A DNA stretch of 64,000 bases from an archaeon. GTDB lineage: Archaea > Thermoproteota > Nitrososphaeria > Nitrososphaerales > Gagatemarchaeaceae. This document shows, piece after piece, positions 1 to 64,000 of the stretch. The translations under genes were made by a program, and so were the position numbers. The stretch is from assembly GCA_021827865.1 (NCBI GenBank), contig JAKAUC010000013.1, positions 434,001 to 498,000 on the forward strand. The letters are read 5' to 3'. The notes beneath the pieces were generated by a model. That model saw only the letters and a list, made by a program, of their open reading frames with translations, was not told the origin of the DNA and made no database searches. Within the stretch, counting starts at the first letter, position 1, and every line of letters starts with the position of its first letter.

Positions 1-663
1 GAGGCCTGTGGCCGCGAGGACGGCCGCCAGGTTGATCCTTTCGGGCACCACGTTGATCACGATCCCCTTGCTGGGGAGCCGCCTCTTGCCGGATATGGTG
101 ACGTTCCGGACCAGGACGGGCGAGCCGAAGACGAGGGAGTCGTGGTCCTGGGACGCCACGGCGTCCACCGTCCCCTCCATCGCCATGACCGAAGCCTGGG
201 CTTCGCCCTCGGACGGGGCGTCCACCCAGGGGATCCCCATGGCGTCCAGAAGCTCCTTCGCGTCCGAGACCATGTCACGCCTCAGCACCGTGGAGGCCTC
301 GGCGTACTTCCTCGCCTGCGCCATCTCCCCTGCCTGGAGCGCCCGGAGGTACTGGTCCTTGGCCTCTCTACGCTGCTCCGAGCGCCGCCTGATCTCCTCC
401 ATCTTCAGCTCCGGAGGACGGCCGTCGAACACGTAGACCAGCTTCATGCCGAGCTCCAGCAGGTTGACGTTTCTGTAGAACAGGCCGGAGATGTGGGAAG
501 TTACCCTCCCCTGGGCGTCCTTCAGGTGCCCCCCGTCCATTCCCCGGATGATTGCGAGGAACTGGTAGAGGGTGTTGTACCCGTCGACGGCGAGCTTCCA
601 GCCCGCGATGTCCTCGAGCTGGATCTTCTCCCTCGGGATGGAGTCTCCGAAGTCTACGCCCAT
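1..663 (-). CDS. fen: Flap endonuclease FEN-1 (partial, runs off window start)
   Basis: Manual reverse-strand translation MGVDFGDSIPREKIQLEDIAGWKLAVDGYNTLYQFLAIIRG...LVYVFDGRPPELK...GIPWVDAPSEGEAQASVMA...ASQDHDSLVFG, with XPG N and I region motifs. Confidence 0.93.
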   Translation of the reverse strand, partial: MGVDFGDSIPREKIQLEDIAGWKLAVDGYNTLYQFLAIIRGMDGGHLKDAQGRVTSHISGLFYRNVNLLELGMKLVYVFDGRPPELKMEEIRRRSEQRREAKDQYLRALQAGEMAQARKYAEASTVLRRDMVSDAKELLDAMGIPWVDAPSEGEAQASVMAMEGTVDAVASQDHDSLVFGSPVLVRNVTISGKRRLPSKGIVINVVPERINLAAVLAATGL

Positions 664-703
664 GGGCGGAGGAACCCCTTACCCGTCCGATTTATCGGTT
701 CGG

Positions 704-952
704 TCACTCTCTGATGCGTGGCAGGCGCAGGTCTTCGGTCGGCTTCTCCTGGAACTCTACGCGCCGCTTGTCCTTGGAGACCCACCTTATGGTCACCAGC
801 CCCAGGATCTCGAGCTGCATCAGCGCCTTGTCCAGCTCGTCCGGAGAGCATCTGTTCCCGTTCTTGTTCAACCCCTCCAGCAGGTCGTCGTCTGTCGCGG
901 TCTTCTTCGCCTTTATCCATTCGTAGGCTGTGTATCTAAGAGGGAATCTCAT
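704..952 (-). CDS. Small conserved winged-helix-like archaeal protein
   Basis: 82 aa ORF with LMQLEILGLVTIRW-type wHTH pattern, between fen and EF-1beta. Confidence 0.6.
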   Translation of the reverse strand: MRFPLRYTAYEWIKAKKTATDDDLLEGLNKNGNRCSPDELDKALMQLEILGLVTIRWVSKDKRRVEFQEKPTEDLRLPRIRE

Positions 953-1043
953 CAGGCTAACACCGTGCGGGAAAACGGCTAACGTGGGGGGGCCCCCGAG
1001 GTATAAAAGGTATCAGACAGCCCGACTCAGGACAGCCAGGGGC

Positions 1044-1331
1044 CTACTGAGGGGGGAGCCTGCTGGACATCCGGCTCACGCCGGTCACTTCGTACTGGCT
1101 GACGAGCGGGGACTTTGACACCGCTTCTTCGATCCTGTCGACGGCGCCTTCCTCCTCTGGGACGACCACGTCGAGGAGGACCGCGGAGAGGCCGAACGCT
1201 ATGGGTTCGACCTTCTGTGACCTGATCCGGGCCGTCGTTGGGAGCAGCCCGGCCACGGAGTCCACGATCTTCTGCTGCTCAGTCGTGGTGTCCGGCGGTA
1301 GGAGCTTGAGCCGTATGACGTAGGAGCCCAA
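1044..1331 (-). CDS. ef1b: Translation elongation factor 1-beta (aEF1B)
   Basis: MGSYVIRLKLLPPDTTTEQ...IEPIAFGLSAVLLDVVVPEEEGAVDRIEEAV...VTGVSRM. Confidence 0.9.
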   Translation of the reverse strand: MGSYVIRLKLLPPDTTTEQQKIVDSVAGLLPTTARIRSQKVEPIAFGLSAVLLDVVVPEEEGAVDRIEEAVSKSPLVSQYEVTGVSRMSSRLPPQ

Positions 1332-1340
1332 CGCGCTTCC

Positions 1341-1523
1341 CTATGGCCCTTCGAAGCCGCAGTTCAGGCACTTGTACCGCCTTGAGAACTTCCTGCACTT
1401 CTCTGACCTCCATATGACAGCCTCGTGGCAGTTGGGACAGCTGAAGTGGACCGCCCTCTCGGCAGGCTTGACGGGCCTGTTGCACGAATTGCATAGCGGG
1501 AGCGTCACCGTGCCCTGCGACAT
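1341..1523 (-). CDS. Small zinc-ribbon protein, often adjacent to aEF1B
   Basis: 60 aa with CNSC..CPNC..CRKF..CLNCGFEG pairs. Confidence 0.8.
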   Translation of the reverse strand: MSQGTVTLPLCNSCNRPVKPAERAVHFSCPNCHEAVIWRSEKCRKFSRRYKCLNCGFEGP

Positions 1524-1579
1524 TTCTCATCAGCCCCTTCTGGCCCGACAGATATAGGTTGCTGCGCGGGACAGCGTTT

Positions 1580-2728
1580 TCATCGCTCCAACAGGATGGA
1601 GCGCACCTCTGCAGATGCCACAACCCTGGCGACCCTCAGGAGGCCGGGCATCCCCAGAGACCCCAGCAGGGCGCTGGCGTGGAAGTCGAAGTCCGTCTGG
1701 GACAGCTTCTTTACGAGCCTGGGAGCGGCGAGCACAGAGAAGACTGCTTCCAGGTCGTGGTTGGACAGCTTCTCGAAGACCCCCCTGAGCCTCATCATCG
1801 CCTTCATCTCCTTCAGGAAGTCCCCCTCCCACTCCTTCTGGTAGCGTTCGACCAGCGGGGGCCGGCCCTCGAGTATGCTGGAGGAGACCCACTTGGCGGC
1901 AGCCACCCCCCCGGCGACTGAGGTCATTATCCCTCCAGCGGTCGTCGGCTTGACCTGCCCGGCGGACTCCCCCACGTAGACGCGCCTGCCCCGGACGAAG
2001 CTCTGGGCCGGGCCACCGACGTAGATGGGAGCCGAGACCTTCCTGAGCACCGTGGTGCTCCTCCCCTCGAGGAACCTGTCAAGCGCCCGGAAGGGGCTGA
2101 CGCCGTAGCCCGCGGCGCCGACCTTGGCCCTGTGCTTCCCGAAGGGGATGACCCAGGCGAAGTACCCGGGGTACTTCTCGGCGTCGAGGAAGACCTCGAC
2201 CACGTGCTGCCTTATCCAGTCGCCCTCCACTTCGTATTTAGCAGCCGGGAGGATCCCCCGCCTGGGGCTCGACGCGGGTCCGGTGGCGTCCACGAGGAAC
2301 TTCGCCTGGACGTCCTCCGTCCCCACCTTCACGCTGACAGAGTCGACCTTCTCGTGCACGTCCCCCACCCTGGACCCGGTCGTGACCTTCGCCCCCGCCG
2401 CCGAGGCGGCGGCTTCCACCTGCTTGTCGTAGGCGCTCCTGTCGAGCACCACCACGTCCAGGGCTGAGGCGTTGACCGCGAGGCGCTTCCCCGAGGGGGA
2501 GTGCAGTATCGCAGAAGTGATCTGGTCCTGGACCGCCGCCCCTTCGGGGGGGTAGCCGTACTTCCTGAGCCCCCGCAGGCTCACAAGCCCGTCGCACTTC
2601 TCAGGCTCGCCCACCTCGGGGTGCTCCTCCGCCACGATGACGCTCAGGCCCCTCTTCGCGGCCTCCGAGGCGAACGTCAGGCCTGCAATGCTCCCCCCGG
2701 CCACAACCACGTCGCAGATTCGGGACAT
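1580..2728 (-). CDS. Geranylgeranyl reductase family FAD-dependent oxidoreductase
   Basis: N-terminal DVVVAGGSIAGLTFASEAAKRG FAD motif; CDGLVS; VGESAGQVKPTTAGGI. Confidence 0.87.
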   Translation of the reverse strand: MSRICDVVVAGGSIAGLTFASEAAKRGLSVIVAEEHPEVGEPEKCDGLVSLRGLRKYGYPPEGAAVQDQITSAILHSPSGKRLAVNASALDVVVLDRSAYDKQVEAAASAAGAKVTTGSRVGDVHEKVDSVSVKVGTEDVQAKFLVDATGPASSPRRGILPAAKYEVEGDWIRQHVVEVFLDAEKYPGYFAWVIPFGKHRAKVGAAGYGVSPFRALDRFLEGRSTTVLRKVSAPIYVGGPAQSFVRGRRVYVGESAGQVKPTTAGGIMTSVAGGVAAAKWVSSSILEGRPPLVERYQKEWEGDFLKEMKAMMRLRGVFEKLSNHDLEAVFSVLAAPRLVKKLSQTDFDFHASALLGSLGMPGLLRVARVVASAEVRSILLER

Positions 2729-2788
2729 CCACCAGGACTTTGCAAAGGCTTAATCGGACTCGTAATAACCGTTGGCAAACCACCTGGC

Positions 2789-3136
2789 ATGAAACAGGCC
2801 ATCGTCGTCCGGTCGGACCTTGGGATGGGGAAGGGGAAGATAGCCGCCCAGGTCGCGCACGCATCGCTCTCCGCCGCCGAGGCCGCCCAACACAAGAAGC
2901 CCGGGTGGTACGCCGAGTGGAAGGATGGAGGGCAGGCTAAGATCGTGCTGAAGGCGGGCTCGGAAGGCGACCTGCGAGAGCTCTTCCGTAGGGCGAAGAG
3001 CGCCGGGCTCCCCGCCGCCTTGATCGAGGACCGGGGGCTCACCCAGGTGGAGCCCGGGTCTGTCACCTGCATGGCCGTGGGCCCCGCCCCCGATGGGGAC
3101 GTCGACGCGATAACAGGGAAGCTCAAGCTCCTTTGA
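2789..3136 (+). CDS. pth2: Peptidyl-tRNA hydrolase Pth2
   Basis: MKQAIVVRSDLGMGKGKIAAQVAHASLSA...DRGLTQVEPGSVTCMAVGPAP; start chosen inside ORF 2501..3136. Confidence 0.93.
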   Translation: MKQAIVVRSDLGMGKGKIAAQVAHASLSAAEAAQHKKPGWYAEWKDGGQAKIVLKAGSEGDLRELFRRAKSAGLPAALIEDRGLTQVEPGSVTCMAVGPAPDGDVDAITGKLKLL

Positions 3137-4380
3137 TGCAGGCTGCAGACGCGGAGCAGAAAGTGGGGATATTCTGTTACGCGACGGAAGGCCCCAGATG
3201 CGCGGGGAGGGCCAAGAGCACCCCGGCGGACTTCCGAGTCGAGGAAGTGATCGACACCGCAGGGATGACAGCCAACTGGGAGGCCGGTAGGTACCCGCTC
3301 TACAGGGTGGAGAAGGCGTCCATCGACACCATGCACATGGCCGGGGAGCTCGAAGCCGCTCTCAGGAGCAGGGTGAGCTACGCCGGAATGAAGGACAGCA
3401 GGGCCGTGGCGGTCCAGTATGCCACCCCTACGAGCCTGAGGTCGATGCGTCCGGAGAGGGTTGACGGGCAGAGGTTCAGCGCCACCCTCGCCGGTTACCT
3501 CGGGAGGCCCCTTTCACGCGCATCTGTGCTGGCGAACAGGTTCGTCGTCGTGCTCAGAGGATGCTGCCCCGATGTCGGGGCCAGGGCGTCTGAGGCCTTC
3601 GACCTCGCCGCGGCGGGGAAGGTACCCAATTACTTCGGGCTCCAGAGGTTCGGCTCGTCGGGGAGGGGGACCCACGAGGTGGGGAGGGCGCTGGTCAAGG
3701 GGGAGTTCGAGGGCGCCGTCGGGGCGCTGCTGGCTGGTGGGAGCGTCGAGGCCAGTGAAGCTGCGGCGTCCGGGAGGTACGGAGAGCTGCTGGGCCTCCT
3801 CCCTCCGGGGAAGGACGTTGAGAGGATGGTGGCGAGGTCGCTCGCGGCGCGCCCCGGGGAGTGGGTCAAGGCCCTGAGGGCTGTCCCTGTGAAGCTGAGG
3901 CGCCTCTACGTCCAAGCCTATCAGTCGTTCATTTTCAACAGGACGCTCAGCGCGGCGCTGGAGAGGGGGGAGGACATCTCGAGCTACGCCCCGGGGGACA
4001 ACTGGGGCGAGAGGGGTCCGGACGGGCTGGTCGTCAACGGCGTCAGGGGGGTGAAGGAGGCGCCGACGGAGGGCGCGGTCCCCCTGGTCCAGCTCGTGGG
4101 CTACGCCTACAGGGACTACGGCTCCAGGTTCGACGCCTGCGTCGGGGAGGCGCTCGCGTCAGAGGGGGTCGAGCCGCGCTCGTTCTACGTGAAAGACATG
4201 CAGGAGGTCTCGTCAGAGGGCGGGTTCAGGCGGCCCCACCTGGCGGTGAAGGACTCGTCGTTCCATGTGGAGGGGGACGACGCGTCCCTGAGGTTCACCC
4301 TCGCCAGGGGGCAGTACGCTACGGTCCTCCTCCGCGAAGTCCTCAAGCCCGTCGACCCGGCGGCCTCGGGGTTGGCCTAG
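3133..4380 (+). CDS. truD: tRNA pseudouridine(13) synthase TruD
   Basis: DFRVEEV, YAGMKDSRAVAVQ, NYFGLQRFGS motifs; start TTG 3133 or ATG 3136 overlapping the pth2 stop. Confidence 0.92.
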   Translation: MMQAADAEQKVGIFCYATEGPRCAGRAKSTPADFRVEEVIDTAGMTANWEAGRYPLYRVEKASIDTMHMAGELEAALRSRVSYAGMKDSRAVAVQYATPTSLRSMRPERVDGQRFSATLAGYLGRPLSRASVLANRFVVVLRGCCPDVGARASEAFDLAAAGKVPNYFGLQRFGSSGRGTHEVGRALVKGEFEGAVGALLAGGSVEASEAAASGRYGELLGLLPPGKDVERMVARSLAARPGEWVKALRAVPVKLRRLYVQAYQSFIFNRTLSAALERGEDISSYAPGDNWGERGPDGLVVNGVRGVKEAPTEGAVPLVQLVGYAYRDYGSRFDACVGEALASEGVEPRSFYVKDMQEVSSEGGFRRPHLAVKDSSFHVEGDDASLRFTLARGQYATVLLREVLKPVDPAASGLA

Positions 4381-4429
4381 TAGGCCGCTAACGCTTATAC
4401 ATGGAGCCCAGGGGCCCAGCCTGAGCGCC

Positions 4430-5425
4430 ATGTCTGCCGACGTCTATGACATCACGATAGTTGGCGCCGGGCCGAGCGGCTTGTTCGCTACGTTCTACGC
4501 GGGGCTCAGGCAGATGAAGACGAAGGTGATCGACGCCCTGGAGGAGCCCGGAGGCCAGGTGGCTGTGCTCTATCCGGAGAAGTACATCTTCGACGTCCCT
4601 GGATACACCAAGATACTGGCGAAGGACCTTGTCAAGTGCCTCGTCGACCAGGCGTTCCAGTATGGCGCCACGGTCGTCCTGGGTGAGAGGGTGACGTCCC
4701 TCCGCAGGAACGACGGCGTCTTCGAGCTCGGGACGGACAAGGGGACCAAGCACTACTCGAAGGCGATCTTGGTCGCCGCTGGGGTGGGCGCGTTTTCGCC
4801 CAACAGGCTGGAGGCGCCCGGGGCTGCGGACTACGAGGGGAAGGGGGTGTACTACTTCGTGAAGGACAAGAGCGTATTCAAGGACAAGAACCTCCTGATA
4901 GTCGGCGGAGGGGACTCTGCCGTGGACTGGGCCCTAAACATGAAGGACACGGCAAGGAAGATCACTTTGGTCCACAGGAGGGACGTGTTCAGGGCCCATG
5001 AAGGGAGCGTCTCCGAGCTGATGAAGTCCAACGTGGACCTCAGGCTGTTCTACGAGGTCGGCCAGGTGAAGGGGGACGGCTCCAGGGTGACCCAGGCGGT
5101 GATTTACGACAACAGGTCGAAGGCGGAGACAGTCCTGGACGTCGACGCGATACTTGTCAACATAGGGTTCAGGGCAGACCTCGGCCCGATAAAGGACTGG
5201 GGGCTGCAGATCGACGGGAGGGAGATCAGGGCCAGCGGGAAGATGGAGACCAACATCCCCGGGGTGTACGTCGCCGGGGACATCGCGGGCCCCCATGACG
5301 GGGTGAAGCTGAATCTGATAGCGACGGGCTACGCCCAGGCGGCCCTGGCGGTCAACGTCGCCAAGGCGTACGTCGACCCAAACTCCAAGATATTCCCTGG
5401 CCACAGCAGCGAGATGAAGAAGTAA
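4430..5425 (+). CDS. Ferredoxin-NADP+ reductase (thioredoxin-reductase-like)
   Basis: ITIVGAGPSGLFATFYAGLRQMKTKVID..GGQVAVLYPEKYIFDVPGY...LIVGGGDSAVDWAL. Confidence 0.9.
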   Translation: MSADVYDITIVGAGPSGLFATFYAGLRQMKTKVIDALEEPGGQVAVLYPEKYIFDVPGYTKILAKDLVKCLVDQAFQYGATVVLGERVTSLRRNDGVFELGTDKGTKHYSKAILVAAGVGAFSPNRLEAPGAADYEGKGVYYFVKDKSVFKDKNLLIVGGGDSAVDWALNMKDTARKITLVHRRDVFRAHEGSVSELMKSNVDLRLFYEVGQVKGDGSRVTQAVIYDNRSKAETVLDVDAILVNIGFRADLGPIKDWGLQIDGREIRASGKMETNIPGVYVAGDIAGPHDGVKLNLIATGYAQAALAVNVAKAYVDPNSKIFPGHSSEMKK

Positions 5426-5427
5426 GC

Positions 5428-5889
5428 CTAGCCTACTATCCCGAGGGCACGCCTGTAGTCGTAGTCCCGCCTGATGGCTGGGTGCTGCGGGTCTATCAGT
5501 ATGCATTCGTACCAGGCATGCATCCCGTCATGCCACACCGGGTAGGAGCCGAGGACCTTCATGTTGGGGTGCCTCTCCTGGACCCTCCTCTCGGCGACCT
5601 GCTGAGAAGACACGGCCGACTTTATCTTGAGAACACCCATGTGCTTCGGCCTCCTCCCTGAGGTTGGGCGCTGCTTCCTCATCCCCCCTCGCGAGACCCG
5701 CATCCTGACAACTATGACCCCTTCCTTCGCCTTGTATCCTAGGGCCCTGGCCCTGTCCAGCCTCCAGGGGCGGTCGACCCTGAGCGTCGCGGGTTGCCTC
5801 CTGAGCTCGATAGCCCTGGTCTTCATGTCCCCTCCCTTCTCGTGGAAGATCTGCTGCCAGGTCTTGGAGATCTGGCTGTACATCGGCAT
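5428..5889 (-). CDS. rpl15e: Ribosomal protein L15e
   Basis: MPMYSQISKTWQQIFHEK...PATLRVDRPWRLDRARALGYKAKEGVIVVRMRVSRGGMRKQRP. Confidence 0.96.
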   Translation of the reverse strand: MPMYSQISKTWQQIFHEKGGDMKTRAIELRRQPATLRVDRPWRLDRARALGYKAKEGVIVVRMRVSRGGMRKQRPTSGRRPKHMGVLKIKSAVSSQQVAERRVQERHPNMKVLGSYPVWHDGMHAWYECILIDPQHPAIRRDYDYRRALGIVG

Positions 5890-5935
5890 TTGGGCGCCTC
5901 GTTCCTGGTCGGCAAATAAACGTTCCCGGAGGAAG

Positions 5936-6847
5936 TCAGGGGGCCTTGAAGAAGGCCCTTACCTTCTCCCCGACGACCTCGATGGCGTTCGTCTGGGCCT
6001 CCTCGGTCTGCCCCCCGATGTGAGGTGTGAGGATGGCGTTCGGCGCTGACAGTATGGCGCCCGTAGGGGGCTCCTTCTCGAAGACGTCCAAGGCCGCCCC
6101 GCCTATCCTCCCTTCCCTGAGCGCCGCGGCCAGGGCGTCCTCGTCGACCACCCCGCCCCTCGATGTGTTGACTAGCACCGACCCTTTCTTCATCCTGTCG
6201 ATCCGACTCCCGTCCACCATGTGGGCCGTGTCTGGAGTCATCGGGACGTGGAGGGTTATGTAGTCTGCTGACGAGAAGAGCTCGTCCAGGGACACCACCC
6301 TCGCGCCCAGGGTCCCAAGGACGTCCTGGGGGATGGCGATGACGTCGTAGGCGAGTATGGACATTCCCAGGGTCTTCCCGACCTCGGCTATGCGCCGCCC
6401 GATCCTGCCGAACCCAACCACGCCGAGGGCCTTCCCCTTCAGCTCCCTCCCGACCAGGGCGTTCTTCTCCCACTTGCCAGACCTGGTGCCGACGTCCGCC
6501 TGGACCAGCTTCCTGCTGAGCGCGAGCATGACCATGACAACCTGCTCCGCGACCGCCTCCACCAGGGACTCCGGGCTGTTCACCACGGTCACACCTCTTT
6601 CCCTGGCGTACCCTACGTCCACGTTGTCCAGGCCCGTACCGGGGCGCGCGACGAGCTTGAGCCTTTTCGCGCTTTGTAGGACATCCCGGTCGACCTTGGT
6701 CCTGCTCCTCACGATGAGGACTTCGTAGTCGCCGGCGATGGAGAGCAGCTCCTCCTTGCTCACTGTCGGCTTGTAGTCCACCTCGAACGAGGGCCCGAGG
6801 GAGAGCCGTTCGATTTCGACGTGGTCGCAGATCAACACCCTGACCAA
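5936..6847 (-). CDS. serA: D-isomer-specific 2-hydroxyacid dehydrogenase (3-phosphoglycerate dehydrogenase-like)
   Basis: LVRVLICDHVEIERLS...LKLVARPGTGLDNVDV...GKALGVVGFGRIGRRIAEVGKTLG...GSVLVNTSRGGVVDEDAL; the listed 447 aa ORF extends upstream over another gene, so a TTG near 6847 was chosen. Confidence 0.88.
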   Translation of the reverse strand: MVRVLICDHVEIERLSLGPSFEVDYKPTVSKEELLSIAGDYEVLIVRSRTKVDRDVLQSAKRLKLVARPGTGLDNVDVGYARERGVTVVNSPESLVEAVAEQVVMVMLALSRKLVQADVGTRSGKWEKNALVGRELKGKALGVVGFGRIGRRIAEVGKTLGMSILAYDVIAIPQDVLGTLGARVVSLDELFSSADYITLHVPMTPDTAHMVDGSRIDRMKKGSVLVNTSRGGVVDEDALAAALREGRIGGAALDVFEKEPPTGAILSAPNAILTPHIGGQTEEAQTNAIEVVGEKVRAFFKAP

Positions 6848-8085
6848 GATATCAGCCCCAGCCTGGCGGTGTCTGAAATGAGCGATATATCGCTTGAACC
6901 GAGGCTCCCGTAAGCCAAGGACCTCAGGGTCGCTGAGCCCGCGGTCCAGGGGGCGAGGGCCGCAGAGGGCGAGTCTGCCGGCTCGATCACCTCCGTCCCG
7001 ACCACCCTCCCGGTTTTCTTCTCGTAAGTAAGGGTGCACGCGGAGTGGGCGTGCCATCTCCTTCCCACCTCCCGCACGTCCATGCCGAGGGCCCGGCAGG
7101 CAGGCGCCCCGGGGCCGGTCTTCGACCAGCTGAGCCCGAAGACCCTGGAGCTCCAGGAGCGGACCGGGCCGATTCTGACGCTCGCTCCCGCGGAGTTGGC
7201 CCCCGCCACCCTCCCTGACATGCTGGGTTCGGCGCCCAGGGTGGATCCGGGGCGGAGGCACCCCACCAGCTCCGCACACCCTCCCGCAGCGAAGACCCCC
7301 GGCACCCTGGTCCTCAGGGTACCGTCAACGAGGATGCCCCCGCTGCGGCCGGGGGGCGCGTCGAGCGGGACGGCCCTCGGGACCCGGCGGGGGACGAAGG
7401 CGAAGGCATCGCATGGGAACACCTCCCCTCCGGCGAGGACGGCCTCGGCGCGGGTAAGGCCTGCCACCCTGTCGACCTTCCCTGGCGCCACCGCTATCCC
7501 TCTCTCCAAGGCGGCGTCGGAGACGACCTCGAGCACCGGCGGGCTTGGCTCGCTTGGCTGCCAGCACGACACAATCAGGGAAGCCTTCGCACCAGAAGTC
7601 GAGAACCGCTCTGCGACCTGGAGGCCCCTGGCCCCCTCGCCGGAGATGAGCACGCGGTCGGCGGAGCCGAATGCCGAGCCCAGCTCCGCGTACCTCCCGG
7701 GAGAGTCGAGGACGAAGGACCCTGGCCTCCGGACCCCCTGAACGACGGCAGGTTCGAAGCGGGAGCCGGCCGCGAGGACGATGGAGTCGGCGCGGAGGAC
7801 AGGCCCCCCAGCTGTGACGGCCTCACCCCTGCGGACCGCCACCACCTCGGTTTCGAAGATAGAGTCGAGCGGCTCCGCAGGCCGAAGGGGGAGGGCCGCC
7901 GCGGCGCTTCGGGTCCCGGGTGGAGCCAGAAGGTCCGGCCATGACCCCCAGGGAGGGTCCGGCTTCGCCAGGCGGTCTATCACAGCCACGTCGATCCCTC
8001 GCCTGGAGCACTCCTCGGCAGCTGCCACCCCTGCTGTGCCGGCCCCAACCACCAATACCCTGGCCACGGGGACGGACGAGGCCAT
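6832..8085 (-). CDS. NAD(P)/FAD-dependent oxidoreductase
   Basis: VLVVGAGTAGVAAAEECSRRGIDVAVID; second nucleotide-binding region; LRTRVPGVFAAGGCAE. Confidence 0.8.
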   Translation of the reverse strand: MASSVPVARVLVVGAGTAGVAAAEECSRRGIDVAVIDRLAKPDPPWGSWPDLLAPPGTRSAAAALPLRPAEPLDSIFETEVVAVRRGEAVTAGGPVLRADSIVLAAGSRFEPAVVQGVRRPGSFVLDSPGRYAELGSAFGSADRVLISGEGARGLQVAERFSTSGAKASLIVSCWQPSEPSPPVLEVVSDAALERGIAVAPGKVDRVAGLTRAEAVLAGGEVFPCDAFAFVPRRVPRAVPLDAPPGRSGGILVDGTLRTRVPGVFAAGGCAELVGCLRPGSTLGAEPSMSGRVAGANSAGASVRIGPVRSWSSRVFGLSWSKTGPGAPACRALGMDVREVGRRWHAHSACTLTYEKKTGRVVGTEVIEPADSPSAALAPWTAGSATLRSLAYGSLGSSDISLISDTARLGLISWSGC

Positions 8086-8121
8086 GAGACGTTATAACGG
8101 GCGGAACAGGCGGCAGGGGGC

Positions 8122-9327
8122 ATGCTGGTGGGGGTCGTCGGCAAACCTAATGTCGGAAAGTCGACGTTCTTCGCAGCCGCCACCCTGAAGGACGTCCAGA
8201 TAGCGGACTATCCCTTCACCACGGTCAAGCCCAACGTTGGCGTGGCTCACCTGGTCACCCAGTGCGTGTGCAAGGAGTTAGGGGTGGTCGACACCCCCAG
8301 GAACTCGACCTGCGTGGATGGGAGGAGGCTGGTCCCGGTGAAGGTGGTCGACGTCGCCGGCCTCGTGGAAGGTGCCTCCAAGGGGAGGGGGCTCGGGAAC
8401 CAGTTCCTCGACGACCTGAGGCAGGCGGACGCGCTGATACACGTGGTCGACGCCTCCGGCTCGACGGACCTGGAAGGAAGGAAGGTCCCGTCCGGGACCC
8501 ACGACCCCGCCGAGGACATCGGGATGGTCGAACGCGAATTCGACCTTTGGATGTTCGGGATACTGAAGAGGGACTGGGAGAAGGCGACCAGGTCCCTGGA
8601 ACAGTCAGGGGGGAAGGTAGTTGACCACCTTGCCGAGAGGCTTTCAGGCCTCTCGGTGACCCTCGCAGACGTCGAGGACGCCGTCCTCAGGCTCCGCCTT
8701 CGCACAGAGAAACCGAGCGCATGGACGGACGACCAGATCATGCAGCTCGTAGTAGAGACGAGGAAACTGACGAAGCCTTCCCTGATCGCCGCCAACAAGG
8801 CCGACCTCCCGACGTCCCCCCAGAACATCGAGAAGCTGAAGGGGACCGGGAGGCAGGTCGTCCCCTGCGCATCTGAGGCGGAGCTCCTTCTGCGCCGGGC
8901 GGCGGAGCGGGGCCTCGTCGCGTATGCCCCGGGGGACGAGATGTTCACCGTCTCGGACCCGGAGAAGCTCTCCGGAGCACAGTCGGTCGCCTTGAGGATG
9001 GTGGAGGAGAAGGTGATGAGGGCCTACGGAGGGACCGGAGTCCAGGAGGCTGTCAACAGGGCCTTCTTCGGGCTCCTGAAGGCCATCGTGGTATTCCCCG
9101 TGGAGGACGAGACTAAGCTGACCGACAAGGACGGCAGGGTGCTCCCGGACGCCTTCCTGATGAAGGGGGGTTCCACGGCCCTGGATCTCGCGCGTACCGT
9201 GCACAGCGACCTCGCCGAGGGGTTCCTCTACGCCGTGGACGCTAGGACAGGGAAGAGGCTGGCGGCCGACTATGTACTGCAGAACAGGGACGTGCTGAAG
9301 ATAGTCTCAAGCGGCAAGCGGGGCTAG
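8122..9327 (+). CDS. ychF: YchF/Obg-type GTP-binding protein with C-terminal TGS domain
   Basis: MLVGVVGKPNVGKSTFFAAATLKDVQIADYPFTTVKPNVGV...VKVVDVAGLVEGASKGRGLGNQFLDDLR; AANKADLP; VHSDLAEGFLYAVDARTGKRLAADYVLQNRDVLKI. Confidence 0.92.
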   Translation: MLVGVVGKPNVGKSTFFAAATLKDVQIADYPFTTVKPNVGVAHLVTQCVCKELGVVDTPRNSTCVDGRRLVPVKVVDVAGLVEGASKGRGLGNQFLDDLRQADALIHVVDASGSTDLEGRKVPSGTHDPAEDIGMVEREFDLWMFGILKRDWEKATRSLEQSGGKVVDHLAERLSGLSVTLADVEDAVLRLRLRTEKPSAWTDDQIMQLVVETRKLTKPSLIAANKADLPTSPQNIEKLKGTGRQVVPCASEAELLLRRAAERGLVAYAPGDEMFTVSDPEKLSGAQSVALRMVEEKVMRAYGGTGVQEAVNRAFFGLLKAIVVFPVEDETKLTDKDGRVLPDAFLMKGGSTALDLARTVHSDLAEGFLYAVDARTGKRLAADYVLQNRDVLKIVSSGKRG

Positions 9328-9930
9328 CTGCTCCGCCTTCCGAGGCTCGGGCTTTGCGATCAGCTTGCTCTTCCTCACCCCTACGTGCCTCAGGTGGGTC
9401 ACCTTCTTGGCCTCGTTGTAGACGTCGGAAGCGACCTTCTGGAGGACCAGCTCCTGGGCGAATCCTTCGTAGTTCATGCCGGCGGCCTTCTCGCCGATCA
9501 CCCTGTCCATGACGAGTCTGAGGTCGTGCTTCTTCGAGCTGTTCATCTTTCCCTGGGAGAGGGCCGTGCAGTAGACCCTGACCACGTAGCCGTCCTTGGT
9601 GGTGTAGTCTCTGATGAAGTCGGACATGGAGGAGCCCCTGCGTATCAGGCTCCTGAGGAACTCCCTCGAGTATTCGTGGCCCTTGAACACCGTGTAGGCG
9701 GTCTCGCCTTCCACCCTGTCAATCTGGAAGAAGAGCTTGAAGGCGTAGTGCTGGGGGTCCTGCTTCAGTATGTCGTAGAGGGTGGTCTCTATGACCCTGC
9801 CGGCCGGCTTCGCGACGTCGGTGAGCGGAACCCGGGCGATGGGTGCGTTCCCGAAGGACGGGGAGGCAGTTACCGTGACCCAGGACTTCAGCTTCCACTT
9901 GTCCCTGACCTTCGCCACTTTCTTTGGCAA
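9307..9930 (-). CDS. rps3ae: Ribosomal protein S3Ae (eS1)
   Basis: MPKKVAKVRDKWKLKSWVTVTASPSFGNAPIA...GKMNSSKKHDLRLVMDRVIGEKA. Confidence 0.94.
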   Translation of the reverse strand: MPKKVAKVRDKWKLKSWVTVTASPSFGNAPIARVPLTDVAKPAGRVIETTLYDILKQDPQHYAFKLFFQIDRVEGETAYTVFKGHEYSREFLRSLIRRGSSMSDFIRDYTTKDGYVVRVYCTALSQGKMNSSKKHDLRLVMDRVIGEKAAGMNYEGFAQELVLQKVASDVYNEAKKVTHLRHVGVRKSKLIAKPEPRKAEQLAPLAA

Positions 9931-9964
9931 ACAGAGGCTCCCCTTTCGAATCTCGCTTATAATG

Positions 9965-11245
9965 TCAGCGTCTCTGGAGGCGGACGACTCCCCCCATGTA
10001 TGGGAGGAGGACCTCTGGAATCTTCACAGTCCCGTCACTCTGCTGGAAGTTCTCGACTATGGCCACCAGTACCCTGGTGGTGACGGCCGTGGAGTTCAGG
10101 GTGTGGACCAGCCTGGTCGCTTCGCTCTGCTTGTCCCTGAACCTGATTTTCAGTCGCCTGGACTGGTAGTCGGTGCAGTTGCTGCACGAGACCATCTCCC
10201 TGTACCTCCCCTGGACGGGCATCCAGGCTTCGAGGTCGTACTTCTTCGCTGCCACCGTCCCCATGTCCCCGGTGCATACGTTGACGACCCGGTAGCGGAG
10301 CCCCAGGCTCCGGAAGATCTCCTCGGCGTTCGCTATCAGCTGCTCGTGGAGCGGCCAGCTCTCCTCCGGCCGGGCGAAGGCGATCTGCTCGACCTTGTAG
10401 AACTGGTGGGTCCGGAATATCCCCTTGGTGTCCTTCCCGTGGGCCCCCGCTTCGACCCTGAAGCAGGGCGAGAAGCCGCAGTACTTCAGTGGGAGATCCG
10501 CTCCCTGCACGATCTCGTCGGAGTGCATGGCGACCAGGGGATGCTCTGAAGTTGCGATCATGTACAGGTCCTCCCCCTCTACCTTGTAGATGACCGGCCC
10601 GAAGTCGTTCAAGTCGGTCACCCCGCCGTAGGGTTCGCGCCTCATCATGAATGGGGGCTCCACGGGCGTGAACCCCTTCGCCGAGAGCACGTCCATGGCA
10701 TACCTCATGATCGCGTGCTCCAGCTTCACCGCGTCCCCCTTGAGGAAGAAGAAACGGGCCCCCGAGATCTTGGCCGCCCGCTCCATGTCGACCATCCCGA
10801 GACCGGCGAGGACCTCGATGTGATCCTTCGGCTCGAAGTCGAAGGCCCGCTCGTCCCCCCAGGCGCGGACCGTCACGTTCTCTGTGTCGTCCTTGCCGAC
10901 CGGGACGCTCTCGTGCAGGATGTTGGGCAGGGCCATCATGATGCCTTCCAACGCCCGCTGCTGGTCGTCCTGGACCTTTGCGAACTCGTCGAGGCGCTTC
11001 GAGATCTCGGCGACCTTCAGCTGCTCCGGCTGTATGGGCTGCTTTTTCCGCGCCAGGTCGGCGATGACCCTGTTGGCCTCGTTGAGCTCGTGGCGCAGGG
11101 CCTCCGCCTGAGCCTTGGCAGACCTCCACTCGGCGTCCGCCTTGACGGCGTCATCCACGAGGGTGAGCTTTTCGAGCATCCCCCTCTTCCTCAGGTCAGC
11201 TCTGATGACTTCAGGGCTCTCCCTCAGCAGCTTCACGTCTAGCAT
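9965..11245 (-). CDS. serS: Seryl-tRNA synthetase
   Basis: MLDVKLLRESPEVIRADLRKRG...TSEHPLVAMHSDEI...FSPCFRVEAGAHGKDTKGIFRTHQFYKVEQ...GDMGTVAAKKYDLEAWMP. Confidence 0.95.
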   Translation of the reverse strand: MLDVKLLRESPEVIRADLRKRGMLEKLTLVDDAVKADAEWRSAKAQAEALRHELNEANRVIADLARKKQPIQPEQLKVAEISKRLDEFAKVQDDQQRALEGIMMALPNILHESVPVGKDDTENVTVRAWGDERAFDFEPKDHIEVLAGLGMVDMERAAKISGARFFFLKGDAVKLEHAIMRYAMDVLSAKGFTPVEPPFMMRREPYGGVTDLNDFGPVIYKVEGEDLYMIATSEHPLVAMHSDEIVQGADLPLKYCGFSPCFRVEAGAHGKDTKGIFRTHQFYKVEQIAFARPEESWPLHEQLIANAEEIFRSLGLRYRVVNVCTGDMGTVAAKKYDLEAWMPVQGRYREMVSCSNCTDYQSRRLKIRFRDKQSEATRLVHTLNSTAVTTRVLVAIVENFQQSDGTVKIPEVLLPYMGGVVRLQRR

Positions 11246-11254
11246 GGCGCTATC

Positions 11255-11509
11255 TCAGCCCCGCTCCGAATGCGATAAAAGCCATACCCCCTCGAAGAGC
11301 GCCAGGTCCTTGAGGATTGCCAGCGCCGTCGAGATCGAGCTGGAGGCAGAGGCCGAGTCTATGGTGATCTTCATGGCGCCCCCCTCCGCCACCGAGGTCA
11401 GCTTCATCCCCCTGGGCGCGCCCTCGTTGTCCGGGGCGAGGACGGACATCAGGCTCTCCAGGGCCTTCGGGTCTGAGCAGCCGGCCCGCAGCTCGACCCT
11501 GGTCCTCAA
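11255..11509 (-). CDS. pcc1: KEOPS complex subunit Pcc1 homologue
   Basis: 84 aa: LAPDN...MKITIDSASASSSISTALAILKDLALFE; near kae1/bud32. Confidence 0.75.
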   Translation of the reverse strand: MRTRVELRAGCSDPKALESLMSVLAPDNEGAPRGMKLTSVAEGGAMKITIDSASASSSISTALAILKDLALFEGVWLLSHSERG

Positions 11510-12912
11510 CCGGCCACCCTCGCCAGGACGGCCCTAGAGAAGGAGTCTCCTCTGGAGGATGGTATCTTGGCCCCTGCCGCCATCTCGTGCCCTCCCCCCA
11601 CCCCGTCCACAGCCTCCGCGGCCTCCTTCATGATGAGGCCCAGGTTCACCGGCCCGGCGAACGCATCCCCTACCCTCGAGGAGATCTTGAGGTCTGAGCC
11701 CCTGGCTGTCGCCCGCCCCACGACCACCTTGTCCTTGAACTCGGGGGTGGACGTCAGTATCGAGATCACGGGCCCCAGCAGGTTCTCGTCCACCAGCCCC
11801 TCCCCGTTCACGAAGACCAGGCTCCCGTGCCGTTCCATCCTGGACGGCTCAGAGGTGAGCCCGCTCAGCGCCTTGTTGATTCCTCCCCTGTACTCGGAGA
11901 GGGTCTTCATGGCGTCCTTCAGGGCCTGGGACCTGTCCCCCAGGCAGACCGAGATGCCTATCCCCGAGGCGCCCATCCGGCCGCAAGAGTTCAGCAGCGT
12001 GCCGAACTCCCTGGCGTCCCTGAGCGGCGTGAAGGCGTCCTCGAAGTGCAACGTGTAGACCTCGCCGAACATGCCTGACAGCGCCTCGCTTGCGCCCTCC
12101 TGAGAGCTCACGACCCCCGCCAGGACCTCGATGAGCCTCTTCTTTTCGTCCTGGGAGAGCGAAGATATGGTGCGCCAGGTCCCTCCGTCCTTTAGGGATA
12201 GGCCGGATTGATGGAGCAGAGCGAGGACCGCGTCCCTCCCCCCGGTCAAACCCTTCAGGAACGGCGTGGAAGTGAGGGCTATGGCCTCGTGGACCGGCCT
12301 GGTCTCGCGCCCCGTGAACATGAGGTCGGTGGTCATGGAGACAAGGCCGCGGGTCTGGGCGTCCCCGAGGGCCGCCCTGTTGAGGCCGCCGAGCGACCTC
12401 CCAGGTCCCGAGTCCTGGCGGTCCGCCACGGCGCCCACCACGGCGAGGGGAGAGAGGTCAGCGTTGGCCGGGTCGAGGGCTGCGGCGAAGAAGTAGGCCA
12501 TCGCCGAGGAGCACGCCTCCTTCCCCCCGTCGAACCCAAAGGCCCAGGCGTTGACCACGCAAGGGCTGCGGATGTCGGCCTCGGAGATCTGGTGGTGGTC
12601 GATGACTAGGAACCTGTCCCCGAAGGCCGCTTCGAGCTCCGAGACCAGGGTGGACCCCAGGTCAGTGAAGATGTTGAACTCGTAGCCCAGCTCCTTCAGG
12701 GCGCCGATCGTCTTCGCGTCCAGGTCCGGGACGGTGCGCAGGGCGACGTTGGCCCCCTTTCGCTTGAGCGCCGCGAACACGGCCGAGCCGCTGCAGAGGC
12801 CGTCGGCGTCTATGTGGGTGACTACGAGAATCCTCTTCCCATCGGCGGACAGCTTCAGCAGGCCGGGTCCCATCGCCCTGTAGCGCGCCATGAGCCCTTC
12901 GAAGTCGGCCAC
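11506..12912 (-). CDS. DHH-family phosphoesterase / archaeal RecJ-like protein
   Basis: RILVVTHIDADGLCSGSAVFAAL; FLVIDHHQ; VGAVADRQ; GGGHEMAAGAKIP (DHHA1). Confidence 0.9.
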   Translation of the reverse strand: MADFEGLMARYRAMGPGLLKLSADGKRILVVTHIDADGLCSGSAVFAALKRKGANVALRTVPDLDAKTIGALKELGYEFNIFTDLGSTLVSELEAAFGDRFLVIDHHQISEADIRSPCVVNAWAFGFDGGKEACSSAMAYFFAAALDPANADLSPLAVVGAVADRQDSGPGRSLGGLNRAALGDAQTRGLVSMTTDLMFTGRETRPVHEAIALTSTPFLKGLTGGRDAVLALLHQSGLSLKDGGTWRTISSLSQDEKKRLIEVLAGVVSSQEGASEALSGMFGEVYTLHFEDAFTPLRDAREFGTLLNSCGRMGASGIGISVCLGDRSQALKDAMKTLSEYRGGINKALSGLTSEPSRMERHGSLVFVNGEGLVDENLLGPVISILTSTPEFKDKVVVGRATARGSDLKISSRVGDAFAGPVNLGLIMKEAAEAVDGVGGGHEMAAGAKIPSSRGDSFSRAVLARVAG

Positions 12913-12927
12913 GGGCCCGCCTCCGAT

Positions 12928-13377
12928 CTAGGCCAGCTGTGCGACCACGGCGGTGTACTTGAAGTCGCTCGGCAGGATGCCCTTCGCCTTGTAGTACTTC
13001 GAGAGCCGGTAGATCTTAGCTTCGACGAGCTCGAGCGAGTGCACGTTCTTCCTGTCGCTGCGGTGGGTGCCGAGGTGCTTCTGGACCCGGTGGGCCCTCT
13101 CGATCAGGTCCTGGAGGTCCTGAGGCATCTTGGGGGCAGCCTTCCCTTCGGCCAGGATCTTCCCCAGCGACCGGCCGGTCAGGGTCTTGATCAGCGGGAC
13201 ACCGTAGTCGTCTCTGAGCGCCTGGCCTATCCTGCTGGGGGTGGACCCTTCCTTCGCCAGCTTGAGGGCCGCGTTCTTGGCCTCGTCCGGGGTGGTCGTC
13301 ACCCAATTAGGATTGCTTCTGCTCGGGGGCCTCGTTTGGTGAGACTTGCCGTGCCTGTGAGAGTGAATTCGAGCCAT
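12928..13377 (-). CDS. rps15: Ribosomal protein S15 (uS15)
   Basis: MARIHSHRHGKSHQTRP...LIERAHRVQKHLGTHRSDRKNVHSLELVEAKIYRLSKYYKAKGILP. Confidence 0.95.
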   Translation of the reverse strand: MARIHSHRHGKSHQTRPPSRSNPNWVTTTPDEAKNAALKLAKEGSTPSRIGQALRDDYGVPLIKTLTGRSLGKILAEGKAAPKMPQDLQDLIERAHRVQKHLGTHRSDRKNVHSLELVEAKIYRLSKYYKAKGILPSDFKYTAVVAQLA

Positions 13378-13441
13378 GCTTCAGGAGCTCAGGCGAGTCC
13401 TATGCGTTGGGCTGATAAAGGTTGCCCGCCAAGTCCGCGTC

Positions 13442-14113
13442 TCACGCGACCCTGGCGTATCTTCCCCTGCGCTCGATGCTCCGGAGCTGGCTGTGGACCC
13501 TCCTGAAGTTCGCGCTACCGGCCCTCGCCTCGTACCCCCGGAAGAACGCGCCCAGGGCGGCCTCGGATATGCCAGGGTGGGCGCCCACGAGGGTCTCTTT
13601 GATCAGGCGGAGGTCGACGGCGTGGTCCTCCAGCCTGCGGGTGCGGTAGGCCAGCCCGAAGTCCAGGAAGACGAGGCTCCCCCTCCTGGCCACGACGTTG
13701 GCGGTGGTGAGGTCCCCGTGCATCATCCCCGCCGCGTGGAGGCGAGCTACCCCCTCCCCGAACTTGAAGAACTGCTCCTCCGCCTCCCTCTCCTCCATCG
13801 AGCCCGCCAGGTCCCTGAGCCTTTCGCCTTCGACGTACTCCATGACCAGGGTGGCCGCGCGGAGGTCGAGATGATAGAGGAACGGAACCGCGACACCGGC
13901 GCGCTTCGCATAGCGGATCATCTCCCCCTCGCGCAGGGTCCTCTGGCGCCTGATCTCCTCGTCGAGCACCGCCAGCCTGTAGGCGAGCGGCTTCCTGACC
14001 TTGAACACGGCGGGGAGGCCCTGCCAGTCGCCCAGCACGACGTCAGCCTCGGCCCCCCTGTAGAGGAGGCGGCCGGGGGATGGATCAGCTGCGCCAGGGG
14101 ATGTCAACCACAT
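13442..14113 (-). CDS. bud32: KEOPS kinase Bud32
   Basis: LLYRGAEADVVLGDWQGLPAVFKVRKPLAYR...MHGDLTTANVVARRGSLVFLDFGLAYRTRRLEDHAVDLRLIKETL; ATG 14113 overlaps the kae1 3' end. Confidence 0.92.
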   Translation of the reverse strand: MWLTSPGAADPSPGRLLYRGAEADVVLGDWQGLPAVFKVRKPLAYRLAVLDEEIRRQRTLREGEMIRYAKRAGVAVPFLYHLDLRAATLVMEYVEGERLRDLAGSMEEREAEEQFFKFGEGVARLHAAGMMHGDLTTANVVARRGSLVFLDFGLAYRTRRLEDHAVDLRLIKETLVGAHPGISEAALGAFFRGYEARAGSANFRRVHSQLRSIERRGRYARVA

Positions 14114-15077
14114 CGAGCCTCCATGACTGTCTGACCGACGACTCCACCACCGGGACCTGTATCCCGCACCCGTGGGCAAGGGCCCCTGTCCAGGCGATCT
14201 GCGCCCCGCAGTCTCCGCTGTATTCGAGCGGGACCGCCAGGACCCTGGCCGAGTGCCGACCGGCCATGGCCGACATCATCTGCGAAAGGCGCCTGTTCGC
14301 AGCCACTCCCCCTACTATCATGACCTCCTTCTTCTCCGTGAAGGCGAGGGCCCTCTCGGTGACCTCGGTCACCATCGAGAACGAGGTCTCCTGGAGCGAA
14401 TAGGAGACGTCCTCGAAGGAGGCGCCCCGGTCGAGGAGGGTCTTCGACGCGGTCAGGAGCCCTGAGAACGAGACGTCGTTACCCTTCACCGAGTACGGGA
14501 GCCTGAGGTAGCTGGACGACCTCGACGCCGCTTCCTCGATGGCGCGGCCGCAGGGGGAGGCCAAGCCGTGGTGCCGGCCAAACTGGTCCAGGAGCTGCCC
14601 GAGGGTGAGGTCGAGGGACTCGCCAAGAATCCTCCACCTCCCACCCGAGAATGCGATGATCATGGTGTGCCCCCCCGAGACGAGGAGGACCACGGGGTCC
14701 CTGGCGCCTGTCAGTAGGCACCCCAGCTCGATGTGACCCACCGCGTGGTTGACCGGGACGAGGGGGACCCCCAGGGAGGCGGCCAAGGTCCGGGCGGCCA
14801 CGGCGCCCACGCGGAGGCACGGACCCAGGCCCGGGCCCATGGCGTAGGCCACGGCTGAGATCTCGCCCAGCCCCGCCCCCGAGGAGCGGATGGCCTCCTC
14901 CAGGACCGACGGCGCGGCGGCCAGGTGGTTCTGTGAGGCCTCGAAGGGGTGGATCCCGCTCCCCTCGGGAGCTTTGTAGACCGACTTCGCGTTGGAGAGT
15001 ATCTTGCCGTCGGTTGAGACCACCGAGGCCGAGAAGGTGTGGGCGGTGCTCTCCACGCCGAGGACGAGGCGGTTCAT
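14085..15077 (-). CDS. kae1: tRNA threonylcarbamoyladenosine synthase component Kae1/TsaD
   Basis: LVLGVESTAHTFSASVV...PVNHAVGHIE...LLVSGGHTMI...IVGGVAANRRLSQMM...EYSGDCGAQIAWTG. Confidence 0.95.
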   Translation of the reverse strand: MNRLVLGVESTAHTFSASVVSTDGKILSNAKSVYKAPEGSGIHPFEASQNHLAAAPSVLEEAIRSSGAGLGEISAVAYAMGPGLGPCLRVGAVAARTLAASLGVPLVPVNHAVGHIELGCLLTGARDPVVLLVSGGHTMIIAFSGGRWRILGESLDLTLGQLLDQFGRHHGLASPCGRAIEEAASRSSSYLRLPYSVKGNDVSFSGLLTASKTLLDRGASFEDVSYSLQETSFSMVTEVTERALAFTEKKEVMIVGGVAANRRLSQMMSAMAGRHSARVLAVPLEYSGDCGAQIAWTGALAHGCGIQVPVVESSVRQSWRLDVVDIPWRS

Positions 15078-15083
15078 CTCTGC

Positions 15084-15605
15084 CTACATCTTGCGGGTCT
15101 GGCGGTAGAGGTCGCCCAGCAGGTTGACGTAGGGCTTGACCTCGACCAGGAAGTCCTCGAACTTCCCCCTCTCGAAGGTGGCCGCGTGCCTCCCCCCCTC
15201 GAACACGATCTTGGCCGCGAGGACGATCCCTCCGCTGCGGTCCGGGTCCGACTTCAGCTTCGGGAAGTGGATCAGGGCCCCGTAGCCCGTCTTCTTGCCC
15301 CCCTTCGTGAATACGACGTTGTAGTACATGCTGAGGGTCTTGGTGAACTGCGCCAACTGCTTCTTCCTGCTCTCGCTCCGCTTCACATGGTCGAATTCGG
15401 CCGACGCCAGGATGTCTATCATCTCCTTGAGCAGCTTCATGTCGCTCACCTTCCTGGTGTAGCCAGCGTACTCGATGGGCATCTGATAGACGCTGTTAAT
15501 GACCGAGTCCCAGTCGTCCAGGACCGCGAAGGTGCTGGTGTCCAAGTTCATCTCTCTCTTCAGCTCGTCCGACAGGACGTCCTCCACGGTCAGCTTTCTG
15601 GGCAT
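15084..15605 (-). CDS. Conserved hypothetical protein
   Basis: 173 aa ORF in operonic arrangement with kae1; no family recognised. Confidence 0.65.
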   Translation of the reverse strand: MPRKLTVEDVLSDELKREMNLDTSTFAVLDDWDSVINSVYQMPIEYAGYTRKVSDMKLLKEMIDILASAEFDHVKRSESRKKQLAQFTKTLSMYYNVVFTKGGKKTGYGALIHFPKLKSDPDRSGGIVLAAKIVFEGGRHAATFERGKFEDFLVEVKPYVNLLGDLYRQTRKM

Positions 15606-15696
15606 GGCTATGGCGCTGGGCGGCGCATAGTTAACGTTGACTCTCGCAGCCGCTCCGGACGGGGCCTAGGGAGCCGAGGGCGTCCCCGGGTCGGGC

Positions 15697-16362
15697 CTAG
15701 TGCCAGAGGATCTCGGACTCGCCCGTCTGGGCAGAGACGCTGGCCACTGCCTGAAGATAGTCGGATGGAATGTGGCTCCAGAAAGAGGTCGGCGCGCCAT
15801 AGGCGAGGAGATGTATGTTCCGCGCGTTCAACAGGGAGAGCTCCGCCCTGATCTCTGACTCCCAGGCGGAGGCGTTCTGGGGGACGTTGGGGGGAGGCGT
15901 CACCGCGAGGACAAGGCAGGCGCCGCCCACGGTGACGGCGGGCTGGGGCAGCCTGACGGCCGTCCCGACTATGTAGAGGTATACGACCGGGCAGATAGAG
16001 GAGTCGTTGACGTGGGCGGAGTAGAAGTTGTAGTACGAGGCTGAGAGGCTGAAGTCGTCGAGCATGACCCCGGAGACCTGGGCTTTGTGGGACTGATAGA
16101 ACGCCAGCTCCTCGGCGGCGTTCCCTCCCTCAGTGTTCGGGAGGAGGATGAGCCATGTGGAGGCGCACCCCGCATTCTGAGACTGGCCGAAGCCGGCGAC
16201 GGTCACCGCCTGGGCCGTGACATTCCCGGAACACGGCCTCGGGGCTGCCGGGTCCTGCCACAGCGTTACAGCGGAACCGGGATGAAGAGGCTGGAACGAC
16301 TGAAAGCCGACCATGCCCACCGTCAGCAGGACGACCAAGGCGAAGGCAGCCGCGCTCTTCAT
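15697..16362 (-). CDS. Predicted secreted/lipid-anchored hypothetical protein
   Basis: ATG 16362 gives MKSAAAFALVVLLTVGMVGFQSF signal/TM segment; contains VSGVMLDDFSLSASYYNFYSA. Confidence 0.6.
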   Translation of the reverse strand: MKSAAAFALVVLLTVGMVGFQSFQPLHPGSAVTLWQDPAAPRPCSGNVTAQAVTVAGFGQSQNAGCASTWLILLPNTEGGNAAEELAFYQSHKAQVSGVMLDDFSLSASYYNFYSAHVNDSSICPVVYLYIVGTAVRLPQPAVTVGGACLVLAVTPPPNVPQNASAWESEIRAELSLLNARNIHLLAYGAPTSFWSHIPSDYLQAVASVSAQTGESEILWH

Positions 16363-16474
16363 CGCTGGCGCGAGCGCGAAGGCCCTTAATAGGAAGCCCG
16401 ACCGTTGTTCATCACCCGCGGGACCCCGTGCCTCCGCGAGCTTATACCAGCCCGCCGCCCCCGGGGGAGGGAAG

Positions 16475-16906
16475 TTGAAGCTCCCCATCGCGTCCGTCGA
16501 AGTCACATACCTGATACATGCGACCGAGGACGAGAGGAAGGTCGAGGCAGCGGTGGGGAGGCTACTTGGTGGGGCCCAGGCTTTCGAGAGGGAGGCCCTC
16601 GATGGGCATTTTGGAAATCAGATCGTCAGGACCAGGGCGCACCTGACCGGGGATGCGGCCGCGTCGGCATTCAGGCACCTCGTAACGTCGCTCCCCCCCG
16701 GCGTCCGGGGCGCGCTGGCCAGGGAGTTGGGGGCCTATGTCGACGAGCACTCGGCGCTTTACCTCCGGCTGGACAAGCAGCGGCTGGTCTCCGGGTCACC
16801 CGAGCTCGGGACGACGGACGCGGTGAGGGTGAAGGTAAAGCCGAGGCTCCACGCGCTGAAGGGCGGGGCGCTGGAGTTCTACGCCAGGGAGCTGGAGGGG
16901 CGCTAG
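16475..16906 (+). CDS. COG1325-type RNA-binding protein
   Basis: LKLPIASVEVTYLIHATEDERKVEAAVGRLLG...EGHFGN-like DGHFGNQIVRTRAHLTG...RVKVKPRLH; TTG start chosen in ORF 16313..16906. Confidence 0.75.
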   Translation: MKLPIASVEVTYLIHATEDERKVEAAVGRLLGGAQAFEREALDGHFGNQIVRTRAHLTGDAAASAFRHLVTSLPPGVRGALARELGAYVDEHSALYLRLDKQRLVSGSPELGTTDAVRVKVKPRLHALKGGALEFYARELEGR

Positions 16907-16907
16907 A

Positions 16908-17207
16908 ATGCCCAAGAGATATCTCCTGCTGATGGCCGACCGGGGTGTCTCAGAGGAGGAGCTGAGAGCTCTGTCGAAGTCCCTGGGGGGAGAGTCCGGC
17001 GGCCTGAAGGTCTTCGGGGTGGACGGGAACCCGCGGGCGGTAGTAGTCAAGACAACGGTGGAGGTCGCCCGGCGAATTAGGGAGGCGGGCGGGGTCAGCG
17101 GCGCAGGGGGGAGTAGGCTCGTCCCGGTGCTAACATCCGGCGCGGTAGGTAACCTCAAAAGGCGAGCCAGAGAGGCGGCCAACTATGTCCAAGTTCATGA
17201 GCGATGA
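16908..17207 (+). CDS. Possible RNase P protein component 2 (Pop5/Rpp14-like)
   Basis: MPKRYLLLMAD...GVDGNPRAVVVKTTVEVARRIREAGG...LVPVLTSGAVGNLKRRA; downstream of the COG1325 gene. Confidence 0.5.
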   Translation: MPKRYLLLMADRGVSEEELRALSKSLGGESGGLKVFGVDGNPRAVVVKTTVEVARRIREAGGVSGAGGSRLVPVLTSGAVGNLKRRAREAANYVQVHER

Positions 17208-17562
17208 ATACATCTCGCAGGTGCAGTCGGCCTTGACTGCTGACCCGAAGTGGACCGAGACCACGAAGGGATTCAAGACGAGCGTGTCGTTCAACGTCAC
17301 AGATAGCGGCCAGAACTTCCTGATGACGGTGGAGAACGGGGCGACGGCGTTCCAGAAAGCTGAGCCAGGCGCCTCCGCGGAGTTCTCCTTCGACGGTACC
17401 TATGAGACCTGGTGCAAGGTAGCCAGGGGGGAGTTGGACCTTCAGTCGGCCGTCCTGAAGGGGCAGCTGAGGTTCAAGGGATCGCTCCCCAAGATCATCA
17501 TGTACAGGGAAAGGCTCACCAGGGTCGCCGAAATCATGAAAGACGTCCCGAAGGAATTCTAG
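17185..17562 (+). CDS. SCP2 sterol-binding domain protein
   Basis: FNVTDSGQNFLMTVENG...AEFSFDGTYETWCKVARGELDLQSAVLKGQLRFKGSLPKIIMYRERL. Confidence 0.8.
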   Translation: MSKFMSDEYISQVQSALTADPKWTETTKGFKTSVSFNVTDSGQNFLMTVENGATAFQKAEPGASAEFSFDGTYETWCKVARGELDLQSAVLKGQLRFKGSLPKIIMYRERLTRVAEIMKDVPKEF

Positions 17563-17990
17563 GCCCTGACGAAGACGTAGTAGGGGCTCCCGTCCGGGCT
17601 GGTCCTGGCCTCCACCTTCAGCTTCATCCCCGGGGAGGCGTCTTCGGCCCTGACCCCCTCCAGCCAGGCAAGCGCCCTGACCCCCCCTCCGAGCTCCGCT
17701 ATGGCGATGGTGTAGGACCCGTCAGCCGAGAAGCTCGCCGGGGCCACCATCACCTGGGTGAAGGTCACCAGGGTGGCGTCCCGGCCAAGGTCGACCCACT
17801 CGAACCCGCTCCCCATGCACTCGGGACAGTCTGACTGCGGCGGGAAGCTGACCTTCCCACAGCTCGTGCACTTCGTCGTGACGAACCTCCCTGCCCTGAG
17901 GGAGTCCCAGAACTCCCGGGTCTTGGAGATGGGGATGTTGAACCTGAGGGTGAGGGGCCTCCTCGAGTGGAGCGCAGGGGCTTCTGACAT
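17559..17990 (-). CDS. DUF35-type rubredoxin/OB-fold acyl-CoA-associated protein
   Basis: FWDSLRAGRFVTTKCTSCGKVSFPPQSDCPECMGSGFEWVDLGRDATLVTFTQV. Confidence 0.88.
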   Translation of the reverse strand: MSEAPALHSRRPLTLRFNIPISKTREFWDSLRAGRFVTTKCTSCGKVSFPPQSDCPECMGSGFEWVDLGRDATLVTFTQVMVAPASFSADGSYTIAIAELGGGVRALAWLEGVRAEDASPGMKLKVEARTSPDGSPYYVFVRA

Positions 17991-17993
17991 GGC

Positions 17994-19154
17994 TCAGTCC
18001 CTCGAATAGACTGTCACGTAGGCGTAGTGCCCAGTCCCCCCGATGTTGTGCGTGAGCCCCAGCCCCCTCCTGATGGGGGCCTGGTGGCTGCCGGCCTCCC
18101 CCCTCAGCTGCTTGGTTATCTCGACTGCCATGGAGACCCCGGTCGCCCCGATGGGGTGCCCCTTCGCCTTCAGGCCTCCGTCCAGGTTGACGGGTATCCG
18201 GCCGCCGAGCTCGGTCTGGCCTTCCCGGATCATCTTCGCCCCCTCCCCCTTCTTGCAGAACCCCAGGTCTTCGTAGGCCATCAGCTCCGCTATGGTGAAG
18301 CAGTCGTGGGCGGTCGCGACGTCGATGTCCCCCGGCGAGACCTTGGCCATCGCGTAGGCCTTCTTCGCCGCGTCGACGGCCGCCCGGAGCCCGACGTATC
18401 CGTCCCTCCTGCTGAGGTTCGCGGTATCGGATGAATAGCCCACCCCCCTGATCCAGACCGGGGCGTCGGTCAGCCTCCGGGCCAACTCCTCCGAGGCGAG
18501 GACCACGGCCGCCGACCCGTCCGACAGAGGGCAGGCGTCGTAGAGCTTCAGGGGCCAGGCGACCATCTGGGAGCCCAGCGCCTTCTCGAGGGTGATCTCC
18601 TTCTGGAACTGGGCCAGGGGATTCATGGCGCCGTACCGGTGCGCCTTCACGGACACCCTCGACAGGTCCTCCTGGGTGGTCCCGAACTTGTTCATGTGAG
18701 CAACGGCGTAGAGGGCGTAATAGGCGGGGAATGTCATCCCGTAGTTCTCGAACTCCCAGGTGTAGGAGCCGGCCCTCCCGATGAGCTCGACCGAGGTGGG
18801 GGTGTCCACCTCCGTCATCTTCTCCACCCCGACGGCCATGGCGACGTCCGTCTCGCCGCTGACGATGCTGTTGTAGGCGGCCTTCACCGCTGCGCTCCCG
18901 CTGGCGCAGGCCGCTTCCACTCGCATGGTCCCCGCCCCGCTCAGTCCCGCGTACTCGCCCACCACGACGGCGGGGAGCGACTCCTCATACCAGCCGCCGG
19001 CGCTCCCCACGACGACGTTGCCGATGTCCTTCCGGTCGACCCCGGCGTCATCGACGGCCTGCTTGATGGACTCGAAGGCGAGCTCGCCGATGTTGACATC
19101 GGTCCGCCTCCCGAAGCGGCTGTGGCCGATGCCCACCACGGCGACCCTGGTCAT
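17994..19154 (-). CDS. Thiolase (SCP-x type acetyl-CoA C-acetyltransferase-like)
   Basis: VRVEAACASGSAAVKAAY; AHDCFTIAELMAYEDLG; NLDGGLKAKGHPIGATGVS. Confidence 0.9.
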   Translation of the reverse strand: MTRVAVVGIGHSRFGRRTDVNIGELAFESIKQAVDDAGVDRKDIGNVVVGSAGGWYEESLPAVVVGEYAGLSGAGTMRVEAACASGSAAVKAAYNSIVSGETDVAMAVGVEKMTEVDTPTSVELIGRAGSYTWEFENYGMTFPAYYALYAVAHMNKFGTTQEDLSRVSVKAHRYGAMNPLAQFQKEITLEKALGSQMVAWPLKLYDACPLSDGSAAVVLASEELARRLTDAPVWIRGVGYSSDTANLSRRDGYVGLRAAVDAAKKAYAMAKVSPGDIDVATAHDCFTIAELMAYEDLGFCKKGEGAKMIREGQTELGGRIPVNLDGGLKAKGHPIGATGVSMAVEITKQLRGEAGSHQAPIRRGLGLTHNIGGTGHYAYVTVYSRD

Positions 19155-19209
19155 CGCAGGGGCGCCTCGGCCGTCGCCGGGAGGGCCCCGGTCCCCTCTT
19201 TGGTGGCCC

Positions 19210-20418
19210 TCAACCGAGCACGCCCATCTCTTTGGCCACTTCCTTCATTATGGTGAGCCTCTGGATGTCGTTTGTCCCCTCGTAGGTCTTGATTATCTGC
19301 GAGTCCCTGAGGATCCTCTCCACCTGGCTGGCTGTCGAGACGCCATAGGCCCCCATGATCAGCATGGCCATGTGGGCGTTCTTCTCGGCGGCCTCCGTCG
19401 CCGTTATCTTCGCAATGGAAGATGCCTTGATGAAGTCCTTCCCCTTCTTAGTCAGGGTGGCCGCCCAGTAGGTGAGGAGCCGGGCGGTGTGGACCGCAGC
19501 GGTCATTTCGGCTATCTTGAACTGGACCTGCTGGTAGCTCAGGAGGTAGGTGTCGAAGGTCTGCCTCTGGGTCGAGTAGTTCAGCGCCGCCTCGAGGGCG
19601 GCCTGGGCCAGCCCCGTCCCCTGGGCCGCGACCCCGACCCTCCCGTGGTCGTAGCAGGTGAGCGCGATCCTCACCCCCCTCCCAACCTCGCCGACCACGT
19701 TAGCCTCAGGGACCTCCAGGTTGTCGAACACCAGCTCCACAGGCTGGTCCCCCCTCAGGCCGATGACGTCGGTGCGCTGGCCGACGTTGAGCCCCTTCAT
19801 CCCCTTCTCGGCGATGAACGCCGTGATGCCGTGGTGCCTCTTCCCCCCCTCCATGGGGCTCGTCCTGGCGAAGATGAGGAACGTCTCCGCCTTGTCCCCG
19901 TTGGTGATGAACATCTTCTTCCCGTTGATCACGTACTTGTCCGCCTCCTTCCTGGCGTTGGTCGAGATGGCGGCGACGTCTGAGCCGGTCCCTGGCTCGG
20001 TCATCGCGTGGGCGGCTATCTTCTCGCCCTTCGCAATGGGGATGAGATACTTCCTCTTCTGCTCCTCGGTCCCGAACATGAAGATCGGGGTAGAGACCAG
20101 GTACGTGGCGCCGACGACGGCTGAGAAGGCCGCGGAGAACCGGGCGATCTCTTCGGTGGCCAAGACCAGGGAGAGGTCGTCTCCAGCGCCCCCGCCGTAC
20201 TCCTCGGGGAAGGGGATGCCGAAGAGGCCGAGGGCGGCGGCCTTCTTGACGAGTCCCATGTCCATCTGGTTCTCCCTGTCTATCCTCTGGGTGGCCGGCG
20301 CGAGCTCCTTCTCGGCGAACTCCCTGACTGCCTGGCGGAAGGCCTCCTGCTCCTCTGAGATCGTGATCGCATAGTCGGACGGGCTGGGCGATAGGGTGCT
20401 CATGAGATGAGAGGGCAC
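19210..20418 (-). CDS. Acyl-CoA dehydrogenase
   Basis: FPEEYGGGAGDDLS; AHAMTEPGTGSDVAAIST; KMFITNGDKAETFLIFART; RILRDSQIIKTYEGTNDIQRLTI. Confidence 0.94.
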   Translation of the reverse strand: MPSHLMSTLSPSPSDYAITISEEQEAFRQAVREFAEKELAPATQRIDRENQMDMGLVKKAAALGLFGIPFPEEYGGGAGDDLSLVLATEEIARFSAAFSAVVGATYLVSTPIFMFGTEEQKRKYLIPIAKGEKIAAHAMTEPGTGSDVAAISTNARKEADKYVINGKKMFITNGDKAETFLIFARTSPMEGGKRHHGITAFIAEKGMKGLNVGQRTDVIGLRGDQPVELVFDNLEVPEANVVGEVGRGVRIALTCYDHGRVGVAAQGTGLAQAALEAALNYSTQRQTFDTYLLSYQQVQFKIAEMTAAVHTARLLTYWAATLTKKGKDFIKASSIAKITATEAAEKNAHMAMLIMGAYGVSTASQVERILRDSQIIKTYEGTNDIQRLTIMKEVAKEMGVLG

Positions 20419-20508
20419 CCCCGGCCGTATATACGCGATTACTTTTGGTAACCTCGCTTTCCAGTGGAAAGACCCTTAAGCCGGCCGTCGCAAACCGGGT
20501 ACCGGAGC

Positions 20509-22503
20509 ATGGCCATCGAGCGGGTGACGGTGATCGGGGCGGGTGACATGGGCCACGGGATCGCAGAGCTCTTCGCGGTCAGCGGCTACAGCGTGACACT
20601 GATGGACAAGTTCCCCCAGGCGCTCGAAAGGGCCCAGGGGAGGATCGCTGCGAGCCTGGACAAGCTGGCGGAGAAGGGGAGGATAACCAAGGAGCAGTCT
20701 GAGGGTGCGAAGTCGAGGATAGCGTACTCCAGCGACATGGGGAAGGCGGTCTCGGCGGCCGACCTCGTGGTAGAGGCTGTCCCCGAGTCGGTGGAGCTGA
20801 AGAAAGCGGTACTGGGCGAGGTCTCGGCGTCTGCTCCTGCCGGCGCCATCTTCGCATCGAACACCTCGAACATCAGGATTTCGGACCTGGCTGAGGCGAC
20901 CGACAGGCCGGAGAGGACGGTTGGGATGCACTTCTTCAACCCGCCCATGCTGATGAAGCTGGTCGAGGTGATTCCGGGGAAGAAGACTGACCCGGCCGTC
21001 GTCCAGGGTGTGGTCGACGCCTGCGCGAAGCTGGGCAGGACCGCGGTCAGGGTGCTGAAGGACTCCCCCGGGTTCATAGTCAACAGGATCAACGCGGCTG
21101 ATACTCTGTTCTTCTGCCTCCTCCTCGACAGAGGGGTCGCCAGCCCTGCGGAGATAGACACCTTCGCGAGGGGGCAGGGGCTCCCCATGGGGCCATACGA
21201 GCTCCTCGACTTCGTTGGCGTAGATGTGGGGGCAGACTCCCTCGCCTACTTCGCTTCCGCCCTCTCGCCGGAGTATGGCAGGGGGACGACCTTCGCGCGG
21301 ATGGTGAAGGAGGGACGCCTCGGGAAGAAGGCCGACAGGGGGTTCTACGACTGGTCGAGCGGGAGGGCCGAGATCCCGAAGGTGGAGGCCACCGACAAGG
21401 TCTCGATCATGGACATCTTCGCCCTCGAGATCAACGAGTCGGTGAAGCTGCTGGAGGAAGGGGTGGGGACCCCCGACGACATAGAGAAAGGGGTCGTCCT
21501 GGGGATGAACAGGCCGTTCGGGCCGATCTCGGTCGCAAAGGACCTTAGCAACGCTGAGGTCAAGGCGAAGCTCGAAGAGCTGTCGGCGAAGTACGATTGC
21601 TCGTTGTTCGCCCCCGCGCGCTCGATAGTCGAGGGGAAGCTCCGCGACGCCATCGAAGGGAGGCTGGCCGCCGCGCCTGGGCAGAGGGCTGCCGCGGCCT
21701 CCGTTGAGGGCGCGGGTCCAACCAGGACTGAGGGGGCCATCCGCCTAGAGAGGCTCGAGGGGGGAGTCGCCAGGGTCGTCATAGCCAGGCCCAGGCTGAA
21801 CCTGATCAACGGCGAAGTCCTCGACGGCCTGGACGGCATCGTCACAGAGCTGTGGAGCGACCCCGGGGTGAGGGTGGTGCTGGTGACCGGGGAGGGGGGC
21901 GTCTTCTCGGCGGGCTTCGAGATGACGAAGTTCGTCTCGAATGCGGCCGGGATGATGGAGTTCGCGAGGAAGGGAGAGCGGACCATGAGACGCCTGAGCG
22001 AGATCCCCAAGATCACGATAGCGGTCCTGAAGGGCTACGCCCTGGGCGGGGGGCTTGAGCTGGCCCTGTCCTGCGACCTGAGGCTCGCCACAGAGGACGT
22101 CGAGCTCCGGTTCCCCGAGCTGACCCGCGGGCTGGTGCCGGCGTGGTCCGGGACCCAGAGGCTGTCGCGCTTGGTCGGCCTGTCGCGGGCGTCGTCGATG
22201 ATACTCGCCTGTGAGAGCGTCCGGGGGAGGCGGGCCTACGAGATAGGCCTGGTGAACCAGGTCGTCCAGGCGGGGGACATCGACGAGCAGGCGGTGAAGT
22301 ACGCGACGGGGCTCGCGGCCTCCGAGGCCCCGGTGGCCGTCATGTTGGCGAAGAAGCTGCTCAACAAGGGGACGGAAGTTCCCACGGACGTTGGGCTGGA
22401 GATGGAAGAGATGGCGGCTGGGGTCCTCTTCGGGACCGAGGACCTGAAGGAGGGGATATCGGCTTTCCTGGGGAAGAGGAAGCCGGAGTTCAAGGGGAAG
22501 TGA
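20509..22503 (+). CDS. Fused 3-hydroxyacyl-CoA dehydrogenase / enoyl-CoA hydratase
   Basis: N-term VTVIGAGDMGHGIAELFAVSGYSVTLMD; GMHFFNPPMLMKLVEVI; C-term GGVFSAGFEMTKF; KGYALGGGLELALSCDLRLA. Confidence 0.92.
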   Translation: MAIERVTVIGAGDMGHGIAELFAVSGYSVTLMDKFPQALERAQGRIAASLDKLAEKGRITKEQSEGAKSRIAYSSDMGKAVSAADLVVEAVPESVELKKAVLGEVSASAPAGAIFASNTSNIRISDLAEATDRPERTVGMHFFNPPMLMKLVEVIPGKKTDPAVVQGVVDACAKLGRTAVRVLKDSPGFIVNRINAADTLFFCLLLDRGVASPAEIDTFARGQGLPMGPYELLDFVGVDVGADSLAYFASALSPEYGRGTTFARMVKEGRLGKKADRGFYDWSSGRAEIPKVEATDKVSIMDIFALEINESVKLLEEGVGTPDDIEKGVVLGMNRPFGPISVAKDLSNAEVKAKLEELSAKYDCSLFAPARSIVEGKLRDAIEGRLAAAPGQRAAAASVEGAGPTRTEGAIRLERLEGGVARVVIARPRLNLINGEVLDGLDGIVTELWSDPGVRVVLVTGEGGVFSAGFEMTKFVSNAAGMMEFARKGERTMRRLSEIPKITIAVLKGYALGGGLELALSCDLRLATEDVELRFPELTRGLVPAWSGTQRLSRLVGLSRASSMILACESVRGRRAYEIGLVNQVVQAGDIDEQAVKYATGLAASEAPVAVMLAKKLLNKGTEVPTDVGLEMEEMAAGVLFGTEDLKEGISAFLGKRKPEFKGK

Positions 22504-22509
22504 GGGCGC

Positions 22510-23703
22510 CTGGTCGAGCTCAAAGACGCATACGTCGCGGACTACCTGCGAATCCCCTTCTCTAGGTCGAGGCCCTCCCAGCCTGAGAGGGACGTGTACA
22601 ATTCAGTCAGGATGGACTACGCCTTGAGCCTCCTCATACGCAGGATTCTGGAGAAGACGACGTTCAGGCCCGAAGAGGTCGGGGACGTGGTGACCGGATG
22701 CGCCTTTCAGACCGGGGAGAACTGGCTCTACGGCGGGAGGCACCCCGTCCTCCTGGCCGGGCTCCCGGTCACGGTGCCTGCCATGGCCATGGACAGGGCC
22801 TGCGCCTCGTCCATGAACGCAGCCGCGGAAGGGGCGATGGAGGTCATGACAGGGAACTCGGACGTCGTCCTCGCCGGGGGGATGGAGCACCTCACCCACG
22901 TCCCGATGTCCAACAACCCCGCCCTGGCGCCTAACACGCGGCTCCTGACCCGGCCGGAGTACATGAAGTACCAGATGAGCGCGGGATACTCGATGGGGCT
23001 CACGGCGGAGAAGCTCGCCGAGCAAGAAGGGTTCACGCGGGAGGAGATGGACCGGTTCTCCATGGGGTCGCACGTGAAGGCGGCGAAGGCCCTGGACCAA
23101 GGCTGGTTCAGAGGGGAGCTGCTCGACATGAAGGTGGAGGTAGACGGGGAGGAGCGTGTCATCGACGTCGACCAGAGTATAAGGAGGGACACGACACTGG
23201 AGCAGCTGGCCGCCCTCCAACCGTCGTTCAAGTCCGGCGGACTGATCACGGCCGGGAACTCGTCCCCTCTCAACGCCGGGGCGTCCATGGTCGCCCTCGC
23301 ATCCAAGGAGAAGCTTGAGGAGCACGGGGTCAAGCCCCTGGCCAGGATAGTGTCCATGGGCTGGGCCGGGGTAGACCCGAGCGTCATGGGGAAGGGCCCG
23401 GTGCCCGCGTCCCAGAAGGCGCTGGCGAAGGCCGGTATCAGGGCGGAGCAGGTAGACGTCTGGGAGATCAACGAGGCGTTCGCAGTCGTGGTGCTTTACG
23501 CCGTCCGAGAGCTGGGGCTGGACCCGGCCAGGGTCAACGTACACGGAGGGGCCGTAGCCATAGGGCACCCTCTCGGCGCTTCTGGCGCCAGGCTCGTGGG
23601 GACCCTGGCGAGGGAGCTTTCCCAGAGCGGGAAGGAGTACGGCATGGCAACCCTATGCGTGGGGGGCGGGCAGGGATTCTCCATCCTGCTGCAGAGGGCC
23701 TAG
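22510..23703 (+). CDS. Thiolase family protein, start uncertain
   Basis: AMDRACASSMNAAAEG; NEAFAVVVLYA; GGAVAIGHPLGASGARLVGTLA; the reading frame is open from 22504 and includes VELKDAYVADYLRIPFSRSRP, but no ATG/GTG/TTG occurs before GTG 22594. Confidence 0.82.
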   Translation: MVELKDAYVADYLRIPFSRSRPSQPERDVYNSVRMDYALSLLIRRILEKTTFRPEEVGDVVTGCAFQTGENWLYGGRHPVLLAGLPVTVPAMAMDRACASSMNAAAEGAMEVMTGNSDVVLAGGMEHLTHVPMSNNPALAPNTRLLTRPEYMKYQMSAGYSMGLTAEKLAEQEGFTREEMDRFSMGSHVKAAKALDQGWFRGELLDMKVEVDGEERVIDVDQSIRRDTTLEQLAALQPSFKSGGLITAGNSSPLNAGASMVALASKEKLEEHGVKPLARIVSMGWAGVDPSVMGKGPVPASQKALAKAGIRAEQVDVWEINEAFAVVVLYAVRELGLDPARVNVHGGAVAIGHPLGASGARLVGTLARELSQSGKEYGMATLCVGGGQGFSILLQRA

Positions 23704-23706
23704 GCC

Positions 23707-24849
23707 CTACTGGACGGCGCCCTTCGACTTCAGCCGCTGCGTGACCGCGCGGGAGTAGCCGAGCGACTTCATGATGGAGTCGGTGTCTCCACCCAAGTCT
23801 GGGGCCGCCGTGAACGGTTTCGTCCTCATGGCGGGGACGGTCCTGACCGGGCCGTTGAGGACGTCGTCGCGCCCTGTCCCCGCCAGCATCCCGAGGCTCT
23901 TGGCCCAGTCGCTGGCGAGAGCCTCTTCGACGGTCAGGACGGGCGTCGCGCAGGTGTCCCTGTCCATGAGCAGCTTCGCCCACTCGTCCCTCGTCCTGGT
24001 GGCGAAGATCCGCCCCAGCTCGGAGGCGACGCGGCCCCTCTCCTCCTCGGTGCCGAACCTCATCTGCTCGAGCTCCGGGACCCCGAGCGATGCCACCAGG
24101 TTGCGCCAGAAGGCCGGCTCTATGGCGGCGACGGCCATGTACCTGCCGTCGGAGGTCCGGTACAGGTTGTAGTATGGAGTTGAGCCGAAGATGAGGCTGT
24201 TCCCCTCGGTGGGCGCGCGGCCCGTCGCCAGGTAGACGGAGGCGGGGAGCACCATCCAAGAGATCAGTGAGCCCACTATGGGCACGTCTACGAAGACCGG
24301 CCTCCTTCGGCCGGCGAGGGCCCCAAGGATCCCCAGGGCCGCATACATCCCAGACGCCAGGTCGCCAAGCTGGAGGAGGGGGACCTCCGCCCTGGTCGAG
24401 TATGCGAGGGTCCCAGCCATCGCCTGGAAGTTTATGTCATGCCCAGGCATGGAGCTGAGCCTGATATCCTGGCCGTAGGTCGATATCGAGCAGTAGACGA
24501 TCTTGGGGCTCACCCTCTTCACCTGAGGGAAGGAGAGCCCGAGCCGGGTCATGGCGCCGGGCCTGAAGCCCTCCACGAAGACGTCGGCGGTGCGGAGGAG
24601 CCGGCGCATCACAGCCTTCCCCTCGGCCGACTTCAGGTCGATCCCGATACTCTTCTTGTTCCTGTTGACTGTGGCGTGCACCGGGCTCCTCCCGTCCTTC
24701 GTGGGAGGGGTGGCGCGCATGTAGTCCCCCAGGCCCGGCTGCTCGACCTTGATCACCTCGGCGCCCATGTCTGAAAGTATCATGGTGCAGAACCCTCCGG
24801 GGAGGAGCCGGGTGGCGTCGACCACCCTCACGCCGTCGAGGAAGCCCAA
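23707..24849 (-). CDS. CoA-transferase family III (CaiB/BaiF)
   Basis: MGFLDGVRVVDATRLLPGGFCTMILSDMGAEVIKVEQPGLGDYMR...NRNKKSIGIDLKSAEGKAVMRRLLRTADVFVEGFRPGAMTRLGL. Confidence 0.92.
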   Translation of the reverse strand: MGFLDGVRVVDATRLLPGGFCTMILSDMGAEVIKVEQPGLGDYMRATPPTKDGRSPVHATVNRNKKSIGIDLKSAEGKAVMRRLLRTADVFVEGFRPGAMTRLGLSFPQVKRVSPKIVYCSISTYGQDIRLSSMPGHDINFQAMAGTLAYSTRAEVPLLQLGDLASGMYAALGILGALAGRRRPVFVDVPIVGSLISWMVLPASVYLATGRAPTEGNSLIFGSTPYYNLYRTSDGRYMAVAAIEPAFWRNLVASLGVPELEQMRFGTEEERGRVASELGRIFATRTRDEWAKLLMDRDTCATPVLTVEEALASDWAKSLGMLAGTGRDDVLNGPVRTVPAMRTKPFTAAPDLGGDTDSIMKSLGYSRAVTQRLKSKGAVQ

Positions 24850-25013
24850 CGGTATCCCGGCTGGGGCTGCTCAAATAAAGGCTAAATTCCAGGTCGGCGC
24901 CCATCCCCCGACGATGAGGTGAACGCCGTCCCAGTCATAGCCCGGAGTAAGCTCCCGGGCAGATGATGAACTCGCGACGATACTGAGTCAATAACAATCG
25001 ATGGAGCTTTGCC

Positions 25014-25811
25014 ATGGACACATTCGAGCGGTTGGTGGCGGAAGCCTGGGCCCGGCCGTTCCAGGGCTGGGACTTCAGGTTCCTCGACGGCAGGTACGTC
25101 GAAGGGAGGACGTCGTGGGACTACCCCAAGCTGCTCAGGACGAAGATGGCGGGCTCGGGGGCCTACCTTGACCTGGGGACCGGAGGCGGCGAAATCGTGT
25201 CCGCGCTGGCCCCGCTCCCCCCTCGGTCGGTGGCGACCGAAGGCTTCCGGCCGAACCTGCAGGTGGCGCTAAGGAAGCTTTCTCCCCTCGGAGCGGACGT
25301 CGTGTTCTCCTTCTGCGACGACAACACAGCCCCGGGGGAGCCGCGCGGGGCGCTCCCCTTCCGCGATGGGGCATTCGACCTGATTAGCGATCGGCATGAA
25401 GCATTCGTTGCCGCGGAGGCGGCGAGGGTCCTCCGCCCCGGCGGGACCTTCATCACCCAGCAGGTGGGCCCGGACAACGACCAGGAGCTGGCTCTGCTGC
25501 TGGGCGAGCCAGAAGCGGAGGGGAGGCGTTGGGACCTCGCAGAGGCCCTGACCCAGGTCAGAGAAGCTGGCCTGAGGGTGACAGAGAGCTGCGAGGAGAA
25601 GGTGAGCTCGAGATTTCTGGACGTGGGGGCCCTGGCATACTACCTGAAGGCCGCCGGCCCGCTGGAGTTCGAGGAGGCCGACCTCGCGACGGTGGAGAGG
25701 AGCCTGAGGGAGGCAGACGCGGAGATACAATCGGAGGGCTCCTTCGAGGTCACCACCGCGCGCTTCTACCTCGTGGCCGAGAAGCTGGAAGAGAGCCCCT
25801 CCCAACATTAA
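25014..25811 (+). CDS. Class I SAM-dependent methyltransferase
   Basis: AYLDLGTGGGEIVSALAPLP...FDLISDRHEAFVAAEAARVLRPGGTFITQQVG. Confidence 0.8.
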   Translation: MDTFERLVAEAWARPFQGWDFRFLDGRYVEGRTSWDYPKLLRTKMAGSGAYLDLGTGGGEIVSALAPLPPRSVATEGFRPNLQVALRKLSPLGADVVFSFCDDNTAPGEPRGALPFRDGAFDLISDRHEAFVAAEAARVLRPGGTFITQQVGPDNDQELALLLGEPEAEGRRWDLAEALTQVREAGLRVTESCEEKVSSRFLDVGALAYYLKAAGPLEFEEADLATVERSLREADAEIQSEGSFEVTTARFYLVAEKLEESPSQH

Positions 25812-25837
25812 TAGCGCCAACGCAGGCGACAACACCG

Positions 25838-26014
25838 ATGGGGAAGAGCGTCAAGGTCCACGACGACACCCACCGGGCGTTGATGCAGCTGAAGACCAAG
25901 AGGAGGGTCGGGAGCGTCGACCAGGTGGTAAGAGAGCTGATCAGAGAGTCGACTGGCTCCCCCGTGGGGGCGGCCTTACAAGGGGCGGAAGACTTGGCGA
26001 AGTACTCGGAGTGA
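25838..26014 (+). CDS. Small antitoxin-like / RHH-like protein
   Basis: 58 aa MGKSVKVHDDTHRALMQLKTKRRVGSVDQVVRELIRES... Confidence 0.55.
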   Translation: MGKSVKVHDDTHRALMQLKTKRRVGSVDQVVRELIRESTGSPVGAALQGAEDLAKYSE

Positions 26015-26063
26015 AGAGCCGGCAACATAGAAATATGAATCCACGGAGCCCCTCGACCCACCA

Positions 26064-26210
26064 ATGGCAAAGTTCGACGGCATCGTGGGGAAGGCCCTGC
26101 TGACCGTGGAGGAGAAGGAGAACGAGCTGACTCTCGTCTTCGCGGACAACAGGTACCTCTTCGTAAAGCTCGAGAACGGAAAGATCAGCTCAGTGAGCGT
26201 TCCCGAGTAG
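26064..26210 (+). CDS. Small hypothetical protein (48 aa)
   Basis: MAKFDGIVGKALLTVEEKENELTLVFADNRYLFVKLENGKISSVSVPE; below the supplied ORF length cutoff. Confidence 0.5.
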   Translation: MAKFDGIVGKALLTVEEKENELTLVFADNRYLFVKLENGKISSVSVPE

Positions 26211-26211
26211 C

Positions 26212-26865
26212 CTACTCCTGTTCGAGTATCTCCACTGTCTTCGAGGCACCGAGGAGCCCCTTGAACCTCTCGGCGTCCGCCCTGGTCCCCACGATTGATT
26301 GGAAGTGCATTGGAACCGCGACCTTTGCCTTCATCTCCCTCGCCGCCTCCGCTGCCTCCTCTGCGGTCATGACGTAGGTGCCAGAGACGGGGAGGAAAGC
26401 GACGTCGACGTCCACCGACTTCATCTCCGGGGTGGCGTCGCTGTCGCCCGCGTGGTAGAACCTCACCCCGTCGAGCTCGACGATGTACCCGACCCGTCCG
26501 TCCTCCTTGGGGTGGAAGACCTTCCCCGGCTCCCTGAACTTGTTGAGGTTGTACGCCGGGATGGCCTCTATCTTCACGCCCTTCACCTCGATGCGCGACC
26601 CGGGCCGAACGAACTTCTTCTCTTGCCTGTGCTTCTTCAGGGGCTCCTCGCAAATCTCCGGGGCGACGATGGTCGTGGCGTCGCTGCTGAACCGCGTGAT
26701 GTCCTCGTCGCTCAGGTGGTCGAAGTGCTCGTGGGTGATCAGGAGGAGGTCAGCCTTGTGATCTCCCTTCGCCTTGAACGGGTCTATCATCACCGTCTTC
26801 GAGCCCGAAAGGACGAAGCAGTCGTGCCCAAGCCAGCGCACCTTGACGCCCTCGTATGTCCACAA
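26212..26865 (-). CDS. Metallo-beta-lactamase-fold hydrolase (UPF0173-like)
   Basis: VKVRWLGHDCFVLSGSKTVMIDPF...LLITHEHFDHLS...FYHAGDSDATPEM...VPMHFQSIVG. Confidence 0.88.
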   Translation of the reverse strand: MWTYEGVKVRWLGHDCFVLSGSKTVMIDPFKAKGDHKADLLLITHEHFDHLSDEDITRFSSDATTIVAPEICEEPLKKHRQEKKFVRPGSRIEVKGVKIEAIPAYNLNKFREPGKVFHPKEDGRVGYIVELDGVRFYHAGDSDATPEMKSVDVDVAFLPVSGTYVMTAEEAAEAAREMKAKVAVPMHFQSIVGTRADAERFKGLLGASKTVEILEQE

Positions 26866-26879
26866 GGAGACTTCGCCCC

Positions 26880-27479
26880 TTAGAGATCTAGGCCTTCTTC
26901 CTTGATCCCTGACTTGTCGATCGTCAGGATGTCGATCCCGTTGCCGCTCATCGCGTCCCTGGCCACGGCCGCCCTGATGGCAGACACCGCCAGGTCCCGA
27001 GCTCCCTTCTGCGTCATGTTGGGGTCGTACCCCGCTTCTACCACCCCGATGGCGGTCTCCTCCCCAGTCCCTACCGTCGCGTACTGGTCCGAGATCACGC
27101 TCCCCAGAGGGTCGAGGACGTAGACCACGGGCCTGTCACCGAGCCCCCCCAGGATTACCTGCGTCAGCAGGGGAGCGTACCTGTTCTGGAACATCAGGGT
27201 CGACATCAGCTTCGCAACTGAGTTTGGCTTCATTGCCCTCCTCGACTCGAGCTCCTTCAGCTTGGAGTAGACCGACACCTCCTTCACGAGGTTCTGCATG
27301 TCAGCCACCATCCCGGCGCAAACCGCGCCGACGCTGTCCGTCACCTTGAAGACCTTCTTCCCAGACTTGCTCCTTACGAAGTTCCCGAGGGTTATCCGCC
27401 GCTCCGCGCCCAAGATCACCCCGTCCTTGTAGGCGATGCCGACCGCCGTCGCCCCTGGCATGAACTGCTCGTAAGACAT
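26880..27479 (-). CDS. psmB: Proteasome beta-type subunit, probably non-catalytic paralogue
   Basis: GATAVGIAYKDGVILGAERRITLGNFVRSKSGKKVFKVTDSVGAVCAGMVADMQNLV; aligned Thr1 position is Ala. Confidence 0.88.
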   Translation of the reverse strand: MSYEQFMPGATAVGIAYKDGVILGAERRITLGNFVRSKSGKKVFKVTDSVGAVCAGMVADMQNLVKEVSVYSKLKELESRRAMKPNSVAKLMSTLMFQNRYAPLLTQVILGGLGDRPVVYVLDPLGSVISDQYATVGTGEETAIGVVEAGYDPNMTQKGARDLAVSAIRAAVARDAMSGNGIDILTIDKSGIKEEGLDL

Positions 27480-27539
27480 CGAGAATCTGGCGGGGCGCTT
27501 GTGCCCGTCCTTTTAGACATTGTGCCTTTTGGCGCGACT

Positions 27540-28577
27540 TCAGGGCCCCTCGGGAGTCACGATGACGAGGAGCCCGTCCCCTGAAGGCTCGGCCTTCCAA
27601 CCGCACCCGGTGAATAGCTCGGCGAGCTTGAGCCCCGACTCGAGGTGCGAGGTCATCGCCGGGATCTTCACCCGTGACCCTCCCTTCGCCATGGAGAGCA
27701 GCGGCAGCAGCATGTCCGCCAGGTTTGCGTCTATGCACCCGCCGGTGCGTTCGGCCGCCAGGAACCCCTCCGCTGCCTCTCTCCCCACCTCCTCGGCGGG
27801 CTTCCCTTTTGCTCCGATGGCGTCGGAGCCCAGTAGCGCGTCGCCGGTGACGTGTGAGACCAACAACGACGTGCCGGGAGAGTCTGACTCCCCGGCATTC
27901 ACCTCGGACTTCGCGCCGAGGCCCGCCCTTCGCAGGATCTCTGCCGCCGAGTCAGCCTGGCGCTGCGCGACCGACCTTGGGAGGCCGCCGCAGCGGCTCG
28001 CCACCGTGACCGACGTCACCGGCCGCCTGGTAGCAAGGTCGATGGGCCTCACGACGCCGCAGGGGTCGATGGAGGCGGTGACGACCCCCCCGCCCCGCGG
28101 ATAATATCCGCGCCTGGAGGCTTCGACCTCGAGCCCTATCCCGAGGGCCCTGTACCCGGCCGCCGCCACCCGGCTGAAGTAGTCGAAGGTGGGGCTCCAG
28201 GGGACGTCTGTCCCCCCGACAAGCCGCAGCCTCAGCCGTGACCCGCTCAGGGCGACGGCGGGGGCGACGGCCTGGAGGACCAGGGTTATGCTGGCGGCGG
28301 TGCCCATGTCTGCCGACACGGCGTCGACCCGGGGAGCCCCGGGGACGAAAGCCACATCCTGGGAACCCTCGGCCGCCCCCCTCAGGTCCCCTCCGAAGAC
28401 CTCGGCGAGCACCTTGAGCGCCGAGAGGTGCTGCCTCTTGAGCCCCGGGACATCCCTCCCCGCCCTGATTTTTACGACCCGGACAGGAGTCCGTTTGATC
28501 GCTGAGAACGCCACCGCAGTGCGGAGGATCTGCCCCCCTCCCTCCCCCTGCGAGCCGTCCACCTCGAGGTATTCCAC
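27540..28577 (-). CDS. rtcA: RNA 3'-terminal phosphate cyclase
   Basis: VDGSQGEGGGQILRTAVAFSAI; GLKRQHLSALKVLAEVF; RRGYYPRGGGVV; HLESGLKLAELF. Confidence 0.93.
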   Translation of the reverse strand: MEYLEVDGSQGEGGGQILRTAVAFSAIKRTPVRVVKIRAGRDVPGLKRQHLSALKVLAEVFGGDLRGAAEGSQDVAFVPGAPRVDAVSADMGTAASITLVLQAVAPAVALSGSRLRLRLVGGTDVPWSPTFDYFSRVAAAGYRALGIGLEVEASRRGYYPRGGGVVTASIDPCGVVRPIDLATRRPVTSVTVASRCGGLPRSVAQRQADSAAEILRRAGLGAKSEVNAGESDSPGTSLLVSHVTGDALLGSDAIGAKGKPAEEVGREAAEGFLAAERTGGCIDANLADMLLPLLSMAKGGSRVKIPAMTSHLESGLKLAELFTGCGWKAEPSGDGLLVIVTPEGP

Positions 28578-28661
28578 GGCGCAGCGTCCGGCCGGGGCCG
28601 GTTAATCTGTGGTGCTGGTCTTCTTATATACAGCCTGCCAGGCCGGGCCGAACGAAGACGG

Positions 28662-29198
28662 ATGCGGGTCGGTCTGCTCGTTGGGCGGTTCCAGCCGTTC
28701 CATCTCGGCCACCTCGAAGCTGTGAAGTATGCCCTTCGTGAAGTCGACTACCTCTACGTGGTCGTAGGCTCCGCGCAGCGGAGCCATGAAAGGGACAACC
28801 CGTTCACAGCCGGGGAGAGGATTGCGATGATCAAGGCCGCCCTGGACGGGAACGGGGTCGACCCTGCGAGGTGGATGGCCATACCCATAGCCGATGCCGA
28901 CTCCCACTCGCTATGGGTGTCCATGGTCGGGTCCATGGTCCCCAAGTTCGACGTCGTCTTCACCAACGACGCGCTGACATTCCTGCTCTTCAAGGAAGAG
29001 GGCATCCAGGTGAGTGCCGTCCCTTACCTTGACAGGAAGAACTACTCGGCCACAAACGTCAGGGACAGGATTCTCGAACGGAAGGACTGGAAGGGCCTGG
29101 TGCCGGCACAGGTGGCGAAATTGGTGGTGAAGTTCGGCGGTGTGGAGCGCGTGAGAGCGCTTATCCGTAAGGACCTGACGGGTGGTAAGGATGGATAA
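28662..29198 (+). CDS. Nicotinamide-nucleotide adenylyltransferase (archaeal type)
   Basis: MRVGLLVGRFQPFHLGHLEAVKYALREVDYLYVVVGSAQRSHERDNPFTAGERIAMI; YSATNVRDRI. Confidence 0.93.
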   Translation: MRVGLLVGRFQPFHLGHLEAVKYALREVDYLYVVVGSAQRSHERDNPFTAGERIAMIKAALDGNGVDPARWMAIPIADADSHSLWVSMVGSMVPKFDVVFTNDALTFLLFKEEGIQVSAVPYLDRKNYSATNVRDRILERKDWKGLVPAQVAKLVVKFGGVERVRALIRKDLTGGKDG

Positions 29199-30285
29199 AC
29201 AGAAGCTAATCATGCTCCCGGGACCCACCAATGTTTCGGAGAGGGTCATGCAGTCGATGCTCAACCCGATCATCAACCACAGGGGGGACGCGTTCAGAGA
29301 GCTGTACAAAGACGTCCTCGAGAGGACGAGGCACCTCTTCCAGACCCAGGGCGATGTGGTCGTCCTGTCGTCGTCTGGCACGGGGGGGGTCGAGGCGGCA
29401 GTATGGAACCTGATAAGACCGGGGGACGTCGCCGTAGTACCGGTCTTCGGCGAGTTCAGTATGAGGCTCGCGGAGACCGTGGAGTTAGCCGGAGGGAAGG
29501 CGGTCCGGGTCGCCTCGGACTTTGGAAAGATTCCGACCCTGGACCAGTTGAAGTCAGCGATGGACCAGCAGGGAAGGTTCAAGGCGTTGCTCCTGGTGCA
29601 CAACGAGACGAGCACCGGCGTGGCGGCCCCCTACATCGAGGAAGCCACCAGGTTCGCCAGGGACCACGGCGCCTTCGCGGTGATTGACGCGATCTCCAGC
29701 CTGGGAGGCTACGCCATCCCGGTCGACCGCTGGGGGGTCGACATGTGCATCACCGGGAGCCAGAAATGCGTGGCTGCCCCTCCGGGCCTGGCCATGCTGT
29801 CTGTGAGCAAGAGGGTCGTGGATTATCTGAAGAGTTCGCCTCCTAAGACTAGGTACTTCGAGCTCCCCAGGTATCTGGAATATGGCACCCGTGGCGAGAC
29901 CCCGTTCACGCCGGCGCTCCCGCTCTACTACGCGCTGGACGAGGCCCTGAAGGAGCTCCTCGAAGAAGGCCTGGAGAAGAGGGTCGAGAGACACGACAGG
30001 ATGTCGGCGAGGATCTACGACGGCCTGGCGAAGCTGGGCCTCCAGCCGGTCGCGGAGAGGTCGGTGAGGTCCAAGACCGTCGTCGCATCCTACTACCCGC
30101 AGGGGGTGGACGACTCCAAGTTCAGGAAGGCCCTGGCCCACGACAAGGGGGTCGTGATCGCAGGAGGGTTCGGCCCGTTCGCGGGCAAGGTTTTCAGGGT
30201 CGGGTGCATGGGTCAGGTCAACGAGGGCTACGTGGACGCCACGCTGCGGGCCATAGAGGAGACCCTTCCCGCCTTCAGGAACTGA
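29182..30285 (+). CDS. Class V aminotransferase (alanine-glyoxylate/serine-pyruvate type)
   Basis: LIMLPGPTNVSERVMQSM; INHRGDAFRELYKD; VIDAISSLGGYAIPVDRWGVDMCITGSQKCVAAPPGLAM. Confidence 0.92.
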   Translation: MVRMDKQKLIMLPGPTNVSERVMQSMLNPIINHRGDAFRELYKDVLERTRHLFQTQGDVVVLSSSGTGGVEAAVWNLIRPGDVAVVPVFGEFSMRLAETVELAGGKAVRVASDFGKIPTLDQLKSAMDQQGRFKALLLVHNETSTGVAAPYIEEATRFARDHGAFAVIDAISSLGGYAIPVDRWGVDMCITGSQKCVAAPPGLAMLSVSKRVVDYLKSSPPKTRYFELPRYLEYGTRGETPFTPALPLYYALDEALKELLEEGLEKRVERHDRMSARIYDGLAKLGLQPVAERSVRSKTVVASYYPQGVDDSKFRKALAHDKGVVIAGGFGPFAGKVFRVGCMGQVNEGYVDATLRAIEETLPAFRN

Positions 30286-30322
30286 AACTCTTTAAACCCA
30301 ACCCCGAGGCTGGTGGAATTCC

Positions 30323-31114
30323 ATGGCGTTTGAGAAGGGCACCCTGATATTCGCCAACTACACCGCGCGGGTGAAGGACACCGGCGAAGGCATCGAGTCC
30401 ACGGTAGAGTCCGAGGCCAAGCGGCTCAAGATATACGAGGAGTCGAGGAGGTACGAGCCCAGGCTCGTGGCGGTCGGCGAGGGGTGGCTCATCTCGGGGC
30501 TGGACGCCGAGGTGGCGAAGCTGTCGGTGGGGGACAAGAAGGAGATCGAGCTCGCGCCGGAGAAGGCCTTCGGCAGCAGGGACCCGACCCAGCTGCGCAT
30601 GATCCCGCTCCGCAAGTTCGGGGAGAGGGAGCATGAACTGGCCGTGGGCGACAGCGTGGAGGTGGACAACAGGGTCGGCATCATAAGGTTCGTCGGGTCA
30701 GGGAGGGCGCAGGTCGACTTCAACCACAGGCTGGCGGGGAAGTCGATAGTCTACGACTTCGAAGTGCTCAAGCAGGTCGAAGGCGACGACGACAAGACGA
30801 GGGCCCTGGTCGACAGGAGGCTAGCCGGGGAAGGGAGCAAGGCGACATTCGAGAGGGAAGGCGGGAGCCTGAAGGTGACGATCCCCGAGGACCTGTTCCT
30901 GGTGGAAGGGCTCCAGATAATCAAGAGGGGGATCGCCAACGACGTGTTCAAGTTCGTCCCCTCTGTCGCGTCCCTCGCCTTCGTGGAGAATTTCAAGAAC
31001 GAGAAGGCCCAGCCGAAGCTCGAGGAGAAGAAGGAAGAGCCGAAGGCGGAAGAGAAGGCTCCCGAGCCAAAGCCTCACGCGAAGAAGACAGAAAGTCCTG
31101 CGAAGACCGCTTAG
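30323..31114 (+). CDS. FKBP-type peptidyl-prolyl cis-trans isomerase (SlyD-like)
   Basis: FEKGTLIFANYTARVKDTGE...VGEGWLISGLDAEVAKLSVGDKKEIELAPEKAFGSRDPTQLRMIPLRKF; low-complexity K/E/P tail. Confidence 0.9.
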   Translation: MAFEKGTLIFANYTARVKDTGEGIESTVESEAKRLKIYEESRRYEPRLVAVGEGWLISGLDAEVAKLSVGDKKEIELAPEKAFGSRDPTQLRMIPLRKFGEREHELAVGDSVEVDNRVGIIRFVGSGRAQVDFNHRLAGKSIVYDFEVLKQVEGDDDKTRALVDRRLAGEGSKATFEREGGSLKVTIPEDLFLVEGLQIIKRGIANDVFKFVPSVASLAFVENFKNEKAQPKLEEKKEEPKAEEKAPEPKPHAKKTESPAKTA

Positions 31115-32148
31115 ATAACGCCGGTGGACTTTGCGAGGGCTGCTGCGCCCCTGGGGTCCAGCTTCCTCTTCGACAGGATCGTGTACCTGTCCGGGCGTAT
31201 GCTGCTCGCCTTCACCAGAGACCGGACGACCTGAGAGTCGTCTATGCCGATGGCCGACGCTTCCACCGGAGCGCCGACGTTCATGAGAGCGGCCCTCACC
31301 CTTTTCCAGTCGAGTCCGTGGAGCTTCGCCATCATTATGGTCCCGATCCCGCACTTCTCCCCGTGAAGCCCGACCCCGGGCGCCACGACGTCGAGGCAAT
31401 GGCTGAACAGGTGCTCAGACCCAGAGCAGGGGCGGGAGCTCCCGGCAATCCCCGCGGCGACGCCGGTGCTGATGAGGGCCTCCACCAGGTCGCGGACGCT
31501 GTCCTTCCCGAACTTCCCGAGGCTCCTAGACCCGGTCAGGACGACGTCGGCGCTCATCAGCGCCAGGCTTGCGGAGTACCCCCCGTAGTACTCCCCGGTC
31601 TCCCTGTGGGCAAGGTCCCAGTCCTTGACCGCGGTCAGCTTCGAAACGAGGTCGCCGCACCCCGACGCCAGCAGCCGCTTCGGCGCTGAGCTGATCACCT
31701 CTATGTCCGCCAGGATGCCCACGGGAGGCTTGGCCATGATCGAGTACGGCCTGTCGAGCCCCTTGAGAGAGGCGAAGGGGCTGGAGATGCCGTCGTGGGA
31801 GGCGCTGGTCGGGACAGAGTAGAATGGGAGCCCGAGCCTGAAGGCGGCGAGCTTCCCCACGTCCACGCTCTTGCCGCCCCCCACGCCCACTATCCTCCCG
31901 GCTCTCCTGGCTGCGCGCTTCACCTTCTCGACGTTCTGCGTGTCGGCCGCGGCTACCTCGACCCAGACGGGCTCCCCGCCCAGTGCCCCGTCCACGGTGG
32001 CGCGCACCTTCGAGGTGACCTGCGACCCGGACGATATCACGGTCTTCTTTGGGCCCTTGTCTGCGACGAACTCCCCCAGCTTGTCGATGACCCCCTCCCC
32101 TATGAGGACCTTGGTGGGTAGCTCCATCAGATGGTAGCCGGGGTCCAT
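31111..32148 (-). CDS. egsA: sn-glycerol-1-phosphate dehydrogenase
   Basis: ELPTKVLIGEGVIDKLGEF; VGVGGGKSVDVGKLAAFRLGLPFYSVPTSASHDGISSPFASLKG; HLFSHCLD; HGEKCGIGTIMMA. Confidence 0.95.
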   Translation of the reverse strand: MDPGYHLMELPTKVLIGEGVIDKLGEFVADKGPKKTVISSGSQVTSKVRATVDGALGGEPVWVEVAAADTQNVEKVKRAARRAGRIVGVGGGKSVDVGKLAAFRLGLPFYSVPTSASHDGISSPFASLKGLDRPYSIMAKPPVGILADIEVISSAPKRLLASGCGDLVSKLTAVKDWDLAHRETGEYYGGYSASLALMSADVVLTGSRSLGKFGKDSVRDLVEALISTGVAAGIAGSSRPCSGSEHLFSHCLDVVAPGVGLHGEKCGIGTIMMAKLHGLDWKRVRAALMNVGAPVEASAIGIDDSQVVRSLVKASSIRPDRYTILSKRKLDPRGAAALAKSTGVI

Positions 32149-32332
32149 GTTGGTGACGCCCCGTCTCGTGATTTAAGGCCACTGCGCTCGGCCAGGGGAG
32201 AACTCCGGAGGGATGGGCTTCGAAAGATTAAATAAGCAACGGAGACGCGCGGTTCTTGTCCGTTCTGAGGGGTTTGTGGACAAAGTGTCGAGAGAATTAA
32301 ACCAGATTGGAGGGAAAACGCTGGGTTCGGCC

Positions 32333-32956
32333 ATGTACCACGGTACCACCACCGTGGGGCTGGTCTGTTCCGACGGTGTCGTCTTGGCCACAGATACGCG
32401 CGTCACGGCTGGAGGTTTCATCGCCCACAAGAGGGGCAAGAAGCTCATCAAGATCGCCGACAACCTCGCCATGACGATCTCCGGCGGGGTGGCGGACGCA
32501 CAGAACGTCACAGACACGGCGAAGTACTATTCGAGCACCTACAGGTTGGAGAAGGGGAGGCCCATGCCGGTGAAGGCAGCGGCCCAGGTGGTGTCGAACA
32601 TGCTCTTCTCTTCGCGGCTGTATCCCCTGATAGCGGACGTCCTGGTGGGAGGGGTCGACTCAACCGGCGGATCCCTGTTCAACGTCGACATCTTCGGGTC
32701 TCTCAACCAGGAGAAGATGATAGCCACGGGGAGCGGGTCTCCGGTGGCCTATGGCATTCTCGAAGAGGAGTTCAAGGAAGGGATGCCGGTGGCGAAGGCG
32801 TACCCGCTGGCTGCGAAGGCCATCATAGCCGCGACGAGGCGGAACGTCGCGACAGGAGACCATTTCGACGTGGCGGTCATCGATAAGGAAGGGTTCCGCG
32901 AGCTGCCAGAAGCTGAGAAGGACAAGCTCCTGGCCCAGTTTACATCTCACAGTTAG
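32333..32956 (+). CDS. psmB: Proteasome beta subunit (catalytic-type)
   Basis: MYHGTTTVGLVCSDGVVLATDTRVTAGGFIAHKRGKKLIKIADNLAMTISGGVADAQ: Thr1, Asp17 and Lys33 retained; the ORF could start upstream at 32213. Confidence 0.9.
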   Translation: MYHGTTTVGLVCSDGVVLATDTRVTAGGFIAHKRGKKLIKIADNLAMTISGGVADAQNVTDTAKYYSSTYRLEKGRPMPVKAAAQVVSNMLFSSRLYPLIADVLVGGVDSTGGSLFNVDIFGSLNQEKMIATGSGSPVAYGILEEEFKEGMPVAKAYPLAAKAIIAATRRNVATGDHFDVAVIDKEGFRELPEAEKDKLLAQFTSHS

Positions 32957-32958
32957 AC

Positions 32959-34872
32959 TTGGAACAGAAAGCCAACGGCGTAAGCCTGATGAGCGCTATT
33001 CTGAACAACATCCCAGCGGAAGCTCAGATCACCAGGATAGAGTACGAGGGCCCGAGGCTCGCCCTTTACACCAAGAACCCCGCCTACCTTCACAAGAACA
33101 GCTATGTCATATCTGAGATTGTCAACTCCTTGAAGAAGAGGGTCGTCACAAGGACGGAGAAATCGATAAGGAAGCAGGAGAGCGACGCCAGGCAGGTCCT
33201 GGAGAGGACCCTCCCCCCCGAGGCGGGGGCGTCCAACTACTTCTTCGACGACGCCCTGGGCGAGATAACCGTAGAGGCTGAGAACCCCAGGCTGCTCTCC
33301 CAGGAGGCAGGCTTCGACCTCGGCGGGGCCATGGAGCAGACGGGATGGAAGATTAGAGTCCGCAAGGCACCCCACATAAAATCTACCGCGATCCAGAACG
33401 TCTACTATGCCCTGAAGGCTGGGACCGAGGTCCGGGAGAAGTTCTATAGGGAGCTGGGTGAGGCGATATTCAGGCCGAGGATCGCGGCGGAAGAGCACGT
33501 CACCATAAAGACCCTCGGCGCGTTCCAGCAGGTGGGAAGGTCCTGCGTGCTCGTCGAGACGGCGGAGAGCAAGGTGCTGCTGGACTGCGGGATCCATCCC
33601 GGGTCGAGGAACCCCTGGGACGCGTATCCGCGCCTCGACTGGGCGGACATCTCCCCCAATGAGATAGACGCCATCGTAGTCAGCCACGCCCACCTGGACC
33701 ACCAGGGCTTCGTCCCGGCCATGTACAAGTACGGCTACGACGGGCCGGTGTACTGCACCGAGCCTACCCTGCCGCTGATGTCCATGCTTCAGAACGACTT
33801 CGTGAAGATAGCCCAGATCGAGGGCGGGAGGCTGATCTACGACCAGAAGGACATCAGAGACGAGATCCAGCACACCATCACCCTCCCCTATGGGATGGTG
33901 ACAGACATATCCCCGGACATCAAGCTGGTGTTCAACAACGCCGGGCACATCCTGGGGTCGGCGACCGTCCACCTCCACATAGGGGAGGGCGCCCACAACA
34001 TAGTGTACACCGGGGACTACAAGTACGGGAGGACGGCGCTGTTCGACTCCGCCACCTGGAACTATCCGAGGGTCGAGACCCTCATAACCGAGAGCACCTA
34101 CGGAGCGAAGGAGGACATCATGCCCGTAAGGGAGGAGGTCGAGATGAAGTTCGTCAACGCCATCAATGAGACGCTCATGCAAGGGGGGAAGGTGCTCATA
34201 CCCATCCCCGCCGTGGGGAGGGCCCAGGAGATACTCATCGTCCTAGACCAGTACATGAGGAACAAGATCCTGGTGGAGGCGCCGGTGTTCATGGAGGGGA
34301 TGATCTCCGAGGCCACGGCCATCCATGTCTCGTATGCCGACTACCTCTCGCGGGAGCTCAGGACCAAAATCCTTGAGGAGGGGGTGAACCCCTTCAAGTC
34401 AGAGTACTTCACCGAGGTGGAGCACCCTACGGACAGGGAGGAGGCATATCGAGAGGGCCCTGCCATAATCATGGCGACCTCTGGGATGCTGGAGGGGGGG
34501 CCCGTCCTCGACTATTTCGAGCATCTCGCGCCGGGGGAGAAGAACAAGATACTGTTCGTGTCATACCAGGTCCAGGGGTCCATGGGGAGGAGAGTGCTGG
34601 ACGGCGGGAGCCAAGCCAGCCTGATGGGCCAGGACGGGAAGATCAAGATCGTTGATGTCAGGGCCAAGGTGGAGAAGGCGGACGGGTTCAGCGGCCACAG
34701 CGACTACAACCAGATTATCCGCTTCGTGGGGAAGGTGCGGCCGAAGCTCCAGCTGGTCCTCGTGAACCACGGCGAGAAGAGAAAGACGGAGAACCTCGCC
34801 TACGCCATTCAGCGGATATACCGAATCCCTGCCATCCACCCTGCGGTGCAGGAAGCCATCAGGGTCTACTGA
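32959..34872 (+). CDS. KH-domain beta-CASP ribonuclease aCPSF1/FttA
   Basis: N-term KH-like region, VVSHAHLDHQGFVP, HILGSATVHLHIGEGAHNIVYTGDYKYGRTALF, GHSDYNQIIRFV; start TTG 32959 or ATG 32989. Confidence 0.94.
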   Translation: MEQKANGVSLMSAILNNIPAEAQITRIEYEGPRLALYTKNPAYLHKNSYVISEIVNSLKKRVVTRTEKSIRKQESDARQVLERTLPPEAGASNYFFDDALGEITVEAENPRLLSQEAGFDLGGAMEQTGWKIRVRKAPHIKSTAIQNVYYALKAGTEVREKFYRELGEAIFRPRIAAEEHVTIKTLGAFQQVGRSCVLVETAESKVLLDCGIHPGSRNPWDAYPRLDWADISPNEIDAIVVSHAHLDHQGFVPAMYKYGYDGPVYCTEPTLPLMSMLQNDFVKIAQIEGGRLIYDQKDIRDEIQHTITLPYGMVTDISPDIKLVFNNAGHILGSATVHLHIGEGAHNIVYTGDYKYGRTALFDSATWNYPRVETLITESTYGAKEDIMPVREEVEMKFVNAINETLMQGGKVLIPIPAVGRAQEILIVLDQYMRNKILVEAPVFMEGMISEATAIHVSYADYLSRELRTKILEEGVNPFKSEYFTEVEHPTDREEAYREGPAIIMATSGMLEGGPVLDYFEHLAPGEKNKILFVSYQVQGSMGRRVLDGGSQASLMGQDGKIKIVDVRAKVEKADGFSGHSDYNQIIRFVGKVRPKLQLVLVNHGEKRKTENLAYAIQRIYRIPAIHPAVQEAIRVY

Positions 34873-35122
34873 GGGCCCCGCGCCCCGGCGGGGGTGGCGA
34901 GGCCGTCGTCGAACCCCATCGAGACCTGACGTCGCCCTCACGGCCGCGACCCAACCTGAGCCGCGCAAGCATCACCCTGCAAAGGCGCGTCCCCGGACCC
35001 GACGAAAGCAACCCCCAGGCATCGGGGTGACCTGCCGCTGACTGGTGACAAGACTTCATCCCCCCTCGGCCTGGGGCTGAACCTGGCAGACCGCCGCGCG
35101 GATGGCCGGGACGACGAAGACG

Positions 35123-35419
35123 CTACTGGAGGCCGCGCCAGATGCGCACGCCCGGCGGGGTGATGACGACCCTCTCGTCCCCGAGCCTTGCGATGTCTCC
35201 GCCCGCAGATGTGGCGAACTCGTAGAGCTGTTCGACCGAGGACTTCAGCTCCTCGAGGCTCTTTTGAGCCAGGGGGGTCACCTTGAGTATCACTATCGTC
35301 TTGTTGGAGACGTCCTCCTGAATCTTCGGAAGGTCCTCTATGCTCTTGAGCGCCAAGGCTTTCAGAAGAATCTCTTTGCTCTTACCTTCGAGCTTCCTCT
35401 CCTGCATCATTCCGGACAT
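35123..35419 (-). CDS. sepF: SepF-like cell division protein
   Basis: IVILKVTPLAQKSLEELKSSVEQLYEFATSAGGDIARLGDERVVITPPGVRIW; the AT-rich TATA-like GATAAAATT lies inside the longer ORF, favouring ATG near 35419 over 35488. Confidence 0.85.
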   Translation of the reverse strand: MSGMMQERKLEGKSKEILLKALALKSIEDLPKIQEDVSNKTIVILKVTPLAQKSLEELKSSVEQLYEFATSAGGDIARLGDERVVITPPGVRIWRGLQ

Positions 35420-35581
35420 TGATGTTTTACTCCGTGAGTCACGGTCATTATTAAGGGTAGGGCGGCCCAGCAATTTTATCGCAGTCATGAATTAGTTAGA
35501 CTCTGTTGTAGAGAATAGTTCTCAGGTCGGAGATTCCGTTCTCAGCTTAATAGGAGAGGGAAGGGCGAAAGTATTCCCGGG

Positions 35582-36061
35582 TCAGATGGCCTTGTGCGCG
35601 TTCCAGTAGCGGTCCCCCACGTGGTGCAGGTTCTTCACGCACTCCCCCCTCGACGTGGCCGCGGCCTGGGCGCCTGAGACACTCGTAGGGCCGACCGCGA
35701 TGGCGCGCCCTTTCTTCTCCTCTTTGACGACCACCAACTTCCCTGCATCCCCCCAGTCGTCCATCTTTCTTATGCCGGGGCGCATCACGTCGGCCCCGTT
35801 GATGAGGAACTTGATGGCCCCCTCGTCTACCACGACGGCCGGAAAGAGGGCGAGAGAAGCCTGCGAGCCAAGGTAGGGAAAGAACGAATCTCCCGACTGG
35901 ACGAACTCGTACTCGTCGAGCCTCACGAAGACGACCCCGGCTTCAGGCTCGGCGCAATCGGCCTGGGCCGACTTCGACAGGCTCAGCGTGAGGCCCAGGG
36001 ACGCCTCTATCTTCGCGATCATCACCGCGGAGTCCCTGCGGGACAGAACCCACTTCTTCAA
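35582..36061 (-). CDS. PUA-domain RNA-binding protein
   Basis: FFPYLGSQASLALFPAVVVDEGAIKFLINGADVMRPGIRKMDDWGDAGKLVVVKEEKKGRAIAVG. Confidence 0.85.
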   Translation of the reverse strand: MKKWVLSRRDSAVMIAKIEASLGLTLSLSKSAQADCAEPEAGVVFVRLDEYEFVQSGDSFFPYLGSQASLALFPAVVVDEGAIKFLINGADVMRPGIRKMDDWGDAGKLVVVKEEKKGRAIAVGPTSVSGAQAAATSRGECVKNLHHVGDRYWNAHKAI

Positions 36062-36123
36062 CTGGAGACGCGCGCATGACTGCTTAAATAAATGAATTCG
36101 GACGGCAGGTTCAAGGGAACATA

Positions 36124-36354
36124 TTGTCCGTCGACATGGCAGTCAAGGTCCTCGACGAGAGCGTCGGGAAGGTCGTCCTGATCAAGCTGAAGGGAGGGAA
36201 GGTCATCAGGGGCAACCTCCAGGGATTCGACCAGCACATGAACCTGGCCCTCGAGCAGGCGGAAGAGGTGACCGAGGACGGGCAGTCGAGCTCCCTCGGG
36301 ACGCTGATCGTGAGGGGGGACAACATAATCATGATTTCCCCGCCGCCTAGCTGA
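36124..36354 (+). CDS. Sm-like (Lsm) RNA-binding protein
   Basis: MAVKVLDESVGKVVLIKLKGGKVIRGNLQGFDQHMNLALEQAEEV...LGTLIVRGDNIIMISP. Confidence 0.95.
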   Translation: MSVDMAVKVLDESVGKVVLIKLKGGKVIRGNLQGFDQHMNLALEQAEEVTEDGQSSSLGTLIVRGDNIIMISPPPS

Positions 36355-36453
36355 CGCAAAGCAAGTCCGCCGAAAGCCCTAGTCGAGTCAGGCATCCCGA
36401 GCGAATCTGCTTTTATACCAAAGGCATAGAAGCACGGGAAAGGAAAAGCACGC

Positions 36454-37113
36454 ATGGTCGATGTTCTGACAGTCGTGGTCGCGGGTGTTGTCGGGCTCGG
36501 CCTTGGTGCGTTGGCCTCCTATGCGGTGTTTTACACGAGGCCAAAGCAGGATAAGGTGGTAATGAAGCGCACCGATGCTGGGACGAGGACCACGGAGTCG
36601 TCCATGACCTCCGCAGACTTGGAGCGCTCCCGGAGGGAGATGAGGACCATCATGGTCGAGAGGGACCTCCTTTCGTCCGCGATGATGAAGCTCTACGAAG
36701 CGGAGAACGAGGGGAGGATCACGCGCGAAGAGAGGGAGATGATCTCCAAGCGCTACAGCGACCAGATCAAAGACCTCCAGGCGAAGCTGAAGGACGTCGA
36801 GCTGGTCGTCGAGGTGGGAGAGCTCGAAGGGCTCCGCGGCGAGCTGGTGACGCTCTTCGAGAGCAAGATACAGAACATAGAGTCGAGGCTGGACGTGGCT
36901 AAGCAGAGGCTGGGCCCCGCGGCCCCCCAGCCGGTGAAGAAGGAGGCCGCCCCCAAGGTCGAGAGGGCCACCGACCTTGAGCGCGCCGTCGAGAGGAGGG
37001 CGAAGCCAGAGATGAGCGATTCTGAGAAGAGGGTCAAGGAGATCAGGGACGAGGTGATGGACGCCCTCACGAAGCTAGAGCAGATAGACATCGATAAGAA
37101 GCAGGAAGGCTGA
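36454..37113 (+). CDS. Membrane-anchored coiled-coil hypothetical protein
   Basis: N-terminal TM VDVLTVVVAGVVGLGLGALASYAVFY followed by long charged heptad-rich region. Confidence 0.7.
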   Translation: MVDVLTVVVAGVVGLGLGALASYAVFYTRPKQDKVVMKRTDAGTRTTESSMTSADLERSRREMRTIMVERDLLSSAMMKLYEAENEGRITREEREMISKRYSDQIKDLQAKLKDVELVVEVGELEGLRGELVTLFESKIQNIESRLDVAKQRLGPAAPQPVKKEAAPKVERATDLERAVERRAKPEMSDSEKRVKEIRDEVMDALTKLEQIDIDKKQEG

Positions 37114-37805
37114 TGGACAGGTCACGGGACGCGCTGAAAGGGGTGGCCAAGGAGCTCGCCAAGAGCATCGCCCCGGGCGCGACCCTCGGCTTGGGGAGCG
37201 GTTCGACCGTGGCTGCTCTCCTCGAGGAACTGTCCCCCCTCGTCATGGAGAGGTCGAAGAGGATCAGGGGGGTATCGACTTCGACGCAGATCGAGATGGC
37301 GGCGACGAGGTACGGCATCGAGCTGGTCCCCTTCAGGGGCTCGGTCGACCTGGTGGTGGACGGCGCGGACCAAGTCGACGGAGGCCTCAACCTGGTCAAG
37401 GGTGGGGGCGGGGCCCTGCTGAAAGAGAAGATCGTCATGGGGAGCGCGAAGTCCGTCGCCATCGTCGCCGGCGAGGGCAAATTCGTGAAGAGGCTCTGCG
37501 AGAACGGGGTGAGGGTCCCCGTCGAGGTCGTCCCCATGGCCAGAGAGAGCGCCAAGTTGAAGCTCTCGATGCTCGGAGGGGTCCCCGAAGAAAGGCTGAT
37601 GCCCAAGGGGTACCCCTACTTCACAGAGAACGGGAACATAATCCTGGACACCCTGTTCGAGCCCGTCGATGAGCCGAGAGAGCTCGAGGTGAAGGTGAAG
37701 TCGACCCCCGGGGTGGTCGAGGCTGGGATCTTCACCATAAAGCCGATCACAGTCTACAAGATCGGGGCAGACGGCAGCTTCGAGGCGATGACGACCGCTG
37801 GCTAG
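37113..37805 (+). CDS. rpiA: Ribose-5-phosphate isomerase A
   Basis: GATLGLGSGSTVAALLEEL; DLVVDGADQVDGGLNLVKGGGGALLKEKIV; GNIILDTLF. Confidence 0.95.
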   Translation: MDRSRDALKGVAKELAKSIAPGATLGLGSGSTVAALLEELSPLVMERSKRIRGVSTSTQIEMAATRYGIELVPFRGSVDLVVDGADQVDGGLNLVKGGGGALLKEKIVMGSAKSVAIVAGEGKFVKRLCENGVRVPVEVVPMARESAKLKLSMLGGVPEERLMPKGYPYFTENGNIILDTLFEPVDEPRELEVKVKSTPGVVEAGIFTIKPITVYKIGADGSFEAMTTAG

Positions 37806-37937
37806 GCCGCGCTGAATCTAACATGCCGCGAAGGGGATGCCATGAGGAGCTGGGCTCGGGGGATGAGAGCCCCCTATTGGTTGCCTTAACTTCCGCATCA
37901 CTTATAACTCCCTGACAGCGGCGACCGCACTACTGAT

Positions 37938-38366
37938 ATGACTCGCGAGGTAGGTTACAAGTCTGCGCCGATCGACCCGAACTTCCTTTCGAAGCCTGAC
38001 CAGTTCCCCGTGACGGGCGAGCACGGCGGGCACAAGGTCAGGGCAGCCGGAGCGGCGAGGAACGACGGCGATGGCAAGCCCTATCCGACCACCAACGGGA
38101 TCCACGGAACCCAGGTGGCAATCGACTGGGAGTCGTGCGTCGCCGACGGGGTCTGCATGGACGTCTGCCCCGTCTTCGTGTTCGAATGGCTGCTCAACCC
38201 CGGCCAGGCGGGGACCGGCAAAGACAAGGTGGTAGAGCAGGGGACCCCGGAGTGGAACCAATACAGGAGCGACAAGTGCGACCCGGTGAGGGAGATGGAC
38301 TGCATCTTCTGCATGGCCTGCGAGACCAGCTGCCCCACGCAAAGCATCAAGATCACTCAGCCGTAG
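37938..38366 (+). CDS. Ferredoxin, zinc-containing-ferredoxin-like
   Basis: CVADGVCMDVCPVFVFEW and CIFCMACETSCPTQSIKI, with His-rich N-terminal extension. Confidence 0.88.
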   Translation: MTREVGYKSAPIDPNFLSKPDQFPVTGEHGGHKVRAAGAARNDGDGKPYPTTNGIHGTQVAIDWESCVADGVCMDVCPVFVFEWLLNPGQAGTGKDKVVEQGTPEWNQYRSDKCDPVREMDCIFCMACETSCPTQSIKITQP

Positions 38367-38394
38367 CCGCGGACTAGTCCTGGCCGGGGCGAAC

Positions 38395-38575
38395 TCGGAC
38401 CAGATTATCCCCGTTGGTTCAGCGGGGTTGTGCTGCTGAGCGACCTTTGCTGGCTCCTACGCAAAGCAGCTAACGGAGGAGGCCGGGCATGGCTCTGTCC
38501 ATGGGTCGGACGGGGTGAAGCGGATGGTGCGCCAAGCGGCCTAGTGTAGGTGACTGGCCGTAGTTGCCACCGGTT
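38395..38575 (+). ncRNA. Candidate structured RNA (four consecutive hairpins); strand uncertain
   Basis: CCCCG..CGGGG, CTTTGC..GCAAAG, CATGG ctctgt CCATG, CGGCCtAGT..ACTGGCCG in non-coding DNA. Confidence 0.3.
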
Positions 38576-38648
38576 TATAGCGCGTGAAGCAGGCTTGGTT
38601 CGTCCTTCGGGAAAGTCGAATGCTGGCCAGCCACTTGAATCGGTACAC

Positions 38649-39173
38649 ATGGGGAGAGTCAGGGGGTCGAGAGCCGTTGTCGGGAAGACGGCAGCCGGTT
38701 CCCCACCTGAGGCCAGAAGGGGCAGTGACGTGAGCGGCGGGTCCCAGACCAGCGGTGGGGAGGTGGGTACCTTCGCCTGGGAAAGGTGGGGGATAGACAC
38801 GCTTCTGGTGATAGGGGCGTTCATCAGCGGGGGGTTGGTCCTCATCGTCCGATGGCTGAGCACCCGTGGCCCCTTCTCGCTTTCGGTAGCGACCATGCTC
38901 TTTGTGGGGGCTGGCATCTTTTTCGCCATAGAGGCGAGCGGTCCCTTCAAGCTTACCGAGTTCAGGGGCTACGACCCGGTCGGCAAGACTGGGGTCGTCA
39001 CCGGGAGCGGAGATGGAGGGGCTTGCTCGGTCAGGGTCGACGGGATGGAGTGGTCGACGAGGTGCAAGGATGGCCTCGTGGTCGGCGACGAAATAACCGT
39101 CGTGGGCAGAGAAGGCCTCCACCTTGCGGTCCAGAAGACAGGGAGGTTTGCCGGACCCGACCTCAGCCCTTAG
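38649..39173 (+). CDS. NfeD-like membrane protein (two TM segments plus OB-like domain)
   Basis: TLLVIGAFISGGLVLIVRWL, LSVATMLFVGAGIFFAIEA, GKTGVVTGSGDGGACSVRVDG; TATA-like TTTATAG upstream. Confidence 0.6.
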   Translation: MGRVRGSRAVVGKTAAGSPPEARRGSDVSGGSQTSGGEVGTFAWERWGIDTLLVIGAFISGGLVLIVRWLSTRGPFSLSVATMLFVGAGIFFAIEASGPFKLTEFRGYDPVGKTGVVTGSGDGGACSVRVDGMEWSTRCKDGLVVGDEITVVGREGLHLAVQKTGRFAGPDLSP

Positions 39174-39190
39174 GGTTGCGAGAGAGCAAG

Positions 39191-39526
39191 ATGACCTCGC
39201 GTTCTCAGGCCGCCTTGGCCCGCTGTGGCAGCCCGGGAACGTCAGACCTCGAGGCGACGTCGGGTCATCGGACCTTCTCGACCGGTTGGGCCCTTTTCCT
39301 CTTGGGTATGATTGGGATGATGGTGTCGGTATTGATTGGCGGCATCGGGGCCGACCTGGTCCCGCACGCCGACTACGCCGCCGTCGTCAGGCTCACGGTC
39401 TTCGCCGCCATAGCATTCGTGAGCCTAGTGTTGGTGGGAGTCGCTTTCGTGAGCATGGGTGCTCCTCACGCATCGCCTCCGCCCCTGGCAAGAACCCGCC
39501 GGACCGGTCACAGAACCAGAGGCTAG
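39191..39526 (+). CDS. Small membrane protein
   Basis: WALFLLGMIGMMVSVLIGGIGADLV...VVRLTVFAAIAFVSLVLVGVAFV. Confidence 0.6.
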   Translation: MTSRSQAALARCGSPGTSDLEATSGHRTFSTGWALFLLGMIGMMVSVLIGGIGADLVPHADYAAVVRLTVFAAIAFVSLVLVGVAFVSMGAPHASPPPLARTRRTGHRTRG

Positions 39527-39576
39527 CCTTGCTGGTGCGGCGGACCCGACCTGCCCCTCCGAGCTCCGCCTCTGCT

Positions 39577-40170
39577 CTATTGGACCGTGACTGTCCCTCG
39601 CATCCAGCCTGGCCCGCTCATCGGCCCTGCCCGTCCGGTCGGCCCGAACCCGCAAGGGACTTCGCAGAGCCATGTGAACGTCCCCCTCTGGGTCAGGGTG
39701 AACTCGGCGGTCTCGGTTACGTGGGCGCCCACGGGTATGTTCAGGTTGAGCTGAGGGATGCTGAAGGTGTGCCCGACCTGGGTGTCGTTGTCCAGCGAGT
39801 TGACCGCCTTCGTCACCCCCGTCGTGCCGTTGGTTATGGTGATCACGTTGGTTATCGTCCCCTCCACGTAGGAGTAGGGTGCGGTAACTGGCGTCGACCC
39901 GTCCTGGTCTATGATGGTCAGCTGGATTGCAGTGTCGACAGGGAGGGTGATGTTGGCAGAGGACTCCAGCCCCTGTGGGGTGACCACCCAGTAGCGAGGG
40001 CCGCCCGTGGTGGCGTTCCACGGCGAGTCTGCGGTTATCAGCAGGGTCAGCTTGTACGGCCGGGGCACCCCCACGGCCACGTTCACGCTCGTGGTCGTCC
40101 CTATGACCCAACCCCATCCGACCACCCCGAGGGCTATCATCATTATCGGGATGATTGCCACCAGTTTCAT
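39577..40170 (-). CDS. Membrane-anchored cupredoxin (CuA/Cox2-like fold)
   Basis: N-terminal TM; GHTFSIPQLNLNIPVG; GTFTWLCEVPCGFGPTGRAGPM. Confidence 0.8.
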   Translation of the reverse strand: MKLVAIIPIMMIALGVVGWGWVIGTTTSVNVAVGVPRPYKLTLLITADSPWNATTGGPRYWVVTPQGLESSANITLPVDTAIQLTIIDQDGSTPVTAPYSYVEGTITNVITITNGTTGVTKAVNSLDNDTQVGHTFSIPQLNLNIPVGAHVTETAEFTLTQRGTFTWLCEVPCGFGPTGRAGPMSGPGWMRGTVTVQ

Positions 40171-40321
40171 TGGCCGAGCCTTCGGGGTCGCTTTCTTCTT
40201 TTAAGCCACAGGACGATTCTCAAAGTTGGGAATCACCCGGCATTCTGGAGGCGAACCCAGGCTCCCGGGGGGACCCAGGCGCATCACAAACATCTAAATC
40301 GGTGTCCCTCGCAGTAAGCCC

Positions 40322-40876
40322 ATGCGAAGATACGGATTCACAGAAAGGGACGTCAAGCCAGCGGATGTCTATGAGAACATAAAGTCGCTCCTGCAGGGGG
40401 AGGGCTTCAAGGTCACGTCAGAGGAGAAGAGGGACAACTACCTTGACCTCCACGCCAGGAAGTCGAGCGTTGAGAAGATAGTCCTGGGAAGGGTGCGGGA
40501 CGTCGACGCCGTGGTCGCCGGGACCACAGGGAAATTCGAGGTTCAGCTCCACGCCGGGGTGTGGGGGAGGGACCTGATGGTCCCAGCCATAGAGGGAATC
40601 GCCACCCTGGGGGCCGCGCCTGCGGTGGAGATCCACGGGGCTCACGAGTTCGAGGAGAGGCTCTGGGAGCAGGTTGTCAGCAAGATCGACCCGTCCCTGA
40701 AGATATGCAAGCTGGACGGCATGCTCTTCCAGACCCAGGAGGAGCTGGACAAGCACGTTCAGGCGATTCAGCAGGCCCAGCAGCAGGCGGCGAACAGCAT
40801 GATGATGTACGGCGGGATGGGGATGATGGGGATGGGCCTCATGGGCATGGGGATGATGGGAGGGCTCTGGATCTGA
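40322..40876 (+). CDS. Hypothetical protein with Met/Gly-rich C-terminus
   Basis: C-term ANSMMMYGGMGMMGMGLMGMGMMGGLWI; TATA-like TCTAAAT about 27 nt upstream. Confidence 0.75.
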   Translation: MRRYGFTERDVKPADVYENIKSLLQGEGFKVTSEEKRDNYLDLHARKSSVEKIVLGRVRDVDAVVAGTTGKFEVQLHAGVWGRDLMVPAIEGIATLGAAPAVEIHGAHEFEERLWEQVVSKIDPSLKICKLDGMLFQTQEELDKHVQAIQQAQQQAANSMMMYGGMGMMGMGLMGMGMMGGLWI

Positions 40877-40970
40877 CCCTCCCGCACCGATAAGGACCGA
40901 CGCCGACCACAGCCGGCGTGAACGTACCTCCCGTGGCCGGTTTCGGGGAACTTCCGCGAGACGCAGCGTG

Positions 40971-41035
40971 CAACCTCCCGGGGATGGTGCGCCCTTTGAG
41001 ACCAGAGGATGCGCCACTCCCCGGGCCAGGGTCCA
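40971..41035 (+). ncRNA. Candidate structured RNA element: long imperfect hairpin
   Basis: CCCGGGGA(40977-40984)/TCCCCGGG(41018-41025), then TGGTGCG/TGCGCCA and CCTTT/AGAGG, with G-U pairs only valid on the + strand. Confidence 0.4.
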
Positions 41036-41112
41036 CCGGAGAGGGCTTTCCATCCTGAGCGCTGCCAGTCAGCAAGCGTTTTATTGCGATGGGGGACGGC
41101 GGGCTGAAGACA

Positions 41113-41487
41113 ATGGAAGAAGACGCCGACCTGAAACTACTTGAGCTGCGGAAGATGGAGGAGCTGAGGAAGAGGCTGAAGGCAGCGGAGCCAGCCGCCA
41201 GGAAGGAGGAGACCGATAGGGAGGTCGTCGAAAGGATGCTGTACGACAGGGGGACGGAGGTCCTCGAGGCGGCATACTCATTCTATCCTGCGGAGACAGA
41301 TAGGCTGGTCCGGGAGCTGGCCGGGATGATACGCGCCGGACGGCTCAGGGACAGGATCGCAGGCGGGGAGTTGCTTTCGATATTCAGGCAGGTGGGGCTG
41401 AGGTTCAGGATGAAGACATCCATCAAGGTGATGGATCAGGGAAAGCTGGTGGACCTGAGCGAGAAGCTCGGGAAGAAGGAGGGGTGA
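41113..41487 (+). CDS. PDCD5-family DNA-binding protein
   Basis: LLELRKMEELRKRL...YSFYPAETDRLVRELAGMIRAGRLRDRIAGGELLSIFRQV; TTTTATTG TATA-like about 30 nt upstream of ATG 41113. Confidence 0.72.
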   Translation: MEEDADLKLLELRKMEELRKRLKAAEPAARKEETDREVVERMLYDRGTEVLEAAYSFYPAETDRLVRELAGMIRAGRLRDRIAGGELLSIFRQVGLRFRMKTSIKVMDQGKLVDLSEKLGKKEG

Positions 41488-41500
41488 AGGAGCGACGTCG

Positions 41501-42256
41501 GTAAAGGAGAAGGTCCTCGCGGTTCCGAAAGGCCGCCAGCCTGTCCTCGTCTGCGGGCTCCCCGGGAGCGGATATGTGGGGAAGCTCGCGGCGGACCACC
41601 TGGTGACCTCCTTCAAGCTGAAGAAGGTTGCCGAGTACGGCAGTGCAGCCTTCCCGCCTCAGGCGAGCGTGAAGGAGGACGGCACCGTGGATGCGCCCAG
41701 GGGGGAGCTGTACTTCGCGCCTGTGAAGAGAGGGAAGAGCCTCATGGTATTCACGGCCGACGCCCAGCCGACCACGTCTGAGGGGGAATACGAGCTGTCC
41801 GACAGGATCGTGAAGTTCGCCAAGAAGTGCGGGGTGAAGAAGATCTACACGCTCGCCGCGTACATCACAGGCTCGTTCTCGCAGTCCCCGAAAGTGTACG
41901 GGGCGTGCACGTCCAGGGAGATGGCCGACGACCTGTCGGCCAACGGCGTCACTCTGATGAAAGACGGCGGGATCAGCGGGATGAACGGGCTGCTGATAGG
42001 GATGGGGGCGCTCAGAGGGCTGCAGGGGGCGTGCCTCCTCGGGGAGACGTCGGGATACGTGGTCGACGCCTCGGCGTCCAAGGCGGTCCTCGAGCTGCTG
42101 TCGAAGATCCTCGACATCCCGGTGGACACCTCCAGGCTGAAAGAGAGGGCAGACGAGACGCAGAAGCTGATAAGCCAGCTCCAAGCCATGGCGGAGCAGT
42201 CACGGGAGGCTGCCCCCCAGTCTTCGCGCGAGCAGAGGCCGGGCTACATCGGATAG
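41501..42256 (+). CDS. PAC2-family protein (proteasome assembly chaperone-like ATP-grasp-associated family), start uncertain
   Basis: VLVCGLPGSGYVGKLAADHLVTSFKLKKVAEY...SGMNGLLIGMGALRGLQGACLLGETSGYVVDASASKAVLELLSKILDI. Confidence 0.85.
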   Translation, partial: VKEKVLAVPKGRQPVLVCGLPGSGYVGKLAADHLVTSFKLKKVAEYGSAAFPPQASVKEDGTVDAPRGELYFAPVKRGKSLMVFTADAQPTTSEGEYELSDRIVKFAKKCGVKKIYTLAAYITGSFSQSPKVYGACTSREMADDLSANGVTLMKDGGISGMNGLLIGMGALRGLQGACLLGETSGYVVDASASKAVLELLSKILDIPVDTSRLKERADETQKLISQLQAMAEQSREAAPQSSREQRPGYIG

Positions 42257-42260
42257 ACGG

Positions 42261-42674
42261 TCAGAAGGGGAAGAAGTCGGGGAACCTGACCCCGAAGATG
42301 GCCACCAGGATTACGTCCAAGACGAGCAGAATGATCCAGGCCAGGACGACGATCCCGACCGCGCCGAACCAGGACGTGTGGAAGGCGCTCCGAAAGACAG
42401 CAAGCCACGCCAGGAAGCCGAGGACCAGGGCCATGACCCCGGCAGCAGAACCCAGGAACGCGCCCAGGGTGAAGGCGACGACGAAGTAGACGACGTAGTA
42501 GACCACCACCCCGCCCAGGGTGGCGCCCATGGCGTTGCCGAAGCTGGCGCGCTCGCCCTTGACCAGCTTCCCGGCGAAGTACACCGGGATTGAGACCACG
42601 ACCCAGAGGACCACAAGGCCTACGAGGTAGACCAGCAGACCGAAGACGCCGCTGGGTGGTTGGGGCGGGAACAA
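42261..42674 (-). CDS. Multi-TM hypothetical membrane protein
   Basis: 137 aa with four hydrophobic segments. Confidence 0.65.
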   Translation of the reverse strand: MFPPQPPSGVFGLLVYLVGLVVLWVVVSIPVYFAGKLVKGERASFGNAMGATLGGVVVYYVVYFVVAFTLGAFLGSAAGVMALVLGFLAWLAVFRSAFHTSWFGAVGIVVLAWIILLVLDVILVAIFGVRFPDFFPF

Positions 42675-42681
42675 GCCGTGC

Positions 42682-44139
42682 TCACCCTTTGATGTTGCCC
42701 ACCGGCCGGAGAGCGACGACCTTCTTCGAGATGCCGGCCCTGTCCATGGTCTCCACGACCTCGGAGATGTCCTTGTAGGCCATCCCGGCCTCCTCGGCGA
42801 GCCCGTCCATGGTGGCGGCCTTCACGTAGATCCCCCGGTCCATCATCTTCCGCTGCAGCTCGGCGCCCCGCACTTCGCGCTTCGCCGCCGTCCGGGACAT
42901 GGTCCTCCCGGACCCGTGGGCGGTGGAGCCGAAGGTCTCTTCCATTGCCTTCTGGGTACCCAGGAGAAGGTACGACCCGGTCTCCATGGAACCTCCTATT
43001 ATCACCGGCTGACCGACCGAGCGGTAGGGGGCAGGGATGTCGCGGTGCCCCGGGCCGAAGCTGCGCGTAGCGCCCTTCCTGTGCACCAGGACGTCGGCCG
43101 TCGTGCCATCGTAGGTGTGCCTCTCCACCTTCGCCACGTTGTGGCACACGTCGTAGATGAGATGCATGTCCATGGCCTCCGCGTCCCTGTGGAAGACCTT
43201 GGAGAAGGCCTCCCTGACGCGCTGCACGATGATCTGCCTGTTGGTGAACGCCATGTTGGCCGCGCAGACCATGGCGCCGTAGTAGTCCTTCCCCTCCTTC
43301 GACGCGAAGGGGGCGCAGGCGAGCTCCCTGTCCCTGACCTGGATGCCGTACTTCTTCATCGCTCCGTCGAAGACTCTGAGGTAGTCGCTCCCTATCTGGT
43401 GCCCGAACCCGCGGCTGCCGCAGTGGACCATCACCAGCACCTGGTCGTCTTGGACGATCCCAAAGTGCCTGGCGAGGTCGGGGTCGAAGTGCCTGGCCGG
43501 GTCGACCACCTGGATCTCGAGGTAGTGGTTGCCTGAGCCCAGGGTCCCCAGCTGGTCTATCCCCCTGCTCCGGGCCTGGCGGCTCACCTTGGAGGGGTCG
43601 GCCCCCTTGATGTACCCCCCTTCTTCGACATGCGAAGGGTCGTCCTCCCACGCCTGGCCATTCTCGGCGCACCACTTCACCCCGTACTTCATGATCTCGT
43701 CGAACTGCGGCTCGCTGACCTTCAGGAACCCCTTTACGCCGACTCCGGCAGGAACAAGCTTGAAAATGAGGTCTACCAGCTCCTTTACCTTTGGTTTGAC
43801 CTCTGGAAATGTAAGGTTCGTCCTTATCAGGCGCATCCCACAATTGATGTCGAATCCGATACCTCCAGGTGAAATCACGCCATTTTCGACGTCGAACGCC
43901 GCCACCCCCCCTATCGGGAACCCATATCCCCAGTGGGCGTCGGCCATGGCGTAGGCCTGCCGCACTATCCCCGGTAGGCAGGCGACGTTGGTCACCTGCT
44001 CGATGACGCCGGCATCCATGCCGTCGAGGAGCTTGCGCGTGGCGTAGATCTTGGCCGGGACGATCATCCCCTCCTTGTAGGACCGCGGAATCTCCCATGA
44101 ATAGTCGGAGAGCTGCTTGAACGAGCTTGTCTGTGCCAC
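42682..44139 (-). CDS. rtcB: tRNA-splicing ligase RtcB
   Basis: PGGIGFDINCGMRL; LGTLGSGNHYLEIQ; VHCGSRGFGHQI; AHGSGRTMSRTAA. Confidence 0.96.
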   Translation of the reverse strand: MAQTSSFKQLSDYSWEIPRSYKEGMIVPAKIYATRKLLDGMDAGVIEQVTNVACLPGIVRQAYAMADAHWGYGFPIGGVAAFDVENGVISPGGIGFDINCGMRLIRTNLTFPEVKPKVKELVDLIFKLVPAGVGVKGFLKVSEPQFDEIMKYGVKWCAENGQAWEDDPSHVEEGGYIKGADPSKVSRQARSRGIDQLGTLGSGNHYLEIQVVDPARHFDPDLARHFGIVQDDQVLVMVHCGSRGFGHQIGSDYLRVFDGAMKKYGIQVRDRELACAPFASKEGKDYYGAMVCAANMAFTNRQIIVQRVREAFSKVFHRDAEAMDMHLIYDVCHNVAKVERHTYDGTTADVLVHRKGATRSFGPGHRDIPAPYRSVGQPVIIGGSMETGSYLLLGTQKAMEETFGSTAHGSGRTMSRTAAKREVRGAELQRKMMDRGIYVKAATMDGLAEEAGMAYKDISEVVETMDRAGISKKVVALRPVGNIKG

Positions 44140-44195
44140 CCAGAGCCCCTGCCTTTTCTTTTGGTCACGCGCTGAGCCTTTAAGGGTTTAGAGGG

Positions 44196-44618
44196 TCAGA
44201 TGTCGAGGACGACGGTCGCCTTCCACGCGCTACCCTCGTGGCGTATTCCAAACATGTGCATGGTCACCGCCTTCACGTCGTTTCTGAGGGAGTGGCGCTC
44301 CCTGTCGATGGGCTCCCCTCGTGCAGTCGCCCTGAGCGACCGGCCGTCGGACGAGACCTGGACGCCGTAGTCCCTGAAGAGGAGGGAGTCGACGTCCTTG
44401 GCTATGATAAGCTCGGTGAGGAAGTCATAGAGGAGCCGGTCGGAGTCATCGGACGCCAGAGCGATGTCCCTCCCCACCGTCGGGCGGAGGGTCGTTGGAT
44501 CGACCATGATGTCGGTGATCGCGCGGGCGCATGCCTCGAAGAGCTCGCCGAGGGAGGCGGCTTCGGCCTCGAAGGCGATGTCGGCGAGGGCTACGTCCGG
44601 GAGGTAGCGGAAGGTCAA
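44196..44618 (-). CDS. Archease (RtcB activator)
   Basis: DVALADIAFEAEAASLGELFEACARAITDIMVDP...DRLLYDFLTELIIAKD...VKAVTMHMFGI; adjacent to rtcB. Confidence 0.92.
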   Translation of the reverse strand: MTFRYLPDVALADIAFEAEAASLGELFEACARAITDIMVDPTTLRPTVGRDIALASDDSDRLLYDFLTELIIAKDVDSLLFRDYGVQVSSDGRSLRATARGEPIDRERHSLRNDVKAVTMHMFGIRHEGSAWKATVVLDI

Positions 44619-44666
44619 GGGCGTCTGTTCCCGCCGTCCCGGCCGTCCTCTTAACCTGTGCGCGGG

Positions 44667-45878
44667 CTAGGCCGCGGTCCGTGCCTGGACCACGCCGAGC
44701 TCCTTCCCCGCGGTCTCGAAGGCCGTTATGGCGAAGTCGAGGTCCTCCTTGGCGAGGGCAGCGTTCATGATCGTCCGTATCCTCGCCTTCCCCTGGGCGA
44801 CCATCGGGTACACTATGGGGAGGGCGAAGACCCCGATCTCGAAGAGTCGGGCGCTGAGCTTCTTGGCCTTGCCGCTCTCACCCACCATCACAGGTGTTAT
44901 GGGGGTCTCGCTCCTGCCTATGTCGAACCCCAGGTCCTTCATGGCCTTCTTGAAGTACCGGGTATTATCCCAGAGCCTCTGGACGTGCTGCGGCTCGCTC
45001 TCCAGGACGTCCACCGCAGCCAGGCATGCGGCCGCCACCGCCGGTGGGTGGGACCCGCTCAGAAGCCAGGTACGGGACTTGTTGTAGGCGAAGTTCACCA
45101 GGTCCTTGGACCCTGAGACGTGCCCCCCCACGACCCCGAAGGCCTTGGAGAAGGTCCCCATCTCGACGTGTACCTTGTCCCGCGAAAGGCCGAAGTGGGA
45201 CACTATCCCTCTCCCTCCCTTCCCCAGGACCCCCTCGCCGTGGGCGTCGTCGACGTACACCATGGCGCCGTGCTCGGCGCCGAGGGCCGCTACCTTGTCG
45301 AGGGGCGCGACGTCGCCGTCCATGGAGAAGACGCCGTCAGTGATTATGAGGATGCGCCTGTATGGAGGGGTCGACTTCTCTGCCTCGGCGAGCACCCGGG
45401 CGAGGTCTTCAGTGTCGGCGTGCTTGTAGACCTTGCGTTCCGCAGCGGAGAGCCTGACGCCGTCGATGATGCTCCCGTGGTTCAGTTCGTCGCTTATGAT
45501 CAGGTCCCCCTTCCCCGCCAGCTGCGGTATGAGTCCGGAGTTGGCGGCGAACCCCGTCTGGTACACCAGGGACGCCTCGGCGTCCTTGAACTTGGCCAGC
45601 CGCCTCTCGAGCTCCACATGGGTGTCCATGTTCCCAGCTATGGGGCGGACCGACCCCGAACCCGCGCCGTGCGTCCGGACGGCCTCGATGGCAGCATCCT
45701 TCAGCCTCGGGTGGTTGCTTAGTCCGAGGTAGTTGTTAGAACAGAACATCAGCACCTTCTTCCCGTCGACCACGCACCACGGGGTGCTGGGCCCTCCGAG
45801 GACGCGCAGCTTCCAGTCGAGCTCCTGGCGGACCAGGTCGTCATATTCCTGCCTGAGAAAGGTTGTAGGGTCTCTCAA
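44667..45878 (-). CDS. kbl: Glycine C-acetyltransferase (2-amino-3-ketobutyrate CoA ligase)
   Basis: MFCSNNYLGLSNHPRLKDAA; SDELNHGSIIDGVRLS; YVDDAHGEGVLGKGGRGIVSHFGL; GTFSKAFGVVGGHVSGSKDLV. Confidence 0.92.
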   Translation of the reverse strand: MRDPTTFLRQEYDDLVRQELDWKLRVLGGPSTPWCVVDGKKVLMFCSNNYLGLSNHPRLKDAAIEAVRTHGAGSGSVRPIAGNMDTHVELERRLAKFKDAEASLVYQTGFAANSGLIPQLAGKGDLIISDELNHGSIIDGVRLSAAERKVYKHADTEDLARVLAEAEKSTPPYRRILIITDGVFSMDGDVAPLDKVAALGAEHGAMVYVDDAHGEGVLGKGGRGIVSHFGLSRDKVHVEMGTFSKAFGVVGGHVSGSKDLVNFAYNKSRTWLLSGSHPPAVAAACLAAVDVLESEPQHVQRLWDNTRYFKKAMKDLGFDIGRSETPITPVMVGESGKAKKLSARLFEIGVFALPIVYPMVAQGKARIRTIMNAALAKEDLDFAITAFETAGKELGVVQARTAA

Positions 45879-45905
45879 CGCTTCTCGACGCGCCCCTCTG
45901 TGTGG

Positions 45906-46895
45906 TTAAACGCCTTTCCCCTCAGCCCTTAGCCGCGGCCCCAGTTTGGCGAGCATGTCGGCCACCATCCCCCCCAGGTCGTAGTCAGGCTTCCAGCCCC
46001 AGTCGCGCCTGGCTTCGGTGTCGTCTATGGACTGCGGCCAGGAGTCGGCGATCTTCTGCCGCGAGTCAGGAGAGTAGCTCACCTTGAACCCATGGACCCG
46101 CTTCGATATGGCGGCGGCGAGCTCCCCGGCAGAGAAGCTGAACGCTGCGAGATTGTAGCCGAGGTGACGGGGCACCTTTGACCCGGGCGCCTCCATCAGC
46201 TGGACCGTGGCCTTCAGGGCGTCGGGCATGTACATCATGGGGAGTATCGTGTCCTCGCGCAGGAAGCAGGTGTATGCCCCCGTCCTGATGGCCTCGTAGA
46301 ATATCTCCACGGCGTAGTCCGTGGTCCCCCCTCCGGGCGGGGTCACGTTGCTGATCAGGCCAGGGTAGCGTAGGCACCTGACGTCGAGCCCGTACTTCCC
46401 GTGGTAGTAATTGCAGAGGAGCTCTCCGGCGACCTTAGTCACGCCGTACATCGTGGTTGGATTCAGGGGCACGTTCTGGGGGGCGTCTGTCCGCGGCGCG
46501 TCCGGTCCGAAGGCTCCGATGGAGCTTGGCCAGAACACCCGGGAGACGCCGTTCGTCCTGGAGGCCTCCAGGACGTTCCTCAGCCCGTCCATGTTCACCG
46601 TCCAGGCGAGCTGGGGGTCCTTCTCCCCCGTCGCGGACAGGAGGGCTGCGAGGTGGTATACGGTGTCTATCCTGTGCTCCTTCAGCGCGGCGGACACGGC
46701 GGCCTGGTCTCCGGTGTCGAGGGTGACCAATGGGCCGTCCCTGAGCGACTGCCCCCCCGGGGACCTGTGGATCGCCGCGACCACGCTGTCGCTACCGTAG
46801 AGCCCCCTGAGGTGCGGGACGAGCTCCGCGCCAATCTGACCGGCCGAGCCGGTGACGAGGACTCTGTGGGCCAACTCAAGACGGCGCCGGCGCAA
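45906..46895 (-). CDS. tdh: NAD-dependent epimerase/dehydratase, L-threonine 3-dehydrogenase (SDR type)
   Basis: RVLVTGSAGQIGAELVPHL; YHLAALLS; FWPSSIGAFGP; YGVTKVAGELLCNYY; adjacent to kbl. Confidence 0.85.
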   Translation of the reverse strand: MRRRRLELAHRVLVTGSAGQIGAELVPHLRGLYGSDSVVAAIHRSPGGQSLRDGPLVTLDTGDQAAVSAALKEHRIDTVYHLAALLSATGEKDPQLAWTVNMDGLRNVLEASRTNGVSRVFWPSSIGAFGPDAPRTDAPQNVPLNPTTMYGVTKVAGELLCNYYHGKYGLDVRCLRYPGLISNVTPPGGGTTDYAVEIFYEAIRTGAYTCFLREDTILPMMYMPDALKATVQLMEAPGSKVPRHLGYNLAAFSFSAGELAAAISKRVHGFKVSYSPDSRQKIADSWPQSIDDTEARRDWGWKPDYDLGGMVADMLAKLGPRLRAEGKGV

Positions 46896-46915
46896 CCCGT
46901 TTAAGGCTTAGCGGG

Positions 46916-47146
46916 CTACAGGAGGATCTTCATCGTTATCGTGGAGACGACCCCGGGCTTGGACCTGAGGTTCTCAGCTATGATGGACTTCACTGCCTGA
47001 TCGTCCGCCCCCTCCACCATTATCAGCAGGTCGTAGAGGCCGTAGAGCTGGTAGACCGACTTTATCCCCGGAGTCCCCCTCAGCGAGGCGACGCTCTCCT
47101 CCTCTGAGCCGGGGCTGAGGTTCACCAGGACTATCGCTCGCTCCAT
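46916..47146 (-). CDS. Stand-alone Lrp/AsnC ligand-binding (RAM) domain protein
   Basis: MERAIVLVNLSPGSEEESVASLRGTPGIKSVYQLYGLYDLLIMVEGADDQAVKSII. Confidence 0.88.
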   Translation of the reverse strand: MERAIVLVNLSPGSEEESVASLRGTPGIKSVYQLYGLYDLLIMVEGADDQAVKSIIAENLRSKPGVVSTITMKILL

Positions 47147-47196
47147 GCCTCACCGGGCGAGCGGGGGCCCATGGATTAAAGATTACTCCCCCGACT

Positions 47197-48468
47197 TCAG
47201 GCGCGGGAGATGCGCTTCACCGCGTCTTCCAGGGGCATGGTCTCTTCGCTGTGGCCCCTCATGTCCCTCAGGGTTACGGAGCCGGCCTTGGCCTCCCTCT
47301 CGCCTATGATCACCGCCCAGGTTGCCCCCATCCGGCTGGCGTCCTCAAGCTGCTTCGACAGCGGCCGCCCCTGCAGGGAGGTTTCGCATGGGATGCCCGC
47401 TTCCATCAGCGCCCTCCTGGCCCTCGACGCCTGGGCCCCGAGGCTCCCCCCCGCGACCGCCACGTAGGCGAGCAGCCCCGGGGCCCTGCCCTGGGCGGCG
47501 ATAGACAGAGCCATCCGCTCTATCCCCCCCGCCGCGCCGGTGGCCGAGAGGTCGGGCCGGCCGAACATGCGAGGCAGGGCGTCGTACCTCCCACCCCCGA
47601 ACAGGGACCCGAGGCGCGGGTTCCTGTTGTCCGTGGCTTCGAAGACGACCCCGGTGTAGTAGTCGATCCCCCTTACTATGCTCATGTTGTACTCCACGTT
47701 CCTAACCCCTCTGGAGTCGAGCATGTCGGCCAGGGCCCTGAGGTCCTTGGCCGCGTCCTCCCCCGACTCCATGACCTTCGACAGGACTTCGTCGGGCTTC
47801 CCCCGCAGGCGGCCGAAGTCTAACAGCTCCCGCACCTCCCCGGCGCTGAATCCTTTCGCCACGTACTCGCCTGTCAGCTCCTCGGCGGTCTTCTTCTCCA
47901 CCTTGTCGAGGGCGCGCATGAAGTCGACCAGGCGGGCGTCGTCGGTGATTCCGATCCGCCTTCGGATGAAGCTCTCCACCACGCGCCGGTCCCCGACCTT
48001 TATCGTGACGTCTGACAGCCCAAGCCGGCCGAGCATGGCCGAGGAGGCGTCCAACACCTCGGCGTCGGCTTCGACTGAGGGCGGCCCGAATATCTCCAGG
48101 TCCCACTGGTGGGACCACCTGTACCTGCCGTACTGCGGCTCGTCGTAGCGCCAGATCCCACCGGCTGCGGCGAGCTTCACCGGGAGCCGGAGGCCCTTGC
48201 GGGAGCAGACGTAGCGGGCGATCCCCACGGTCATGTCGAAACGGAGCCCGACGTCCCTGCCGCCCTTGTCCTTGAAGGCGTAGATCTCTTTGTCGACCGC
48301 TTCGCCGCTCTTGGCCCTGAGGATGCCGAGGTGCTCCAGCGAAGCGGGTTCCATGAGCTGGAAATTGTAGAGCTTGGACACCTCTTCGAAGGCCGCCCTC
48401 ACCCTCGAGTGGAGGGCGTACCTGTCCGGCTCAATGTCGTCCACCCCCCTGGGGAGCGAGAGGTCCAA
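47197..48468 (-). CDS. hisS: Histidyl-tRNA synthetase
   Basis: RVRAAFEEVSKLYNFQLMEPASLEHL; LRFDMTVGIARYVC; WRYDEPQYGRYRWSHQWDLEIFGP; RGIDYYTGVVFEA. Confidence 0.95.
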   Translation of the reverse strand: MDLSLPRGVDDIEPDRYALHSRVRAAFEEVSKLYNFQLMEPASLEHLGILRAKSGEAVDKEIYAFKDKGGRDVGLRFDMTVGIARYVCSRKGLRLPVKLAAAGGIWRYDEPQYGRYRWSHQWDLEIFGPPSVEADAEVLDASSAMLGRLGLSDVTIKVGDRRVVESFIRRRIGITDDARLVDFMRALDKVEKKTAEELTGEYVAKGFSAGEVRELLDFGRLRGKPDEVLSKVMESGEDAAKDLRALADMLDSRGVRNVEYNMSIVRGIDYYTGVVFEATDNRNPRLGSLFGGGRYDALPRMFGRPDLSATGAAGGIERMALSIAAQGRAPGLLAYVAVAGGSLGAQASRARRALMEAGIPCETSLQGRPLSKQLEDASRMGATWAVIIGEREAKAGSVTLRDMRGHSEETMPLEDAVKRISRA

Positions 48469-48469
48469 C

Positions 48470-49423
48470 CTAGGCGGCCTTCTCCTTCAGCGAGGAGAGC
48501 TGGGCGAGCATGGCCGTGAGCTGGAGCTCTGGCTGCGACCCCTGCACGAGGCGGAAGTCGTACTCGGCGAGGATTGATATGACCTTGCCCAGGTCGGGGA
48601 CTTTGATCTCCCCGAGAGACTCGTTGGCGAACTTCAGGAAGTCCCTCTCCGGGATGCCGTAGACCCTGGTAAGCTCGATCATCTTCGTCCGTGCGGCCTC
48701 GAAGTCCCCGTCCAGGGCGGCCTTCATGATGCCCGCCACGCGCCCCTTCACCGCGGAGCCTGTGACTGACTTCACCGAGTCGAGCGTGATCTCTCCGGAG
48801 GCTGACGCAGCCTGCAGCATATTGATCGCCTGCCTCAGGTCGCCCTGGGTGGCATCGTAGATCGCGGTGAAGACGGAGTCGCCCGAGTGCTTCAGCTTCT
48901 CCTTCTTCGCTATGACCTTCAGGTGCTCGACCACCGGTTCCTCGGCGTACCTCTGGAACCTGAATATGGCGCACCGGCTCTGAAGGGGCTCGATTATGCC
49001 GGACGAATAGTTGCAGATCAGGACGAAGCGGGTGTGCTCCGAGTTCTCCTCCATGATGCGGCGAAGGGCTGTCTGGCCGTCGGAGGTCATCTCGTCGCTT
49101 TCGTCGAGGATCACGAGCCTGTACGGGACCCCCTCCCTCCTGTCCGCGAACCTGGCGAAGGTCTTGACCCTCTCCCGGACCACGTCTATCCCGCGCTCGT
49201 CGCTGGCGTTGAGCGAAAGGGTGTAGTCGCGCCAGGGCTCACCGAGCACCTGTCTGGCTAATATCATGGCGGTGGTGGTCTTCCCTGAGCCGGGCGGGCC
49301 GGCGAAGAGGAGGTGCGGGAGCTGCTCCTTCTTTTGGAGGAGCGCCTCCAGCCTGTGCTTTACCGACTCCTGGTCGACCATCTCAGCCATGGTGTACGGC
49401 CTGTACTTCTCCACCCACATCAT
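48470..49423 (-). CDS. rfcS: Replication factor C small subunit
   Basis: MWVEKYRPYTMAEMVDQESV; FAGPPGSGKTTTAMILARQVLG; LNASDERGIDVVR; LDESDEMTSDGQTALRR. Confidence 0.95.
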   Translation of the reverse strand: MMWVEKYRPYTMAEMVDQESVKHRLEALLQKKEQLPHLLFAGPPGSGKTTTAMILARQVLGEPWRDYTLSLNASDERGIDVVRERVKTFARFADRREGVPYRLVILDESDEMTSDGQTALRRIMEENSEHTRFVLICNYSSGIIEPLQSRCAIFRFQRYAEEPVVEHLKVIAKKEKLKHSGDSVFTAIYDATQGDLRQAINMLQAASASGEITLDSVKSVTGSAVKGRVAGIMKAALDGDFEAARTKMIELTRVYGIPERDFLKFANESLGEIKVPDLGKVISILAEYDFRLVQGSQPELQLTAMLAQLSSLKEKAA

Positions 49424-49680
49424 GTCCGCCAGGGGCGTCTACGCTCCCCCCTTCGCAGTCCTTCGGTCCAACTCTGAGAAGACTGGCATCCGGTTCTTAT
49501 TTATCCGTTCAAGAAAAAGTTGGCCAGTCCCTGGAATCCTTCGCCGCCGCAGGGTTTTGGGGATCGCTGTCGGGCCAAAGGGCTTCGTGCCCCCCGGGGG
49601 GAGGCGCGGGCGGGAGGGTCTCGGGCGCTCGCTCAAGGTCCGGCGGAGCCTTCTAGAATCGCCCAACATTTATTATCGAG

Positions 49681-50265
49681 GTGGGGCCCTTGGCGCCCGG
49701 TTTGTCCGGAGAGCAAATCGCCCTAAGGCAGATGCTCGAGCGCAGGGAGAGAGAGTACCTCCTCCGGACCGTGAGGGCGAAGATGCGGTCGTCCATCGAG
49801 AGCCTTGACGTGGGGGACTTCCATATCGAGAAGCTGTCCGAGGGCGACGCCGTCGAGCTCCCCCGGTGGGTGGCGGACGAGCTCGCCGCCCAGGGGATGG
49901 CAGAACCCTCAGAGGCGCCCTTCGAGAACGAGGTCTTCGGCGCGCTCAGCAAGGAGAAGATGATGGGCCCGCTTCAGCTTTCAGGGCTCGCCCAGGACTT
50001 CTACCTCAAGATGAGGAGGCGCCTTGGCGCCCTCAACGCCGCGGTTGCCGAGGGGAAGGCGAGGAGAGAAGACTTCGAGCGCCTGCGGGTGGTCTGCTAC
50101 GACCTGATCGGTATTAGGCTGAGCAAGCTCCTCTCCCTGTCGAGTTCGTCCACCCCCGCCTCCACGCTCGCGGACAAGCTGACCCCTGAGGAGAAGGAGT
50201 TCTTTGCCATATCCCAGTCTCTGTCGAAGGAGTGGAAGTCCGGCCTGCTCGGAGGGCCGAACTAG
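49681..50265 (+). CDS. GINS complex subunit (archaeal Gins51-like)
   Basis: 194 aa, IEKLSEGDAVELPRWVADELAAQGMAE; immediately upstream of mcm. Confidence 0.7.
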   Translation: MGPLAPGLSGEQIALRQMLERREREYLLRTVRAKMRSSIESLDVGDFHIEKLSEGDAVELPRWVADELAAQGMAEPSEAPFENEVFGALSKEKMMGPLQLSGLAQDFYLKMRRRLGALNAAVAEGKARREDFERLRVVCYDLIGIRLSKLLSLSSSSTPASTLADKLTPEEKEFFAISQSLSKEWKSGLLGGPN

Positions 50266-52314
50266 ATGGCGACCCTGGCCAGTGGAAAGCTCTCCGAACA
50301 GTTCGAGGACTTCCTGAAGTCCGTGTTGGACAGGAGTGGGAACGCGGTCTACAGGGGCAAGATTTCGCAGCTCATAGCGACCGAGGGGAAGTCCCTGGTC
50401 GTCGACTTCGGCGACCTCCTGCGGTACAACAACGACCTGGCGAACAGGTTGCTTCTCGAGCCTGATTCGTCTCTTGCGTCCTTCAAGATCGCCGCCTTCG
50501 AGACGATGAGGAGCGAGAACGCTCTCTACGCCGACAGGGTCAAGCGGGAGCTGACGGTCAGGCTGCGAGGGCTCCCTGACCTGGTCCCCCTAAGGAGGGT
50601 GGATACGTCATACATAGATCACATGCTCGCAATCTCTGGGATGGTCGTGAGGACGTCAGAGCTGAGGCCGATGATGACGGAGGCGGCATGGGTCTGCCCT
50701 AGCGGCCACCTCACCTACCAGGGGCAGGACGACCTGATCCTCAAGCGCCCCCCGAAGTGCGAGCTTTGCGGAGAGGCGAAGAGCTTCGAGCTCGACAAGA
50801 AGCGCTGCAGGTTCGTCGATTTCCAGGTTCTGAGGGTCCAGGAGCTCCCGGAGGAGCTCCCGCCCGGCCAGCTCCCTCAGTTCTTCGACGTCAACGTGGA
50901 AGGGGACATCGTGAACATGGCGCGGCCCGGCGACAGGGTGGTGCTCACCGGGGTGGTTAGGGCGGTCCCCGACTACACCCTCGGCCAGGTGAGGACGAGG
51001 CTGTTCAGGTCTCAGGTCGACTGCAACCAGGTCGAAGTGAAGGGGAAGGAGCCAGACCAGGTGGTCGTTTCGAAGGAGGACGAGGAGTTGATCAGGAAGA
51101 TTGCAAGCGTCCCCGACGCCTACGAGAGGCTCATCAACTCCATCGCCCCGGTCATCCTGGGGCACCAGCAGGAGAAGGAGGCGATACTGCTCCTGCTCGC
51201 CGGAGGGAGCGCCACCCTCCTCCCCGACGGGACGAAGCTGAGGGGGGACATCAACGCCCTTTTCGTCGGCGACCCCGGTACGGGGAAGTCTGAGCTGCTA
51301 AAGTTCGCGTCGCAGGTAGCGCCTCGCGGGCTCTATGCGTCTGGGAGAGGCACCACCGCTGCCGGCCTCTCGGCGGCCGTGATACGGGAGAAGAACGTTC
51401 TCATGCTCGAAGCCGGCGTCGTCGTCCTGGCAGACCTCGGCATAGCGGCCATAGACGAGTTCGAGAAGATGAAGCCAGATGACAGGACGGCCCTCCACGA
51501 GATGATGGAGCAGCAGACGGTCACCATCGCGAAGGGCGGGATATACGCCACGCTCAACGCGAGGACCGCCATCCTGGCGGCCTGCAACCCGGTGCTCGGG
51601 CGGTACAACCCGTTTCAGAACCTCATCGAGAACATCGGGACCCTCCCTATACCGCTGCTGACTAGGTTCGACATCATATTCGTATTCAGGGACCAGCCAT
51701 CGCCGGCGGACGACGAGAGGCTGGCTAGCCACATACTGTCCGTTCACGCGCGACGGTCATACAGCACGCCCCCGCCCATCGAATTCAGCCTCCTCAAGAA
51801 GTACCTCACCTTCGCCAAGAAGATCTCCCCGACGCTGACGAAGGCTGCCATGGACCGGATCAGGGAGTTCTACCTCGAGCTGAGGAAGTCGAGCGGAGCG
51901 GAGGACTCGATCCCCCCCACCCTTAGGACGCTGGAGGCGTTGATCAGGATCTCAACGGCCAGGGCTAGGGTGCTTCTCAGGGACGAGGTGACCGAGGAAG
52001 ACGCGCTCTCGGCCATCGCCCTGATGAACAGGATGGTTGAGGACATACTCACCGACGCGGCTACGAAGAAGACGGACTTTGGGATTCAGCTGGGCAAGCC
52101 CGCGGGGGAGACCAAGAACCTGAGGTCGGCCCTGGAGGTGCTGAAGAGCCTTGAGGGCCCTGAGAAGAAGCCCGTGGAGCGGAAGCTGTTCAAGGAGGAG
52201 CTCGTGAAGGCGAAGTTCACCGACGAAGACGCTGAGAAGATGATCAGGACCATGTTCAGGGAGGGGATGGTCTACGAGTCTAAACCAGGGTTCATCCGGA
52301 GGCTGGGCTCCTAG
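50266..52314 (+). CDS. mcm: Minichromosome maintenance helicase MCM
   Basis: ALFVGDPGTGKSELLKFASQVAPRGLYASGRGTTAAGLSAAV; GIAAIDEFEKM; ARTAILAACNPVLGRYNP; LLTRFDIIFVFRD. Confidence 0.97.
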   Translation: MATLASGKLSEQFEDFLKSVLDRSGNAVYRGKISQLIATEGKSLVVDFGDLLRYNNDLANRLLLEPDSSLASFKIAAFETMRSENALYADRVKRELTVRLRGLPDLVPLRRVDTSYIDHMLAISGMVVRTSELRPMMTEAAWVCPSGHLTYQGQDDLILKRPPKCELCGEAKSFELDKKRCRFVDFQVLRVQELPEELPPGQLPQFFDVNVEGDIVNMARPGDRVVLTGVVRAVPDYTLGQVRTRLFRSQVDCNQVEVKGKEPDQVVVSKEDEELIRKIASVPDAYERLINSIAPVILGHQQEKEAILLLLAGGSATLLPDGTKLRGDINALFVGDPGTGKSELLKFASQVAPRGLYASGRGTTAAGLSAAVIREKNVLMLEAGVVVLADLGIAAIDEFEKMKPDDRTALHEMMEQQTVTIAKGGIYATLNARTAILAACNPVLGRYNPFQNLIENIGTLPIPLLTRFDIIFVFRDQPSPADDERLASHILSVHARRSYSTPPPIEFSLLKKYLTFAKKISPTLTKAAMDRIREFYLELRKSSGAEDSIPPTLRTLEALIRISTARARVLLRDEVTEEDALSAIALMNRMVEDILTDAATKKTDFGIQLGKPAGETKNLRSALEVLKSLEGPEKKPVERKLFKEELVKAKFTDEDAEKMIRTMFREGMVYESKPGFIRRLGS

Positions 52315-52413
52315 GATGGGAGAGATGAGCGCGGGAGACCGGTCGAAGATAGAAGTCATGGGGCGGGGTTCCACCGCGCCCCCCGGCTAGAAGGCTGGTG
52401 GCGGTCCCTGAAG

Positions 52414-55400
52414 GTGGATGAGGTCAAGATCCCCGACGAGCTGGCCCGGTACATGAAGGACAAGGGCATCACCGAGCTCTACCCGCCCCAGGAGCAGGCG
52501 GTCCTTGCGGGGCTGCTCGATGGGAAGAGCCTGGTTGTGTCGGCGCCCACGGCTTGCTACGACGCGCAAACGGAAGTGTTGACAAAAAATGGTTGGAAGC
52601 TCTTCGAAGACACGGTTTCAGACGAAATCGTCCTCTCGATGAACCCGCTCACCTTCAAGATGGAATACGTCAAGGCAGTGGGAAAGGTTGAGCAAGAATA
52701 CACCGGCAGAATGGTCTCTGTGAAAGGAAAGGAGATTGACTTCAGGGTCACTGAGAACCATAACATGTTCGCATGCAGCATGAACGACATGCGAAGAACG
52801 CCGGACCGTGCCCGTTCAATCCATCCGCCGGCCAGTTACAGTCTCAAGCCCGCCATAGGAATCACCAGCACGTGGAGATTCAAGTCGGGCGGCATCTGGA
52901 CTGGGAAGCGCAAGTCCCAATTTCTCATTCCTCCGTTTAGGGCAAGGAGGAAGGGCAAGCATCATGCCGGAAACGTCTTGCCCGGCATCAAAGTGAGGGC
53001 AGAAGACTGGTTGAACTTTTTGGGATGGTACATGGCTGAAGGGAACACAAAGCGGAGAGGCGGCTCCTATGAAGTGACATTGTGTCAAGTCAAGAATCCG
53101 GCACTGGTCCGAGAAGCCATGGAAAGATTAGGCGTCGGCGCGGTTCACAAGACGGGAAGCAAGAATCATCTTCACTTTAGCATCTACAACCCTCAGTTGG
53201 GGTCGTATCTCTTGCGCTTTGGCCTTGCATACGAGAAGTACGTCCCTGAATACGTCAAAGAGCTGCCCCCCGACCAGATCGAGATCTTCCTCCATTCCTA
53301 TAGATTGGGTGACGGGAATCGTGGAAGAGATGGCACAAGCCCAGTCTTCGGAACAACCTCAAAGAAGCTCGCAGACGATATCCAGGAGCTTCTGCTCAAG
53401 TCAGGGACCAGCAGTTCGGTGAGGAACAGGGGACTCGCGAAATCCCATGAGATGCCGGACGGACATACAATCGTCTCCAAACATCCATTTTACGAAGTGC
53501 CCGGCAGGAGATGCTCGGAACATGGTGTCGACCCGAGGAAGCCGAGCAAGCCGGTCATAGAAAGAACTGTAGGAGAAACCGTCTACTGCCTTACCCTTCC
53601 GAAATATCACCTCCTCTATGTCCGAAGAAATGGAAAAGCATTCTGGTGCGGCAATTCTGGAAAGACCCTCCTCGCCCTGATGTCGGCCTACCTCAGGACG
53701 AAGGTGGAGAGGAAGAAGGTGGTGTACCTGGCGCCTCTGAGGGCGCTTGCCTCGGAGAAGTACTCCGAGTTCTCGGAGCTGACGAAGTTCGGGATACGGA
53801 CGGCCATCTCGACCGGCGACTACGACTCGAGCGGCGAATCTCTCGGCAGGGCGGACATCATCGTCCTGACCAACGAGAGGTTCGACTCGGTGATGAGGCA
53901 CAGGGTGTCCTGGGTCAACTCTGTGGGGCTCTTCGTCGCGGACGAAGTGCACCTGGCGGGGAACGACAGGAGAGGACCGACCCTCGAGATGATCCTCACG
54001 AAGGTCATCCACCTCGGCCTGAACGCGCAGCTCCTGGCACTTTCTGCGACAATCAGCAACGCGAAGTCGATCGCGGAGTGGCTGCACGCCGTCCCGGTGG
54101 AGCTTGACTGGCGGCCGGTCCCGCTCAAGGAGGGGGTCTACGACTACGGGAGGGTCGTTTTCTCCGGCGGCGAAGAGATCCAGATCCCGAGGTCGACCTA
54201 CGGCTCCCCCATCGACGTCGCCATGGACACCGTGAAGGGGGGCGGCCAGGCGCTGATCTTCGCCAGCACCAGGAGGAGGGCGGTGAGCCTGGCCACCAGG
54301 GCCGCGGAGGTGACCCAGAGTCGCCTGACACCCGAGGAGAAGAAGGCGACGTCCGAGGCCTCGCGGAGGATCCTGGGCTCGGGGGAAGAGACCAGCCTCG
54401 GCAGGCTCCTCGCGGAGGTGGTGGCGAAGGGGTCTGCCTTCCACCACGCCGGGCTCGAGCCCGAGCACAGGAGGATAGTGGAGGAATACTACCGGGCCAG
54501 GGCGATCAAGCTCCTGGCCGCCACCCCGACCCTCGCCGCAGGGGTCAACCTCCCCGCACGGCGGGTGGTGATAGCCGATATGACGCGCTACGACGCCGAG
54601 AGGGGAGGGAACGCGGAGATCTCGGTCCTGGAGTACCGGCAGATGGCCGGCAGGGCGGGGAGGCCGCAGTACGACGACCATGGCGAGACGGTGATGGTCC
54701 CACCCCCCTCTCAGCCCGCCGCGGACTTCCTCGAGCACTATACGAAAGAGCCCCCGGAGCCGATCAAGTCCAGGCTGTCTAACGAGGCGGCGATGCGGTC
54801 GCACACCCTGGCAACGATAGCCACGGGGAGGGGCCTCTCGAAGGGGGACCTGGACAGCCTGTTCAGGGAGACGCTGCTGGCCAGGCAGGCGGGCCAGGCG
54901 GAGGTCTCGAGGCTGACCGAGAAGGCCCTGGGCTACCTCCTGTCAGAAAGGCTGCTCGAGTCCCACGGGGGGCTGTTCTACGCGACTGATTTTGGGACGA
55001 GGGTCTCTGTCCTCTACGTCGACCCGGTCACGGCCGTCATGTTCCGGAACGCAGTAAAGCGTGCTGAGCCCGGCAGGGACTACACCGCAGGGCTGCTGCA
55101 CCTGGTCGCCTCGGCGCCGGACTTCGAGCCGAAGTTCCCGCTGAGGAGCAAAGACTACGAAGATGCCATGGCGTTCATGGAGGAGCACGCGGCGGAGATG
55201 CTGGAGAGGCACACGACGAAGGAGTTCTCGGACTACGACAGGGCCCTGCAGGATGTGAGGAGCGTCATGGCGCTGCACGGTTGGATAGACGAGTGGAGGG
55301 AGGAACAGCTGCTCAGCAGGCTTGGGGTGGAGCCGGGGGACATGCACAGGGCGGTTGACAACGCGGACTGGCTTCTTCATGCGCTGGGGGAGCTCTGCAA

Positions 55401-55653
55401 GCTGTTCAAGATGCCGGACATGGTGAGGCAGGCGGACCTGCTGAGGAGGAGGGTGGCGAGCGGCGTCGGGGAGGAGCTCGTCGAACTCACGGCCCTCAGC
55501 GGGGTCGGGAGGGTGAGGGCGCGCGCCCTGTACTCGGCCGGGTTCAGGACGCTCGAGGATCTGAAGGAGGCGCCCGCCGAGAAGCTTGCCATGGTGGACA
55601 AGGTGGGGGCGTCGGTCGCGAGGAAGATCAAGGAACAGGTGAAGAGGCACTGA
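52414..55653 (+). CDS. hel308: Hel308-family DNA helicase, intein-containing
   Basis: IPDELARYMKDKGITELYPPQEQAVLAGLL...SAPTA|intein|SGKTLLALMSAYL; FVADEVHLAGNDRRGPTLEMILTK; HHAGLEPEHRRIVEEYYR; EYRQMAGRAGRPQYD. Confidence 0.95.
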   Translation: MDEVKIPDELARYMKDKGITELYPPQEQAVLAGLLDGKSLVVSAPTACYDAQTEVLTKNGWKLFEDTVSDEIVLSMNPLTFKMEYVKAVGKVEQEYTGRMVSVKGKEIDFRVTENHNMFACSMNDMRRTPDRARSIHPPASYSLKPAIGITSTWRFKSGGIWTGKRKSQFLIPPFRARRKGKHHAGNVLPGIKVRAEDWLNFLGWYMAEGNTKRRGGSYEVTLCQVKNPALVREAMERLGVGAVHKTGSKNHLHFSIYNPQLGSYLLRFGLAYEKYVPEYVKELPPDQIEIFLHSYRLGDGNRGRDGTSPVFGTTSKKLADDIQELLLKSGTSSSVRNRGLAKSHEMPDGHTIVSKHPFYEVPGRRCSEHGVDPRKPSKPVIERTVGETVYCLTLPKYHLLYVRRNGKAFWCGNSGKTLLALMSAYLRTKVERKKVVYLAPLRALASEKYSEFSELTKFGIRTAISTGDYDSSGESLGRADIIVLTNERFDSVMRHRVSWVNSVGLFVADEVHLAGNDRRGPTLEMILTKVIHLGLNAQLLALSATISNAKSIAEWLHAVPVELDWRPVPLKEGVYDYGRVVFSGGEEIQIPRSTYGSPIDVAMDTVKGGGQALIFASTRRRAVSLATRAAEVTQSRLTPEEKKATSEASRRILGSGEETSLGRLLAEVVAKGSAFHHAGLEPEHRRIVEEYYRARAIKLLAATPTLAAGVNLPARRVVIADMTRYDAERGGNAEISVLEYRQMAGRAGRPQYDDHGETVMVPPPSQPAADFLEHYTKEPPEPIKSRLSNEAAMRSHTLATIATGRGLSKGDLDSLFRETLLARQAGQAEVSRLTEKALGYLLSERLLESHGGLFYATDFGTRVSVLYVDPVTAVMFRNAVKRAEPGRDYTAGLLHLVASAPDFEPKFPLRSKDYEDAMAFMEEHAAEMLERHTTKEFSDYDRALQDVRSVMALHGWIDEWREEQLLSRLGVEPGDMHRAVDNADWLLHALGELCKLFKMPDMVRQADLLRRRVASGVGEELVELTALSGVGRVRARALYSAGFRTLEDLKEAPAEKLAMVDKVGASVARKIKEQVKRH
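52555..53655 (+). mobile_element. Intein with LAGLIDADG-type homing endonuclease-like motifs inserted in hel308 Walker A
   Basis: Cys1 CYDAQTEVLTKNGWKLFED; TENHNMF block B; LNFLGWYMAEGN and IEIFLHSYRLGDGN DOD-like motifs; VYCLTLPKYHLLYVRRNGKAFWCGN then Ser+1. Confidence 0.95.
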
Positions 55654-55697
55654 GCCTGGGCGGCCTCGACCAAGCCGCCGACGAGCTCGCGAGCCGC

Positions 55698-56420
55698 GTG
55701 AGGGCCGCGGTGGCAAAGGCCGTCGGGGTCGAGGAAACCGTGGCGGTCGCATTCTCAGGAGGGCTGGACAGCTCGGTCGTGGCGAAGTGCGCCGCGGCGG
55801 AGGCTCGGGTGATCGCGTGCACCGGAAGCGCTGACGGCTCCGGGGACGCGCTCCGCGCCCGCGGGGCGGCGGACTCCCTGGGCGTCGACCTGGTGACTAC
55901 TCGGCTCACCCCCGAAGTCGTGGCGGCAGAGCTTGCCGGAGTCGACCTCCCGTTCGAGGCTACCCTGATGGACAGGAGCCTCTGGTGCCTGTACTCAGCC
56001 GTCTCCAGGACCGCGAGGGATGCCGGGGCTCGCGTTATCCTCCTCGGCCAGCTCGCTGACGAGCTGTTCGGGGGCTACGCGAAGTACGCGGCAGCGATGG
56101 GCGAAGGTGGCCCGGAGGCTGCAAGATCCATGATGGATGCGGACCTGAAGCAGTACTCCATCAGGGGGAGGGTTAGGGACGTGAAGGCGTGCTCCAGGTG
56201 GGTCGAACCCAGGATCCCCTTCGAAGAGCTCGCTGGCTATGCCGCGTCCATCCCGATGTCCTACAAGCTGATGGGCGGAGTCAGGAAGGCGGTCCTGAGG
56301 AGGGCGGCGGTCCGGCTCGGGGTCCCGGCGGACGTCGCTGAGGCGCCGAAGAAGGCGGCCCAGTACAGCTCAGGGGTCCAGAAGCTGGTGGCCAGTGCAC
56401 CTTTTAACGCCCCCGGGTGA
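55698..56420 (+). CDS. Asparagine-synthase C-terminal-like ATP-pyrophosphatase
   Basis: VAVAFSGGLDSSVVAKCAA PP-loop; ILLGQLADELFGGYAKY; no N-terminal glutaminase domain. Confidence 0.8.
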   Translation: MRAAVAKAVGVEETVAVAFSGGLDSSVVAKCAAAEARVIACTGSADGSGDALRARGAADSLGVDLVTTRLTPEVVAAELAGVDLPFEATLMDRSLWCLYSAVSRTARDAGARVILLGQLADELFGGYAKYAAAMGEGGPEAARSMMDADLKQYSIRGRVRDVKACSRWVEPRIPFEELAGYAASIPMSYKLMGGVRKAVLRRAAVRLGVPADVAEAPKKAAQYSSGVQKLVASAPFNAPG

Positions 56421-56429
56421 AGGCAACCT

Positions 56430-56693
56430 ATGATACCTTCGCCGCAACCAAAGGGCAAGCTCGTTGGGTTCAAACCGCTGCAGGAGAGGTTCAGCTACTA
56501 CGCCTTGGACGACGGAACTGTGCTCGGGATAAAGCCAGCCATGGTGAAGGTGTACAGGCTCCAGAACCCGGACAACAGCCTCGCCACGTCGCCGGATGGG
56601 ACGCCGGCGTACTTCTACACCACCCAGAACATTACCCAGGTGCTCACCCCCGACGAGTACAAGTCCTTCAAGGCCGACGGACTGACCGAATGA
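56430..56693 (+). CDS. Conserved hypothetical protein
   Basis: 87 aa ORF overlapping the next start (ATGA); no family recognised. Confidence 0.65.
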   Translation: MIPSPQPKGKLVGFKPLQERFSYYALDDGTVLGIKPAMVKVYRLQNPDNSLATSPDGTPAYFYTTQNITQVLTPDEYKSFKADGLTE

Positions 56694-57304
56694 GCGAGGG
56701 GCCCTATCTCGCTTCAGAGGACTCTGCCCTCCTGAGGGCGGCTCTGGTCGGCTACTCGGGAAAGAGCTGCCTGGAGATAGGCGCGGGGAACGGAGGGAAC
56801 CTCATCGCGCTGGCGAAGGGATTCGAGATCGTGGTAGGCACAGACGTAGTAAGGCCTTCTATGGCAGACTGGAGGGAGAAGTCAGACTTCGTCCTCGCAG
56901 ACCGGGCCGCATGCCTGCGCAGCGGATCCTTCGACCTGGTGACGTTCAACCCTCCATACCTAGAAGGAGACGAGACTGGGGACGTAGCCGTCGAGGGCGG
57001 GAGGCGGCTGGAGGTGCCCAGAGCGTTCCTATCGGAGGCCTTCCGCGTCGTGAAGGGGGACGGGAAGGTGGTCTTCCTCGTCAACGGAGCCATGGACGTG
57101 GAGGAGGTGAGGGCGGCGTGTGGAGAATGGGGTTTCGGGCTCAGGCTGCTCACCTCGCACAGGGTCTTCTTCGAAGTCCTTTCGGTGTACGAGGCGGCCA
57201 GGAGGGCGGGGGAGGAACATGCCGCCAGATCGGAAGAGCGGAAGGCCGCTGTCGGGATGCACGGCCCGGGGTCGCCGGCGCCCATCGCGAGAGTCACCAA
57301 CTAG
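56690..57304 (+). CDS. HemK/PrmC-like N5-glutamine/amino-group methyltransferase
   Basis: PYLASEDSALLRAAL; CLEIGAGNGGNLIALAKG; FDLVTFNPPYLEGDE (NPPY motif). Confidence 0.85.
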   Translation: MSEGPYLASEDSALLRAALVGYSGKSCLEIGAGNGGNLIALAKGFEIVVGTDVVRPSMADWREKSDFVLADRAACLRSGSFDLVTFNPPYLEGDETGDVAVEGGRRLEVPRAFLSEAFRVVKGDGKVVFLVNGAMDVEEVRAACGEWGFGLRLLTSHRVFFEVLSVYEAARRAGEEHAARSEERKAAVGMHGPGSPAPIARVTN

Positions 57305-57579
57305 CCCCGCTGCCAGATTCCATGCTCGTCTGGTGACAGGTCCATGGGCTGGCGCTCCCCGGGCCGCGCCTCTTCTCCCGGAGCCGTCCTGGGAAGGTCC
57401 AGAAGCGCGTTTCTTCAGGGGCGGACTGCATTGCCCGCGAAGCAAGGCGCTCGAGGGGCCCCCAGGCGTCGATCAGGTCACCTAAGCTGTTAGGGAGCGC
57501 CTTCATAGGGTGCGATTTCCAGTTCTGAGAATCGTCTTTCTGCGTTAAATATCCCCCCCATACCCTAACCCGTGCGGCC

Positions 57580-58224
57580 ATGCTGAGACAGGTGACGCTG
57601 CAGGTGAAGGCTGAGAACAAGCTGCAGGGCATAGCAAGAGCTAACGGCGTAAAACTCGGCATCGTAGACTGCAAACCGTTCAACAAGACCGGGATGTCGC
57701 TCCTCCTCGAACTCAGGGGAAGGCCCAAGAGCGTCCGCGCCGCGGTGGCAGAGATCCGCAGGACGGAGGGAGTCAGGCAGGCGGTCGAGGGGGAGGTGGA
57801 GGGAGATTCGGTCCCGCTCCTGGTCGTGCTCTCCAGGCCGGTGACATGCAGGGCGTCGAACGACGCAGCCATCGTCTGCCTCGAGTGTCCCCTCAACACC
57901 GATGCTCAGCCCGCATCGTGGAAGTTCATAGTGAGGAAGACCGGGGATTTCAGGCAGGTGTTGTCGAAACTCGAAAAGGAAGGGGTGGATGCTAAGATCG
58001 AGGATGTCGCGCCCCTCGAAAGAAAGGCCACCCTTACCGACAGGCAGAAGGAGATAATGTCGACTGCCGTAGCTCAGGGGTACTTCGAATTCCCGAGGAA
58101 GATCAGCCTCACTGGCCTGAGCGGGCTGGTCGGCGTCAAGCCCTCGACGCTCAGCGAGATCCTGAGGAGCGCCGAGCGCAGGATTATGGCCAACGCCCTG
58201 AGCGTCCCGTTCCAGGAAGAATAG
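57580..58224 (+). CDS. Bat-like helix-turn-helix transcriptional regulator (HTH_10 type)
   Basis: LTDRQKEIMSTAVAQGYFEFPRKISLTGLSGLVGVKPSTLSEILRSAERRI; TTAAATAT TATA-like about 33 nt upstream. Confidence 0.9.
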   Translation: MLRQVTLQVKAENKLQGIARANGVKLGIVDCKPFNKTGMSLLLELRGRPKSVRAAVAEIRRTEGVRQAVEGEVEGDSVPLLVVLSRPVTCRASNDAAIVCLECPLNTDAQPASWKFIVRKTGDFRQVLSKLEKEGVDAKIEDVAPLERKATLTDRQKEIMSTAVAQGYFEFPRKISLTGLSGLVGVKPSTLSEILRSAERRIMANALSVPFQEE

Positions 58225-58351
58225 AAGGAAGGGCCAGAGCCTAGGGCGCGGTTCCCCTTCAGTGCGCGGAAGGGTGCGCCGGACATGCGAACTCTTTTGA
58301 AGCGTCCCCCCGCAGCTGAGTCCTCGGATTTTGAGCAGTTCGACATTGATG

Positions 58352-60160
58352 TCGCGGGTGAATCGCGTCATCCAGCAGGGTTACCTCGCGAAGTGGGTGA
58401 CGGTGGGCCTGCTCATCGGCGTCATAGCCGGGGCGGGGGCGGTCGGATTCTACCTCGCAATCGAAGGCGTGAGCAACTACCTGCTGGGCGGGATAACGGG
58501 GTTCTTCCCTCCCAACCCCGCAGGCGAAGGGGCGGCCCCGGTCTCCGTCCACCCAGACTACCTGCTCATACCAGTCGCGACGATAATCGGAGGGCTCATC
58601 GCTGGTTTCCTGGTCTATCGCTTCGCCCCCGAAGCCGAGGGGCACGGGACGGACGAGGCCATCGCTGCCTTCCATCGGCACGATGGGAAGATACGCCGGA
58701 GGATCCCCCTGGTCAAGGCGGTGGCGTCAGCGTTCACAATAGGCTCCGGAGGGAGCGGGGGGAGGGAAGGGCCGACCGCCCAGATAGCCGCAGGCTTCGG
58801 GTCTTTCATCGGCGACGTCCTGAAGCTGCCGGTCAAGGACAGGCGCATAGCTGTCGCGGTGGGAATCGGAGCGGGGATCGGGTCCATTTTCAAGTCCCCC
58901 TTCGGCGGCGCCATACTCTCGGGAGAGATACTCTACAGCGGCGGCGACTTCGAAGTTGAAGCCCTGATACCCTCCTTCATCGCCTCCCCCATAGGATACA
59001 TCATCTTCGCGTCTTACACGGGGTTCACCCCCATCTTCGGGAGCGGGCTGGCCTACAACTTCACCGACCCCAGGGGCCTGCTGATCTACGCCGCCCTGGG
59101 CATCGTCTGCGGGCTGGTGGGGAGGCTCCACACGGCGACCTTCTACTCGGTGAAGAGCCTGTTCGCCCGCCTGCCGCTCACGAAGTATCTCAGGCCAATG
59201 GTAGGCGCCGCGGTCGCGGGCGCCATCGGCGTATTCTTCCCCCAGGTGGTGGGTCTGGGATACGGGTTCGTCCAGATACTGATCGATGGGAGCGGTGTCA
59301 CCGGGTTGGCGCAGGAGAACTTCACTCACCTCGCCATCCCCCTCTTGGTGTTCTTGGTGGCCGTTGTCCTGCTGAAGATCGTGGCCACGGCGTTCACAGT
59401 CGGCTCGGGCGGGAGCGCGGGGGTGTTCGCTCCGTCCCTCGTGATAGGAGGTTTCGTCGGCGCCGCTTTCTGGATGGTGGTCAACGCCCTCCTCCCAGGG
59501 TGGATCCCTATCCCCGCCCCCCTGGTCGTGGTCGGCATGATGGCCCTGTTCGGCGGGGTCGGGCGCACCCCCATCGCTGTAATGCTCATGGTCAGCGAGA
59601 TGACGGGGTCGCTGAACCTCCTTGCCCCGTCCATGGTCGCGGTCGTGGCCGCGTACTTCGTGACCACCCCCAAGTACACCATCTACAGGAGCCAGGTCTC
59701 CAAGCGCTCCGACTCGCCCGCCCACAGGGGGGAGTACAACGTGCCGCTGCTCACCAAGATATTCGTCTCCGACGCCATGAACCGGTCCGTCATCACCCTC
59801 TCGCCGGGCGACTCCGTCGACGCCGCCTATCAGATGGTGGTCGAGAAGGGTCACCGTGGGATCCCCATCGTGGACGGAGAGAAGCTGGTCGGGATTGTGA
59901 CGGTGAGCGACCTGCTGAGGATCCCACGAGAGAAGGCAGCCGCCACGCCGCTGAGGGACGTGATGACCCAGAGCGTCCTTGTCGCCCACCTGGACGACAA
60001 CCTCTTCGTCGCCCTTGAGACTATGACCAACCATGGCATCGGGCGCCTTCCGGTGATCTCCAAGGACTCAGGGAGGCTGGTCGGGATAGTCACCAGGACC
60101 GACGTCATCAGGGCGTACGAGAGGTCGATGGACATGCTTTCGAAGTCGGAGCCCACCTGA
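58352..60160 (+). CDS. ClC-type chloride channel/transporter with C-terminal CBS domains
   Basis: GSGGSGGREGPTAQIAAGFGS; GAGIGSIFKSPFGGAILSGEIL; GSGGSAGVFAPSLVIGGFVGA; two CBS-like repeats. Confidence 0.93.
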   Translation, partial: SRVNRVIQQGYLAKWVTVGLLIGVIAGAGAVGFYLAIEGVSNYLLGGITGFFPPNPAGEGAAPVSVHPDYLLIPVATIIGGLIAGFLVYRFAPEAEGHGTDEAIAAFHRHDGKIRRRIPLVKAVASAFTIGSGGSGGREGPTAQIAAGFGSFIGDVLKLPVKDRRIAVAVGIGAGIGSIFKSPFGGAILSGEILYSGGDFEVEALIPSFIASPIGYIIFASYTGFTPIFGSGLAYNFTDPRGLLIYAALGIVCGLVGRLHTATFYSVKSLFARLPLTKYLRPMVGAAVAGAIGVFFPQVVGLGYGFVQILIDGSGVTGLAQENFTHLAIPLLVFLVAVVLLKIVATAFTVGSGGSAGVFAPSLVIGGFVGAAFWMVVNALLPGWIPIPAPLVVVGMMALFGGVGRTPIAVMLMVSEMTGSLNLLAPSMVAVVAAYFVTTPKYTIYRSQVSKRSDSPAHRGEYNVPLLTKIFVSDAMNRSVITLSPGDSVDAAYQMVVEKGHRGIPIVDGEKLVGIVTVSDLLRIPREKAAATPLRDVMTQSVLVAHLDDNLFVALETMTNHGIGRLPVISKDSGRLVGIVTRTDVIRAYERSMDMLSKSEPT

Positions 60161-60277
60161 CCGAGCCGGGGCCCGGGCTCCCGGTCGGGATGTTACCGGT
60201 CTCTTAAGTTCACGTTCGACTGAGTGGGCATTGCGGCCTTCGGACCCCTCGTGACTCCGTCCGCTCCGGTTTCCGAG

Positions 60278-61105
60278 TCAGACGCTCTGAATGCTTTCGC
60301 CGCCGTCTACGTCCCACGCCGCGCCAACGACGAAGCTCGCCCTCGGCGAGGCTAGGAAGGCGACGACCGAAGCGATTTCCTCTGGTTTGCCGAATCTGCC
60401 AATCGGTAGCGGCGCGGCGTGGCCATCTAGGAACGCTTCGGCCTGGGCGTCGGAACCGTCCGTAAGTTTCCTCGCCACGTTCCGCCACAAGGACGTGTCG
60501 GTCCGCCCCGGACAGACGCAGTTCACGCGTATCCCGCTTCCGATGAGTCGCAGCGCCATCGAGTTCGAGAATGAGATGAGGGCGGCTTTTGAGGCGCTGT
60601 AGTCCACCATGTGCATCCGCGCTCGACGTCCCCAGACAGAACTGATGTTCACAATCGCGCCGCCTCCCTGTTTCTTCATCACGGAGACGACGGCCCGAGT
60701 GAAGCGTACGGCTCCCAGCAGATTGATGTCGAATGCGTACTTCCAGTCGGCATCGTCGAGGTCCTCGGACTTCAGCGCCAACGTCCCCGGCGAGAGGTCC
60801 CCGGCGTTGTTCACCAGCACGTCGATTCGGCCCAGGCGGCGCTGCACTTCCTGAACAACCTCGGGGACCCGATTTGCTTGAGTCACGTCTACCGGAACGA
60901 CGACCGGGCTCCCTCCTCCGGATCGAATAATCTGAGCCCGCACTTCCTCCAACGCCTTCGAATCCCGGGAGCAGAGAGCCACCGAAACGCCCTCGGCCGC
61001 TAGCCGCTCGGCGATAGCACGCCCGATGCCGCGACTGGCCCCCGTGACCAGGGCGCTCTTCCCCGACAGCCCGAGGTCCACGGCGGCGTTCAAAGGCGGG
61101 TGCAT
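60278..61105 (-). CDS. Short-chain dehydrogenase/reductase (FabG-like)
   Basis: GKSALVTGASRGIGRAIAERLAAEGVSVALCSR; VLVNNAGDLSPG; MVDYSASKAALISFSNSMA. Confidence 0.92.
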   Translation of the reverse strand: MHPPLNAAVDLGLSGKSALVTGASRGIGRAIAERLAAEGVSVALCSRDSKALEEVRAQIIRSGGGSPVVVPVDVTQANRVPEVVQEVQRRLGRIDVLVNNAGDLSPGTLALKSEDLDDADWKYAFDINLLGAVRFTRAVVSVMKKQGGGAIVNISSVWGRRARMHMVDYSASKAALISFSNSMALRLIGSGIRVNCVCPGRTDTSLWRNVARKLTDGSDAQAEAFLDGHAAPLPIGRFGKPEEIASVVAFLASPRASFVVGAAWDVDGGESIQSV

Positions 61106-61296
61106 CGCCTTAAGCCTGTCGATGACACTCCGTAGGACGCCCGAAGCGAAAACAGCATCAACTGGCACGAAATCGAAGACCGCTCCTTGCGGTCAGGCGG
61201 TCCCTTATGCCTGACTCGGCGGGGCGGTCCAGGAGGTTTGCCGCTCCGGGTTCGCCTTCTGCCAAGTGCACCAAATGGAGAGTCCATCATGCTCTG

Positions 61297-61390
61297 CGGG
61301 CCTGGTCGGATTCACTCGGAAGAGCCGAGACGCTGTCGTCTCATCGGGATTCACGTAATCTTCTAAGCGGGCCTACTTGGATTCGAACTC
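61297..61390 (-). repeat. Two degenerate copies of the tRNA-Arg 3' end (att-like remnants)
   Basis: 61297 CGGGCCTGGTCGGATTCACTC and 61368 CGGGCCTACTTGGATTCGAACTC versus tRNA 3' end CGGGCCCGGTGGGATTCGAACCC; plus direct repeat TTCTAAGCG at 61361 and 61392. Confidence 0.6.
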
Positions 61391-61410
61391 GTTCTAAGCG
61401 AATCCTAATC

Positions 61411-61503
61411 CGGGCCCGGTGGGATTCGAACCCATGGTCTCCGAGGGCGATGCCTCTTCAGCTCCGAAGGCTGACGCCTTAATCCGTGCTAGGCTACGGG
61501 CCC
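61411..61503 (-). tRNA. tRNA-Arg (anticodon TCG), with about 17 extra nt in the variable region
   Basis: GGGCCCG-TA-GCCTAGCACGGATTAAGGC-G-TCAGC CTTCGGA GCTGA-[AGAGGCATCGCCCTCGGAGACC]-ATGGG TTCGAAT CCCAC-CGGGCCC-G; cloverleaf pairs by eye. Confidence 0.85.
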
Positions 61504-61528
61504 ACTGAGGCCGGCCGGCGCCGGCTAA

Positions 61529-62620
61529 TTAAGCCATGGAGGCGGCGATGGTTTCTTCGAAGGGGGGGACCACCAGCCCCCTCTCTGTGATCATCGAGGT
61601 GACCAGCTCTGGAGGGGTCATGTCGAAGGCTGGGTTCGACACGGGGACGCCTTTGGGGGCTATCCTCCTTCCGCGGATCTGCACCACCTCCTCCGCCCCC
61701 CTCTCCTCGATTGTGACCTGGTCGTGGGCCCGCTCCAGGTCGAAGGTGGACCGAGGGGCGGCCGGGTGGAACGGTATTCCATGCCTCCGGGCGAGGACTG
61801 CCTCCTGGTACGTCCCAATCTTGTTGAAGACATAGCCGTCCCTGGTTATCCTGTCCGCCCCCACTACGACTCTGTCGACCCTGCCCAGGCTCATCATGTA
61901 GCCAACGGCGGTGTCAGGGATCAGTGTGCACGGGATACCGTCGCGGGCTAGCTCGAAGGCGGTCAGGCGCGCCCCCTGAAGGGCCGGCCTGGTCTCTGGG
62001 ACCAGCACCTTGACCAGCTTCCCCTGCTCTACGGCCGCCCTGATCACCCCCAGCGCGGTGCCGTAGCCTACGGTCGCCAGCGACCCTGCGTTGCACTGGG
62101 TGAGGACGGTGTCGCCGTCCCGGATGAGGTCGGCGCCCACCCCCCCGAGCTTCCTGTTTGTCGCCACGTCCTCGTCCTCCATGCGCTTCACTTCGGATTC
62201 GACATCTTCCTTTGCGCGCTTCGCCGAAGTCGAGGCCCTGGCCTTCGCCAGGACCCTGTCGATGCCCCAGAACAGGTTCACTGCCGTTGGTCTGGTAGAA
62301 CGAAGCATCGCGGCGCTCTTCTCAAGGTCGCGGACGAGCCCGGGCAGGTCCGTGGCCCTGGACCTGCGTGCGGCCAGCGCCAGCCCCATGGCCGCGGCCA
62401 CCCCGATGGCAGGGGCGCCCCGGACCACCATGGTCCTGATGGCGGACGCTACCTGCTCCGGGGTTGTGTAGACCACGTAGGAGAACCTGTTGGGGAGGGC
62501 GGTCTGGTCGATCATCCTCACCCGACCGTCGTCCCAGGTCACAGTCCGGAGCGTGAAGAAGCCAGCCACACCGACGAACGCGTTTGAGCCCGCTAAAGGG
62601 TTTCCGGGGGCGTCCCCCAA
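61529..62620 (-). CDS. mtnA: S-methyl-5-thioribose-1-phosphate isomerase / eIF2B-like
   Basis: RTMVVRGAPAIGVAAAMGLALAA; LTQCNAGSLATVGYGTALGVIRAA; VVGADRITRDGYVFNKIGTYQEAVLA. Confidence 0.93.
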   Translation of the reverse strand: MGDAPGNPLAGSNAFVGVAGFFTLRTVTWDDGRVRMIDQTALPNRFSYVVYTTPEQVASAIRTMVVRGAPAIGVAAAMGLALAARRSRATDLPGLVRDLEKSAAMLRSTRPTAVNLFWGIDRVLAKARASTSAKRAKEDVESEVKRMEDEDVATNRKLGGVGADLIRDGDTVLTQCNAGSLATVGYGTALGVIRAAVEQGKLVKVLVPETRPALQGARLTAFELARDGIPCTLIPDTAVGYMMSLGRVDRVVVGADRITRDGYVFNKIGTYQEAVLARRHGIPFHPAAPRSTFDLERAHDQVTIEERGAEEVVQIRGRRIAPKGVPVSNPAFDMTPPELVTSMITERGLVVPPFEETIAASMA

Positions 62621-62658
62621 TCATCTTCAAATAGAGTCGGCCGGGCGTCCGGAACCAG

Positions 62659-63204
62659 ATGCAGGAAGGCGGCCCAGGGGAAGAAGACATTAGACCGTAC
62701 AGCGCGGTAATTGAGGACGGGACGGTGAGGGTGGTCGACAGAGAGCGATTCGGGGAGCTCGAGGAGTCTGGATACGGCACCAGGGAAGGGCGCCACCTGT
62801 CTCTCCGCGACTACGAGGCGCTCTACCTCCTCTATGCAGGGAAGCTGGAGCTGACCGAGTCGGGCAAGAAGGTGGGCTTTGACAAGCTCGCGGAGCTCTC
62901 CCAGAAGAGGTCAGGGGACTCCTGGACGAAGTTCATCATCTACAGGGACCTTAGGAGCAGAGGGTACGTCGTGAGGGAGGGCTTCGGGTTCGGGACCGAC
63001 CTCCGGGCCTACGAGCGCGGGGACTACCCCAAGAAGCCCGCGAAATATGTGGTCTTCGCCCTCGACGAAGGCATCGAGAAGGGGATGTCAGAGCTCCAGC
63101 AGTCGGTGAAGGAGATGGCCAAGATGGGGAAGGAGGCCATAATCGCGGTGATCGAAAGGCGGGGAGAAGTGATCTACTACAAGGTCAGCAGGGCCAGGTT
63201 CTGA
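62659..63204 (+). CDS. endA: tRNA-splicing endonuclease EndA
   Basis: LSLRDYEALYLLYAGKLEL; FIIYRDLRSRGYVVREGFGFGTDLRAYERGDYPKKPAKYVVFALDEG. Confidence 0.93.
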   Translation: MQEGGPGEEDIRPYSAVIEDGTVRVVDRERFGELEESGYGTREGRHLSLRDYEALYLLYAGKLELTESGKKVGFDKLAELSQKRSGDSWTKFIIYRDLRSRGYVVREGFGFGTDLRAYERGDYPKKPAKYVVFALDEGIEKGMSELQQSVKEMAKMGKEAIIAVIERRGEVIYYKVSRARF

Positions 63205-63208
63205 GCCC

Positions 63209-64000
63209 ATGGACTCGGGGGGAGCGTTCAAGCTCATCAGGCCGATCAACTGCGCCATGATAGGGTTCGCAGTGATAGTCGGTGCCTTCGTGTCTAGGCC
63301 GCCGGTGATCCCGGCACCCCAGCTCGCCCTCGGGTTCCTGACCGGGTTCTTCATCTGCGCCTACTCCATGGTGGTCAACGACGTCTACGACGCCGACGTG
63401 GACAGAGTCAACAGACCCGGGAGGCCGATACCGAGCGGGAGGGTGTCTATGCAAGATGCAAACAGGCTCTCCGCGGCAGCCCTGGCGGCGGGACTGGCAT
63501 GCTCGGTCCTGTCGCTCAACCCCCTCGCAGTGGCCCTGGCCGTCGCCTATGCCTTCCTCTCGTGGCTGTACAACAGCAGAGCGAAGAAGACCGGCCTCGC
63601 CGGCAACGTCATAGTGGCGTCGTCCCTGGCGATCCCGTTCATCTACGGCGGAGCGGTGGCAGGCGGGGCCGTGATCGGCTCGCTTCTCCTCATGATGGCC
63701 CTCACCGCTTTCTTCTCCGGGGTGGGGAGGGAGGTGGTGAAGGCAATGGCAGACGTGGAAGGGGACGCCAAGAGGAACATCAACTCCGTGGCCCGGAGCC
63801 GGGGGCTGGCTTTCGCGTCCTGGGTGGGTGCCATCTTCTTCATACTGGCGGTTTTCACGAGCTGGGTGCCCCTCCTGACCGGCCTCGCCAACGAGGTGTA
63901 CTCCATCGGGGTGGTCGTGCCGGACGCGATATTCGCCTACCTGGCCGCAGCCATAGTCTACAAGCATGAACCGTCCAACGCCCTGCGCGTGAAGAATATC
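63209..64000 (+). CDS. UbiA-type prenyltransferase, geranylgeranylglycerol-phosphate geranylgeranyltransferase-like (partial, runs off window end)
   Basis: LIRPINCAMIGFAVIVGAFV; MVVNDVYDADVDRVNRPGRPIPSGRVS; VKAMADVEGDAKRNINSVA. Confidence 0.9.
   Translation, partial: MDSGGAFKLIRPINCAMIGFAVIVGAFVSRPPVIPAPQLALGFLTGFFICAYSMVVNDVYDADVDRVNRPGRPIPSGRVSMQDANRLSAAALAAGLACSVLSLNPLAVALAVAYAFLSWLYNSRAKKTGLAGNVIVASSLAIPFIYGGAVAGGAVIGSLLLMMALTAFFSGVGREVVKAMADVEGDAKRNINSVARSRGLAFASWVGAIFFILAVFTSWVPLLTGLANEVYSIGVVVPDAIFAYLAAAIVYKHEPSNALRVKNI

Follow-up and report, generated by a model that had tools for sequence, protein, structure and literature searches.

The archaeal hel308 gene in the window (the whole 64,000-nucleotide stretch of DNA analysed here) is interrupted in its Walker A motif by a 367-aa insert that is best explained, with high confidence, as a class 1, full-length (Hint and LAGLIDADG) homing intein that splices from its precursor and that, as a probably active endonuclease, circulates among related soil archaea. 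The element is of a known kind, found here in a little-studied host lineage. The occupied, empty, and doubly occupied hel308 genes of this family of uncultured soil archaea form a natural series for homing, and the related inteins, in which the textbook penultimate His is uniformly replaced by Gly, form a set. Two points are mildly surprising: the uniformity of the penultimate Gly and how many intein sites Hel308 has.

The interrupted hel308 gene

Translation of the open reading frame at 52414-55653 (+) gives a 1,079-aa Hel308 helicase interrupted in frame by an insert that occupies exactly 52555-53655, i.e., 367 codons without stops. The frame reads ...VVSAPTA/CYDAQTEVLTKNG...RRNGKAFWCGN/SGKTLL... 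(slashes mark the junctions), and joining the flanks without the insert yields a 712-aa protein with an intact APTASGKT; the sequence-only reading, which had proposed this excision, was exact in coordinates, length, and junction residues. The features of the gene are:

52414..52554, + strand: Hel308 N-extein, 47 codons, GTG start, ending ...VVSAPTA; orthologues run straight into SGKT
52555..53655, + strand: intein with Hint splicing domain and LAGLIDADG homing endonuclease, 367 aa (profiles, homologue alignment, fold)
52555..52593, + strand: block A, CYDAQTEVLTKNG, with the Cys1 nucleophile at 52555-52557
52738..52770, + strand: block B, DFRVTENHNMF, with TxxH as Thr66 and His69
53020..53046, + strand: block C, first LAGLIDADG motif, LGWYMAEGN, with catalytic-type Glu162
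53290..53319, + strand: block E, second LAGLIDADG motif, LHSYRLGDGN, with catalytic-type Asp253; LAGLIDADG_3 at residues 244-302
53581..53655, + strand: blocks F and G, VYCLTLPKYHLLYVRRNGKAFWCGN, with terminal Asn367 and penultimate Gly366; TIGR01443 intein_Cterm at residues 343-360
53656..55653, + strand: Hel308 C-extein, beginning SGKTLL (Ser+1) (translation, profiles, structure matches)

The host protein is identifiable as Hel308 by its SF2 motifs, by domain 4 and HhH, and by end-to-end similarity to known Hel308. In particular, alignments of the 712-aa protein to four solved Hel308 structures, 2zj2, 2p6r, 2va8, and 9b15, run from end to end (E 1e-140 to 1e-128), and the C-extein contains DEVH, SAT, motif VI QMAGRAGRP, archaeal helicase domain 4, and HhH. 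Left unspliced, the ORF falls below the NCBIfam Hel308 equivalog cut-offs and seems to have lost its P-loop, a point of relevance to annotation. Intein-less orthologues, a comparison that the sequence-only reading had called for, continue directly from PTA to SGKT, and the PTA/SGKT flanks are kept in 26 empty (intein-free) alleles of the family. Other genomes carry related inserts at this very codon boundary and many relatives have empty sites, which excludes a chance origin.

Directly upstream of hel308 is an MCM helicase gene (50266-52314) that appears uninterrupted; in other archaea, the MCM helicase gene is a frequent intein target. Elsewhere in the window, a tRNA-Arg(TCG) call at 61410-61504 is, at 95 bases, longer than usual and may hold an intron.

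Splicing and endonuclease elements

The insert contains the intein splicing blocks that had been read from its letters. It has Cys1, TxxH, a terminal Asn followed by Ser+1, and a match to the NCBIfam intein C-terminal splicing model TIGR01443 above cut-off (17.9 vs 15.6). Block A residues C1, D3, T6, L9, T10, and G13 and block B residues T66 and H69 are invariant in our alignment of homologues (A2, 31 members). Pfam splicing-domain models give no match for the 52555-53655 intein; Pfam Intein_splicing and Hint_2 and the NCBIfam intein N-terminal model match other members of the alignment. Position 1, which may be Cys, Ser, or Thr in a class 1 intein, is Cys1; the C-terminal residue is N367, followed by Ser+1; and exact removal restores a conserved host protein, as the empty PTA/SGKT alleles attest. 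Cys1, T66xxH69, N367, and Ser+1 thus assign the intein to class 1. Class 3 inteins lack Cys1 and carry Trp B:12, Cys F:4, and Thr G:5. Here Cys1 is present, B:12 is Met, and G:5 is Cys, so the class 3 signature is absent; a cysteine, Cys345, follows VY in block F.

An AlphaFold2 model of the intein (pLDDT 90.5, pTM 0.90) and its Foldseek matches to 7qsu, 1vde, and 2cw7 point to a Hint fold. The best PDB structural matches are all intein-endonucleases, namely the TliVMA intein (7qsu; E 6e-18), PI-SceI (1vde), PI-PkoII (2cw7), and PI-PfuI (1dq3). By sequence, PI-PkoII (2cw7) is the closest relative of known structure, and a profile from the 31-member alignment also finds the TliVMA inteins 7qsu and 7qss. 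Single-sequence prediction of the full precursor was uninformative (pLDDT 36). The splicing motifs, the predicted fold, and the empty sites support the earlier assignment of an intein in the Walker A motif of Hel308.

The endonuclease domain is of the LAGLIDADG (DOD) type, with two helices bearing acidic residues and a fold matching I-DmoI and PI-SceI. The DOD-like motifs picked out beforehand, LGWYMAEGN and HSYRLGDGN (within LHSYRLGDGN), have both acids, and the proposed profile check for LAGLIDADG gave 27.8 bits for LAGLIDADG_3 (Pfam PF14528), against a curated cut-off of 22.5. Each of the four intact motif I alleles of Hel308 retains AEG in block C and GDG in block E, and both endonuclease acids (E162 and D253) are conserved across alleles 58-66% identical. 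Once released, the intein probably works as an endonuclease.

The residue before the terminal Asn is Gly366 (WCGN/S) rather than the usual, though not obligatory, class 1 penultimate His, a feature that the sequence-only reading missed. G366 and N367 are invariant, with Gly in 31/31 full-length homologues, from nine insertion sites in Nitrososphaerota proteins. All five phage or plasmid homologues examined end GN; the G-N ending is partly circular in the viral set, since one search pattern contained the Gly, and 21 of the 24 viral cases parsed without that pattern still end GN. The mycobacteriophage Bethlehem RDF intein belongs to class 1, has Gly in the penultimate position, and splices, and replacing this Gly by His slowed splicing (PMC5050341); splicing without a penultimate His is also cited in PMC4031507. 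Because such splicing is known, Gly366 is a variant and not a disqualification, and, together with the lack of a Pfam splicing-domain match, it puts the efficiency of splicing in question. A speculative reading, to which we give little credence, is that Nitrososphaerota and phages share a broad intein lineage whose Asn cyclisation permanently does without penultimate His (invariant end R-R-x-G...G-N) and which has moved into new host proteins again and again; the altered chemistry may tune its splicing, and Hel308 would be switched on post-translationally.

Distribution, mobility, and alternative explanations

The window comes from a 1.94-Mb MAG (G000) with 7.5% contamination, and the locus is 100% identical in the Nitrososphaerota MAG MAS4_bin.35. 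The motif I Hel308 intein is present in 7/46 genomes of the family (G000, G008, G174, G005, G116, G183, and G126). The first three are of the same population or species, and G008 and G000 are not independent samples, being 100% identical over 17.9 kb. G005 is a single-contig genome with the same insertion; the G126 copy (L068, contig C55) is damaged by an out-of-frame deletion that removes block C, which means that the gene is broken or that the MAG is in error. The Gagatemarchaeaceae genome paper (PMC10640624) lists SubAcS15-15, a relative that has this same intein, so the family of the Nitrososphaerota host is very probably Gagatemarchaeaceae. At E 1e-40, 398 sampled genomes of the phylum gave no further motif I copy in Hel308, and other strong matches are at other insertion sites. 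In a sample of the class, consisting by our reading mostly of ammonia-oxidising relatives, most Hel308 genes are uninterrupted over about 710 aa. A viral scan with four Hel308 alleles revealed no close viral source of the intein; a scan with a broad alignment revealed many distant viral inteins (28-36%), none of them beside a GK P-loop motif. Our searches of the literature, chiefly of papers outside subscription journals, turned up no account of an intein at the motif I site of Hel308. The Hel308-like helicase of Methanocaldococcus jannaschii contains an intein.

The insert has a lower GC content than the flanking Hel308 extein, as had been noted (52% vs 66%; 0.522 vs 0.659), and a lower GC3 (0.638 vs 0.902); across the four motif I inteins GC3 runs from 0.56 to 0.64, against 0.80-0.89 in their exteins. 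Low GC requires care as a sign of foreign origin, since within the family all inteins measured at sites I and V of Hel308 have a lower GC content than the genes that host them, and it is not by itself proof of transfer. Between G000 and G005, identity is 75% for exteins and 58% for inteins; the closest inteins, those of G005 and G116 (66%), are in different genera. The intein tree places G005 with G116, whereas the extein tree places G005 with G000; swapped topologies are rejected at p 0.046 (intein; only marginal) and p 0.011 (extein), a conflict that rests on four intact alleles. Carriers are set apart on the extein tree, corresponding to four state changes or, alternatively, to a single gain and nine exact losses, and nearest relatives are without the intein. 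As homing alleles should, the inteins group according to insertion site rather than genome. The patchy distribution, the intein/extein tree conflict, and the intein-free nearest relatives thus support horizontal homing well; patchiness, tree conflict, and foreign composition likewise bear out the earlier description of a horizontally acquired selfish element.

The strongest alternative, clearly less probable than an active homing intein and still deserving of weight, is that splicing is intact and the endonuclease no longer works, the distribution reflecting vertical inheritance and chance loss. Consistent with this alternative, no co-conversion tract is visible next to the insert, the extein diverging evenly along the gene from its nearest relatives, and relatives show decay. 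The G126 allele has lost block C out of frame, and the inteins L050 and L051, in a PurD-like ATP-grasp protein, have intact splicing ends and LAGLIDADG acids that look lost, which in sequence is likely endonuclease decay. However, the four intact Hel308 alleles keep both catalytic acids and the whole LAGLIDADG fold, the intein and extein trees conflict, and vertical descent requires the nine exact losses.

For the homing intein, we infer splicing, DNA cleavage, homing, and precursor inactivity as follows. Translation of the whole gene would yield a 1,079-aa precursor with a split Walker A motif that could not bind ATP, so the helicase would be inactive until splicing, as the sequence-only reading supposed. 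Homing proceeds by double-strand break repair: the freed intein would cut intein-free hel308 alleles at the P-loop codons and be copied in during repair of the break, and so would circulate among related soil archaea. In splicing itself, by the class 1 steps (PMC4031507), Cys1 would take the N-extein through an N-S acyl shift, Ser+1 would receive it, and Asn367 would cyclise without a penultimate His, releasing the 712-aa Hel308 with an intact APTASGKT loop.

It is improbable that the intein is retained because it keeps Hel308 inactive and splices only on stress or DNA damage. Splicing is known to be conditional in P. horikoshii RadA (PMC5790916) and mycobacterial DnaB (PMC6195587), the rate of splicing can be altered by a penultimate residue other than His (PMC5050341), and the intein lies in the P-loop of a repair helicase; most close relatives, however, are without it, and its sequence indicates no sensor. 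An assembly chimaera or binning artefact, for which the contamination of the source MAG might speak, is hardly credible given the open frame across both junctions and the same junction in the differently named MAGs MAS4_bin.35, MAS5.bin16, SubAcS15-15, TA_8, and the single-contig G005. A conserved accessory domain that stays in the mature Hel308, named beforehand as what would overturn the intein assignment, can be dismissed with equal assurance: the insert is in frame and without stops, but it would split Walker A, it is absent from close orthologues, and it has the fold and residues of Hint and LAGLIDADG.

Other inteins and known systems

Within the order, inteins interrupt Hel308 at no fewer than three sites (motifs I, V, and VI). 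The motif V site, ATPTL/(intein)/S[AS]GVNLP, contains inteins of 392-395 aa ending VVHN (L066 and L069-L073, in G183, G022, G024, G004, G010, and G019; also L109 and L114, in G132); G183 is doubly occupied, at motifs I and V. Residue +1 at motif V is Ser in every carrier and Ala in empty alleles except G106 (Ser, AGT), a sequence pattern that suggests a substitution accompanying invasion. The motif VI site, QM/(intein)/CGRAGRP, contains inteins of 462-463 aa (L074 and L075) in G036 and G030, which belong to other families of the order. Further inteins in G000 (L077-L081; host-protein names read from sequence) are in a VPS4-like AAA ATPase P-loop, geranylgeranyl reductase-like and methionine adenosyltransferase-like proteins, a B-family DNA polymerase (GC-rich, ending GQ/S), and RadA.

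Among known systems, the TliVMA intein (VMA-b site; 7qsu, 7qss; PMC8966425) is the best structural and profile match and is likewise an archaeal Hint and LAGLIDADG intein in an ATPase P-loop, but in another host protein and with 15% identity over the structural alignment. The haloarchaeal MCM-a intein (PMC10643990) resembles the Hel308 intein as a patchy homing intein in a helicase Walker A motif, with several sites per gene; it differs in its host, MCM, and in being inserted after the Walker A lysine, whereas the Hel308 intein precedes Ser-Gly-Lys-Thr. At site d of MCM, the residue at +1 determines which alleles are open to invasion (PMC10643990). The Bethlehem RDF intein (PMC5050341) shares class 1 and penultimate Gly, a likeness by description and not by sequence, and is in a phage host gene. 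Inteins of Prevotella phage Lak-A1, Corynebacterium phage P1201 (thymidylate synthase), and Gordonia phage GMA6 (terminase) have the same length and block pattern, align over residues 1-367, begin CY or CF, and end G-N, but are 26-33% identical and in other host proteins. Finally, aLhr2 inteins (PMC8301817) likewise have LAGLIDADG, interrupt the RecA domains of an archaeal SF2 helicase, and are scattered over the tree, but they are in Lhr rather than Hel308 and mostly in RecA2.
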